DNA from: Spirochaetales bacterium
GTDB lineage: Bacteria > Spirochaetota > Spirochaetia > SZUA-6 > JAFGRV01
Direction: 5' to 3'
Length of the DNA stretch: 40,918 nucleotides
NCBI GenBank assembly: GCA_016934975.1
Contig: JAFGRV010000052.1
Coordinates: forward strand, 1 to 40,918
Translations under genes and position numbers: made by a program
In this document: positions 1-40,918 of the stretch, one piece after another
How the letters are laid out: each line of letters opens with the position of its first letter
Position numbering within the stretch: position 1 is the first letter of the stretch
Notes under the pieces: model-generated
Database searches by the model: none
Told to the model about the DNA's origin: nothing
The model's input: only the letters and a program-made list of their open reading frames with translations

Positions 1-62
1 CGATAGATAACTTTTTCTTCTCTATAAGATAGATGCCTTATAGGTGTTACAATCAAAACCCT

Positions 63-109
63 TAGGTAAAATTTAGTCATACAGTCTATTTTAAATATAG
101 GTAAAATTT
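63..109. repeat. Direct repeat upstream of the GH9 gene
   Basis: The 12-mer TAGGTAAAATTT occurs at 63-74 and again at 98-109, 35 bp apart, with a third partial copy (TAGGT) at 41-45. The copies lie 41-76 bp upstream of the GH9 start. Their spacing and position suit a pair of activator or repressor sites, but the sequence is AT-rich and chance cannot be excluded. Confidence 0.3.
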
Positions 110-149
110 TGATATACTTCCCATGAAAAAAAATCATGGAGGTATAATA

Positions 150-2090
150 ATGAAAGTCAAAAAATATAAAAGAGCAAAACTCTTTATCACACTTTTTGTC
201 TTTTCTATGCTCATGTTCTTAACTAGTATAAATGGATTTTCTCAGAGTACTTTGGGAGATGTAAATAGCGATCAATCGGTCGATATCGTCGATGCTCTTT
301 TAATCGCGCAATATTATGTGGATCTTAACCCCGCACAGTTCAATCCGGGCCAGGCAGATGTCAATTGTGATTCCCGGATTGATATTGTTGATGCTCTTCT
401 GATTGCACAGTATTATGTTTCTTTAATTTCGCAATTCCCATGTCAGACTACTACAACGGCGCCCACACCAACTCCCTTTTCCGGGACAACAAATGTCCCG
501 ACCCCCCCGAATCTTTCTTATTCCGTAAATAAGAATATCAAAATCAATTCCATCGGCTTTCCACCTGACAGGGAGAAAGTCGCATCAATTTCCGCCGGTT
601 CGGGCAGTTTCTCTGTTAAACGGTATTCCGATGATTCCGTCGTTTTTACAGGTTCTGCTTCAAGACAGATCGGCGGTGTGTATCAGGCGGATTTTTCTTC
701 ATTAACGGAAGAAGGTATTTTTTACCTTGATGTGGCGGGTGTGGGAAAATCAGCCCCCTTCGAGATCGGCAATAATGTTTTTGATTTTCCCTTTTATACT
801 GTAGTCCGGGGTATGTATCTCTGGCGCTGCGGAACATCAGTCTCGGGCACACATTACGGTGTTACGTTTTCTCACGCGGCCTGTCATACAAATGACGGGT
901 ACGATGATTATATCACCGGCAGCCATTCCAGGAGAGACGGTACGGGTGGCTGGCATGATGCCGGGGATTACGGAAAATATATCGTGAATACCGGTGTGAC
1001 ACTCGGATTGATGTTTAAAGCCTGGGAAAACTTTCAATCGAAATTGGAAAATGTGAATCTCAATATACCCGAAAGCGGGGGGTCTCTTCCCGATTATCTT
1101 GATGAAATCAAATTTGAAATGGATTGGGTTCTGAAGATGCAGTATGCCGATGGTACGGGCAGAGTTTCCCATAAACTCACACGTACTAATTTTTCCGGTT
1201 TTGTAAAACCTGAAAATGATACGGACAACCGATTTTTCGTACCCTGGGGAAGCGCCGCCACCGCGGATTTCGTTGCCATGTGCGCCATGGCCGCGAGAAT
1301 TTTCCAACCATATAACCCCTCATATGCTCAAGTCTGTCTGAATGCCGCGGTTAAAAGCTATGATTTTTTAGCCGCCAATACATCATATCATGCCGCAGAT
1401 CAAAGCGGTTTTTCCACGGGAGGATATGAGAGCACCAAATTTCAGGATAGAGATGACCGGCTTTGGGCGGCGGCTGAAATGTGGGAAACCACCGGTGAAT
1501 CGCGATATCTTACCGATTTTGAGAACCGGGCAAACAGTTTTAATCCGAAAATCGATACTGATTTTGATTGGGATAACACAAAAAATCTGGGGATGATTAC
1601 CTATCTTATGTCACACCGTTCAGGCAGAAATTCATCCCTGGTGAATCAGATACAAAACGCTGTTATTTCCGAGGCAGATGGAATGGTCTCCACAAGTAAT
1701 TCCGACGCATACGGAAGGCCCCTGGGGGATTCCTATTACTGGGGTTGTAATGGCGGGGTTGCACGGCAGACCTTGATTCTCCAGACCGCTTATACTCTTA
1801 CTTCCAATTCTGATTATCTCGATACCGCGATGAATGCGGTAAGTCATCTTTTCGGACGGAATACCTACTGCCGCTCTTATGTGACAGGCCTGGGATTTGA
1901 TCCGCCGATGTATCCCCATGACAGACGGAGTGGGTCCGACGGAATAGCTGATCCCTGGCCGGGCTATCTTGTGGGCGGCGGCCACTCGGAAACAGGGTGG
2001 GTAGACAACCAGGATAATTATGAAACAAATGAAATCGCTATTAACTGGAATGGTGCTTTTATTTATGCTTTGGCTGGATTTTTACCATAA
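150..2090 (+). CDS. Secreted GH9 cellulase with N-terminal dockerin
   Basis: This is probably an endo-acting beta-1,4-glucanase that works outside the cell. The ATG at 150 is chosen because GGAGGT lies at 138-143; an in-frame ATG at 123 has no such site. Residues 1-31 form a signal peptide. Residues about 36-95 form a type-I dockerin with two Ca-binding repeats (GDVNSDQSVDIVDALLIAQY and DVNCDSRIDIVDALLIAQYY). A Thr/Pro linker follows, then an Ig-like domain as in CelD-type GH9 enzymes (about 125-215), then the catalytic (alpha/alpha)6 domain. GH9 landmarks are GGWHDAGDYGKY near residue 265 (catalytic Asp pair), the PHDR histidine near 589, and NYETNEIAINWN near 623, which holds the acid Glu. 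All key residues are present and the length is normal. No cohesin partner lies in the window. Exact substrate (cellulose, xyloglucan, mixed-linkage glucan) is inferred only from the family. Confidence 0.93.
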   Translation: MKVKKYKRAKLFITLFVFSMLMFLTSINGFSQSTLGDVNSDQSVDIVDALLIAQYYVDLNPAQFNPGQADVNCDSRIDIVDALLIAQYYVSLISQFPCQTTTTAPTPTPFSGTTNVPTPPNLSYSVNKNIKINSIGFPPDREKVASISAGSGSFSVKRYSDDSVVFTGSASRQIGGVYQADFSSLTEEGIFYLDVAGVGKSAPFEIGNNVFDFPFYTVVRGMYLWRCGTSVSGTHYGVTFSHAACHTNDGYDDYITGSHSRRDGTGGWHDAGDYGKYIVNTGVTLGLMFKAWENFQSKLENVNLNIPESGGSLPDYLDEIKFEMDWVLKMQYADGTGRVSHKLTRTNFSGFVKPENDTDNRFFVPWGSAATADFVAMCAMAARIFQPYNPSYAQVCLNAAVKSYDFLAANTSYHAADQSGFSTGGYESTKFQDRDDRLWAAAEMWETTGESRYLTDFENRANSFNPKIDTDFDWDNTKNLGMITYLMSHRSGRNSSLVNQIQNAVISEADGMVSTSNSDAYGRPLGDSYYWGCNGGVARQTLILQTAYTLTSNSDYLDTAMNAVSHLFGRNTYCRSYVTGLGFDPPMYPHDRRSGSDGIADPWPGYLVGGGHSETGWVDNQDNYETNEIAINWNGAFIYALAGFLP

Positions 2091-2134
2091 CAGTTAATGG
2101 GTGTTATTCATTATTTGGATAACGCGATGGAGTT

Positions 2135-2182
2135 AAAAAAAACCGCGAACCCCTTTTAAGGGAGTTTGCGGTTTTTTTTTTT
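2135..2182 (+). terminator. Rho-independent terminator of the GH9 gene
   Basis: The hairpin pairs ACCGCGAACCCCTT with AAGGGAGTTTGCGGT (one G-T pair, one bulged A), is preceded by an A-run and followed by about 11 T. It starts 45 bp after the GH9 stop codon. Confidence 0.9.
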
Positions 2183-2220
2183 GTTCAAAATGAAGCGGAT
2201 GGGGTTCTTGCACTATTTAA

Positions 2221-2254
2221 TTGACAAGAGAGAACTTACAGGATACTCTATAAT
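2221..2254 (+). promoter_or_regulatory. Candidate sigma-70 promoter for the DUF1573 lipoprotein gene
   Basis: TTGACA is at 2221-2226. GATACT at 2243-2248 would give 16-bp spacing; a better -10 match, TATAAT at 2249-2254, would give a 22-bp gap. Either places the transcript start 5-12 nt before the ATG at 2266. Confidence 0.4.
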
Positions 2255-2265
2255 ATAAAAATGTA

Positions 2266-3015
2266 ATGAACAGACAAACTGTCAATGATCTTGAACGGAA
2301 TGTTGTTGTGAAGAAAAAGTGTGTACAATATTTTTTAATAATCTTTTCTCTGCCCTTACTTTCAATAATCTGTTTATGCTGTAGGAAACCGTACGGCATA
2401 AGATTTGATAGGGAAATATATGATTTTGGTACGGTGATTGAGGGAGAAGATGTAAGCTATGCCTTTGTATTTACGAATACGGGGACCCACGATGTCACAC
2501 TCACCCGTGTTCAACCGGCGTGTGTGTGTACTCTCGTTACGGATTGGGATAAAACAGTCGCACCGGGGAAAAAAGGGAAGATTCTTGTTGTTTTTAAAAC
2601 CCCCAGTATAAACGGTGAGGTGACAAAAGTAATTTTTGTTACTACCGATATTCCGGAACAGAACTCAATACAGCTTACATTAAAAGGGAATGTTCTTATA
2701 CCTGTAGAAATCGTACCCCGGAATACATGGTTGGGAGATGTTGATAATCATACAAAGCAATTAAGCGGGAGTTTTAAAATCATAAATAATACGGATAAGC
2801 CATTAAAAATAACGGAAGTTATACCCCCGGATATTGATATAACATTTATCCTTACAACCATAGAAGAGAATGCAAGATACTCCCTGGATTATATCATATT
2901 TCCCCCGTTTAATGGTGAGGGAACCGTGGGTAATCTGTTTACGGTAAAAACAAATATAAAGGGGAACGAGTCTCTGTCGCTGAAATTTTTCTATTATAAA
3001 AAACCGCTTCTATAG
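2266..3015 (+). CDS. DUF1573-type envelope lipoprotein
   Basis: The N-terminus has a basic stretch, a hydrophobic segment and a Cys cluster (SIICLCCRK) that would suit a loose spirochaetal lipobox. The mature part begins with a DUF1573 (ASPM/SPD-2/Hydin-like Ig) domain: YDFGTVIEGEDVSYAFVFTN, then NTGTHDVTLTRVQPACVCT, which is the usual FG-xxxEG and C-x-C pattern. A second Ig-like domain follows from about residue 150. The function of DUF1573 proteins is unknown; they are mostly surface or periplasmic. Two starts are possible. ATG 2266 fits the promoter but gives an acidic N-terminal extension. GTG 2308 gives a cleaner signal peptide with a weak GGA upstream. A homologous gene (3223-3624) lies downstream in convergent orientation. 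Confidence 0.75.
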   Translation: MNRQTVNDLERNVVVKKKCVQYFLIIFSLPLLSIICLCCRKPYGIRFDREIYDFGTVIEGEDVSYAFVFTNTGTHDVTLTRVQPACVCTLVTDWDKTVAPGKKGKILVVFKTPSINGEVTKVIFVTTDIPEQNSIQLTLKGNVLIPVEIVPRNTWLGDVDNHTKQLSGSFKIINNTDKPLKITEVIPPDIDITFILTTIEENARYSLDYIIFPPFNGEGTVGNLFTVKTNIKGNESLSLKFFYYKKPLL

Positions 3016-3165
3016 TGTTTTGACCGGTATGTATTACATTAATCCTTATATAGTATGGATTATCTAAAATATATAAAATGGTCAAAACACTCAAGCTTTG
3101 ACCATTTTTCTGATGAATATGGGAATTTTACAAACCAACAATATATTGAAAATGAACCGGTCAAA
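3014..3165. repeat. Three-armed inverted repeat between convergent lipoprotein genes
   Basis: AGTGTTTTGACC at 3014-3025 is perfectly inverted as GGTCAAAACACT at 3080-3091. TTTGACCGGT at 3018-3027 is also inverted as ACCGGTCAAA at 3156-3165. A further TTTGACC lies at 3097-3103. The first arm overlaps the stop codon of the plus-strand gene. The arms could form alternative stems in the 3' UTR or bind a protein. Confidence 0.55.
3075..3109. terminator. Probable bidirectional terminator
   Basis: AAAATGGTCAAA (3075-3086) pairs with TTTGACCATTTT (3097-3108) around a 10-nt loop and is followed by T. The A-rich and T-rich ends suit termination from both sides. It lies between two convergent genes ending at 3015 and 3223. 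Confidence 0.6.
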
Positions 3166-3222
3166 GCACGAGTATGTTGTAAGCAGGCACGGGAGAGTTT
3201 AAATAATAGAAAGGTGAGGAAA

Positions 3223-3624
3223 TTATTGAGTCCGTGGAAGAATTGTTCCCTCCAAAGTCAGAATCACCTCGGGTTTATCCGGAATATTCGTTTTCATCTT
3301 AATTGCTTTCGTTACAGCTCCCCGGAAGCCTTCTGTTTCAATCTTTCCGTAAATTTTCCCACGTTTTCCGGGTTTCACAATTTTATCGTAGTATTTTACC
3401 ACGACGCATGAACAGGAAACATTCAGTTCGGTAATACGAAGGGGTGCTGTTCCCGTATTGCTAAAAAAAAAGGTAAATACAACCTCTTTCCCCTCTCGTA
3501 TCCTGCCGAATTTATATTTTTCTCCGTCCACATAAATTGACGGCTTTTTATTACTAAAACAACCGGAAACAAAGAGAAGGGGAAGTAACATCAATAGACC
3601 AAAGGTGATTATTTGTTTATTCAT
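3223..3624 (-). CDS. Small DUF1573-type lipoprotein
   Basis: The 133-residue product has a classic type-II signal peptide ending in the lipobox VSGC. One DUF1573 Ig-like domain follows: YKFGRIREGKEVVFTFFF, NTGTAPLRITELNVSCSC, and a final VILTLEG strand. ATG 3624 is chosen because GAAGGAA lies about 8 nt upstream; an in-frame TTG at 3639 lacks a site. It starts 19 nt after the stop of the 569-residue gene on the same strand, so the two are probably one operon. It is a single-domain relative of the convergent lipoprotein at 2266-3015. Function is unknown; an envelope role is inferred from the lipobox. Confidence 0.82.
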   Translation of the reverse strand: MNKQIITFGLLMLLPLLFVSGCFSNKKPSIYVDGEKYKFGRIREGKEVVFTFFFSNTGTAPLRITELNVSCSCVVVKYYDKIVKPGKRGKIYGKIETEGFRGAVTKAIKMKTNIPDKPEVILTLEGTILPRTQ

Positions 3625-3643
3625 CTTTCTTTCCTTCAATGGA

Positions 3644-5353
3644 TCAGGCTTTTTCCTCCAATTGATAGACTTCCTTTAAAAATTCCACAGCTTTATTAAG
3701 CTTGTTCAAAGAGGTCCTCCAGGATGTTATCACTTCATGATTTTCTCTGCCGCCGACACTCTTCATATTTGAAATCGTATCAAACTTACCCCCCACTTGT
3801 CCGTAAAGTACTCCGTCAAGGATATTTATCATCATTGTATAATTGGCGATCGTTTCCTCTATGATGTTTTTCGCTTTTCCGTTTATTTCCTTAAAAATTA
3901 AAGAGGCTTTCCGTTTTATCGGCTGAGTTTTTATCATTTCATTTTTTGCCGCTTCAATTTCAATACCGAGATCACCTTCCGGAGAAACAGATTTATCCAG
4001 GGAGTGGATTTTGTTATACGAAGTTGTCATTCCATTGTATGTGTCGGTAAAACTGGTTCTATTTTCTTTTTTATAGAAATTTCCGTTAATAAAAAGAGTT
4101 TTTAATGCCTTATTCATTCTGGGCATAAAAATCATTTCATAGAAATTTTTTATAAAAAGAAGGCTCAGGTAATATTTCAAGGTGTAAGGACTATATGCAA
4201 TCTCCGGTTTATAATATTCAAGTTTTCTAAAATCCTCCATTCCGAGAAAAGAGAGGGTCTGGCTGATAAATACCTTTATTTTCTTTTCTTTATAGAAGGA
4301 TTTGAAAATTTTATCAAATTGTTTTTCCCAGAATGTTTTAAAGAGAACAAACCAGTCTTCTCCGCCCTTTAATAATTCCGGCTCATAATTATAATTTTGT
4401 AAAATACACTTGAGAATATCCGGTAATGGGACTTTTTTATTGAACCTTCTCATGGCAGAAAAAGCCTCATCCGCTTCTCCCAGGTACTGGTCCAGTTTTG
4501 ATGTCAAATTGAAATGGGGATCACCGATTTTGTCGTAATTGGAAAAAAGAAAAACTGCTTTCAGGGCGTGTAAAGGCGGGGGAAAATGAGCACTCTGAAT
4601 AAGATCGCATAAACGCATCAATTTATTTTTTGCGATACTGAAGCTTAATGATCCCTTGCCGCCGAATTGATTCTTCCGGTAAAGTGAAGTTAATTCATCA
4701 AAATCGAAACTGCTCAACTGATAAAACCGTGTGAGTGCAAATACATATTGAGATATTTTTCTCCGGTCTTCCCTGGTAATATCTTCGATTATTTTATTGA
4801 ACCGCTTCTCCATTTCATTACGAATGTCCGCAACTTCCGCAAAATTGCCGGAATCATAGAGTGAATATGGCTCGGTCTCATCAATTATTCGTTGTTGTAT
4901 AATCTCCAGTTCCAGGCTGATTAAAAATGCCAAAAAATTGCTTCTATCCGTACCAAGGGCTATTTTAAGAGATTCCTTTAACGGTGAGAGTTGCAGGTTA
5001 AGATTTTCAAGTTCCGCTAACAATCCTCTCAGAATTTGTTTTCTTGAAAAATTTATGAGTCCCGGATATTTCGATCTTATTTTCGATGCTAATTTATTAA
5101 GGAGGTGTTGTTCGACAAGGACGCCCTTTCCCTTGCCGGTAAAGAGTGCGATAATGAAAATGATGATTCTTCGCAGTAAATTGAGATTTTGATACTGCTT
5201 TTCAAAATTAATTTCTTCACCGGGTTCTTCCCTCTCTTCATGAAGTGGTTCTTCGGAAACACCTTTTTGCCCGCGAATTTTATGAAGCAGATCATGTCTT
5301 TCCTTCGAACTTAAATCGAGTACTAATTTATCAAATACTGATTGTGTGTCCAT
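3644..5353 (-). CDS. Large protein of a probable spirochaete-specific family (DUF5312-like)
   Basis: This 569-residue protein has no signal peptide. One hydrophobic segment at about residues 60-75 (LLRRIIIFIIALFTGKGKG) could anchor it or be a buried helix. The rest is charged and helix-rich, with repeated Lys/Glu/Leu-rich stretches and no catalytic motif that I can name. From memory it resembles DUF5312, a family of unknown function found in treponemes and other spirochaetes; this was not tested. ATG 5353 is preceded only by a weak AGAGAA site. The gene is followed after 19 nt by the small DUF1573 lipoprotein, which suggests co-transcription and perhaps a shared envelope role. Confidence 0.72.
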   Translation of the reverse strand: MDTQSVFDKLVLDLSSKERHDLLHKIRGQKGVSEEPLHEEREEPGEEINFEKQYQNLNLLRRIIIFIIALFTGKGKGVLVEQHLLNKLASKIRSKYPGLINFSRKQILRGLLAELENLNLQLSPLKESLKIALGTDRSNFLAFLISLELEIIQQRIIDETEPYSLYDSGNFAEVADIRNEMEKRFNKIIEDITREDRRKISQYVFALTRFYQLSSFDFDELTSLYRKNQFGGKGSLSFSIAKNKLMRLCDLIQSAHFPPPLHALKAVFLFSNYDKIGDPHFNLTSKLDQYLGEADEAFSAMRRFNKKVPLPDILKCILQNYNYEPELLKGGEDWFVLFKTFWEKQFDKIFKSFYKEKKIKVFISQTLSFLGMEDFRKLEYYKPEIAYSPYTLKYYLSLLFIKNFYEMIFMPRMNKALKTLFINGNFYKKENRTSFTDTYNGMTTSYNKIHSLDKSVSPEGDLGIEIEAAKNEMIKTQPIKRKASLIFKEINGKAKNIIEETIANYTMMINILDGVLYGQVGGKFDTISNMKSVGGRENHEVITSWRTSLNKLNKAVEFLKEVYQLEEKA

Positions 5354-5363
5354 TTCTCTTTGT

Positions 5364-5392
5364 AGTTTAAATTTTTAATCCGATGTGGTCAA
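5364..5392 (-). promoter_or_regulatory. Candidate promoter for the 569-residue gene operon
   Basis: On the minus strand TTGACC (5387-5392) is followed by a 17-bp spacer and TAAACT (5364-5369). The -10 ends 10 nt before the ATG at 5353, so the 5' leader would be only a few bases long. Confidence 0.4.
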
Positions 5393-5461
5393 TGATGTTT
5401 TTCACCGGATTTATGTTTTGCCCCCTGTTAGCATTGATAATTTAAAAGTAAATTCTTTATA

Positions 5462-6580
5462 TTATGGCTGTTCCTTTCTGTCAAAGGAGGTTTCAATTTT
5501 TCTTTCTTCTTCGTATCGAAGTAATGCAAGCCGGACAAGCTCGGAAATAAGTTGAGTATAGGATATGTCGGTTAATTCCCATAATTGAGGATACATACTT
5601 ATTGGTGTGAATCCCGGAATAGTATTTATCTCATTTATAATTATTTCATTGTTTTCTTTAAGAAAAAAATCAACACGGGCCATTCCTTCGCAGCACAGCA
5701 CCTTGAAAGTACGGATAGCATATTCCTTAATTTTTTCTATTAACCCCGGAGAAAGTTTTGCCGGGAGCTCCAGGGTAACTCCATCCGAATCAATATATTT
5801 TGCTTTATATGTGTAAAACATATCATTAAGAATTATTTCTCCCGGGACAGAGGCGATGGGGTCATTGTTTCCTAACACCGAGCATTCAATCTCGCGGCCG
5901 AAAATCATTTCTTCGATAATAATTTTCGTATCATACGTAAAAGCTTCTCTCACCGCCTCTTTAAATTCTTGGGCATTTGTGACTTTATTTACACCCACAG
6001 ATGAACCGCAATTTACCGGTTTTATAAAAAAAACAGACCCGAGAATTCCCGCGGCTTTTTCATACGTAAGGGAATCTATTTCCGATTTATGAAGGCAAAG
6101 AAATCGTGCGATAGGGATATTACTCTCTTTTAAAAGGCGTTTCATCACATCTTTATCCATACCGATCGCCGATCCTGTCACCCCGGCCCCGACAAATGGC
6201 AGATTCATCAATTTAAGCAGGCCTTGTATCGTACCATCCTCTCCAAATGTTCCATGAAGAATCGGAAATACCACATCCAGGGGTATTGTTTCAGCCGGAT
6301 TATCTTCCAGACGGATATTCATCCCATCATCTCCCCCGGGGCGCAAGAAGAGAATGTTACCAAGATTTTTGATATCAATGGAATCCGGCTCCCCGGTATG
6401 CGTTTCGAAGAGGTCGGGAGGACACAGATGCCATATTCCCGTTTTATCAATCCCGATTAAGGTAATAGTGTGACGTGATGTGTCAACGGCTTCCACAATG
6501 TTTTTTGCAGATCGTAACGAGATTTCATGCTCTGCGGATTTCCCGCCGAATAATATACCTAAATTGATTTTTTTAATCAT
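5462..6580 (-). CDS. ddl: D-alanine--D-alanine ligase
   Basis: This cytoplasmic ATP-grasp enzyme joins two D-alanines for peptidoglycan precursors. The N-terminal domain carries GILFGGKSAEHEISLRSA. The central part has LHGTFGEDGTIQGLL and PFVGAGVTGSAIGMDKD. The ATP-grasp domain has FIKPVNCGSSVGV, EEMIFGREIECSVLG, GMARVDFFL and the metal/ligand loop INEINTIPGFTPISMYP. The 372-residue length matches the longer VanA-like Ddl group, and all key motifs are intact. The ATG at 6580 has GAGGAG 11 nt upstream and a promoter further up. The C-terminus adds a short charged tail (YEEERKIETSFDRKEQP). It is divergent from the ilv operon, with no obvious functional link. Confidence 0.96.
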   Translation of the reverse strand: MIKKINLGILFGGKSAEHEISLRSAKNIVEAVDTSRHTITLIGIDKTGIWHLCPPDLFETHTGEPDSIDIKNLGNILFLRPGGDDGMNIRLEDNPAETIPLDVVFPILHGTFGEDGTIQGLLKLMNLPFVGAGVTGSAIGMDKDVMKRLLKESNIPIARFLCLHKSEIDSLTYEKAAGILGSVFFIKPVNCGSSVGVNKVTNAQEFKEAVREAFTYDTKIIIEEMIFGREIECSVLGNNDPIASVPGEIILNDMFYTYKAKYIDSDGVTLELPAKLSPGLIEKIKEYAIRTFKVLCCEGMARVDFFLKENNEIIINEINTIPGFTPISMYPQLWELTDISYTQLISELVRLALLRYEEERKIETSFDRKEQP

Positions 6581-6616
6581 TAATTCATATGCTCCTCTTC
6601 TTCATCATAAGAATAG

Positions 6617-6645
6617 ATAGTATCTTTTTTGGATAATTATGGCAA
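6617..6645 (-). promoter_or_regulatory. Sigma-70-type promoter of ddl
   Basis: On the minus strand TTGCCA (6640-6645), a 17-bp spacer and TACTAT (6617-6622) are present. The expected start near 6610 gives a 30-nt leader that contains the GAGGAG ribosome site at 6592-6597. Confidence 0.55.
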
Positions 6646-6711
6646 GCAAGTTTTCCCCCGGGGAAAAGTATCTTAATTCTTATTTTTTATGTATTCTTTT
6701 TTAAAAAATTC

Positions 6712-6740
6712 TTGACACAAAAATAAAATCCGGCTATATT
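6712..6740 (+). promoter_or_regulatory. Sigma-70 promoter of the ilv operon
   Basis: TTGACA at 6712-6717 and TATATT at 6735-6740 are separated by exactly 17 bp. Transcription should start near 6747-6748, which is the A of the leader-peptide ATG. The leader message would therefore be leaderless; no ribosome site precedes that ATG. Confidence 0.85.
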
Positions 6741-6747
6741 ACATTAT

Positions 6748-6816
6748 ATGTCACGTTACTGTTTTTTATTGAAAGTTGTTGTCCTCGTAGTCGTCGTCGT
6801 TGGAGAGTATCAATGA
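6748..6816 (+). CDS. ilvL: ilv operon leader peptide (Val/Leu attenuator peptide)
   Basis: The 22-codon reading frame encodes MSRYCFLL, then K, then a run rich in valine (VVVLVVVVV), then GEYQ and TGA. Eight of 22 residues are Val and three are Leu, and there is no Ile. It starts at the predicted transcript 5' end and is followed by a pause-type helix region, an antiterminator-capable segment and a strong terminator, then ilvB. This is the layout of ribosome-mediated attenuation as known for ilv operons of Proteobacteria: low Val-tRNA or Leu-tRNA stalls the ribosome in the Val run and favours read-through. The symbol is given by analogy, and the call comes from direct translation and context. 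Confidence 0.85.
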   Translation: MSRYCFLLKVVVLVVVVVGEYQ

Positions 6817-6832
6817 TACCCTGGAGGTAGAA

Positions 6833-6889
6833 AACAGCAACCTGATTGGTTTTAAAGCCGTTCTCCTTCCGGGGAACGGCTTGTTTTTT
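6833..6889 (+). terminator. ilv attenuator (antiterminator/terminator pair)
   Basis: The terminator stem pairs AAGCCGTTCTCC (6855-6866) with GGGGAACGGCTT (6871-6882) around a TTCC loop and ends in GTTTTTTA. An exclusive alternative pairs AACAGC (6833-6838, one mismatch) and AACC (6839-6842) with GGTT (6848-6851) and GCCGTT (6857-6862), which uses up the terminator's 5' arm. CAGCAAC (6835-6841) can also pair with GTTGTTG in the valine codons (6775-6781), giving a 1:2, 2:3, 3:4 scheme. The terminator is clear by eye; the antiterminator is a hand-drawn fold. Confidence 0.82.
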
Positions 6890-7021
6890 ATACAGGGGTT
6901 TTTACTGTCAATCATGAGATTGCAGGGTGAGTATTGAGTAAGGTAAATCGGTTTTGCATATGAAAAAAATATGAGAAACTGTCTGGCACAAAATTGGGAG
7001 TATATTAGAAAGGAGGATTTA

Positions 7022-8761
7022 ATGAAAAAATCCGGATCAAAGTTATTTGTAGAAGCACTAAAAAAAGAAGGAGTTGAGGTTCTTTTTGGGTATCCAGGAG
7101 GTTCAGTGATTCCGATTTTTGATGAGCTTTATTTAGAGCCTTCCATCCATTTGGTGTTGACCCGGCATGAACAGGCTGCTGTACATGCTGCGGATGGATA
7201 TGCACGGTCAACAGGAAAAACAGGTGTTTGTATTGTTACCAGCGGGCCCGGGGCAACGAACACGATAACAGGCCTGGCAACGGCGAATTTTGATTCAGTC
7301 CCTATTGTTCTTTTTACAGGACAGGTAACACGCCCAATGATCGGGAATGATGCTTTTCAGGAAGCTGATATGGTAGGGATTTCCAGACCTGTCACAAAAC
7401 ATAATTACCTCGTCAATGACAGGGCGCATTTAGGCAAGATAATTAAAGAGGCATTTTATATCGCGAGTACCGGAAGACCCGGGCCTGTTGTGATTGATCT
7501 TCCGAAAGATGTGGTTCAGGAAAGTCTTGATGATGAATACCCTGAAACAGTATCAATCAGAGGATATAATCCCGTGACTGTCGGACATTCGGGACAGATT
7601 AAAAGGGTCGCGTCCGCGATAAAAAAGTCTAAAAAACCGATTTTTTATATCGGCGGGGGTATGATTATTGCCGGGGCATCGGATATATTCAGAAGTATCC
7701 TTGAAAAAACAAAGATACCAACTATTTCTTCTCTCATGGGTATCGGCACAATCCCTTCGGATCATCCGCTTTATCTTGGAATGGTCGGGATGCATGGAAC
7801 ATATGTATCAAATATGGCTGTAACAGAGTGCGATCTTATTGTCGGATTGGGTACACGTTTTGACGACAGGGTTACCGGTAAATTATCAGAATTTGCGCCC
7901 CACGCTGAAATTATTCATATTGATATTGATCCCGGGGCTATAGCACGAAATGTACCGGTTAAAATTCCAATCGTGGGAGATGTGAAACAGATCCTTGAGG
8001 AATTATACCCGTTAGTTGAAGCTCCTGAAATAAATGAATGGAGAACTAAAATTGTTAAAATGAAAAAAGAGTATCCCCTTCCTCCGGGTGAGGAAACGGA
8101 AAATCCCGCTCCGCAGCAGATTGTAAAAGTAATTAGTGACGTTTTTCCGGATGCGATTATTACCACGGAAGTCGGACAGAATCAAATGTTCGGTGCTCTT
8201 TATTATAATTATACAAAACCCAGAAGCTTCATCACTTCGGGGGGACTCGGGACGATGGGATATGGTTTTCCCGCGGCAATCGGTGCCCAGCTAGGCAACC
8301 CGGATAAAAAGGTTATTGATATTGCAGGGGATGGTTCGATACAGATGAATATTCAGGAACTTGCAACTGCCGTACAGGAGGGTCTCCCTGTTATTGTTGC
8401 CATTTTGAACAATGGGTATCTCGGGATGGTGAGGCAATGGCAGCAGATTTTTAAAGACTCCAGATATGCCGCAACCTGTCTGATGCGCAAACCAAGCTGC
8501 CCTCTTCAATGTAAAGGAAAATCCGGGGAATGGTGTCACCTGTATACAGTTGATTTTGTAAAATTGGCGGAAGCCTATGGTGCGATCGGAATGAGGATAG
8601 AAAAACTGAAGGATGTAGAACCCGCACTCAAGGAAGCCGGGAAATCTAAGAATGTTCCTGTCTTTATTGATTTTATTATTCAGAGGGAATCGAATGTTTT
8701 TCCGATGGTTCCGCCGGGGGTAGGAATAAATAAAATGATATTAAAGGAAGGAGAGTGGTAA
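7022..8761 (+). CDS. ilvB: Acetolactate synthase, large (catalytic) subunit
   Basis: This ThDP-dependent enzyme makes acetolactate or acetohydroxybutyrate, the first common step to Val, Leu and Ile. ATG 7022 is chosen because AAAGGAGG ends 5 nt upstream; an in-frame ATG at 6971 has no site. The N-terminal Pyr domain carries the catalytic Glu in RHEQAAVHAADGYAR. The FAD-binding-like middle domain follows, and the PP domain carries GDGSIQMNIQELATA and NNGYLGMVRQWQ. At about residues 485-508 the usual short loop before DFVKLAEAYG is replaced by a Cys-rich insert with CLMRKPSCPLQC and EWCHLY, four Cys in all. The gene is followed after one base by ilvN. Expression is probably set by the upstream leader-peptide attenuator. 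Confidence 0.97.
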   Translation: MKKSGSKLFVEALKKEGVEVLFGYPGGSVIPIFDELYLEPSIHLVLTRHEQAAVHAADGYARSTGKTGVCIVTSGPGATNTITGLATANFDSVPIVLFTGQVTRPMIGNDAFQEADMVGISRPVTKHNYLVNDRAHLGKIIKEAFYIASTGRPGPVVIDLPKDVVQESLDDEYPETVSIRGYNPVTVGHSGQIKRVASAIKKSKKPIFYIGGGMIIAGASDIFRSILEKTKIPTISSLMGIGTIPSDHPLYLGMVGMHGTYVSNMAVTECDLIVGLGTRFDDRVTGKLSEFAPHAEIIHIDIDPGAIARNVPVKIPIVGDVKQILEELYPLVEAPEINEWRTKIVKMKKEYPLPPGEETENPAPQQIVKVISDVFPDAIITTEVGQNQMFGALYYNYTKPRSFITSGGLGTMGYGFPAAIGAQLGNPDKKVIDIAGDGSIQMNIQELATAVQEGLPVIVAILNNGYLGMVRQWQQIFKDSRYAATCLMRKPSCPLQCKGKSGEWCHLYTVDFVKLAEAYGAIGMRIEKLKDVEPALKEAGKSKNVPVFIDFIIQRESNVFPMVPPGVGINKMILKEGEW

Positions 8762-8762
8762 A

Positions 8763-9251
8763 ATGGTACATACGATTTCATTACTTGTTGAGAATCATCA
8801 AGGGGTGCTTGCCCGGATAGCCGGCTTGTTTTCAGGGAGAGGTTATAATCTGGAGAGCCTTACTGTCGGAGTGACGACAGATCCGTCAATTTCCAGGATA
8901 ACCCTGGTTTGTGCCGGTGATGATGCGACGATGGAACAGATAAAGAAGCAATTGAACAGGATAATCGATATTATTAAGGTCGTTGATATGACTTTTTGTT
9001 CTTCTGTAGATCGTGAGCTGGCCCTTATCAAAATCAATGTAAAACCGAATCAGAGGGGAGAAATTTTCCAAATTGCAGATGTATTTCGTGCAAAGGTGAT
9101 GGATGTAGGACAAACCTCGATTATCCTGGAGATTACAGGGACCAGTGATAAAATAGATGATTTTGTCGCTCTTCTTTCACCATATTCAATCATTGAAATT
9201 GCGAGAAGCGGTATAGTTTCTATGGAAAGAGGGAAAAAGCTTAAAAAGTAG
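8763..9251 (+). CDS. ilvN: Acetolactate synthase, small (regulatory) subunit
   Basis: The 162-residue subunit activates IlvB and confers feedback inhibition by valine. The N-terminal ACT domain is typical: HTISLLVENHQGVLARIAG, then LFSGRGYNLESLTVG and a second half ending in VVDMT. The C-terminal ALS_ss_C domain has REIFQIADVFRAK-like sequence (GEIFQIADVFRAKVMDVG) and a final IVSMERG. The ATG lies one base after the ilvB stop, with GGAG inside the end of ilvB, so the two are translationally coupled. The length fits the long (IlvH-like) class. The gene could equally be named ilvH. Confidence 0.96.
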   Translation: MVHTISLLVENHQGVLARIAGLFSGRGYNLESLTVGVTTDPSISRITLVCAGDDATMEQIKKQLNRIIDIIKVVDMTFCSSVDRELALIKINVKPNQRGEIFQIADVFRAKVMDVGQTSIILEITGTSDKIDDFVALLSPYSIIEIARSGIVSMERGKKLKK

Positions 9252-9264
9252 AACTAAAAATTGC

Positions 9265-9292
9265 TTGATTATTCTCCAAATCTCGGTATAAA
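9265..9292 (+). promoter_or_regulatory. Candidate promoter for the SH3-like lipoprotein gene
   Basis: TTGATT (9265-9270) and TATAAA (9287-9292) are 16 bp apart, just after ilvN. No terminator separates ilvN from the next gene, so read-through is also possible. Confidence 0.4.
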
Positions 9293-9342
9293 ATGAAATA
9301 ATTTTTGAAGTTACAAGCGAGGAAGGAGGATCAAAGGGAATT

Positions 9343-10659
9343 ATGCAAATAAAAAAAATTATTTTATATTTCGTTATTCTTGTAGTTTTATATGGCATAT
9401 TCGGATGTTCCGAGGAAAAGAAAGCGGAAATTCCTGCTTTTGTTGTTGTTGATTTTATTCCTGACAGGATAAAGAAAGATATCTTTGAAAAAGATATCTT
9501 AAAACATAAAACAATAGTGAGAAATAGTAAGAAAGAACTCGATACACTGGAAAAACTTTACATATTGAATCGTGAGGATGGTGAATATGTCATTCTCCCG
9601 GAGCAGAAGACGACCAATGAAAAGAAACTTCTCGAGATATTCAGATCAATTGACTATGCTCCGCTTTTTTCCGATACGAAAGCGGAAAATCTTATCAGCC
9701 TGATCCCCGAATGGACGGAGATTACCTGTATTATACCGCAAGAAAAACCAAAGAATGTAAAGGTACGGGACGGGGAAGGAAAAGAGAAAATCGAGGAGTG
9801 GTATAAAGTCGAAGCCGGCGGAGACATAGGATGGATGTTATCCGATTACCTCTTATTTAAGAGTTTTAAAGAAACAGAAGCAGTGGTGATTAAAGAATTC
9901 AGATTTCTCTCGGTTCCGATTATTTCCAACAGAAATATAGTACGGACATGCAACCGGGGATTTAATGTTACCCTTACCGGATACGAATATGATGAACGGT
10001 TGTATGGCACTACCCTGGTTCATATGAAATTATATGATAATTACGGATGGGGAGTTCTTGATAATATACTTGCAGATGCACATATCGGTGTAATTTTACC
10101 GAATGAAGTAACATTATATAATGCGCCCGAGGATATTAAGGCAAATGCCGTGAATAATCTTATGTATATGAAAATGGAAATTGTACCCATTCTGGATCTT
10201 TTGGATAATGATTGGTATAAAGTCATTTATGAAGAAAAAAATAAGGCATATTATATAAAAGATGGGAATGAAAAAATATCCTCCAAGAAGGATGATATAA
10301 CCTTTGCAAGTTGGGTAAGAGAAGATTACTTCGAAGGTATGGATATTATTGAATCAATTTTTAAAGCGAAAAATGATGATCCCATTCAGGGTGTGGCCGG
10401 ATTGCCGGACAAAAATGCCAAAATGAAAAGATTAGAGGAAATTTATTTGTATATAGAGGAGAAGAAAAACGATTATCCTGATTCGGTTTTCTCAGGAATC
10501 GGCCCTTATTCTTTACGTGAATTTCTTCAGAATCTATTAATAGCAAAAGAGGATATCGGCCGTACAATTTCTCCCGTTAAAGTCGATGATCAACAGGAGG
10601 ATGAACCGGAAGATATGGAATCTGAAATCGAAGAAGATGAAGATTCCGAAGGATTATAA
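9343..10659 (+). CDS. SH3-like domain lipoprotein
   Basis: The 438-residue protein begins with a lipoprotein signal peptide ending in IFGC. At about residues 125-175 a bacterial SH3-like module is suggested by VKVRDGEGKEKIEEWYKVEA followed by GGDIGWMLSDYLLF. A second, weaker one lies near residues 245-310 (VTLYNAPED, DWYKVIYEE, AYYIKDG). The tail is very acidic (EDEPEDMESEIEEDEDSEG). Such proteins usually sit in the envelope and may bind cell wall or protein partners. The exact role is unknown. GGAGG at 9325-9329 and AAAGGGA nearer the ATG serve as ribosome sites. A terminator follows 27 bp after the stop. Confidence 0.75.
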   Translation: MQIKKIILYFVILVVLYGIFGCSEEKKAEIPAFVVVDFIPDRIKKDIFEKDILKHKTIVRNSKKELDTLEKLYILNREDGEYVILPEQKTTNEKKLLEIFRSIDYAPLFSDTKAENLISLIPEWTEITCIIPQEKPKNVKVRDGEGKEKIEEWYKVEAGGDIGWMLSDYLLFKSFKETEAVVIKEFRFLSVPIISNRNIVRTCNRGFNVTLTGYEYDERLYGTTLVHMKLYDNYGWGVLDNILADAHIGVILPNEVTLYNAPEDIKANAVNNLMYMKMEIVPILDLLDNDWYKVIYEEKNKAYYIKDGNEKISSKKDDITFASWVREDYFEGMDIIESIFKAKNDDPIQGVAGLPDKNAKMKRLEEIYLYIEEKKNDYPDSVFSGIGPYSLREFLQNLLIAKEDIGRTISPVKVDDQQEDEPEDMESEIEEDEDSEGL

Positions 10660-10685
10660 AATTTCCTATAGTATTTAAAATATAT

Positions 10686-10720
10686 AAGCGGGAGAGCCCC
10701 TGGTTTTCCCGCTTTTTTAT
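10686..10720 (+). terminator. Rho-independent terminator after the SH3-like lipoprotein gene
   Basis: AAGCGGGA (10686-10693) pairs with TCCCGCTT (10707-10714) and is followed by five more T. The T-run is on the plus strand only, so it serves the plus-strand gene, not the convergent giant gene that ends at 10738. Confidence 0.85.
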
Positions 10721-10737
10721 TTTCTAACGGGAGTCTT

Positions 10738-13700
10738 TTACTTTACTATCAGCACTTTCCGTATTTCTTCAATTCCCGGGGCAACAATTTTAATAAAGTA
10801 GATCCCCCGTGCGACTATCCGGGCTCCCCTGTTTCTTCCATTCCAGTCTATTGAATATTCTCCTTTGCTTTGTCTTCCTTTATAGAGAATATCGATAATA
10901 TCGCCGGCTAAATCAAAAACAGTAATAGTCACCTTGCCGGCTTTAGGAAGAATGTAATGAAGATGTGTTCTCTCGCCTCTTGTAGGATTTATGACATTAT
11001 TCAGAATAGTCACATTTGATTTCTGACTGATAATATCGTGAATACGGAAAGCCCAGGGGCAGATGGTGCGGTACCATTGAGCGGAATCAGGATTGCTCAC
11101 CCGGGCACAGTAAAGCTGAATTAAAGGAATCTCTAAAAGAAACTCGACACGGGCATCATTTTTTATTTCACTATCATCATGAGGAATAATAAAGTTTCGC
11201 AATTGGTCACTGACTATATTCTCAGGAAGTACACTCAGCTCTCTCGCTGATTCATTCCCAATGGGAACGATGCCATTATATTCCGAGGTGTCAAAGGGAG
11301 GGAGCCATAGATTGTTGTTAAGGGAATTCTCCGGCACATTTATATCAAAATAAAGACTGATATCTATTCCCGCTCCCGGGAGGTCATCATGGATTCGCGT
11401 TTGAAGAGTGATATTCTGATCCTGGAGCCACTCGGTATCATCAAAGAGGCTGATATATCCGATCCCGTCATTGTCCGGAACACTGACTGTTTCATCCTGT
11501 GCCCAGATTGGTTCAATAATTCCGTAGTGTGTGAGTCCGAGGCCTATATCAGTAACACGATGGCTCTGGGAGACGAGAGCAAGGCCTGCTTTATCTTCCA
11601 GGACTGTTGTCGTTATAAACGCCTCATTAACTATCTCATCCGCCGTTACATTGGCAGAAAGCAGAAGAAGCACTTCCTTCGTACCGGAACCTTGTGTCGT
11701 AATTCTGTTTATTTCTGAGATTGATGCACTGCCCGAGTATCCGGGAAAGTCGAGAACCGTTATCTCACCGCCTCCCGGGGAATGTATCGGTTCGGAGAAA
11801 CAAACAAAAATTTCATCTTTATCTGCTATGGAGAGGGTATATCCGATAAGGGGAATCGCGCGGTCATCCGCGATTTCTCCACCGTCTGCTTCCGGTATGG
11901 AAGACACAATCCGGGTTTCCGTCAGGTTATCCATCAAACTGTGATTCGTACTCTCTATCCACCACACCGGGGTTGCGCCGGTATCAAGTTCTGATTTTTC
12001 AACGATTCGAATATAGAATATATCATCATATTCGTCGACCGGATTATCACCGGTTGTAAACGGATTATCAGTGAGTTCATATCCCGGAATTCTTATTATG
12101 AGGTTGGTGAAATTATCATTCAGGCTCAGATTATTCATCACCTCCACCCCGATCCTGTCTATTTTCCCGTTACTATCCGTATCTTCGGTCCAGCTCTCTT
12201 CTACAAAAGCATACCGCACCCAGTTGACACAATTCAGGATCAATACAAAGTCGGGAACGATAATCGGTTCGGGATTTGCAAAGCTGTCTTCCACGATGAC
12301 ATGCTGAATATTAATCGTACATCCTACTCTGGCGTCCATAATCCAGCGATTATTATCTTCGATATCTATTGTTTCCAGGAGCCTGATTTCATTACCTTCC
12401 GTACCATGAATAAAGAATGTTCCCCCGGGCACAATTGTTTGTCTCTGGTTGGTTACAAACCTGATAATCTTGCCGGGAGTGTTACAGGTAAAATTAAAGA
12501 ATTCATTATCTCCTGTTACTGCGGATTCAATTGTATTATTAATGAAGAGTACCTCTCCGTTTGAATGAGAAAATGTACTCGTCATACTGTCATGAGAAAA
12601 ATTTCGTTCAATCGAAAGTGTATGTCCCCCAAGGCTGAAGGTTCCCCCGGTAATCTCCAGATCCAGGGTTACCTGAGTCGTCCCGGTAAGTGAAAAAGTC
12701 CCGCTACCCAGGATGTTAAGGATATAGTAATCATCAACCCCTCCGTACTGCTGGATAGTACCCCCGGCTGCACCACGGTAGGCGACTACTCCGGAGTCGT
12801 TATCCGGCGGCGCGCTTTCACCCCCGGCTCCGGTTCTGTACAGGATCCCGTTATTTGCGAAGTTTGCAGCAGAAAGATTCAGAGAATTTCCATTGATATC
12901 AAGGAAGGTGTTAAGATCAATAGTGAGGGAATCACAGGTCAGATTATCCAGGAGTCTTATTTCCGTGTTGTCAGTGGTTATGTGAATTGAACCGGGATTC
13001 TGAGTATCCGAGGTAATCTCCTGAAGACCCCCGCCGGTAAGAAATAAAGTCCCGCTCCCGGCATTAAATGTACCCCCCGTGAGATTAATGTTTCCATATG
13101 CATTTATATTCCCACTGCCGGTGGCGTTGATGATTCCGTCGCACAGAAGCTGATTCATCAGATTCAGCTGGATCCCGTTATTTGAAAAATCGAGAGTTCC
13201 GTGTATTGTGGCAGTCCCGGTGACCAGGAGGTCCTGATTTGTCATATCGAATAGTGTTGTATCAGTTACCAGCAAGGAACCGGCAAGAGAGAGATCATGA
13301 TTGATGATGCCGACTGTTCCTCCGGGAGCATTCACCTCAAGATGACCGATCTGTGGAACCGCGTCTATTGTCCCCGGATTTCCCGATAGGATGAGGGTGT
13401 TGTCGGTTAATGGGGCGGAAAACAGACCGTCGATAATAACATCGCCATGTGCCTGAATAGAATTGTCTCCTGAATTAGTATACGTCGCCGTAGAAGAGAA
13501 ATTACCGCAGATGATCGAACCATTATTATTTATAGTGTCTCCATTCGATAAAGCACCTGTTCCGGTATCAAGTATCGCATTATCATGAAGAGTGAGGCTC
13601 CCGTTTGTTATCGTGATAGTATTATCGGCTGTTGTAAGTACTTGAGCTGCATTGATCGTAAATAATGCATTATTTCCATTTATAAAGATATTATTGTCAA

Positions 13701-16700
13701 AGTGACATGGTGCATCTATAAAAATTTCTTCATCAGCCCCGAGATTTATTTCCGGTTCATATGAAGCGAGCATCCCGAGATTTATTCTATTCCCATTATA
13801 ATTAATATCATTTCCTGTAAAATCGAAGGTACCTCCGGGGGTTGAATAGAGATACAACATATTGATATCATTAAGAATCCGGAAACTTCCGGAATTATTT
13901 ACCATGCAGCCATCATTGATTGTGAGAGTAACGCTTTCCGATGAGCCACTCAAAGAAAAAATTGCATTCGTCCCAATGGTGAGTGTATCCATTGTGGCGT
14001 CTTGATACATAGTGACGTTATTGTTTACTGTTGGTTCGAGTGTCACCGGTCCCAAATATTGGTTAAAAGGATATAAGTTTTTTGTGTTAGCACCTTGAAA
14101 TAAAAAGATCCCTGTTGTCGGTATTCCCCTCATGAAATTCCCATTTACGAAAGAGACGTTCCCCCGGGCATTAAGGGTTTCGTCCTGATCTGCATCAAGG
14201 GTTCCCTGGCAAATAAGAGTGCCTCGTGTGGTGAGATCATGTGCATCGAGATCTAAAGTTGCATTCGCCTCGATCGTAACTGTCCCCGCGCAATCAAGGT
14301 CGTTATTTGCAATAGTGATTGTTCCTGCAACTGAGGTGGGAAGGCGAAGATTACCGATTTGATATGCTGCATCAAGGGTTGTCCCGCTCCTGAGCATAGT
14401 AAGGGTATTATTTGCCGGTGTACCCTGGAAAGTCCCCGAGAGAGAAACGTTTCCGTTTGCTTCTATTGTATTGATCCCGGGATTATCGAAGGTTCCGGTG
14501 AAAGTTACATCATAACACACTATATTTCCCTGGCTGGAGATTGTCCCGGCACAGGAAAGATCCCCGGTTCCGATATTTAAAGTTGAACCTGCCTGAAGAG
14601 TTACTGTCCCGTTTATAACTGTTATATCATCGTCGGTGGTGGCGGCGATCTGTCCCGCACTCACGGTAAATTCCGCGGTAGGATCGTTCAGGGTGATCTG
14701 GTTGTTAAAGGTGCTCGATGCATCAATAATAATGCCTTCCTGAGCTCCGAGGATGACACCGGGATCGTATGTGTTCAGACCCCCGAGATGGAGATCGTTC
14801 CCGTTAAAATCGATCCCGTTTCCTGTGTAAGAAAAGGTGCCGGGTCCGGAGGATCTGATGGTGGCGTTATTCATACCTCCTCCTGTAATTCCAAGAGTGC
14901 CGGAATTATTGATGTTTCCTCCATCATTTATCGTAAGTCCTACTGACTGAATCGCCCTGTTTATTTCCACCCGGGCGTTACCACCTTGGATTGCAAGTGT
15001 ATCCATGGTGGTATCTGTTTGAATTATTGTCACATTGTTAAGGGTGTTTGCTATAGTTACCCTTCCGAAATCCTGTCCGTTTCCGTAAAAGTTTTTCGTT
15101 GTCCCGCCTTCAAAGGTGAAGATTCCGCTTCCTTTTTGAAAACTTCCATTTGTAAAATCAACATTTCCCCGTGCCGTAATAGTTCCGGCAGCCGGGGTAA
15201 TTGTTCCCTCACAGGTGAGATTACCGTTTACAACCAGATTATTGTTCCCGGTTATGAGTTCCGTATTAAGGGAGAGAGTTAAGGTCGTGCAGATGAGACC
15301 GGCTGATAGTGTGACCACCGTATTATCCGTGTTAATTTCCACGGCTCCGAGGTTATCTGCCGGGGGGAAAATGGTTTGTCCGGTGCCTCCCATCAAGTGA
15401 AAGATTCCGGCCCCGTTTTGATAGCTGCCCCCGTTAAAATTCACATTTGCACCTGCATTGATACTGCCATCCAGGGTTGCATTCAAGTCTCCGGCGCAGG
15501 TAAGGTTTCCTGCCAGGGATAGAATTTGTGAGTCGATATTGAAACTCGTGTCTGCCGCGATTGTCAGGTATCCTGCAAGGGTCAGATCGTTCGCAGTTAT
15601 GCTGATAGTACCTCCGGCTCCTGAAACATCGGCGATGAGGTTATCTATTGTATATCCGGCATTTATTGCCGTTCCATTCCCCGTCATAGTTATAACGTTG
15701 TTATGTGCAGGTATTCCGGTGAATGAACCGGACAGAATCACGTTCCCGCCTGCGGTAATCGTGTTATCTCCCGTATTATTAAAAATTCCGGTAGAGGAAA
15801 ATCCGTTACAGGAAAAGGCACCGTTATTATTGATTGTCCCGGTACTCGATATATTCCCGGTGCCGGTTGTTATCGTTGCATTATCATTGAGGGATAATGT
15901 ACCCCCTGTCACCGTTACTGTGTCATTCGATGTGGTGATGGAACAGTTGGTATCTATGGTACATGCCGCGTTTGCTCCTGCAAGGGTAAACAGGTCCGTT
16001 CCGGCGTTATCCTGTAAGGTGACTCCATTCCCGGGTGTATTTGCAATGGTCACATTACCCAGATCCTGATTATTCGCAAGAAGAATTTTCCCGCTTCCCC
16101 CGTCAAAATAAAATATTCCGGTTCCTTTTGTAAATGAGCCGGTTCCGCTAAACGTGACATCTCCTTGTGCCCTGATATTTGCAGCTCCCGTTGCACTAAG
16201 GGTCCCCGCGGAGACTGAAAGTATATGTGCGATGGTGAGTTCCGATCCGGGTACAATGGTAAATATTCCCGGACCCCCTATTTCAAGGTTATTATAATCA
16301 TTTCCGGGACTACCGGCATAATCCTGGATTTGTCCACCTGCAGCACCCTGATAAATAACAGTTCCTGAATTTATATCTGTGGGTGCGGTTTCATTGCCGG
16401 TCCTGTAAAGAATCCCGGAACCAATAATATCAAATAGATTGGAAACCGTAAGATCGTTTCCGTTCAGACGTAAAGATCCCGTATCATTAATAGTACAATT
16501 ATAAAATGTTTCGGCGCTTTGAAGGGTACTTGTTCCGTTAAAATAGATTGTGCCGTTTCGCGGTTCAAATGTTCCGGTACTATTCCAATCTCCGGCAATG
16601 GTGACCGGATAATTATCCGGTGATACGTCGAAGGTGCCCGCGGTAATGACGATGTTCCCATTGATATTAATCGCGTCTCCCAGAGTTGCTGTTGCCCCTG

Positions 16701-18921
16701 TTTTATTTATAGTTATATTATTAAAGCTTTGCCCATGGGAAGTAATATAACTATCGGAAGTACCATTGAATACAACAGTACCGCTGCCCGGTGAAAAGGT
16801 CCGGATATCCCAGTCTCCTCCGATGGTTATAGTGCCGCCCCCGGTGCTGTCTATTGCTCCTGTTCCGACTACATCGCCGCCGATCGTCACATTATAGCCG
16901 TTGGTTATGAGATTTCCGTTATTGCTTACACTCCCGGATATCGTAAAGTTATCGCTTCCCAAGGTTAATGTGGCTCCGGTATCTATAGTAAGATTGTTTA
17001 TTGTTTCATGAGCGTTCGTTATTGTTGGCATAAAGTTTGGCGTCACATCTGGTATAATGACATTATCCGTATCTACATTGGGCATTTCATCATTTACCCA
17101 GTTTGTAATTTCATTCCAGACAGTACTTGTAGAACCATCCCATACATATGTCGGGGTAGATGAAAGAATCCTGATAAATTTATTATCTGTCACATTATAG
17201 GTGGCACCATTATCAAAAGATGCTTCCAGATAACCGGATGAGACCGAGTTTACCCCTGTTAAGGCAAGTCCGGAAATTTCGATGGTATCGGTAATGTTAA
17301 AAGCACCTGTGACCTGGAAAAAAGCGATTGTATTCCCTGCTTCATATTGAACCGGATCCACAGCTCCCGCGCCGGAGACTGTCGGTATCACTGCAATGGG
17401 ATTAAAAACCGCGTTTATGCTCTCCGGGATTTTAATTCTTATATCTCCGGCACTCGTGATGTCAACAGTACCTGAATCGGTAATGGTAATATCCTGGAGG
17501 GCCGAGGGATTTCCTTCGGTAAAGGTGAGATTAAAAGCAGATGAAATTACCGGGAGGAGATTGTCTACAAAAAGAATATCAACTGATTCATTCGCCGATA
17601 GTTCGGGGAGAATTGCTTCGTTTCCATCATTTCCTTCGTCTACATCTCCATTTGTCCAGACCCGTATCGTGACTAATTCGGTGCCCGGGTTGTTTTTTAT
17701 TACCCTCACTGTCCCAAGTCCGGTGCTGTCCGTCGTTACATATGTCGCTCCTGTTTCCGGGATTGGTGTTCCGTTTCGATTATTAATAACTGCTGTTCCG
17801 AGGATTTCCACGTATATCATTCTTGAATAGGGGAGGGGATTCCCGCTTGAATCAACTACCTGGAGTGTGATGGTTTCCGAGTCTGTTCCCCCTGTAATAG
17901 CTGTTCTATCGGCAGCATTTACCGCTATATGGTCTGCAGTAGCGAGGGTAAATTCATCTGCGTAAGCTCTGTAAATTTCGTTTGAAACCGAATTCGTAAA
18001 CCAGAACTCCGCGGTATTGAGCATGATCGGACCTGCGTTTCCTTCGGTTATTGTGAGTCTCCAGGTCCCGTTACGGTAATCGGTGGTGGGATTTATTGTG
18101 ATCGGTCGTGTTGCCGTTACATTATCCCCGGAGGAAGGGACCGCTTCAAAAATAGTCCGGTTTACCGCGTATGCAACAGAACTTTCCTGACCATCCATAT
18201 CAAAACTATTAAATTCAATATCATCTGTTGCATTATCCGGAACAAAAGGATACATATTCCAGAGAGTAACAGGGGGATTATTGTTTAAACAGATCATCCA
18301 GCTGTATGAAAACGCCCGTACTCCGGAAACTCCTGTGGGATTCTTTCCCAACCCATTGTCCAGGGAAACATTAAGCTTATACCCATTTATAAAAATGTTA
18401 CCCGCGTCCAATGCACATTCTGCTGCTATCTTAAAATAATATTTATTCCCGATGTGTTCTCCCTGTTGAGGCAAAACACCGGGAAAATAAACCCAATCAT
18501 CATTATTTTCCGGATTCTCTCCCTGAACAGCGACGAAGGTATTATTATAAATATATTCGGCAAGAATTGTTCCTTTCAGGTGGTTAACGGCAGGGACGGC
18601 ATAGACATCCTGTTTTGAGGCGGCATCACTCAAGGTTCCGGGGCCTCCGACGAGGGTATATGTCGTATTTATATTAAAGTTGCCTTGATCCGGTGCGCTG
18701 TTGTTTCCTTCAGGATCTTTTATGGCAAAATAAAGGGGAACCGTTATTGTATCCGGCACTTCATAAAAAACGACATTCGTAAGGTCCCGTCCCCCTAAAT
18801 TCACCCGTGAAATTACCTGAAAATAATTGTCAACACCACTGGGAATTTCACTTTGGGGGAAAATATAGCTGCTGCATATACATAAAATTAATGAATTAAT
18901 GAAGAGTACTTTTTTAAACAT
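10738..18921 (-). CDS. Giant secreted repeat protein with C-terminal FlgD-like domain
   Basis: The 2727-residue product is a probable surface or secreted adhesin-type protein. ATG 18921 is preferred over GTG 18942 because a TATAAT -10 box overlaps the latter. Residues 1-24 form a signal peptide (cut near FPQS). About 325-455 resemble a Big-1/invasin Ig domain (ITLQVVDSSGNPLPYSRM, TTDSTGLGTVRVI). About 590-2200 are Asn/Gly/Thr-rich short-strand repeats of the beta-helix type, with large duplicated modules. About 2235-2630 hold Ig-like segments (VCFSEPIHSPGGGEI). The last 93 residues are a FlgD/sorting-type Ig domain: KVTITVFDLAGDIIDILYKG, SIDWNGRN, GIYFIKIVAPG. In Bacteroidota similar tails direct type IX secretion; in spirochaetes their role is unclear. 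No catalytic motif is seen. It stands alone on its strand. Confidence 0.85.
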   Translation of the reverse strand: MFKKVLFINSLILCICSSYIFPQSEIPSGVDNYFQVISRVNLGGRDLTNVVFYEVPDTITVPLYFAIKDPEGNNSAPDQGNFNINTTYTLVGGPGTLSDAASKQDVYAVPAVNHLKGTILAEYIYNNTFVAVQGENPENNDDWVYFPGVLPQQGEHIGNKYYFKIAAECALDAGNIFINGYKLNVSLDNGLGKNPTGVSGVRAFSYSWMICLNNNPPVTLWNMYPFVPDNATDDIEFNSFDMDGQESSVAYAVNRTIFEAVPSSGDNVTATRPITINPTTDYRNGTWRLTITEGNAGPIMLNTAEFWFTNSVSNEIYRAYADEFTLATADHIAVNAADRTAITGGTDSETITLQVVDSSGNPLPYSRMIYVEILGTAVINNRNGTPIPETGATYVTTDSTGLGTVRVIKNNPGTELVTIRVWTNGDVDEGNDGNEAILPELSANESVDILFVDNLLPVISSAFNLTFTEGNPSALQDITITDSGTVDITSAGDIRIKIPESINAVFNPIAVIPTVSGAGAVDPVQYEAGNTIAFFQVTGAFNITDTIEISGLALTGVNSVSSGYLEASFDNGATYNVTDNKFIRILSSTPTYVWDGSTSTVWNEITNWVNDEMPNVDTDNVIIPDVTPNFMPTITNAHETINNLTIDTGATLTLGSDNFTISGSVSNNGNLITNGYNVTIGGDVVGTGAIDSTGGGTITIGGDWDIRTFSPGSGTVVFNGTSDSYITSHGQSFNNITINKTGATATLGDAININGNIVITAGTFDVSPDNYPVTIAGDWNSTGTFEPRNGTIYFNGTSTLQSAETFYNCTINDTGSLRLNGNDLTVSNLFDIIGSGILYRTGNETAPTDINSGTVIYQGAAGGQIQDYAGSPGNDYNNLEIGGPGIFTIVPGSELTIAHILSVSAGTLSATGAANIRAQGDVTFSGTGSFTKGTGIFYFDGGSGKILLANNQDLGNVTIANTPGNGVTLQDNAGTDLFTLAGANAACTIDTNCSITTSNDTVTVTGGTLSLNDNATITTGTGNISSTGTINNNGAFSCNGFSSTGIFNNTGDNTITAGGNVILSGSFTGIPAHNNVITMTGNGTAINAGYTIDNLIADVSGAGGTISITANDLTLAGYLTIAADTSFNIDSQILSLAGNLTCAGDLNATLDGSINAGANVNFNGGSYQNGAGIFHLMGGTGQTIFPPADNLGAVEINTDNTVVTLSAGLICTTLTLSLNTELITGNNNLVVNGNLTCEGTITPAAGTITARGNVDFTNGSFQKGSGIFTFEGGTTKNFYGNGQDFGRVTIANTLNNVTIIQTDTTMDTLAIQGGNARVEINRAIQSVGLTINDGGNINNSGTLGITGGGMNNATIRSSGPGTFSYTGNGIDFNGNDLHLGGLNTYDPGVILGAQEGIIIDASSTFNNQITLNDPTAEFTVSAGQIAATTDDDITVINGTVTLQAGSTLNIGTGDLSCAGTISSQGNIVCYDVTFTGTFDNPGINTIEANGNVSLSGTFQGTPANNTLTMLRSGTTLDAAYQIGNLRLPTSVAGTITIANNDLDCAGTVTIEANATLDLDAHDLTTRGTLICQGTLDADQDETLNARGNVSFVNGNFMRGIPTTGIFLFQGANTKNLYPFNQYLGPVTLEPTVNNNVTMYQDATMDTLTIGTNAIFSLSGSSESVTLTINDGCMVNNSGSFRILNDINMLYLYSTPGGTFDFTGNDINYNGNRINLGMLASYEPEINLGADEEIFIDAPCHFDNNIFINGNNALFTINAAQVLTTADNTITITNGSLTLHDNAILDTGTGALSNGDTINNNGSIICGNFSSTATYTNSGDNSIQAHGDVIIDGLFSAPLTDNTLILSGNPGTIDAVPQIGHLEVNAPGGTVGIINHDLSLAGSLLVTDTTLFDMTNQDLLVTGTATIHGTLDFSNNGIQLNLMNQLLCDGIINATGSGNINAYGNINLTGGTFNAGSGTLFLTGGGLQEITSDTQNPGSIHITTDNTEIRLLDNLTCDSLTIDLNTFLDINGNSLNLSAANFANNGILYRTGAGGESAPPDNDSGVVAYRGAAGGTIQQYGGVDDYYILNILGSGTFSLTGTTQVTLDLEITGGTFSLGGHTLSIERNFSHDSMTSTFSHSNGEVLFINNTIESAVTGDNEFFNFTCNTPGKIIRFVTNQRQTIVPGGTFFIHGTEGNEIRLLETIDIEDNNRWIMDARVGCTINIQHVIVEDSFANPEPIIVPDFVLILNCVNWVRYAFVEESWTEDTDSNGKIDRIGVEVMNNLSLNDNFTNLIIRIPGYELTDNPFTTGDNPVDEYDDIFYIRIVEKSELDTGATPVWWIESTNHSLMDNLTETRIVSSIPEADGGEIADDRAIPLIGYTLSIADKDEIFVCFSEPIHSPGGGEITVLDFPGYSGSASISEINRITTQGSGTKEVLLLLSANVTADEIVNEAFITTTVLEDKAGLALVSQSHRVTDIGLGLTHYGIIEPIWAQDETVSVPDNDGIGYISLFDDTEWLQDQNITLQTRIHDDLPGAGIDISLYFDINVPENSLNNNLWLPPFDTSEYNGIVPIGNESARELSVLPENIVSDQLRNFIIPHDDSEIKNDARVEFLLEIPLIQLYCARVSNPDSAQWYRTICPWAFRIHDIISQKSNVTILNNVINPTRGERTHLHYILPKAGKVTITVFDLAGDIIDILYKGRQSKGEYSIDWNGRNRGARIVARGIYFIKIVAPGIEEIRKVLIVK
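13015..16135 (-). repeat. Tandem long modules within the giant protein
   Basis: A module opening with (G)xGIFxFxGGxxK is seen at protein residues about 930 (TGIFYFDGGSGK), 1164 (AGIFHLMGGTGQ), 1259 (SGIFTFEGGTTK), 1594 (TGIFLFQGANTK) and 1950 (SGTLFLTGGGLQ). A second marker, of the form NT-G-NTI-A-GNV-LSGSF, occurs three times (DNTITAGGNVILSGSF; INTIEANGNVSLSGTF; DNSIQAHGDVIIDGLF). The copies are diverged at protein level, so this is old internal duplication rather than recent repeats. Confidence 0.7.
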
Positions 18922-18942
18922 ATTATTTATAATATAGCGCAC

Positions 18943-18948
18943 ATTATA
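18943..18948 (-). promoter_or_regulatory. -10 box upstream of the giant gene
   Basis: On the minus strand TATAAT lies 21 nt before the ATG at 18921 and overlaps the alternative GTG start region. No convincing -35 is seen at 16-18 bp. Confidence 0.35.
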
Positions 18949-19010
18949 GAAAAATTACAGCTCTTTAGCCGAGATTCATTTTTTTATACTGTTTTTACGT
19001 CTCTATCGTG

Positions 19011-19039
19011 TTGATTTTTATGATCCGGGATAGTATCCT
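19011..19039 (+). promoter_or_regulatory. Candidate promoter of the SDR-ThuA pair
   Basis: TTGATT (19011-19016), a 17-bp spacer and TATCCT (19034-19039) are present. The transcript would start near 19046, which excludes the in-frame start at 19008. Confidence 0.4.
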
Positions 19040-19091
19040 TTCCATAATATTTATTATTGAAGGCGGAGCGGAATGTTTGATCGGGGAATTT

Positions 19092-19802
19092 ATGAATTCT
19101 AATTCAATGACAATACTCATAACAGGTTCGGCGAAGGGTTTGGGATTTAACCTGACGAAATTCTTTTTGGAAAAAGGTCATACTGTTCTCTCCCTTATAA
19201 AATCCGGGAATAAGAATCTTTCGGATTTACAACAAAAATATAAGAATCAGCATTTTATCTTTATCTGTGATGTGGGAAATGAACAAACTATAATTGATGC
19301 ATATGAAATAATACGGGAAAAAATAACATCAATAGATATTCTCATCAATAATGCGGCTGTTCATCTTGAAAGCCATAGACCTGATCTTCCTGAAATCGAT
19401 TTTTCCGTGTATATTCCGACTTTTACCGTGAATGCGCTTGGTCCATTAATGGTCGTAACCTCATTTTTACCGCTGGTACGCGCCGGTACGGGGAAATTAA
19501 TTGTAAATATATCCTCCGAAGCAGGATCAATCGGTAATTCAACCAGAAAATCGGAGTTTTCATATTGTATGTCCAAAGCGGCATTAAACATGGCATCGAA
19601 AATACTACAGAACAGAGTGGCAAAAGAAGGAATAAAGGTCCTGGCAATCCATCCGGGATGGTTTTCTTCCGATATGGGGGGACCCCTCGCCCCGATATCT
19701 CCGCGGGCAGCGGCAGGTAATGTGGGAAGCATTATTTTAAAAAAATGGTCTTTAAAAGATCCGGTCTATATTGATGCGGATGGAAGGAAAATAGCATGGT
19801 AG
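19092..19802 (+). CDS. Short-chain dehydrogenase/reductase
   Basis: This is a classical SDR, an NAD(P)-dependent oxidoreductase of unknown substrate. The nucleotide loop is TGSAKGLGF, followed by the NNAA motif. The catalytic triad is Ser in NISSEAGSIG and Tyr-Lys in YCMSK. HPGWFSSDMGG follows, as in carbonyl-reductase-like SDRs. At 236 residues it is a normal length. The start is uncertain: ATG 19092 has GGGGAA close by, while TTG 19077 has GGAG at a better distance. A nine-codon frame opening at ATG 19073 overlaps the start. The stop overlaps the next ATG by 7 nt, so it is coupled to the ThuA-like gene. That pairing suggests a role in sugar or polyol oxidation (inference). Confidence 0.87.
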   Translation: MNSNSMTILITGSAKGLGFNLTKFFLEKGHTVLSLIKSGNKNLSDLQQKYKNQHFIFICDVGNEQTIIDAYEIIREKITSIDILINNAAVHLESHRPDLPEIDFSVYIPTFTVNALGPLMVVTSFLPLVRAGTGKLIVNISSEAGSIGNSTRKSEFSYCMSKAALNMASKILQNRVAKEGIKVLAIHPGWFSSDMGGPLAPISPRAAAGNVGSIILKKWSLKDPVYIDADGRKIAW

Positions 19803-20449
19803 GATTAAAAATACTTGTTGTCGGCGGTGATGATGAAGGATATCATGACTTTACGGTCATCGGGAAAGTTTTTTATTCTTTTTTAACCGGGGCCGGTTTT
19901 CACGTCGATCTCACCGGGGATTGTTCCTGTTTTCATCCGGAGCGTTTAAAGGAATATGATGTTGTTGTTTGTTATATGAGTCGAAAAGAGGTGCCTGAAC
20001 ACCTTGAGAAGGGATTACTGGGAAGTATTATCGGATCCCCCTGGGGAGCCACCGGAAAGCCGAAAGGTTTTATCGGGATTCATACCGGGGGTTATTCTTT
20101 CCCGGGATCTGCGGCATACCATAACATGGTCGGTGCCCGTTTTCTTGCTCATCCGGAAATGGGAGAAGAATTACTTATTAAGGTAACGGATCCTGATCAT
20201 CCTGTTATGAAGGGTATTTCCTCTTTCACCATTGTGGATGAACTCTACCTTATGGAAGTATATCCTCCTTTTCATGTTCTTCTCTCGTGCCATTACCGCG
20301 GCTTTGAGCGGCCAATAGCCTGGGTAAAACCCTATGGCCTGGGGCGTGTTTTTTATACGAGTCTGGGTCATGGTCAGGAACAAGTCCGGAATGAGTCTTT
20401 TGTAAAAATGATTGTTAATGCAGTAAAATGGTCGGTGGAAACAGAGTGA
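19796..20449 (+). CDS. ThuA-like domain protein
   Basis: The 217-residue protein has a class-I glutamine-amidotransferase-like fold of the ThuA family. It begins KILVVGGDDEGYHDFTVIG, then has YDVVVCYMSRKEVPEHLE, the family's GFIGIHTGGYSFPGS loop, the DPDHPVMKGISSFTIVDELY segment and a final GLGRVFYTSLGHG. ThuA proteins are linked to trehalose and other disaccharide oxidation; the reaction is not well defined. No signal peptide is present. The ATG overlaps the SDR stop (ATGGTAG), so expression is coupled. It converges on the LacI/HD-GYP gene with only 14 bp between stops and no visible terminator. Confidence 0.88.
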   Translation: MVGLKILVVGGDDEGYHDFTVIGKVFYSFLTGAGFHVDLTGDCSCFHPERLKEYDVVVCYMSRKEVPEHLEKGLLGSIIGSPWGATGKPKGFIGIHTGGYSFPGSAAYHNMVGARFLAHPEMGEELLIKVTDPDHPVMKGISSFTIVDELYLMEVYPPFHVLLSCHYRGFERPIAWVKPYGLGRVFYTSLGHGQEQVRNESFVKMIVNAVKWSVETE

Positions 20450-20463
20450 CAAAGCCTTAGTCT

Positions 20464-22833
20464 TTAAGGATATTCCTGAGGTCCGGTTTTAAACTGATAG
20501 TTATCTTCCCTGAAAATTGAAAGACACGCATCCACAACATCCGGATCATACCGGGTCCCTCTATAGTGTGATATTTCATTGATGGCAACATCAAGTCCGA
20601 GAGCCGCTCGATATGGTCTCATTGATGTGATCGCTTCGACGACATCGGCGACAATTAATATCCGTGCTTCAACGAGAATCTGGTCTTGCTTAAGATTATG
20701 AGGATACCCGGTTCCGTCGCACCGTTCGTGATGCTGAAGCACAATATTCGCGATAGGCCAGGGAAAATCAATTTTCTTTAAAATATTATATCCTGCCTCG
20801 GGATGATGTTTAATGAGATTAAATTCTATATCAAGGAGTTTACCCGGTTTATTCAGGATTTCCGCGGGAATAAATATTTTGCCGATATCATGAACAATCC
20901 CTCCCATCGTGACACCTTCTACCGTATCCGGTGAAAGCTTTAATTTCTCGGCAATTCTCCTGGAAAGATCCGCGACCCGGCGCTGATGTCCGGCGGTATA
21001 CGGGTCCCTGATCTCTACGGCTATGGCGAGTGTCCTGATGACACCGCTCATGGTTGCGCGCAGTTTTGAGATCATTGCAATAAGCTCATTACGTTGTTCC
21101 TCTATATGAGAAATGAGATATGACCCATGAATGACATTACTGATAATTCTCCGTAAACTTCCGTAAATACTATTTAAATTACCTGTCATATCAAAAAGGA
21201 CGTAACCCACATGATGTGCCGCGTAGTTAAGAGATTCTACTATCCACGAGAATCTTTCCTCATTCGGATAAAAATCATTTGGAAGTATCTGGGTTGAATT
21301 GAAAATCAATCCGTCTTCCGGCAGAGAGTAACGGGCATTATTGTGAAATGCCAGGACAAGACGGGATTTGTTTTTTTTCTTTTCTGCAGTCGTTTCATAA
21401 AAGGCCATATAAGCTGTCCTGATCCCAAGGATTACCAATTTATCATAAAGAATATCCAATATTTCCGGCATTGATAAATTTATATGAAGTTCATCCCGGA
21501 ACACATTCATCATCCAGGTTTCCTTTTGAGATTGATAATTCTGGATTTGTATTGTGTGAATAATTTTATCTTTAAGAATATCTTCCGCCCGGTAATGTAA
21601 TTCTCTGTAAAAAGGGAAGATTTTATTGGAAGCAGTATGCATGGAGAAGAGAGATTCGACGATATCCCGTAATAACATCGCATCTTTTTCTATATGAAAT
21701 ATCTCGTCTAAAAAAGATTTCCATATATTCAGAAAAAGATTAAGTTGATGTTTGCTCCCGGAATCTATGTAGTTCTTCACAAGTGCTTCTGTCAGATCGG
21801 TTTCATTCATCCACTCGGTATTGTAATAGATATTCGACACAATAAGAGCGATTCTATTGGTAATTTCTACCGACTTTACTGGAAGAAGGTGATTATTATC
21901 AATCTCATCCCGGATTGATTTGAGATAAAAATCCGGGGATGTAGAATTTTCAGACCGATTACAGCCGCAGGATTCCCGTATTATTATTACGGATGAAAGT
22001 TCTCTGTAAAGCGGGGTTTCTTTATTATCAAGAAGACTTAAAAGCATTTCCACCGCTGTCCACCCTTCTCTATGGAGCGGTTGCCGGACAGTTGAGAGGG
22101 GAGGTGATACGGTCGTGCTTTTTGTCACATCATCAAAGCCAATAACAGCTATTTGCCCGGGAACATCAATGCCCCGGATACTCAATTCATTCAGAGCGCC
22201 GATGGCCATTTCATCATTAGAAGCGACAATGACATCAACATTCTCGTTTAATTCATCTAAAATAGTGGTGACGGCTTTTTTCCCGGAGTCTCCTAAATAA
22301 TCACCTTCAAAGATCAAATCGGGATTCACCGGGATTGAAAATTCCTCCAAAACATCACAAAAGCTTTTGTACCGGATACTTGCTTCGATTGAGCCTTGAA
22401 GTCCCTTGATAAATGCGAATTTTTTATAATCATGGACCTTGATGAGATGATACATCATCTCTTTCATGCCGGATGATGAATCGATGACAAGAGAATGAAT
22501 ATTTTTGTGAGAACGGCCGACACTGACAATCGGAAGGGGATGAAATTTCCGGGCGAAGGTGTTCAGCATCTCCTGATCAAGAAGGTGAGCGATTGAATCG
22601 GATAAAATAATCACTCCATCGATTCGTATGCCTGTCACCAAATCATAGATAATATTACGTTCCTGATCAAAATTAATCATACTTTCTACAATTCCTCCTT
22701 CAAAACAGAGGAGGTTTGCATCATGCCTTTGGGCGCAATCTGCTATGCCTTGTAAAATATTGAATTGATATTGGCTGTCCGAGTAATCTATAAGAAATCC
22801 AATTGTCCATCGATTATTTCTTTTCGTTATCAT
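20464..22833 (-). CDS. LacI-type sensor fused to HD-GYP phosphodiesterase
   Basis: The protein probably senses a sugar-like ligand in the cytoplasm and breaks down c-di-GMP. Residues about 8-285 are a periplasmic-binding-like LacI/GalR ligand domain (WTIGFLIDYSDSQYQFNILQ, VIVASNDEMAIGALNEL, IAVIGFDDV, LSTVRQPL) but lack the LacI helix-turn-helix. RESCGC follows near 284. About 300-590 are a helical and GAF-like middle region, shared with the protein at 29760-32249. About 600-770 are the HD-GYP domain: AGHQRRVADLS, VHDIGKIFIP near 647, HHPEAGYNIL, and HHERCDGTGYP near 698. All metal ligands and the GYP motif are intact. ATG 22833 has AAAGGTG upstream; GTG 22839 is the less likely start. A TATAAT -10 box lies at 22850-22855. 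Confidence 0.9.
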   Translation of the reverse strand: MITKRNNRWTIGFLIDYSDSQYQFNILQGIADCAQRHDANLLCFEGGIVESMINFDQERNIIYDLVTGIRIDGVIILSDSIAHLLDQEMLNTFARKFHPLPIVSVGRSHKNIHSLVIDSSSGMKEMMYHLIKVHDYKKFAFIKGLQGSIEASIRYKSFCDVLEEFSIPVNPDLIFEGDYLGDSGKKAVTTILDELNENVDVIVASNDEMAIGALNELSIRGIDVPGQIAVIGFDDVTKSTTVSPPLSTVRQPLHREGWTAVEMLLSLLDNKETPLYRELSSVIIIRESCGCNRSENSTSPDFYLKSIRDEIDNNHLLPVKSVEITNRIALIVSNIYYNTEWMNETDLTEALVKNYIDSGSKHQLNLFLNIWKSFLDEIFHIEKDAMLLRDIVESLFSMHTASNKIFPFYRELHYRAEDILKDKIIHTIQIQNYQSQKETWMMNVFRDELHINLSMPEILDILYDKLVILGIRTAYMAFYETTAEKKKNKSRLVLAFHNNARYSLPEDGLIFNSTQILPNDFYPNEERFSWIVESLNYAAHHVGYVLFDMTGNLNSIYGSLRRIISNVIHGSYLISHIEEQRNELIAMISKLRATMSGVIRTLAIAVEIRDPYTAGHQRRVADLSRRIAEKLKLSPDTVEGVTMGGIVHDIGKIFIPAEILNKPGKLLDIEFNLIKHHPEAGYNILKKIDFPWPIANIVLQHHERCDGTGYPHNLKQDQILVEARILIVADVVEAITSMRPYRAALGLDVAINEISHYRGTRYDPDVVDACLSIFREDNYQFKTGPQEYP

Positions 22834-23049
22834 TTTCACCTTTGATTAGATTATAATGATTCGTTTTGTTTTTTCCCGCATTATTTTATAGTTACCGATA
22901 AAAAAATGTATTTGGAATGTAATTCCCGGGGTAACTATCATTACCCGGCACCGAACACTTCTATAAAAGAAACATTAAAAAGCGGCTGAAATATTTTTAA
23001 TTCCGGAACATATTTCGTATGGGTTCCGATTGCCTGATTTTTTTGATTG

Positions 23050-23883
23050 TCATGTACCCTCCGTTTCCGTCTGATGTTTATGATCACCCTCACGTCTGCT
23101 CCCTTTTCGTCTGTCGAATCTTCTCCTGTCGGATTGTCTGCGGTCAAATTGACGTCGTATCTGTTTTCTTTTTTCTGTTCCTGATTCTTCATCCTTTGAT
23201 TTATTTTTTTCCGATTCAAGGTATGCTTTAAATTCTTTTGTAAGAATATCCCTGTGTTTCCATACATAATGGCATATGTCTGCGCCATGCCCGATTGTAT
23301 TGTTCCAGGATCCGTTTCTATCAAAATAATATTCTTTAAAGACCGTTCCGTGGAATGTCTGATCATAATCGCAGATTAAAGCCGTTAATTCCGGGGTTTT
23401 TGCCGCTGTAAAAACATCATGAAATATGCACCTCTTTACAGTATAATGTATCCGTTCATTACTGATGTAAACATCTTCTATTTCATTATACACACCGAAA
23501 CCTTCGGTAATGAGTACCGATCTGTATCGTATCCACCGCTGGAAGGGATCGGAAATCTCGAAAAATAAATGCTTCTTTGCCATCGAATAATCCATAGTAT
23601 AGGAAAGTTTCATGACAATTTCTTTCATGATCCGAAAAGCCTTCTCGTTATCCGCTTTTCTTTTTAGGGTGATATAAATACCTGCAAGAATGAAAATGGA
23701 TTTGGCATATTTTGATCCTGTACTTGATTTATCCGCCCATTTACTTTTTTTAAATAAATTATTTGCCGTTATAAAAGACTTAAGAATAAGCAAAAGCCAG
23801 GAAGCCTTTATATTTTTTTTCAGGATTTGTCTTATGTCCAGAATGGATAATAAAACTGTTACATTCGATTCTACATCAGCCAT
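23050..23883 (-). CDS. ATC-hydrolase-like protein with Arg/Asp-repeat tail
   Basis: The middle of this 277-residue protein resembles the L-2-amino-thiazoline-4-carboxylate hydrolase family (Pfam ATC_hydrolase), a small ring-opening amidohydrolase group. Supporting motifs are IHYTVKRCIFHDVF, PELTALICDYDQTFHG, the YYFDRNGSWNNTIGHG stretch and ADICHYVW. Family members have unknown substrates in most species. The C-terminal 45 residues are a charged repeat of the type RRQFDRRQSDRRRFDRRKG, disordered and perhaps nucleic-acid- or membrane-binding. The ATG at 23883 has no ribosome site and lies 6 nt after a -10 box, so the mRNA is probably leaderless. An overlapping frame at 22941-23366 was judged a shadow. 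Confidence 0.72.
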   Translation of the reverse strand: MADVESNVTVLLSILDIRQILKKNIKASWLLLILKSFITANNLFKKSKWADKSSTGSKYAKSIFILAGIYITLKRKADNEKAFRIMKEIVMKLSYTMDYSMAKKHLFFEISDPFQRWIRYRSVLITEGFGVYNEIEDVYISNERIHYTVKRCIFHDVFTAAKTPELTALICDYDQTFHGTVFKEYYFDRNGSWNNTIGHGADICHYVWKHRDILTKEFKAYLESEKNKSKDEESGTEKRKQIRRQFDRRQSDRRRFDRRKGSRREGDHKHQTETEGT

Positions 23884-23889
23884 AAAAAC

Positions 23890-23918
23890 AGTTTAGTTTA
23901 ACAGGATTATCCTGTCAA
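23890..23918 (-). promoter_or_regulatory. Promoter with operator-like palindrome for the ATC-hydrolase-like gene
   Basis: On the minus strand TTGACA (23913-23918), 17 bp and TAAACT (23890-23895) form a good promoter. A perfect palindrome ACAGGAT-T-ATCCTGT (23901-23915) fills most of the spacer and would block RNA polymerase if bound by a repressor. The start site falls at or next to the ATG (23883). Confidence 0.65.
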
Positions 23919-24082
23919 ACAATTTTTATTTCCGGGGGAATTATATCACCCCCCCCATAAAACTTGAGTATATACATTCACGGGTTAATATTATATATTA
24001 TCCTTAAGATTTTAGATTACGGTGTGAAGGAAACTAAAAAATTAAAAATTATAGAGTATAATAACTGATAAGGAGTTTTCGC

Positions 24083-25789
24083 ATGAAAAAAATAATTTTC
24101 AATTCTTGTTATTTTCCCCGGGGAAAAAAATCCGGATCGATGGTTTTTTACTTTTTCTGTTTATCACTATTCATCCTTACTCTTCCGATTTCCACGGGAT
24201 GCAAATCGGTCCCGGAAGATGCATCCCTGCCGCCATTTCACCTTCTTTCCCCTCTGAACAATGCCATTCTGCCGGACTCCGCTCCCCATCTGGTCTGGTC
24301 TAATGACGCGGAAAAAATAACCGAAGAAGCAACGGACACACAAAGTAAAGCATCACGCTATGAAGTCTGGCTGGATGGGGAAAATATCGCGACAGTCGAT
24401 AAGGGAATCGATCATTACACGGAAATTCAGGGTCTTGAATGGGAAACATCTCATGAATGGTATATTGTCGCTGTTGATGCCAGGGGCCGTAAACAACAAT
24501 CTGCGGAAGTGTTTAGGTTTACGGTAAGTAAGGCCCCGCTCCTTATTTTCCCCGGTATGAACAGCACCTCCGATCCGGTCTTTGAGTTCAGCTGGGACGG
24601 ATACTATAATCCCGATAAATGGGAAATTATTGTAGACGATAATGAAGATTTTTCCTCGCCTGTTATTTCCCAGGACTCGGGTCTCGAATCCGGGGTGAGG
24701 GCGGGATTATATAATGGAGATATCTTCGATTATACACCTCGTAAAGGTGTATCTGTGATAAAGGATTTGCTGACGGATGTTCATCATTACTACGAGATAG
24801 AGAGTGAAGAATACTACTCCCCCACCAGGGGGACCGGTGAAAATTGGTCTTCCGCCGGAGCAGGCACTCTTTTTTACGATGATGATACTATGACCTGGTA
24901 TGTTTCCTTCCGTAACCGGGCACCCGCTGATGACCCCCGGCCGAATAATGGATATTCCTGGGAATTGTGGAAACATGACGACGGTTATTTGAGAACTCCC
25001 TGGACAAAAGTCTGGGAAGTCCTGATAAATGAAGACTCTATTATTGAAGGAGTCTGTCTGCGGAAATATAATAATCTCTTTTATTACTATTTCTGCAATA
25101 CCCACGAATGGACGATTCATTATATTACCGCCGAAACAGTGGAAGAGATCGGTGATCGTCTTGCACACCCATCAACCTGGAACCCTGTTATGAAGGGACT
25201 CACCAAAGATCCCCATGTCATGAAGTTGAATGATAATAAATACTATATGCTGATTCAGGGAGATACGAGCCGGGACCATTATGCGCTATTCAGGTCGCCA
25301 ACCCCTGATTTTGCATCATATACAAAAATGGTCATCGATATGCATAAACCCTATACAACACGATATAAGGATGATGCCCGGAGTCCCGGTACAATTCTTT
25401 ATGATAAAGATTCGGGGAAATACATCTATTGGGGCACCGAACGCCATGGAGGGGATATTTTCTGGTTCTGGACATCGTCATACGATCTGGTGGACTGGGA
25501 ACTTGAGGGCAGGACGAAAGTCTACAAGTGGTATAAACACGATACCACCGCCAGGTATCAATCTGTGGTCGAAACAGACGATAAAATCGTCATTCTTATG
25601 GACTGGGATGATGACAGGGATGACGGCGAGGGGTTGTTTATCTGGGAATATTTTAAACATCCTGTTCCGGCCCGTACCTTTGCACTCAAAGAGCCGCTGC
25701 CCCACGGACAATTTTGGTGGAAAGTCAGGGGCATACATGGAGATATTCCGGGTCCCTTTTCCGCGGTTGGCACTTTTTATGTGCAATAA
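24083..25789 (+). CDS. Lipoprotein with FN3-like and propeller (GH43/32-like) domains
   Basis: The 568-residue protein has an unusually long N-region, then a lipoprotein signal peptide ending STGC near residue 40. Residues about 50-150 form a fibronectin-III-like domain (YEVWLDGENIATVDKGIDHY, HEWYIVAVDARGR). From about 240 to 540 the pattern of short blades suggests a five-bladed beta-propeller as in GH43/GH32 enzymes: SSAGAGTLFYDDDTMTWYVS, LTKDPHVMKLNDNKYYMLIQ, DDARSPGTILYDKDSGKYIY, GGDIFWFWTSSYDLVDWELE. The Asp/Glu catalytic set was not assigned with confidence. The C-terminus resembles FN3 again (FWWKVRGIHGDIPGPFSAVG). GGAG at 24071-24074 supports the start. A carbohydrate-binding or hydrolase role is inferred. 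Confidence 0.72.
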   Translation: MKKIIFNSCYFPRGKKSGSMVFYFFCLSLFILTLPISTGCKSVPEDASLPPFHLLSPLNNAILPDSAPHLVWSNDAEKITEEATDTQSKASRYEVWLDGENIATVDKGIDHYTEIQGLEWETSHEWYIVAVDARGRKQQSAEVFRFTVSKAPLLIFPGMNSTSDPVFEFSWDGYYNPDKWEIIVDDNEDFSSPVISQDSGLESGVRAGLYNGDIFDYTPRKGVSVIKDLLTDVHHYYEIESEEYYSPTRGTGENWSSAGAGTLFYDDDTMTWYVSFRNRAPADDPRPNNGYSWELWKHDDGYLRTPWTKVWEVLINEDSIIEGVCLRKYNNLFYYYFCNTHEWTIHYITAETVEEIGDRLAHPSTWNPVMKGLTKDPHVMKLNDNKYYMLIQGDTSRDHYALFRSPTPDFASYTKMVIDMHKPYTTRYKDDARSPGTILYDKDSGKYIYWGTERHGGDIFWFWTSSYDLVDWELEGRTKVYKWYKHDTTARYQSVVETDDKIVILMDWDDDRDDGEGLFIWEYFKHPVPARTFALKEPLPHGQFWWKVRGIHGDIPGPFSAVGTFYVQ

Positions 25790-25806
25790 CAATCAAATAT
25801 AGTCCA

Positions 25807-25835
25807 TTGACACGAACGTAATTATCCAATAATAT
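25807..25835 (+). promoter_or_regulatory. Sigma-70 promoter of the MshEN-like small gene
   Basis: TTGACA (25807-25812), a 17-bp spacer and TAATAT (25830-25835) are present. The ATG at 25842 follows the -10 box by 6 nt and has no ribosome site, so the transcript is probably leaderless. Confidence 0.7.
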
Positions 25836-25841
25836 CTTCCT

Positions 25842-26060
25842 ATGATAAAAAGAAAAGAAAAGATCGGTGATTTTATGATTCGTATCGGAGCCCTTACGCC
25901 GGAACAAGTGAAAGATATCCTTCGGCGGCAAAAAGAATTGGAACCCCATAAACTTTTCGGTAAATTTGCCGTTGAGTTAGGTTATTTAAATAACGAAGCC
26001 CTTGATGAATATATAAGAGTCCAGGAAGAAATAAAGAAACAGGAACTCGCCGGAACGTAA
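25842..26060 (+). CDS. Small MshEN-like (GspE N-domain-like) protein
   Basis: The 72-residue protein is built from two 24-residue helical motifs: KIGDFMIRIGALTPEQVKDI continuing to LRRQ (residues 7-30) and LFGKFAVELGYLNNEALDEY continuing to IRVQ (38-61). The xxGxxxxxxGxLxxxxLxxxLxxQ spacing is that of the N-terminal domain of type II secretion/type IV pilus ATPases, whose MshEN form binds c-di-GMP. Here it stands alone. The first ligand-contacting position is Lys and Leu instead of Arg, so binding is uncertain. It is preceded by its own promoter and followed by a hairpin. A role as a c-di-GMP effector or adaptor is inference. Confidence 0.68.
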   Translation: MIKRKEKIGDFMIRIGALTPEQVKDILRRQKELEPHKLFGKFAVELGYLNNEALDEYIRVQEEIKKQELAGT

Positions 26061-26062
26061 AT

Positions 26063-26128
26063 AAGGGTATCTCTAAAAACTCCTTTTTTAAAATACAGAA
26101 GTTTTTAGAGGTCCCCTTAAGGTTTTTT
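26063..26128 (+). terminator. Terminator of the MshEN-like gene
   Basis: CTCTAAAAAC (26071-26080) pairs with GTTTTTAGAG (26101-26110), and outside a small internal loop AAGGG (26063-26067) pairs with CCCTT (26114-26118). A six-T run follows at 26123-26128. The T-run touches the stop codon of the convergent transglutaminase-like gene. Confidence 0.65.
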
Positions 26129-27248
26129 ATCTCGTATGGGGAAAAAGAATTACCCACTTATTCGTATCCGACCAATCCGGGGGTAAGTCGCCGATTTCCC
26201 AGCCTGTTGCCGTGGTTTCCACAAAGAAATATTTCACTCCGCCATATTTAAGATAATCTCCCGCCCCCACGTATGCGATACCAAGCATCGCATGCTGATA
26301 ATAGTCGCTATAAAAGACAACAACTTCATACCCGAAATCTCTTAAAATTGTATAGAGAAGAACCGCCCGGGAATCACAATCCCCGGTTTTTGATTGAATA
26401 ACTTCAAGGGGTGTGTAAATACCAAAGAGCTTGTCGGGAAGCAGGTACGTGGTATACTGAACACAGGCGATGACAAACTCCGCGAATTCCGCGTATCCCA
26501 GAGAGTAGGAATCCCGAAAGAACTGGAGGGCTTCTTTTACTTTATTGAGCCTGCTTGAGTTTTGTTGATACAGATAGCCATAGAGATCCGCGTAAAACTC
26601 ATTAAAATCAATATCCCAGAGGGTGATGTATTCTCCATTATCCTCGGCGTGTCCCCTTTCCGGCTGGAAGTTGTCTCTTTCTGCTACGGAATTGGAATAA
26701 TCATTTTTAGCGATCATAAAATCGGATTTATAGTATTTCCCCACATAATACCATGAATGGTCCGCGACATAATAATCTTTCGCATTATAAGAAGAATCAT
26801 CTTTCTCTGTCGGAGCAACGTATGTGCCTAATACGGAATCGGGAAGTTTAAATTCAATATCTTTCCGCGCAAGGACCGTATTATTTGCATCATCCATAAC
26901 AAAAAATGATCCCCAGAAAGAGCTCTGAGGATCGCCATAATTGGCAAATTCCTTGTACTCGTAATAAAACCAGTAGGCCTCATCATTCCAGTAAGCCGGA
27001 TCATAGATCACCTTTTGAGGATCAAGAGCGATCTGAGAGGTGGAGATCCAGTTTTCACCCTGGGATAACCAGAATTCCACCTGGATATTCCGGTTTTTCA
27101 TTCCCGAAACCACCATATCATAAATATGAAAATAGATTCTATTTTCTTTATGTTCAATTTCGATATACCCTACTTGTGCCGACGCGGCAAAGGACAATTG
27201 GGAGGAGATTGACAGGTAACAGATAAGAATGAATATTCTTTTTAACAT
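26127..27248 (-). CDS. Secreted transglutaminase-like protein
   Basis: The 373-residue protein has a signal peptide (LICYLSISSQLSFAASA). An N-terminal beta-rich region follows, then a papain-like transglutaminase core near residues 270-350: the catalytic Cys in KTGDCDSRAVLLYTILRDFG, the His in YYQHAMLGIAYVG, and a following KYFFVETTATGWEIGDLPP strand where the third residue would lie. It could be a cysteine protease or cross-linking enzyme of the envelope. AAGGAGGT lies just upstream of the ATG. The DUF350-like membrane protein gene lies 40 nt upstream on the same strand, so the two are likely an operon; such pairs occur in envelope-stress gene neighbourhoods (general knowledge, not checked). 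Confidence 0.82.
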   Translation of the reverse strand: MLKRIFILICYLSISSQLSFAASAQVGYIEIEHKENRIYFHIYDMVVSGMKNRNIQVEFWLSQGENWISTSQIALDPQKVIYDPAYWNDEAYWFYYEYKEFANYGDPQSSFWGSFFVMDDANNTVLARKDIEFKLPDSVLGTYVAPTEKDDSSYNAKDYYVADHSWYYVGKYYKSDFMIAKNDYSNSVAERDNFQPERGHAEDNGEYITLWDIDFNEFYADLYGYLYQQNSSRLNKVKEALQFFRDSYSLGYAEFAEFVIACVQYTTYLLPDKLFGIYTPLEVIQSKTGDCDSRAVLLYTILRDFGYEVVVFYSDYYQHAMLGIAYVGAGDYLKYGGVKYFFVETTATGWEIGDLPPDWSDTNKWVILFPHTR

Positions 27249-27288
27249 TCATACCTCCTTGATAATTGTTTCATCCCGAATCGGGACA

Positions 27289-27813
27289 TTATCCGATTTT
27301 GGACGGAAGTGAGGGGAATGGTATGATCGATTCGGTAAGAAGAGTAAATCCATTTCCGACAATTATTGACATCACCACGATAACCACGGCGATAATTATT
27401 GCAATACCGATATTGTTGTTCCGTATTTCCGTTATTTCATCGATATCTCTGGTGAAGAGGGTGAAGAGAAAGAAAGAAACAACAACCACGATAAAAGAAA
27501 AAATAAAGGCAAGAAAAAAATATCCGACCATATAAAGACAGCCGATTCCGATAACCATGAAAATATTCGAATAATTTTTTATCAGCATTCGAAAAGTAGT
27601 AATAAGGGGCTCTACAATAGAAGTAATAAAATATCCCACGGAAAAAAGGACAGAGCCGATGAGAATCCCTGTTGATACGGAATGTTCCTTTATTTTATGA
27701 GATTTTTTTAACCAGCTGCTCATGAGTTTAAATGCGATAAAAAGAAGGGTTGTGCCGAGAATGAGTCCGGCTATGATCTGAAAAAGGGATATACTAAGGA
27801 GTTTTACATTCAT
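27289..27813 (-). CDS. DUF350-like integral membrane protein
   Basis: The 174-residue protein has four or five membrane helices. Two similar halves end in short helix pairs: HSVSTGILIGSVLFSVGYFI and ITEIRNNNIGIAIIIAVVIV. The pattern of a charged residue pair followed by an N/S-rich turn and a long hydrophobic helix is that of DUF350 (YjfL-type) proteins, whose function is unknown but which often accompany envelope-maintenance genes. GGAGGT at 27819-27824 supports the ATG at 27813. It precedes the transglutaminase-like gene by 40 nt. No terminator lies between them. Confidence 0.7.
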   Translation of the reverse strand: MNVKLLSISLFQIIAGLILGTTLLFIAFKLMSSWLKKSHKIKEHSVSTGILIGSVLFSVGYFITSIVEPLITTFRMLIKNYSNIFMVIGIGCLYMVGYFFLAFIFSFIVVVVSFFLFTLFTRDIDEITEIRNNNIGIAIIIAVVIVVMSIIVGNGFTLLTESIIPFPSLPSKIG

Positions 27814-27955
27814 CCTTTACCTCCATATAAATGATGATGGGGTGTGTTTCCGAAGTTTTCGTCTTCACACCTATAGTACTATTAATTATTGCCAAACAAA
27901 TCCAAGAGTCAAGGATTATTTGCCGCTTCATTAAATTTAAAATTTTTGCTATCTT

Positions 27956-29644
27956 ATGGTTATGTTTCTCCCCACGACAAAAGAAGAATGTGAACGTCTC
28001 GGCTGGAAAAATCTTGATGTTATTATAATCACGGGGGATACCTATATCGATACTCCTTTTTCCGGTGTGGCAGTGATAGGCCGGGTTTTGGTTGATGCAG
28101 GGTACAAAACCGGTATTATTGCACAGCCGGATATAAATGGCCCTGTCGATGTGACCCGCCTCGGGGAACCCCTGCTTTTTTGGGGAATAACCGGCGGGTG
28201 CATGGATTCTCTTGTGGCAAATTATACTGCCACCCGCAAGTTCAGAAACTCCGACGATCTTACTCCCGGGGGAGTAAATAACCGCAGACCCGACAGGGCG
28301 GTTATCGTCTATACAAATTTGGTGCGCCGTTTTTTTAAAAATACCGTTCCCATTGTCCTCGGCGGACTCGAGGCTTCTTTAAGACGGATTACTCATTATG
28401 ACTACTGGTCTCATAAAGTCCGTAACTCAATCCTTTTTGATGCAAAAGGGGATCTCCTTATTTATGGGATGGGTGAAAAAACAGTCCTTGAAATAGCCGT
28501 GTGTCTTAGAAATAAAAAAGATTTCAGGAAGATAAAGGGACTCTGTTTTATTTCGAATCAATTGGAAAAAGGATATGATCTGCTTCCCGGGGCAGAAGAG
28601 GTAAAACAGGATAAAGCAAAATTCCTAGAGATGTTTAAACTTTTTTACAGGCATGCGACAACTCACGGCTCGCCCGGGATGATTCAACAGCATGGTGAGA
28701 GGTACCTTGTTCATAATCCTCTGCAAGATATCCCGACAACAGCTGAGCTCGATCATTTCTATAGTCTTCCTTATGAGTATGATGCACATCCCTTTTATAA
28801 GAGCAAAGGAATTATCCGGGCCCTTGACACCATACGGTTTTCCATAACAACTCACCGGGGCTGCTGCGGGGATTGTCATTTTTGTGCAATAAGTGTTCAT
28901 CAGGGGAAAGTAGTCGCCTCACGCTCCGAAGCCTCGATTGTGAAGGAAGCGCGCCGTCTTTCCAGGTTAAAGGGATTTAAAGGATATATTACCGATGTCG
29001 GGGGTGCAACGGCGAATATGTATCATCTCGGTTGTTCGGTGCATGAACATGCCGGTATGTGTCCGGAAAAAAGTTGTCTTTCTCCCGTGGCGTGCAGGAA
29101 TCTGAAATTTCCCCATAAATCGGAAATAGATCTTCTGAATACATTGCAGTCAATTCCCGGTATAAAGAAGGTATTTATCGCTTCAGGTATCCGGTATGAT
29201 CTTATTGTTGCAGATAAAGAATACGGGAAACTCTATTTAAAAGCCTTGCTCGCCCACCATACCTCGGGACAACTCAAAATTGCCCCGGAACATACGAGTG
29301 ATTATATCTGCGGCCTGATGAATAAGCCGGGAGTACAACCTCTGGTTACTTTTGTGAAAATGTTTGATGCCGAGCAGTCAAAGCTAAAGAGCAAACAGTA
29401 TCTTACGTATTATTTTATCGCGGCCCATCCCGGATGCAGACTCAAAGATATGAAGGATGTCAGGAGATTTATAGAGAAGAACCTGAAAATACATCCGGAG
29501 CAAGTGCAAATATTTACTCCCGTACCATCAACCTGGTCTACAGCCATGTATTACACGGAGATTGATCCCAATACAAACGAGAATCTCTATGTGGAAAAAG
29601 ATATGAAAATGAAAGAAATCCAGAAGAATTGTATAATATACTGA
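27956..29644 (+). CDS. ygiQ: YgiQ-type radical SAM protein
   Basis: This cytoplasmic radical SAM enzyme belongs to the UPF0313/YgiQ family, whose reaction is unknown. The N-terminal cobalamin-binding-like region starts FLPTTKEECERLGWKNLDVI and holds GDTYIDTPFSGVAVIGRVL. The [4Fe-4S] cluster motif is THRGCCGDCHFCAIS. The SAM-domain strands continue with GFKGYITDVGGATANMY, KLKSKQYLTYYFIAAHPG and VQIFTPVPSTWSTAMYYTE. At 562 residues it lacks most of the C-terminal DUF3362 tail of the E. coli protein, as in many other phyla. No ribosome site precedes ATG 27956 or the in-frame ATG 27962. The stop codon lies inside the first copy of a 40-bp palindromic element. Confidence 0.92.
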   Translation: MVMFLPTTKEECERLGWKNLDVIIITGDTYIDTPFSGVAVIGRVLVDAGYKTGIIAQPDINGPVDVTRLGEPLLFWGITGGCMDSLVANYTATRKFRNSDDLTPGGVNNRRPDRAVIVYTNLVRRFFKNTVPIVLGGLEASLRRITHYDYWSHKVRNSILFDAKGDLLIYGMGEKTVLEIAVCLRNKKDFRKIKGLCFISNQLEKGYDLLPGAEEVKQDKAKFLEMFKLFYRHATTHGSPGMIQQHGERYLVHNPLQDIPTTAELDHFYSLPYEYDAHPFYKSKGIIRALDTIRFSITTHRGCCGDCHFCAISVHQGKVVASRSEASIVKEARRLSRLKGFKGYITDVGGATANMYHLGCSVHEHAGMCPEKSCLSPVACRNLKFPHKSEIDLLNTLQSIPGIKKVFIASGIRYDLIVADKEYGKLYLKALLAHHTSGQLKIAPEHTSDYICGLMNKPGVQPLVTFVKMFDAEQSKLKSKQYLTYYFIAAHPGCRLKDMKDVRRFIEKNLKIHPEQVQIFTPVPSTWSTAMYYTEIDPNTNENLYVEKDMKMKEIQKNCIIY

Positions 29645-29670
29645 CAATTAATTTAATTGTCAGTATTTCC
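29631..29670 (+). repeat. 40-bp palindromic element, copy 1
   Basis: The element reads GTATAATA, one variable base, the palindrome ACTGACAATT-(5 nt)-AATTGTCAGT, then ATTTCC. Copy 2 at 33010-33049 on the other strand matches at 34 of 40 positions by my alignment, and the loop has the same length but a different sequence. This copy overlaps the end of the YgiQ-type gene. TATAAT at its left end resembles a -10 box. Confidence 0.75.
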
Positions 29671-29759
29671 GATTGTAAAGAATTGATGAGTATAAAGTAG
29701 ATGAGCCTCCTGCCGGAATCCAATGATAATGAGTGTTTTTTGCATGAACCTCGATGTTT

Positions 29760-32249
29760 TTAGTTTTTAAAAAGCCTGGTGAGAACGGAATAGACATACG
29801 AATGGTAGCCTACATCGTGTATCTGGTATTCCTTTAATATTTCGAAGAAGTCTTCCCTGTTATTGACACCCACTTCCGAATAAATCGCGCTGATATGTGC
29901 TTTTACCGTGTTTTCGGCGATATAGAGTTTCTTTGCAATATCTTTTGTTTTATACCCCTGAAGCATGAGGACGAGCACTTCTTTGACCCGTGGTGTAAAG
30001 TGATAGTGTTTAAAAAATACGTCCTCAGGCATAATCACACTGGACATAAGAGGTTTGATATTTATTGCACTTAAGCGGATACCCTCTACTTTTTCATCCC
30101 GGAGAATCGGATTTGCTTTGGTGATGAGGTTTATAACCTCCCCGGATTCCTGTACAATACGGAATTCTCCGAACTGGGAGACCTCTTTTTCAATTATTTC
30201 CATACAATACCTGGAGAATCTCTCTTTATCTTCTTCGTGGAGAAATTGCGTGAAAGGGAGTTTTTTATTTCTTTCATCATCACCAATTCCCAGAGCTTCA
30301 CATGCCTCATTATTAATGAACATAATAAGAAGAGTTTCATTAAGCTCTATAAGAATCGTGGGAAGTAATATGGCTAATTCACGGAAACGTTCTTCGCTCT
30401 TTATTAATTCTTCCTCGATTCTTCTTCGTTCCACAATCTCCTGTTTGAGTTTTACGTTCGCAAAAGTCAATTCTTTAGTACGGGCGATGACTTCTTTTTC
30501 GAGATAGTCCGCCTGATTTTGTATCCTGTTCACCATCAATGTCCGTCTTAACGCGATGCTGAGTTTGCTGCGTAAAATCTCATAGGTCTGGAGGTCTTCT
30601 GCTCCAAGTTCGAATATGACAAAACCGATATGATCATATCCGAGAAATAATGACTGTACGATAAGATGGTATTTCGTATAACGGGGAAGAATCCCGGGGG
30701 GTAATAAACTTAAAGTTGAGAACTGGATGCCATTTAAATCGATGGGAAACCGTTTTTCTTCATCAAACGCGAGAAGGAGTTTTGATATGGTCAGGGGTTG
30801 ATCGGGATCCTCATAGATGGAGATATAACAACGGTTGATACCGAGAGATGGCAATTCCTGGTATAGAATGTCCATCAATTTTTTAAGATCAACGCACCCG
30901 GAAAGTGTTTCACCAAAATCATTTATAGACTCAAGTTTATAATCATAGAGGATTTTGGTGAAAGTGACTGCCCTGTGAGTAGCTTCTTTTATCATGCCCT
31001 CTGCTTGTTCGAATCTTTCGATCCATCGACCCTGAAAATTGGTGTTTTGAAGTTCCGAACAGATAATTGTCTTTAATTTTAAAATAATATCTTTTAAAAC
31101 AACGATGGCATCCGGTTCGTAAAGTGACCAATAGAGTATCTTTTTTAAACGAATGAGAAATAAATTCTTTTTATTACTATAATGCTCCTCTGCAATAACA
31201 TCGAGTAATTCCTTAATCCACTGGGTGAGTATACCCCTGTCTTTTTCTTCCGTAATAATATCATTTTCCAATTGTTTGATAAGGATATTCCGGTTTTGCA
31301 GGAATTCGGTAAAGGATTTTGAACTCCTCTGGTTCTTAAACTCCGGCTGCATTAAATTATATGGTAAAATGCAGCCGCAGGATTCTCTTACAATCAATCT
31401 GGGGGTAAGAGAGATAATCTCTTTTGGTTCTTCACCATTAAATATTTTCATGAGCATTTCGGCAGCTATCATACCCTCTTCATAAAGGGGCTGATGGACA
31501 GTGGTGAGTTGTATATACTGGCTGATTTCGACATCATCATACCCGACTAATGCAATTTTGTCCGGTATGATGATTCTTCGTTTCCTGAGTTCCTGGAATA
31601 CCCCGAGTGCCATGGTATCATTTGCAGAGACAATAACCTCCGGAGCTATTTTATGTTCATCAATAAGAACTCTCACTGCTTCCTGGCCTGTTTCAATTCT
31701 AAAATCACCATGAAAAATATATTTGTCATCATAGGGAATATTATATTTCCCGAGCATTTCTCTGTAAATTGAAAACCGTTCCTCGGAATCGGAATTACCT
31801 TGCGGTCCCCCGATATACCCGATTTTTTTATATTTATGAACGACTAAGAGGTGTTCCAGAAGTTTTCTATAGGATGTATTGTTATCGATGGTAACACAAG
31901 GTATTCCCGGGTACTTTTCTCCCAGGGTCACCATCGGCATATGGAATGAATTCTCAAGGAGTTCTCCTACCGCAGCATGTCCGGTAAGATTTCCGATAGA
32001 AGAGGCAAAGACAATAAGACCATCGATATTATGATCATCAATAAATTCAAAAAAAATATTCCGGCATTTTTCCCATTCATCCGTTGAATTTAATCTCCCT
32101 GTTACAAAGCTCAGGATATTGACATCGAGATTTTTCGCATAATCATAAATGCCGGAGAAAATATTGACATGATAGGGTGTTCCAATCCAGTCAATGATAA
32201 TTCCGATGGTTTTAATTTTTTTGTTTCTTACTTTTTTACTTATATACAT
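29760..32249 (-). CDS. LacI-type sensor / PAS / LuxR-type regulator
   Basis: This is a probable one-component transcription regulator for a sugar-like signal. Residues about 10-285 are a LacI-type ligand domain (IKTIGIIIDWIGTPYHVNIF, VIVSANDTMALGVFQELR, KIALVGYDDVEISQYI, TVHQPLYEEG) without a LacI DNA-binding head. RESCGC lies near 287. About 300-590 share the middle region of the LacI/HD-GYP protein (LMDILYQELPSLGINRCYIS). A coiled coil and a PAS domain follow (about 590-735; SEERFRELAILLPTILIELN). A LuxR helix-turn-helix ends the protein (about 750-805): FTPRVKEVLVLMLQGYKTKD, IAENTVKAHISAIYSEV. ATG 32249 is used because a promoter overlaps the in-frame TTG at 32291. Confidence 0.9.
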   Translation of the reverse strand: MYISKKVRNKKIKTIGIIIDWIGTPYHVNIFSGIYDYAKNLDVNILSFVTGRLNSTDEWEKCRNIFFEFIDDHNIDGLIVFASSIGNLTGHAAVGELLENSFHMPMVTLGEKYPGIPCVTIDNNTSYRKLLEHLLVVHKYKKIGYIGGPQGNSDSEERFSIYREMLGKYNIPYDDKYIFHGDFRIETGQEAVRVLIDEHKIAPEVIVSANDTMALGVFQELRKRRIIIPDKIALVGYDDVEISQYIQLTTVHQPLYEEGMIAAEMLMKIFNGEEPKEIISLTPRLIVRESCGCILPYNLMQPEFKNQRSSKSFTEFLQNRNILIKQLENDIITEEKDRGILTQWIKELLDVIAEEHYSNKKNLFLIRLKKILYWSLYEPDAIVVLKDIILKLKTIICSELQNTNFQGRWIERFEQAEGMIKEATHRAVTFTKILYDYKLESINDFGETLSGCVDLKKLMDILYQELPSLGINRCYISIYEDPDQPLTISKLLLAFDEEKRFPIDLNGIQFSTLSLLPPGILPRYTKYHLIVQSLFLGYDHIGFVIFELGAEDLQTYEILRSKLSIALRRTLMVNRIQNQADYLEKEVIARTKELTFANVKLKQEIVERRRIEEELIKSEERFRELAILLPTILIELNETLLIMFINNEACEALGIGDDERNKKLPFTQFLHEEDKERFSRYCMEIIEKEVSQFGEFRIVQESGEVINLITKANPILRDEKVEGIRLSAINIKPLMSSVIMPEDVFFKHYHFTPRVKEVLVLMLQGYKTKDIAKKLYIAENTVKAHISAIYSEVGVNNREDFFEILKEYQIHDVGYHSYVYSVLTRLFKN

Positions 32250-32262
32250 GGCTTCACAGACT

Positions 32263-32291
32263 ATTATGTATTGGACTTCGTTTTTATTCAA
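32263..32291 (-). promoter_or_regulatory. Promoter of the LacI/PAS/LuxR gene
   Basis: On the minus strand TTGAAT (32286-32291), 17 bp and CATAAT (32263-32268) are present, 13 nt before ATG 32249. Confidence 0.5.
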
Positions 32292-32336
32292 TATTCTTTA
32301 TGAAATTTAACTGATTTTCTTTTATTTTGATGCTAT

Positions 32337-32401
32337 GGGTGTTTATTATTTCACATGGTTTCTATTATTCTGTTGCACAAACACCCGATTTTTTTTTTCA
32401 T
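32337..32401 (+). terminator. Orphan plus-strand terminator-like hairpin
   Basis: GGGTGTTT (32337-32344) pairs with AAACACCC (32379-32386) and is followed by GATTTTTTTTTT. No plus-strand gene lies upstream, so it may end an antisense or small RNA or may be chance. The loop is long (34 nt). Confidence 0.35.
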
Positions 32402-32442
32402 AAATGAGGGTCTTAGTTTTATCATATTTTAAATTATTTTGA

Positions 32443-32877
32443 TTATATTTCCTGATTTTTCTTATCTATTTCCCTATTCCCGGGTTCTCCCGAAGGCAAT
32501 GTAATACTGGTTGTTGCATTATGGAGACTCAAGGGTTTCCCGTCCCTGTGTTTGGCCATATTTCCGGGAATATAAGGAACGCCGGAGGAGGAATAGGAAT
32601 TAATAGCACTATTGGGAATTGCATAACATATCCAGCCGGTATAAGTGTCTCTGACTACCAGGATTCCTTCAGGAGTCTCTGCTTTTATACATAAATTGTC
32701 TCCATAGATCTTTAGTTCAACAGGAGTTCCGTCGGGTTGTGTGAATGTGTGAAAATCCGTTGCATAGGTTTTCGGTTGAAGTGTCGTGAGTAAAACGCAA
32801 AAGAGCATCGAAAGAAAAATACCTATAAACATATACAAAAATATTGTTGTCGGTTTGTGATAAATAGAATAATCCAT
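32443..32877 (-). CDS. Small secreted protein resembling an M6-peptidase propeptide
   Basis: The 144-residue product has a hydrophobic N-terminal segment (TTIFLYMFIGIFLSMLFCVL) that is a signal peptide or anchor. The rest resembles the start of M6-family (immune inhibitor A-like) metallopeptidases: FTQPDGTPVELKIYGDNLCI, then ETPEGILVVRDTYTGWICYA. The metallopeptidase domain (HExxH) is absent, so this is either a free propeptide-like protein or the remnant of a longer gene. ATG 32877 is chosen because AAAGGAGAT lies directly upstream; a longer frame starting at 32928 overlaps the promoter. It sits between the two 40-bp palindromic elements with the LacI/PAS/LuxR gene. Confidence 0.65.
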   Translation of the reverse strand: MDYSIYHKPTTIFLYMFIGIFLSMLFCVLLTTLQPKTYATDFHTFTQPDGTPVELKIYGDNLCIKAETPEGILVVRDTYTGWICYAIPNSAINSYSSSGVPYIPGNMAKHRDGKPLSLHNATTSITLPSGEPGNREIDKKNQEI

Positions 32878-32899
32878 GATATCTCCTTTACCTTTTGTG

Positions 32900-32928
32900 G
32901 TTATACTCAACTGTTTAGAGTTTGTCAT
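32900..32928 (-). promoter_or_regulatory. Promoter of the M6-propeptide-like gene
   Basis: On the minus strand ATGACA (32923-32928), 17 bp and TATAAC (32900-32905) are present, 22 nt before ATG 32877. The palindromic element copy 2 lies a further 82 bp upstream. Confidence 0.5.
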
Positions 32929-33009
32929 TTTCTTTCATTTATTACGTGTCCCTAATACTGCCTTTCTTTGAAAGGAAAGTTAAAAGAAAATGGTAAATTC
33001 ATCATAATA

Positions 33010-33049
33010 GGAAATACTGACAATTCACGGAATTGTCAGTTTATTATAC
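33010..33049 (-). repeat. 40-bp palindromic element, copy 2
   Basis: Read on the minus strand it is GTATAATAA, ACTGACAATT-CCGTG-AATTGTCAGT, ATTTCC. It is the inverted partner of 29631-29670. TATAAT has TTGGTT 18 bp upstream on the minus strand, so the palindrome may sit at a transcription start site. Confidence 0.75.
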
Positions 33050-33402
33050 CTTTAACCTCTTCAGGTAACCAACAAACTATATATCTAAATTTATAAGAAC
33101 ATTTCTAATACATCGAGTTTAATATTCAGTCAATTCGATGATTTGTATGAAGAATTTCCTTTTTTTCAGAATAGTATTCTTAATTAGCTACTTCTTTTAG
33201 TTTAATTATGATAAATTCATAAAAAGAACACTCCCGGAAGATTGATTTTGATAAAATTTAAGAGTATCTTTAAACTATATGGTTTAAGACTTCAACCTGA
33301 CTTATGGGTAGGGGTTTTAGGCTAATACTTATAGTTGAAGTATTAAAAAAATATACATGTTGTTGATAGCAATGTGGATGAAATATAGGCTAAAAGTTTA
33401 AA
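33050..33402. other. AT-rich intergenic region
   Basis: No convincing reading frame is seen. It holds two small inverted repeats: TTAAAC(33270-33275)/GTTTAA(33282-33287) and AATACTT(33324-33330)/AAGTATT(33338-33344). It probably carries the promoter of the GH5 gene, which I could not place with confidence. Confidence 0.4.
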
Positions 33403-33530
33403 AATAAACTTTCGGTATTAAAAAAATGGGTTATTTTTAACCCTTAAAGTTTATTTGAAATCGTTTTTTTACCTGGTATTGTTAACTCAGGGTAAAATAA
33501 AACAAAAAGTAAACTTTAAGAGGGAAGAGG
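33403..33530 (+). promoter_or_regulatory. Structured leader of the GH5 gene with alternative pairings
   Basis: AAATAAACTTT (33403-33413) pairs perfectly with AAAGTTTATTT (33446-33456), enclosing a GGGTTA-TTTT-TAACCC hairpin (33428-33443). The second arm can instead pair with the sequence next to the ribosome site: CTTAAAGTTTA (33443-33453) with TAAACTTTAAG (33510-33520), extended by CCC (33440-33442 area) with GGG (33522-33524) across one bulged A. The two structures exclude each other, and the second masks GGGAAGAGG, the likely ribosome site. This is the layout of a translational switch or a set of three TAAACTTT protein sites. Confidence 0.5.
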
Positions 33531-33540
33531 CCAAAAGTAA

Positions 33541-35592
33541 ATGAAAAAAAAGACTCCTATCTCGATTAATGTACGAAAATTGCTATTACTCATTATTTTT
33601 TTTATTTTAACCTCAACTATTCTTTATACCGAATCACCAATAATAAAAAGACTTACAGGGGTAAACTGGTTCGGCTTTGAAACCACTGATTATGTTCCGC
33701 ATGGGTTATGGGATCGGGATTATAAATCCATGCTTTTACAGATAAAAGACCTTGGATTTAATTGCGTACGAATTCCCTGGTCAAATGAAATGCTCAATAA
33801 ATTTCCTAAAAATATTACGATTAGTGAATGGATAAATGATCCTTATACCAATCGCCGGGGTCTTAATACGGATCTTTCCGGAAAATCCTCGCTTGAAGTA
33901 TTAGACGCTATTATTACTGAAGCAGGGAGATTAAATTTACGAATCATACTTGATTGTCATTCCCGCGGTGCAGGGGATTATATGGAAGAAACCCTCTGGT
34001 ATACGAACCAATGGCCTGAATCCCGATGGATATCCGACTGGGTATTTATCGCAGAGCGATATGTGTATAAACCTGCCGTGGTTGCTTTTGATTTAAATAA
34101 TGAACCCCATGGGGGTCTTTTTGGTTCGGGAATGAAACCCCCGGCGAGTTGGGGGTATGATGTACCTGGTTATGGAGTGACTAACTGGAAAGCAGCAGCA
34201 GAACGGTGTGCAGAGGCTATTCTCCGGGTCAATCCGGATATTATCATTATTATACAGGGCGTTCAGGAGTCGAGTGACGGAAGCAATTATTGGTGGGGTA
34301 GTAACCATAAAGATTTACCCGCGTACCCGGTAACGAGTATACCCGGGTCATCCTTAATGTATTCTGTTCATGAATATGGCCCCAGCGTTGCTTCACAAAC
34401 CTGGTTCGATGACCCCACATTTCCCAATAACCTGGAAGACCTCTGGCGAGACCGGTTCTGGTTTATTTATGAACAAAATTTAGCCGGATTGTATATCGGT
34501 GAAATGGGATTAAAGGAAGAAGAAGCATCAAACCCGTCAAGCATCGCTTACAAGTGGTTTACACGATGGCTCCAGTTCGCCGGGAATAAAGTCCATTGGA
34601 CATATTGGTGCTGGAATCCCAATTCAGGAGATACGGGAGGTATCCTCAAAGATGACTGGGTAAGTATCAACACAATAAAATACAATCTGATTAAGCCATA
34701 TCTTGAACCGCCAAACGGAGTAACTCCGTATCCGACGCAAACGCCCCATTTCGAACCGACCCCGTATCCGACACAGCCTCCATTGTTCCCCACACCATTT
34801 CCTACAATAAACATCAATACCCCATATCCGACAAATCCCCCGGAAGAAGGGGTGATTATCGATGCCAAGTTTGTCTTTTCGGAAGATGGATTCAATTATA
34901 TGGATGATCCTTTCCGGAATACCTTTAATCCTCAATATGCCTCGGGATTTTTTGATGCTTTCGGAGGAATCGATGATGGTGGTTTACGAGTCTATCTTGC
35001 GGGTCTTAATACTCATGGCGCAACATCTGCCGGATGGTCGGTTCCCTTTTATTCATCCGGGGGGTATTTTACTATTAATTTCGATTACAAAATGATTTTT
35101 GGCCGGGGTTATGAGAGTAATGAGTATGGAGAAGTAATCGTTTCGTTGGACGGAAATCTCCACATACTTAAAAGTATTTCCGGGATTGGAGATACGAGTG
35201 CTAATTATGATACCGGATGGGTTCATGAATCACTTTCAATAAATCTTGTACCGGGGTATCATACACTTATCATCGGTGTTTATAATAATATGGCTACGGA
35301 TGTGAATGAATTTATAAACTTTACTATTGATAATGTGCGGATAACAGACGAATCTCTTTTTCCCACATCCTATCCTCCGCCTCCCGATCTTATCGGAGAT
35401 GCCAATAATGATGGGCGTGTTAATATTCTCGATTCTCTGATTATTACCCAGTTTTATGTCGGGTTGAATCCGGGAAATTTTAATTTTATGTTAGCGGATG
35501 TTAATTGTAATAATGTTGTCGATGTTGTCGATGCTTTGCTTATCGCTCAATATTATGTTCGTCTCATCGATTTTTTTTGTAATGGGAATTAA
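33541..35592 (+). CDS. Secreted GH5 cellulase with C-terminal dockerin
   Basis: This is probably an endoglucanase. A signal peptide covers residues 1-30. The GH5 TIM barrel (about 35-390) begins LTGVNWFGFETTDYVPHGLW and contains LRIILDCHSRG, the acid/base Glu in DLNNEPHGG (E188), the VHEYGPSVASQTWF segment and the nucleophile Glu in IGEMG (E322). A PYPTQ-rich linker spans about 396-434. A beta-sandwich domain follows (about 437-605), likely carbohydrate-binding but not assignable by eye. A dockerin occupies 618-677 (GDANNDGRVNILDSLIITQF, DVNCNNVVDVVDALLIAQYY). Domain order is the reverse of the GH9 enzyme, whose dockerin is N-terminal. The leader has strong secondary structure, so expression may be switched. 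Confidence 0.93.
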   Translation: MKKKTPISINVRKLLLLIIFFILTSTILYTESPIIKRLTGVNWFGFETTDYVPHGLWDRDYKSMLLQIKDLGFNCVRIPWSNEMLNKFPKNITISEWINDPYTNRRGLNTDLSGKSSLEVLDAIITEAGRLNLRIILDCHSRGAGDYMEETLWYTNQWPESRWISDWVFIAERYVYKPAVVAFDLNNEPHGGLFGSGMKPPASWGYDVPGYGVTNWKAAAERCAEAILRVNPDIIIIIQGVQESSDGSNYWWGSNHKDLPAYPVTSIPGSSLMYSVHEYGPSVASQTWFDDPTFPNNLEDLWRDRFWFIYEQNLAGLYIGEMGLKEEEASNPSSIAYKWFTRWLQFAGNKVHWTYWCWNPNSGDTGGILKDDWVSINTIKYNLIKPYLEPPNGVTPYPTQTPHFEPTPYPTQPPLFPTPFPTININTPYPTNPPEEGVIIDAKFVFSEDGFNYMDDPFRNTFNPQYASGFFDAFGGIDDGGLRVYLAGLNTHGATSAGWSVPFYSSGGYFTINFDYKMIFGRGYESNEYGEVIVSLDGNLHILKSISGIGDTSANYDTGWVHESLSINLVPGYHTLIIGVYNNMATDVNEFINFTIDNVRITDESLFPTSYPPPPDLIGDANNDGRVNILDSLIITQFYVGLNPGNFNFMLADVNCNNVVDVVDALLIAQYYVRLIDFFCNGN

Positions 35593-35929
35593 ATTGGCAT
35601 AGATCCGGGTTTCATATCGGTTTTTTATCCTATAAAAATAGCAGGCTACTGTCCTATGTGCGTTTGTCTATTTAGATATTATATTGAACATAGATAAAAG
35701 AATTTTTTCTTTGTTTATCATTGTCAGCGGAAGTATAGAGGATTGTAATTATCACTATCAATAGAAGATGATAAACGGAGAGTAATTGAAATAATAAATT
35801 GGTGTGAGAAAAAAAGGAAATGACAAAAAGGTATTTTTACATGACATTTTGGAAATTCCATCTTTTCCGTAAAGCTGAATAATCTCACCAATAGAGTATT
35901 ATAGGATATCTCCGATAAGGAGGATACAG
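35593..35929. other. Intergenic region without a gene
   Basis: This stretch after the GH5 gene has no supported reading frame. GGAAATTCC and a weak CTATGT/ACATAG inverted repeat are the only structure I see. No clear terminator follows GH5 until 36068. Confidence 0.4.
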
Positions 35930-36109
35930 GATTTTATTTTTTAAAAGACTGGTCATCTCCGGAGGTACCTTCAAATAATTTCAGGACTGTAACCCACATA
36001 ACTCTCTTAAGAAGAGGGATACATACTCCCGGACCTTCAACAATGGCAAGAGAGGAACCGTACCTGGAAGGGTATCCGGATTATCGTGATCCGGGTACCC
36101 TTTTTTTTT
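35885..36109 (+). ncRNA. Candidate structured RNA ending in a strong terminator
   Basis: The segment has no gene but contains several local hairpins: TATCTCC/GGAGGATA around GATAA (about 35909-35927), a CTCCGGAG palindrome near 35960, CTCTT-AAG-AAGAG near 36003 and GGGA-TACATAC-TCCC near 36017. CCTTCAA occurs twice, and each copy could pair with GGAAGG just before the terminator. It could be a small RNA, a 3' UTR of the GH5 message, or a riboswitch-like leader. It matches no RNA family that I recognise. Confidence 0.4.
36068..36109 (+). terminator. Very strong rho-independent terminator
   Basis: AAGGGTATCCGGAT (36068-36081) pairs with ATCCGGGTACCCTT (36089-36102) over 14 bp with one G-T pair, followed by a further run of T. 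It lies 475 bp after the GH5 stop with no gene between. Confidence 0.92.
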
Positions 36110-36172
36110 AAAAGTTCATTACATTAATTCTATTGCTATTTTATTCTTGTGCATGAACCTTATTCATAATAC

Positions 36173-36197
36173 AAAAAAGTTGTCCCCGAAGAGGACA
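36173..36197 (-). terminator. Terminator of the dockerin remnant
   Basis: On the minus strand TGTCCTC-TTC-GGGGACA (36181-36197) is followed by AC and six T. It lies 36 bp beyond the end of the minus-strand dockerin fragment. Confidence 0.72.
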
Positions 36198-36232
36198 GCT
36201 TCATGTTATCTGTCAAGATTAAAGAATTAACC

Positions 36233-36430
36233 TTAACAGGTGAATTCCGTTATGAGTTCAACATAATATTGTGCGGTGATTAAAGGGTCGACGATGTCGA
36301 TACTCCCATAGTTGTCGGTATTACCCTTTTGTAATATCCCCCAATTGTCGAGCCATGGAAGACCATATGGAGTTCTTGTACAATCTATTGAATGAGCAGG
36401 AATACTCTGATACAATGCAATATATGTCAT
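36233..36430 (-). pseudogene. Dockerin-gene remnant
   Basis: The 65-residue frame has no signal peptide. Its C-terminal half is a single dockerin repeat, KGNTDNYGSIDIVDPLITAQ followed by YYVELITEFTC, closely like the repeats of the GH9 and GH5 enzymes but with G to N and A to P changes. The N-terminal half is not recognisable. It keeps its own terminator, so it is most simply the 3' end of a lost dockerin enzyme. A small functional dockerin protein is less likely. The promoter of the next gene lies within it. Confidence 0.6.
36388..36416 (+). promoter_or_regulatory. Promoter of the GT32-like gene
   Basis: TTGAAT (36388-36393), 17 bp and TACAAT (36411-36416) are present, 15 nt before ATG 36432. 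Confidence 0.5.
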
Positions 36431-36431
36431 T

Positions 36432-37184
36432 ATGAACAAAGAGAATAAGATTATAAAAAGCCTGTGGATTGGTTCCTCACTCTCTCTTTTGGAACAGCTC
36501 TCGATAAAATCGTTTTTATCGAATGGTCATAGTGTACATCTGTATGTGTATGATAATATTAAAAACATTCCCGACGGAGTTATTGTCTGGGATGCCCATG
36601 ATGTCGTCAAAAAGGATGAAATTTTTCAGGGACAGCGGCGTCCTGGTCACTATATCGGTTATGAGGCTTTTTCGGATTACTTTCGTTATATACTTCTTTA
36701 TAACTATGGGGGATGGTGGTCGGACCTGGATGTCATCTGTCTTAAGCCCTTTGACTTTCAGGAGGAATATGTTTTCGCGTCTCATGTAAAACAACAGAAG
36801 AACTCTGAAGTGGTTCCTTCCGGGTGTATTATGAAACTCCCGTGTCAATCAAAGGAAGCCGGATATTGTATTGACGCCTGCCGGGAGATCCGGGATAAAA
36901 CATCAATCGTTTATTCCGCGATCGGACCCAGGCTTGTAAATAAAGTCATCGACCTTTATGACTTGAAGCGTTTTGTCAGGGAACCTGAAGTCTTCTGTCC
37001 GATAAATTGGTGGGAGATAAATAAACTTGTGCTGCCGAATGAAGATTTTCAGATTACCGGGAATATGTACGGAATTCATTGCTTTAATGTCAGATGGGGA
37101 GAGGATGGATTGAGTAAAAACAGTACGTACGATGAGTGCAGTGTTTTTGAACAATTAAAAGCATATTATCACGTGAATACGTGA
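36432..37184 (+). CDS. GT32-like glycosyltransferase
   Basis: The 250-residue protein resembles sugar transferases with a DXD motif (Gly_transf_sug / alpha-1,4-GlcNAc transferase group). The N-terminus SLWIGSSLSLLEQLSIKSFL matches the family's start. The donor-binding block is AFSDYFRYILLYNYGGWWSD followed by LDVICLKP, with the DxD Asp pair at SDLDV. It is cytoplasmic or membrane-associated, with no membrane helix. Donor and acceptor are unknown. No ribosome site precedes the ATG. It converges on the GT2-like gene with three bases between stops. Context with a second glycosyltransferase and two radical SAM genes suggests glycan or peptide-natural-product assembly. Confidence 0.85.
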   Translation: MNKENKIIKSLWIGSSLSLLEQLSIKSFLSNGHSVHLYVYDNIKNIPDGVIVWDAHDVVKKDEIFQGQRRPGHYIGYEAFSDYFRYILLYNYGGWWSDLDVICLKPFDFQEEYVFASHVKQQKNSEVVPSGCIMKLPCQSKEAGYCIDACREIRDKTSIVYSAIGPRLVNKVIDLYDLKRFVREPEVFCPINWWEINKLVLPNEDFQITGNMYGIHCFNVRWGEDGLSKNSTYDECSVFEQLKAYYHVNT

Positions 37185-37187
37185 TTT

Positions 37188-38708
37188 TTATTGAATTCTT
37201 TTTTCTATAAATCTGGTATAGGCCTCTGAAACCACGATAAATCCTTCCCTGATAAGGTCTGTGGTTGAATTGAATTTTTGTGCGTCAGACGAGTAGAAGC
37301 ATGGAGTTTTGTTGTTTTGCAGATATTCTTTGTATAAGTTATATTCGATCATTGAATAGTATGGATAGTTTTCTTCTTCTGTAACCTTCTGTACAAGATC
37401 AGGAAAGGAATGAATAAATTTATAATGCTTAAGGAGGCAGGTAACATCTGCAAGAAGTGCATTGTTGCAGAAGTGAGGATGGGTAAAAGGTTCGATCTTT
37501 TCATCAATAAATAAGAGGGGATGTTTAATGAGAAAAAAGGGCATTTTTGTATTGAGATTTTTTTTTCTCACTCCACCGGAAAAAAAAGGGATATCCGTAT
37601 GAGGAAGTATATTCAAAGCACACTCGGAAAAATGAAGGGGATATTCCCTCTTGTCGAGTTCGGATAAATCATAGTAGGGATATAGTTCCCGGAGATCACT
37701 CTCCTTATCACCTGTTATCGAGTCTAACGATAGATCGGAAAACATATCAAGCATATGGGCGACGACTGCGGTATAGTTATGTACATGTAAGTAGTCTAAA
37801 AAATGAGATAATGCCAGTATTTCGGAGTAAGGATAATCAAAGAGCTCATCTATATCAACACAAAGACACCATTTATTCCTGCAATTTTGATTGATAATTT
37901 CTCTTCGTATGTCACATTCATATTCCTTGAACGAAAGGGGGGTAGTATAAAGAGTGATATCCGGATATTCTTTTATCATAGCAAGGGTTTTATCGGTGGA
38001 TCCGTTATCAATAAAAATAATTTGTTTTACACCGAGTTGAGTATAATAATGTACGAACTGATGGATATAGGTCTCTCCGTTTTTAACCAGGCATATCACC
38101 GTGCACTCGTTGTTTTCCCGGGAATTGATAAGACCCTTTGAATGAAGGCGGATCTGTTTCTTTACATATGTTTCCCTTTCTCTCTTTTCGGAGTGAACTT
38201 TTTCTAAAATCCGGTTTACTTTTACATTTTTACTACCGTGTGATATGTGCTGTAAGAGAAAGAAACCATAGATTGAGTAAATATCCGTACTGTCGCGTAT
38301 CGGAAAGGTATATACATGTGGGAAATTATTTTCACGAAGCCTGGAGGCAATCTGTTCATCTACACAAAAAATAAAATCAGTACATTGTAAAGACGCCAAT
38401 AATGTATGTGACAGATCATTATCGGTTTTTATCCGGGGAAACTCCGGGATATGGACAACAACATTTATATGAGAAGAACAACCTATTTTTTTTCTAAAAA
38501 GCCCGGGATAGTGAAGAGTTTCCTCCGTCAGGGTGATATGCAAAATATCGCAGAGATTGCCGGGAAGAAGAGGCAGAATATACCGTATATGGCATGGGTG
38601 AATTGAGAAATAATCCGGTTTTTTTTCTCCCGGTCTGTTCCGGGGAATCCGGGGAGGGCCTAAGGAGTTTTCCGGATTAATCATGTATACATCGATTGAC
38701 TCTGACAT
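37188..38708 (-). CDS. GT2-like glycosyltransferase with unknown N-terminal domain
   Basis: The 506-residue protein has two parts. Residues about 1-195 begin MINPENSLGPPRIPRNRPGE and have no family that I recognise; their spacing of short strands and helices suggests a Rossmann-like domain, perhaps a second transferase domain. From about 200 a GT-A fold follows: CTVICLVKNGETYIHQFVHY, IIFIDNGSTDKTLAMIKEYP, and the metal site KWCLCVDIDELFDYP (DxD). This matches the Glyco_tranf_2_4/GT92-like group. It lies 60 nt downstream of the twitch radical SAM gene on the same strand, so co-transcription is likely. Substrates are unknown. Confidence 0.82.
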   Translation of the reverse strand: MSESIDVYMINPENSLGPPRIPRNRPGEKKPDYFSIHPCHIRYILPLLPGNLCDILHITLTEETLHYPGLFRKKIGCSSHINVVVHIPEFPRIKTDNDLSHTLLASLQCTDFIFCVDEQIASRLRENNFPHVYTFPIRDSTDIYSIYGFFLLQHISHGSKNVKVNRILEKVHSEKRERETYVKKQIRLHSKGLINSRENNECTVICLVKNGETYIHQFVHYYTQLGVKQIIFIDNGSTDKTLAMIKEYPDITLYTTPLSFKEYECDIRREIINQNCRNKWCLCVDIDELFDYPYSEILALSHFLDYLHVHNYTAVVAHMLDMFSDLSLDSITGDKESDLRELYPYYDLSELDKREYPLHFSECALNILPHTDIPFFSGGVRKKNLNTKMPFFLIKHPLLFIDEKIEPFTHPHFCNNALLADVTCLLKHYKFIHSFPDLVQKVTEEENYPYYSMIEYNLYKEYLQNNKTPCFYSSDAQKFNSTTDLIREGFIVVSEAYTRFIEKRIQ

Positions 38709-38768
38709 TCTCTCTTACCCTTCTTTCCATCCGTTTCTTTTGAAATGAATAAAAATAGCATTAATGTA

Positions 38769-39998
38769 TTATGCTTTGTTCCAGTATTTTTGTATCAGAT
38801 TAAATAATTCGGGGAAGGTTTTACTAAAATCTTCACTTCTGTTTTTATCCAGCCATTTATTAAACAGTATTCCCTTTCTAAATTGATCGTAATCCGAATC
38901 AATTTTCATAAGTTGGCGTGAAATCTGTTGGAAATCTTTATCCGGTAAATGGTTTTGCAGTTTGCGTAGAATATTTTTTTTTGTAGTTTCCGGCAGGATC
39001 CATGGAGCTAAATAACTGGGTGTATATACAAAATTTAAAAACATCTTTTTAAGATTCCATGCGGACATAAAGGAATAGAGTTCATCAATATAATAGACAT
39101 TCATCCAGGTTATTGAAGGCTGAATCTCCAGAGTCATGTTTTTAAGATGTGCGTTTTGTAAGGTTTTCATATTTTTAATCACATCAGCCCATTTGAGGCC
39201 ATGCCTGAGGTACTCGCATCGTTTTCCCACTGCATCAAGGGAAAGACCTAAACTGACATATTTAAAGTGTGACCAGAAATCAGGAGCATTATCGGGGATG
39301 TATGACATATTAATGTTATAACCGAGACAAATATGTGAGGCAATATTGTTGTCTATTAAAAATTGCAGGAATTCCCAATGCTTAAGATTAAGCATCGCTT
39401 CCCCCCCGGTGATATAGATACTCCGCAACTCTTTGGCGATCTGAAGAATCTGTTTCCGGAACGAAGGTTTTTCTACTACGGATGAGGTGAATGATGGGAA
39501 ATCATGAACAAAAGGAAGGGCGCATTTTAGTTGTGCATATTCATCAGCCCATTTGCTGCTGTAGTGTGGGCCGCACATTCTGCATGTGTGATTGCAGAGG
39601 GTGTTGAACCTGATATCCAGACCAAGAGGAGTTGTTTTTACCCTTCCATTATTATCGGTTATCTCCCGTAATTTTTCTTCTTTTAGCGGATAGAATTGTA
39701 AGGATGTAAGGCGTCTGCTTGTAATCCCCTGGTGTTCTTCATTAATGCACTCTGCGCATGAAGGAGGAATAGTTCCATTAAGAAAATTGTTTCGTATAGT
39801 GTTATAAGAATCGGAATTAATGAGAGAGAGGAGAGATGTTTCTTTAAGGGTAAGATAATTCCTGGTCCCGGAGTTTATGTTGTAAGCAAGATTCAGCGGT
39901 CCTTTAAAATCTTCAAAACAGCACAGCCGTGTAGAGCCGTCCGCGTAAATACTGAGATTAACCCATGGCATCGGACAAAGTGTTATGTGGGGTGTCAT
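38769..39998 (-). CDS. Twitch-domain radical SAM protein
   Basis: The 409-residue enzyme has a split layout. An N-terminal SPASM/twitch-like cluster site is suggested by CPMPWVNLSIYADGSTRLCC (residues 8-27) and PPSCAECINEE (near 80). The radical SAM core then follows with CNHTCRMC near residue 135, binding the [4Fe-4S] cluster and SAM, and SIYITGGEAML for the GGE motif. The C-terminal region is helical. Such proteins modify peptides or glycans; the substrate is unknown. Its start lies 29 nt downstream of the CXXX-maturase-like gene, and the glycosyltransferase follows 60 nt later. The three form one minus-strand operon. Confidence 0.87.
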   Translation of the reverse strand: MTPHITLCPMPWVNLSIYADGSTRLCCFEDFKGPLNLAYNINSGTRNYLTLKETSLLSLINSDSYNTIRNNFLNGTIPPSCAECINEEHQGITSRRLTSLQFYPLKEEKLREITDNNGRVKTTPLGLDIRFNTLCNHTCRMCGPHYSSKWADEYAQLKCALPFVHDFPSFTSSVVEKPSFRKQILQIAKELRSIYITGGEAMLNLKHWEFLQFLIDNNIASHICLGYNINMSYIPDNAPDFWSHFKYVSLGLSLDAVGKRCEYLRHGLKWADVIKNMKTLQNAHLKNMTLEIQPSITWMNVYYIDELYSFMSAWNLKKMFLNFVYTPSYLAPWILPETTKKNILRKLQNHLPDKDFQQISRQLMKIDSDYDQFRKGILFNKWLDKNRSEDFSKTFPELFNLIQKYWNKA

Positions 39999-40027
39999 TC
40001 CCTGCTTATTCCTTTATTTCCCTGTCT

Positions 40028-40918
40028 TTATTTTTCATCCCGTATGGTAAATTCTTTCATGAGTTCCTGCTGGGTTTTAAAAAGTTCGATAAGCATTTCT
40101 TTTACAGAGAGGTTTTTAAACTCGCTTAAAGACATAATTTTCCGGGCAGGATAGAGGGTTTTTTTCGATTGTATGACCGGGATTTGTTGTGAATGATTCA
40201 TTCCGGGCGATTTATTTTCATTCATAGTCTTTACCGGGGCGGTTTTTTCAGGGATGGATTTTGTGTTGAGTTTCGGCAGGTTTGTTTCCGGATTTTTTAC
40301 CGTGGGAGAGGAATTTGTATTTTTCTGCTGTCCGATAATAACTTCAAATGGATCAAGGTAGTTTATTTCAGGAATCGGCGGTATATGGTTAAGGTCTTTG
40401 AATTCCTTTATTTTATGCAAGGTTGATAGTATCTGTCTGCTTGCGTTTCGTTCGTGGTGAGAAAGAACGCATTGCTGATATGAAGGAGTATTCAGCTGCA
40501 TCGTCACCTTATTATTTAAGTAATAACACCGTTTGCACTGGTAGCAATCGCAGATGGAGCAGATCGGGGCTTCTTCGAGAGAGAGCATCGGTACGTTATG
40601 GACAATACGGTCATGCTCCGAAAATTCAATAGTATTGTTCTCGTCTTCGGAATAAAAGCCCGGACATAAATAGTATTTTCCATTCGGTCCCACAGTAATA
40701 TGATCGATTCCGGCATTACAATTTTTCATACTGCTTAAAAGAATTCTATCGGACAGGAAATTACATTCATACGCATTCCCTTTTTTGTATTCGGAAACGA
40801 GTATTTCCGCGATTTTTTCTACCTGAACTTTATACAGATCAATATCTTTTTCTTCATAGGTCGGAATATCCATGAGATGAAGATTGATGCGTTTAAATTT
40901 TCCTCTTAATTTTTTAAA
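40028..40918 (-). CDS. CXXX-repeat peptide maturase-like radical SAM protein (C-terminal part, cut by window edge)
   Basis: The frame stays open from the ATG at 40873 to the window edge (FKKLRGKFKRINLHL precedes it), so the true start and the radical SAM core lie outside. What is seen is a SPASM domain: KNCNAGIDHITVGPNGKYYL, CPGFY, then CSICDCYQCKRCYYLNNKVT and TPSYQQCVLSHHERNASRQI. From memory this matches maturases of CXXX-repeat target peptides (a RiPP family), with the order C-x(n)-CP-x(n)-C-x2-C-x4-C-x2-C-x(n)-C. A Pro/Lys/Asn-rich linker (about 195-255) and a C-terminal helix (MSLSEFKNLSVKEMLIELFK) follow. It is the first visible gene of the minus-strand operon with the twitch protein and glycosyltransferase. 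Confidence 0.78.
   Translation of the reverse strand, partial: FKKLRGKFKRINLHLMDIPTYEEKDIDLYKVQVEKIAEILVSEYKKGNAYECNFLSDRILLSSMKNCNAGIDHITVGPNGKYYLCPGFYSEDENNTIEFSEHDRIVHNVPMLSLEEAPICSICDCYQCKRCYYLNNKVTMQLNTPSYQQCVLSHHERNASRQILSTLHKIKEFKDLNHIPPIPEINYLDPFEVIIGQQKNTNSSPTVKNPETNLPKLNTKSIPEKTAPVKTMNENKSPGMNHSQQIPVIQSKKTLYPARKIMSLSEFKNLSVKEMLIELFKTQQELMKEFTIRDEK

Follow-up and report, generated by a model that had tools for sequence, protein, structure and literature searches.

A divergent, incomplete CXXX-repeat maturase locus with possible tailoring genes at a contig end of a spirochaete genome

What is made by a maturase gene that runs off the end of a spirochaete contig, followed by genes for a second radical SAM protein and two glycosyltransferases? 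The window analyzed here, 40,918 bases, takes in all of contig C557 of a MAG (665 contigs, 6.8 Mb, 87% complete), and its right edge is the contig end. A first-pass annotation had read four genes near that edge as a cluster for a glycosylated, radical-modified peptide. The CXXX-repeat system to which the maturase points is known but little studied; it is defined by HMM annotation and is thought to modify cysteine-repeat proteins chemically. Our literature search found no paper on TIGR04115, TIGR04116 or TIGR04119 or on a CXXX-repeat product, and the matches retrieved for Cys-Xaa-Xaa-Xaa were unrelated. We show below that this is an incomplete, divergent locus of the already known CXXX system with possible tailoring genes. 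In the reading we favor, and hold with reasonable though far from complete confidence, the window's right end preserves the downstream portion of a CXXX-repeat maturation locus that is divergent and the second of its kind in the genome; there the TIGR04119 protein would partner a TIGR04115 enzyme and the twitch radical SAM protein and the GT2 enzyme may act in tailoring.

Gene layout at the contig end

Re-examination of the window genes bore out the coordinates, strands and spacings first given for them, and all four are real genes, with family scores well beyond chance. Three lie in a row on the minus strand: the C-terminal 296 residues of a TIGR04119 CXXX-repeat peptide maturase (40028..40918), whose frame is open to the contig end, an N-terminal-twitch radical SAM protein of the NF033640 family (38769..39998), and a GT2 glycosyltransferase (37188..38708). 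The gap between the maturase fragment and the twitch gene is 29 nt and that between the twitch gene and the GT2 gene is 60 nt, and a purine-rich, Shine-Dalgarno-like sequence lies ahead of the start of each of the two downstream genes. These short gaps, the common strand and the ribosome-binding-like sequences suggest one transcription unit, and the twitch and GT2 genes are thus probably co-transcribed with the TIGR04119 gene.

The fourth gene, a GT32-like glycosyltransferase on the plus strand (36432..37184; PF04488 at 37 bits, cut-off 23, with the DXD motif as DLD at residue 98), converges on the GT2 gene as originally described. The stop ends of the two are 3 nt apart, and a stem-loop (37168-37185) lies between both stop codons. 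Because it is on the opposite strand and beyond this stem-loop, the GT32-like gene is not in the operon; it is probably a separate transcription unit outside the CXXX system.

The truncated TIGR04119 protein

The likeness to CXXX-repeat maturases holds in an HMM search of the families concerned, where the window fragment scores 195.7 bits against TIGR04119 (cut-off 150) and matches the profile from position 19 to its end, with positions 1-18 missing. About 127 N-terminal residues fall past the contig end. The window spans the full contig and the reading frame is still open at its edge, so the truncation is due to the contig end and not to a frameshift. Cysteines C67, C85, C120, C123, C128, C131 and C150 of the fragment align with the seven invariant SPASM cysteines of its relatives. 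The gene had been called a truncated SPASM radical SAM protein, and it is indeed truncated and has the complete SPASM cysteine set, but its full-length relatives lack the radical SAM motif CX3CX2C. We looked for this motif in the TIGR04119 part of seven relatives, five of them free-standing and full-length (from C266 of the same genome, a sister species and three Bacteroidales MAGs) and two fused (from the spirochaete G406 and from Anaerococcus prevotii plasmid pAPRE01), and it is absent from all seven, which keep the seven SPASM cysteines. In both natural fusions a TIGR04115 domain is followed by TIGR04119: the 704-residue ORF of G406 scores 483 and then 220 bits, and the 728-residue A. prevotii protein WP_012797095.1 scores 487 and then 279 bits. 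The missing motif and the fusions together indicate that the window protein is probably a pseudo-radical-SAM partner of TIGR04115 and not itself a radical SAM enzyme.

An AlphaFold model of the sister-species TIGR04119 protein, built with five sequences, is weak (mean pLDDT 55), and its only PDB matches with E <0.001 are chains of 5WHY and 5WGG (E 3e-8 and 6e-8; TM 0.38), which we take to be the radical SAM/SPASM enzyme CteB. The best fold match is thus to a ranthipeptide maturase of the PapB/CteB kind, from which the TIGR04119 relatives differ in lacking CX3CX2C. Pseudo-radical-SAM partners beside a true radical SAM enzyme have been hypothesized for Bacteroidales RiPP clusters (IPR026418; PMC10352776). 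TIGR04119 resembles these in being related to radical SAM enzymes, in having a true radical SAM enzyme and a precursor as neighbors, and in its hypothesized partnership, but we take it to be a different family. All of its SPASM cysteines are kept, and fusions with its radical SAM enzyme occur.

The window copy is divergent. Its core is 53% identical to the genome's other copy on C266, 52% to that of the sister species and 51% to that of Bacteroidales locus L023; it sits on a long branch, and several positions conserved in the other relatives are altered. Given this divergence the copy could be decaying, and the long branch, the changed positions and the truncation in the assembly might all be read as marks of a duplicate maturase that has lost its function. 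We think this improbable, as all seven SPASM cysteines and the C-terminal helix are retained in the fragment, its frame stays open for 296 codons, and its TIGR04119 score clears the equivalog-domain cut-off by a wide margin.

As the contig stops within the TIGR04119 gene, any TIGR04115, TIGR04116 or precursor neighbors of the window copy are out of sight. When the N-terminal half of the C266 protein served as query, no other contig of the genome with the missing half was found, and the ends of C300, C513, C171, C590 and C28 have no overlap with the window end. Two of these were set aside as continuations on their gene content as well: C300 reads into the start of an apparent B12-type radical SAM gene, and C513 stops after its GT2 gene.

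The CXXX-repeat system in this genome and its relatives

Judged by profile matches, this spirochaete genome encodes a RiPP-like CXXX-repeat radical SAM system. Contig C266 carries in a row two TIGR04115 genes, a full-length TIGR04119 gene, TIGR04116, TatA and TatC, and in the sister species the gene order matches from one TIGR04115 gene onward. Four genes of the genome score over the TIGR04115 cut-off of 350 bits (two on C266 and one each on C513 and C300). The second-best model for these enzymes is PapB (NF047865), which they match at 178.9 to 212.6 bits, below its cut-off of 340.

Nine genes of the genome have a twin-arginine leader, and eight of them have CXXX arrays. The array genes lie on C300 (where the gene adjoins TIGR04115), C171, C470, C480, C108 (three in a row) and C590, and the ninth, on C299, has the RRxF leader without an array. 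Where counted, the arrays run to 13 to 68 CXXXC steps, their X positions are rich in Ser and Thr, and the precursors of C300, C590, C470 and C480 pass the TIGR04117 precursor model. RRxF is present in all nine leaders, the common pattern being RRxF(I/L) and then a hydrophobic segment, and most leaders close with a lipobox-like x-[GA]-C downstream of RRxF(I/L)K (for example LTGC or FGGC). The C299 gene stands beside a KdsB-like gene and a radical SAM/SPASM gene and was considered as a third link between the CXXX system and glycans; it was set aside, its radical SAM protein being partly similar to the spirochaetal TIGR04321 and its array lost.

The original CXXX reading of the window therefore holds at the level of the genome, which has TIGR04117-type precursors, four TIGR04115 genes, a second TIGR04119 gene and TIGR04116. 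That reading had also reported no Cxxx-repeat precursor within the window, and our array search across the window agrees. It had expected the precursor just beyond the window edge; with precursor genes spread across seven further contigs (the six array-bearing ones and C299), none is required there.

The NCBIfam CXXX system consists of TIGR04115, TIGR04116, TIGR04119 and targets of TIGR04117/TIGR04118. The window protein passes TIGR04119, and the host genome has TIGR04115, TIGR04116 and TIGR04117-type precursors over cut-off. The window departs from that system in that its TIGR04119 gene is followed by the twitch radical SAM and GT2 genes instead of TIGR04116 and tat genes, and this genome departs from it in that most of its precursor genes lie away from the maturase genes. 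At three Bacteroidales MAG loci (L023-L025), in contrast, a precursor, TIGR04115, TIGR04119 and TIGR04116 lie together, and two of the three also have Tat genes (TatA and TatC in L024, TatC in L025). Unlike those of the PapB/CteB ranthipeptides, the precursors here are long arrays with a Tat leader. TIGR04119 itself is rare in the phylum, with matches at E<=1e-20 in two of 393 Spirochaetota genomes sampled.

The genome is a rich test case: it combines eight CXXX arrays behind twin-arginine leaders with four catalytic radical SAM enzymes and two probable pseudo-radical-SAM partners, and one of its loci carries tat genes. Two questions can be put to it directly, namely whether Tat exports radical-modified proteins and which role falls to a SPASM protein that has no SAM-binding motif.

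The twitch radical SAM protein and the glycosyltransferases

The twitch protein matches NF033640 at 325 bits (cut-off 170) over 395 of the 398 profile positions, and PF04055 and PF13186 are both above cut-off. Its CX3CX2C motif is CNHTCRMC at residues 135-142, with GGE at 198-200; since the former is intact, the protein should be a competent radical SAM enzyme. Its gene is placed here between those of a CXXX maturase and a GT2 enzyme. Among the 393 Spirochaetota genomes sampled, NF033640 at E<=1e-25 occurs in this genome only. Phages gave two weak matches, in Vibrio phages and at 21% identity, and searches of plasmids and IMG/VR gave no relatives.

In the GT2 protein PF13704 covers only residues 209-299 (73.2 bits, cut-off 27.5; DID at 285), and the roughly 200 N-terminal residues belong to no family, in agreement with the unassigned N-terminal domain noted at the outset. 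A PDB search with this N-terminal region gave no convincing relative, and a single-sequence structure model of the protein reached a pLDDT of 36. Its tblastn relatives in plasmids are generic family 2 proteins, which align only over residues ~172-504.

Do these genes belong with the maturase? The first-pass annotation had proposed looking for all four genes together in relatives and had named a failure to co-occur as refuting its reading. In the sample covered here they are not found together: tblastn for homologs of the twitch radical SAM, GT2 and GT32-like proteins at seven other TIGR04119 loci (C266, the sister species, L023, L024, L025, G406 and A. prevotii) gave none. The twitch and GT2 genes, perhaps with the GT32-like gene, might thus be a separate, horizontally acquired, glycan-related module that lies behind an ordinary CXXX maturase whose product is not glycosylated. 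We give this explanation a little under an even chance. The restriction of NF033640 to this one of the 393 Spirochaetota genomes sampled, the empty result at the seven other loci, the sister species with its CXXX system and no twitch gene, and the generic nature of the GT2 relatives all speak for it. It has to contend with the 29- and 60-nt gaps, single strand and ribosome-binding-like sequences that tie the two genes to the maturase, and with a second case in the same genome: on C513 a radical SAM/SPASM gene is followed by a TIGR04115 gene and then, 12 nt downstream, by a GT2 gene. The GT2 proteins of C513 and of the window are not closely related. GT2 genes thus follow CXXX maturase genes at two sites of this genome, a suggestive arrangement that might also arise by chance.

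The reading first proposed, a glycosylated, radical-modified peptide, goes further. TIGR04119 and TIGR04115 would modify the precursor, the twitch enzyme would add a second radical modification, and the GT2 enzyme (with the GT32-like one) would glycosylate Ser/Thr or Cys. The operon-like order in the window, the C513 pair and the Ser/Thr-rich X positions of the precursor arrays are in its favor. Similar Ser/Thr-rich arrays occur in the sister species, however, which has no close twitch relative, and the GT32-like gene reads in the opposite direction; as above, none of these genes has a homolog at the seven other TIGR04119 loci. Comparison with glycocins (SunS-type) is no more encouraging: a GT2 gene near a Cys-rich-peptide system is the common point, but against the SunS peptide S-glycosyltransferase model TIGR04195 the window GT2 has no match at E<=1 and the C513 GT2 scores 18 bits against a cut-off of 350, so that neither is a useful match. 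Within the window a glycosylated product is unsupported beyond the operon-like order, and elsewhere the TIGR04115-GT2 pair of C513 is the only hint of one so far. We regard this explanation as doubtful.

Proposed maturation pathway

We return to the reading favored above. In the cytoplasm the TIGR04119 pseudo-radical-SAM/SPASM subunit would act with the catalytic TIGR04115 radical SAM/SPASM enzyme and, aided by the small TIGR04116 protein, the two would modify the cysteines of the long CXXX-repeat precursors. The related enzymes PapB and CteB suggest, by analogy, that thioether cross-links formed in series would be the likeliest product. After modification the protein would leave by the Tat pathway and, given the lipobox-like ends of most leaders, would probably become a lipoprotein in this genus. 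The genes for the precursors and for most maturases lie in trans to the window.

We lean, weakly, toward the twitch radical SAM and GT2 proteins adding further modifications to the product of the same CXXX system. Should the two share its substrate, the CXXX system would join radical modification to glycosylation. A fuller version has them forming a tailoring branch that places radical and sugar modifications on Tat-exported, lipid-anchored CXXX proteins, to give a heavily cross-linked, glycosylated surface protein, and this we judge unlikely.

CXXX arrays in phage tail modules

CXXX arrays were also seen in phage tail-module proteins near TIGR04115-like enzymes. On contig C112 of the sister species (L089) the enzyme adjacent to the array scores 233 bits against TIGR04115, and on two IMG/VR contigs with such arrays the nearby enzymes score 444 bits (L192, over the cut-off of 350) and 341 bits (L157). 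At L189 a PapB-like enzyme (95 bits, below cut-off) lies beside a short CXXX array.

CXXX arrays in prophage-like and viral sequences

In the same-genus sister species (G017, contig C112), a tail-module-like protein with a CXXX array and a TIGR04115-like enzyme are encoded at locus L089:5174–8357, in a region that looks like a prophage, and the former is possibly a radical-modified phage tail protein. It is assigned to phrog_3285 (minor tail) and carries its array, with 48 CXXXC, at the C-terminus. The radical SAM enzyme lies directly after it and scores 233 bits, below the TIGR04115 cut-off of 350.

CXXX-array proteins near radical SAM enzymes are also present on IMG/VR viral contigs (L192:3142–3978 and 5160–6452; L157:5656–8300; L189:1315–2758). 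Against TIGR04115 the L192 enzyme scores 444 bits, above the cut-off, and the L157 enzyme 341 bits, slightly below it. A tail-like CXXX protein adjoins the TIGR04115-like enzyme in L157, a short CXXX array adjoins a PapB-like enzyme in L189, and holin and tail fibre genes are close by in L192. On viral contigs L151 (1547–2574) and L140 (5712–6815) the CXXX-array protein stands beside virion structural genes, and a radical SAM fragment, unassigned to any family, is also found at the L151 edge.

Other radical SAM loci

TIGR04115 and its probable partner TIGR04119 form a single ORF in spirochaete G406 (L109:14046–16160) and on Anaerococcus prevotii plasmid pAPRE01 (L113:204–2390), both times close to ABC transporter genes. 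Within the genome of the window, contig C513 has an rSAM/SPASM gene, TIGR04115 and GT2 on the same strand (L017:129–3740), with 12 nt between the latter two. Contig C399 opens partway through a radical SAM gene, and the next gene encodes a PapB-like radical SAM/SPASM protein (L018:2–2889; 150 bits, PapB cut-off 340); on C300 a frame start resembling a B12-type radical SAM protein follows TIGR04115 (L016:12580–12680), and these two contigs may be adjacent. C299 carries a CXXX-type leader peptide that has lost its array, with genes for a KdsB-like cytidylyltransferase and an rSAM/SPASM protein downstream of it (L095:5574–8699).

Dockerin-bearing proteins

In the window, glycoside hydrolases of families GH9 and GH5 carry type I dockerin repeats (123–2090 and 33541–35592), and similar dockerin-like repeats occur on a serpin-like protein of contig C266 (L015:16907–18400), together a cellulosome-like feature in a spirochaete.
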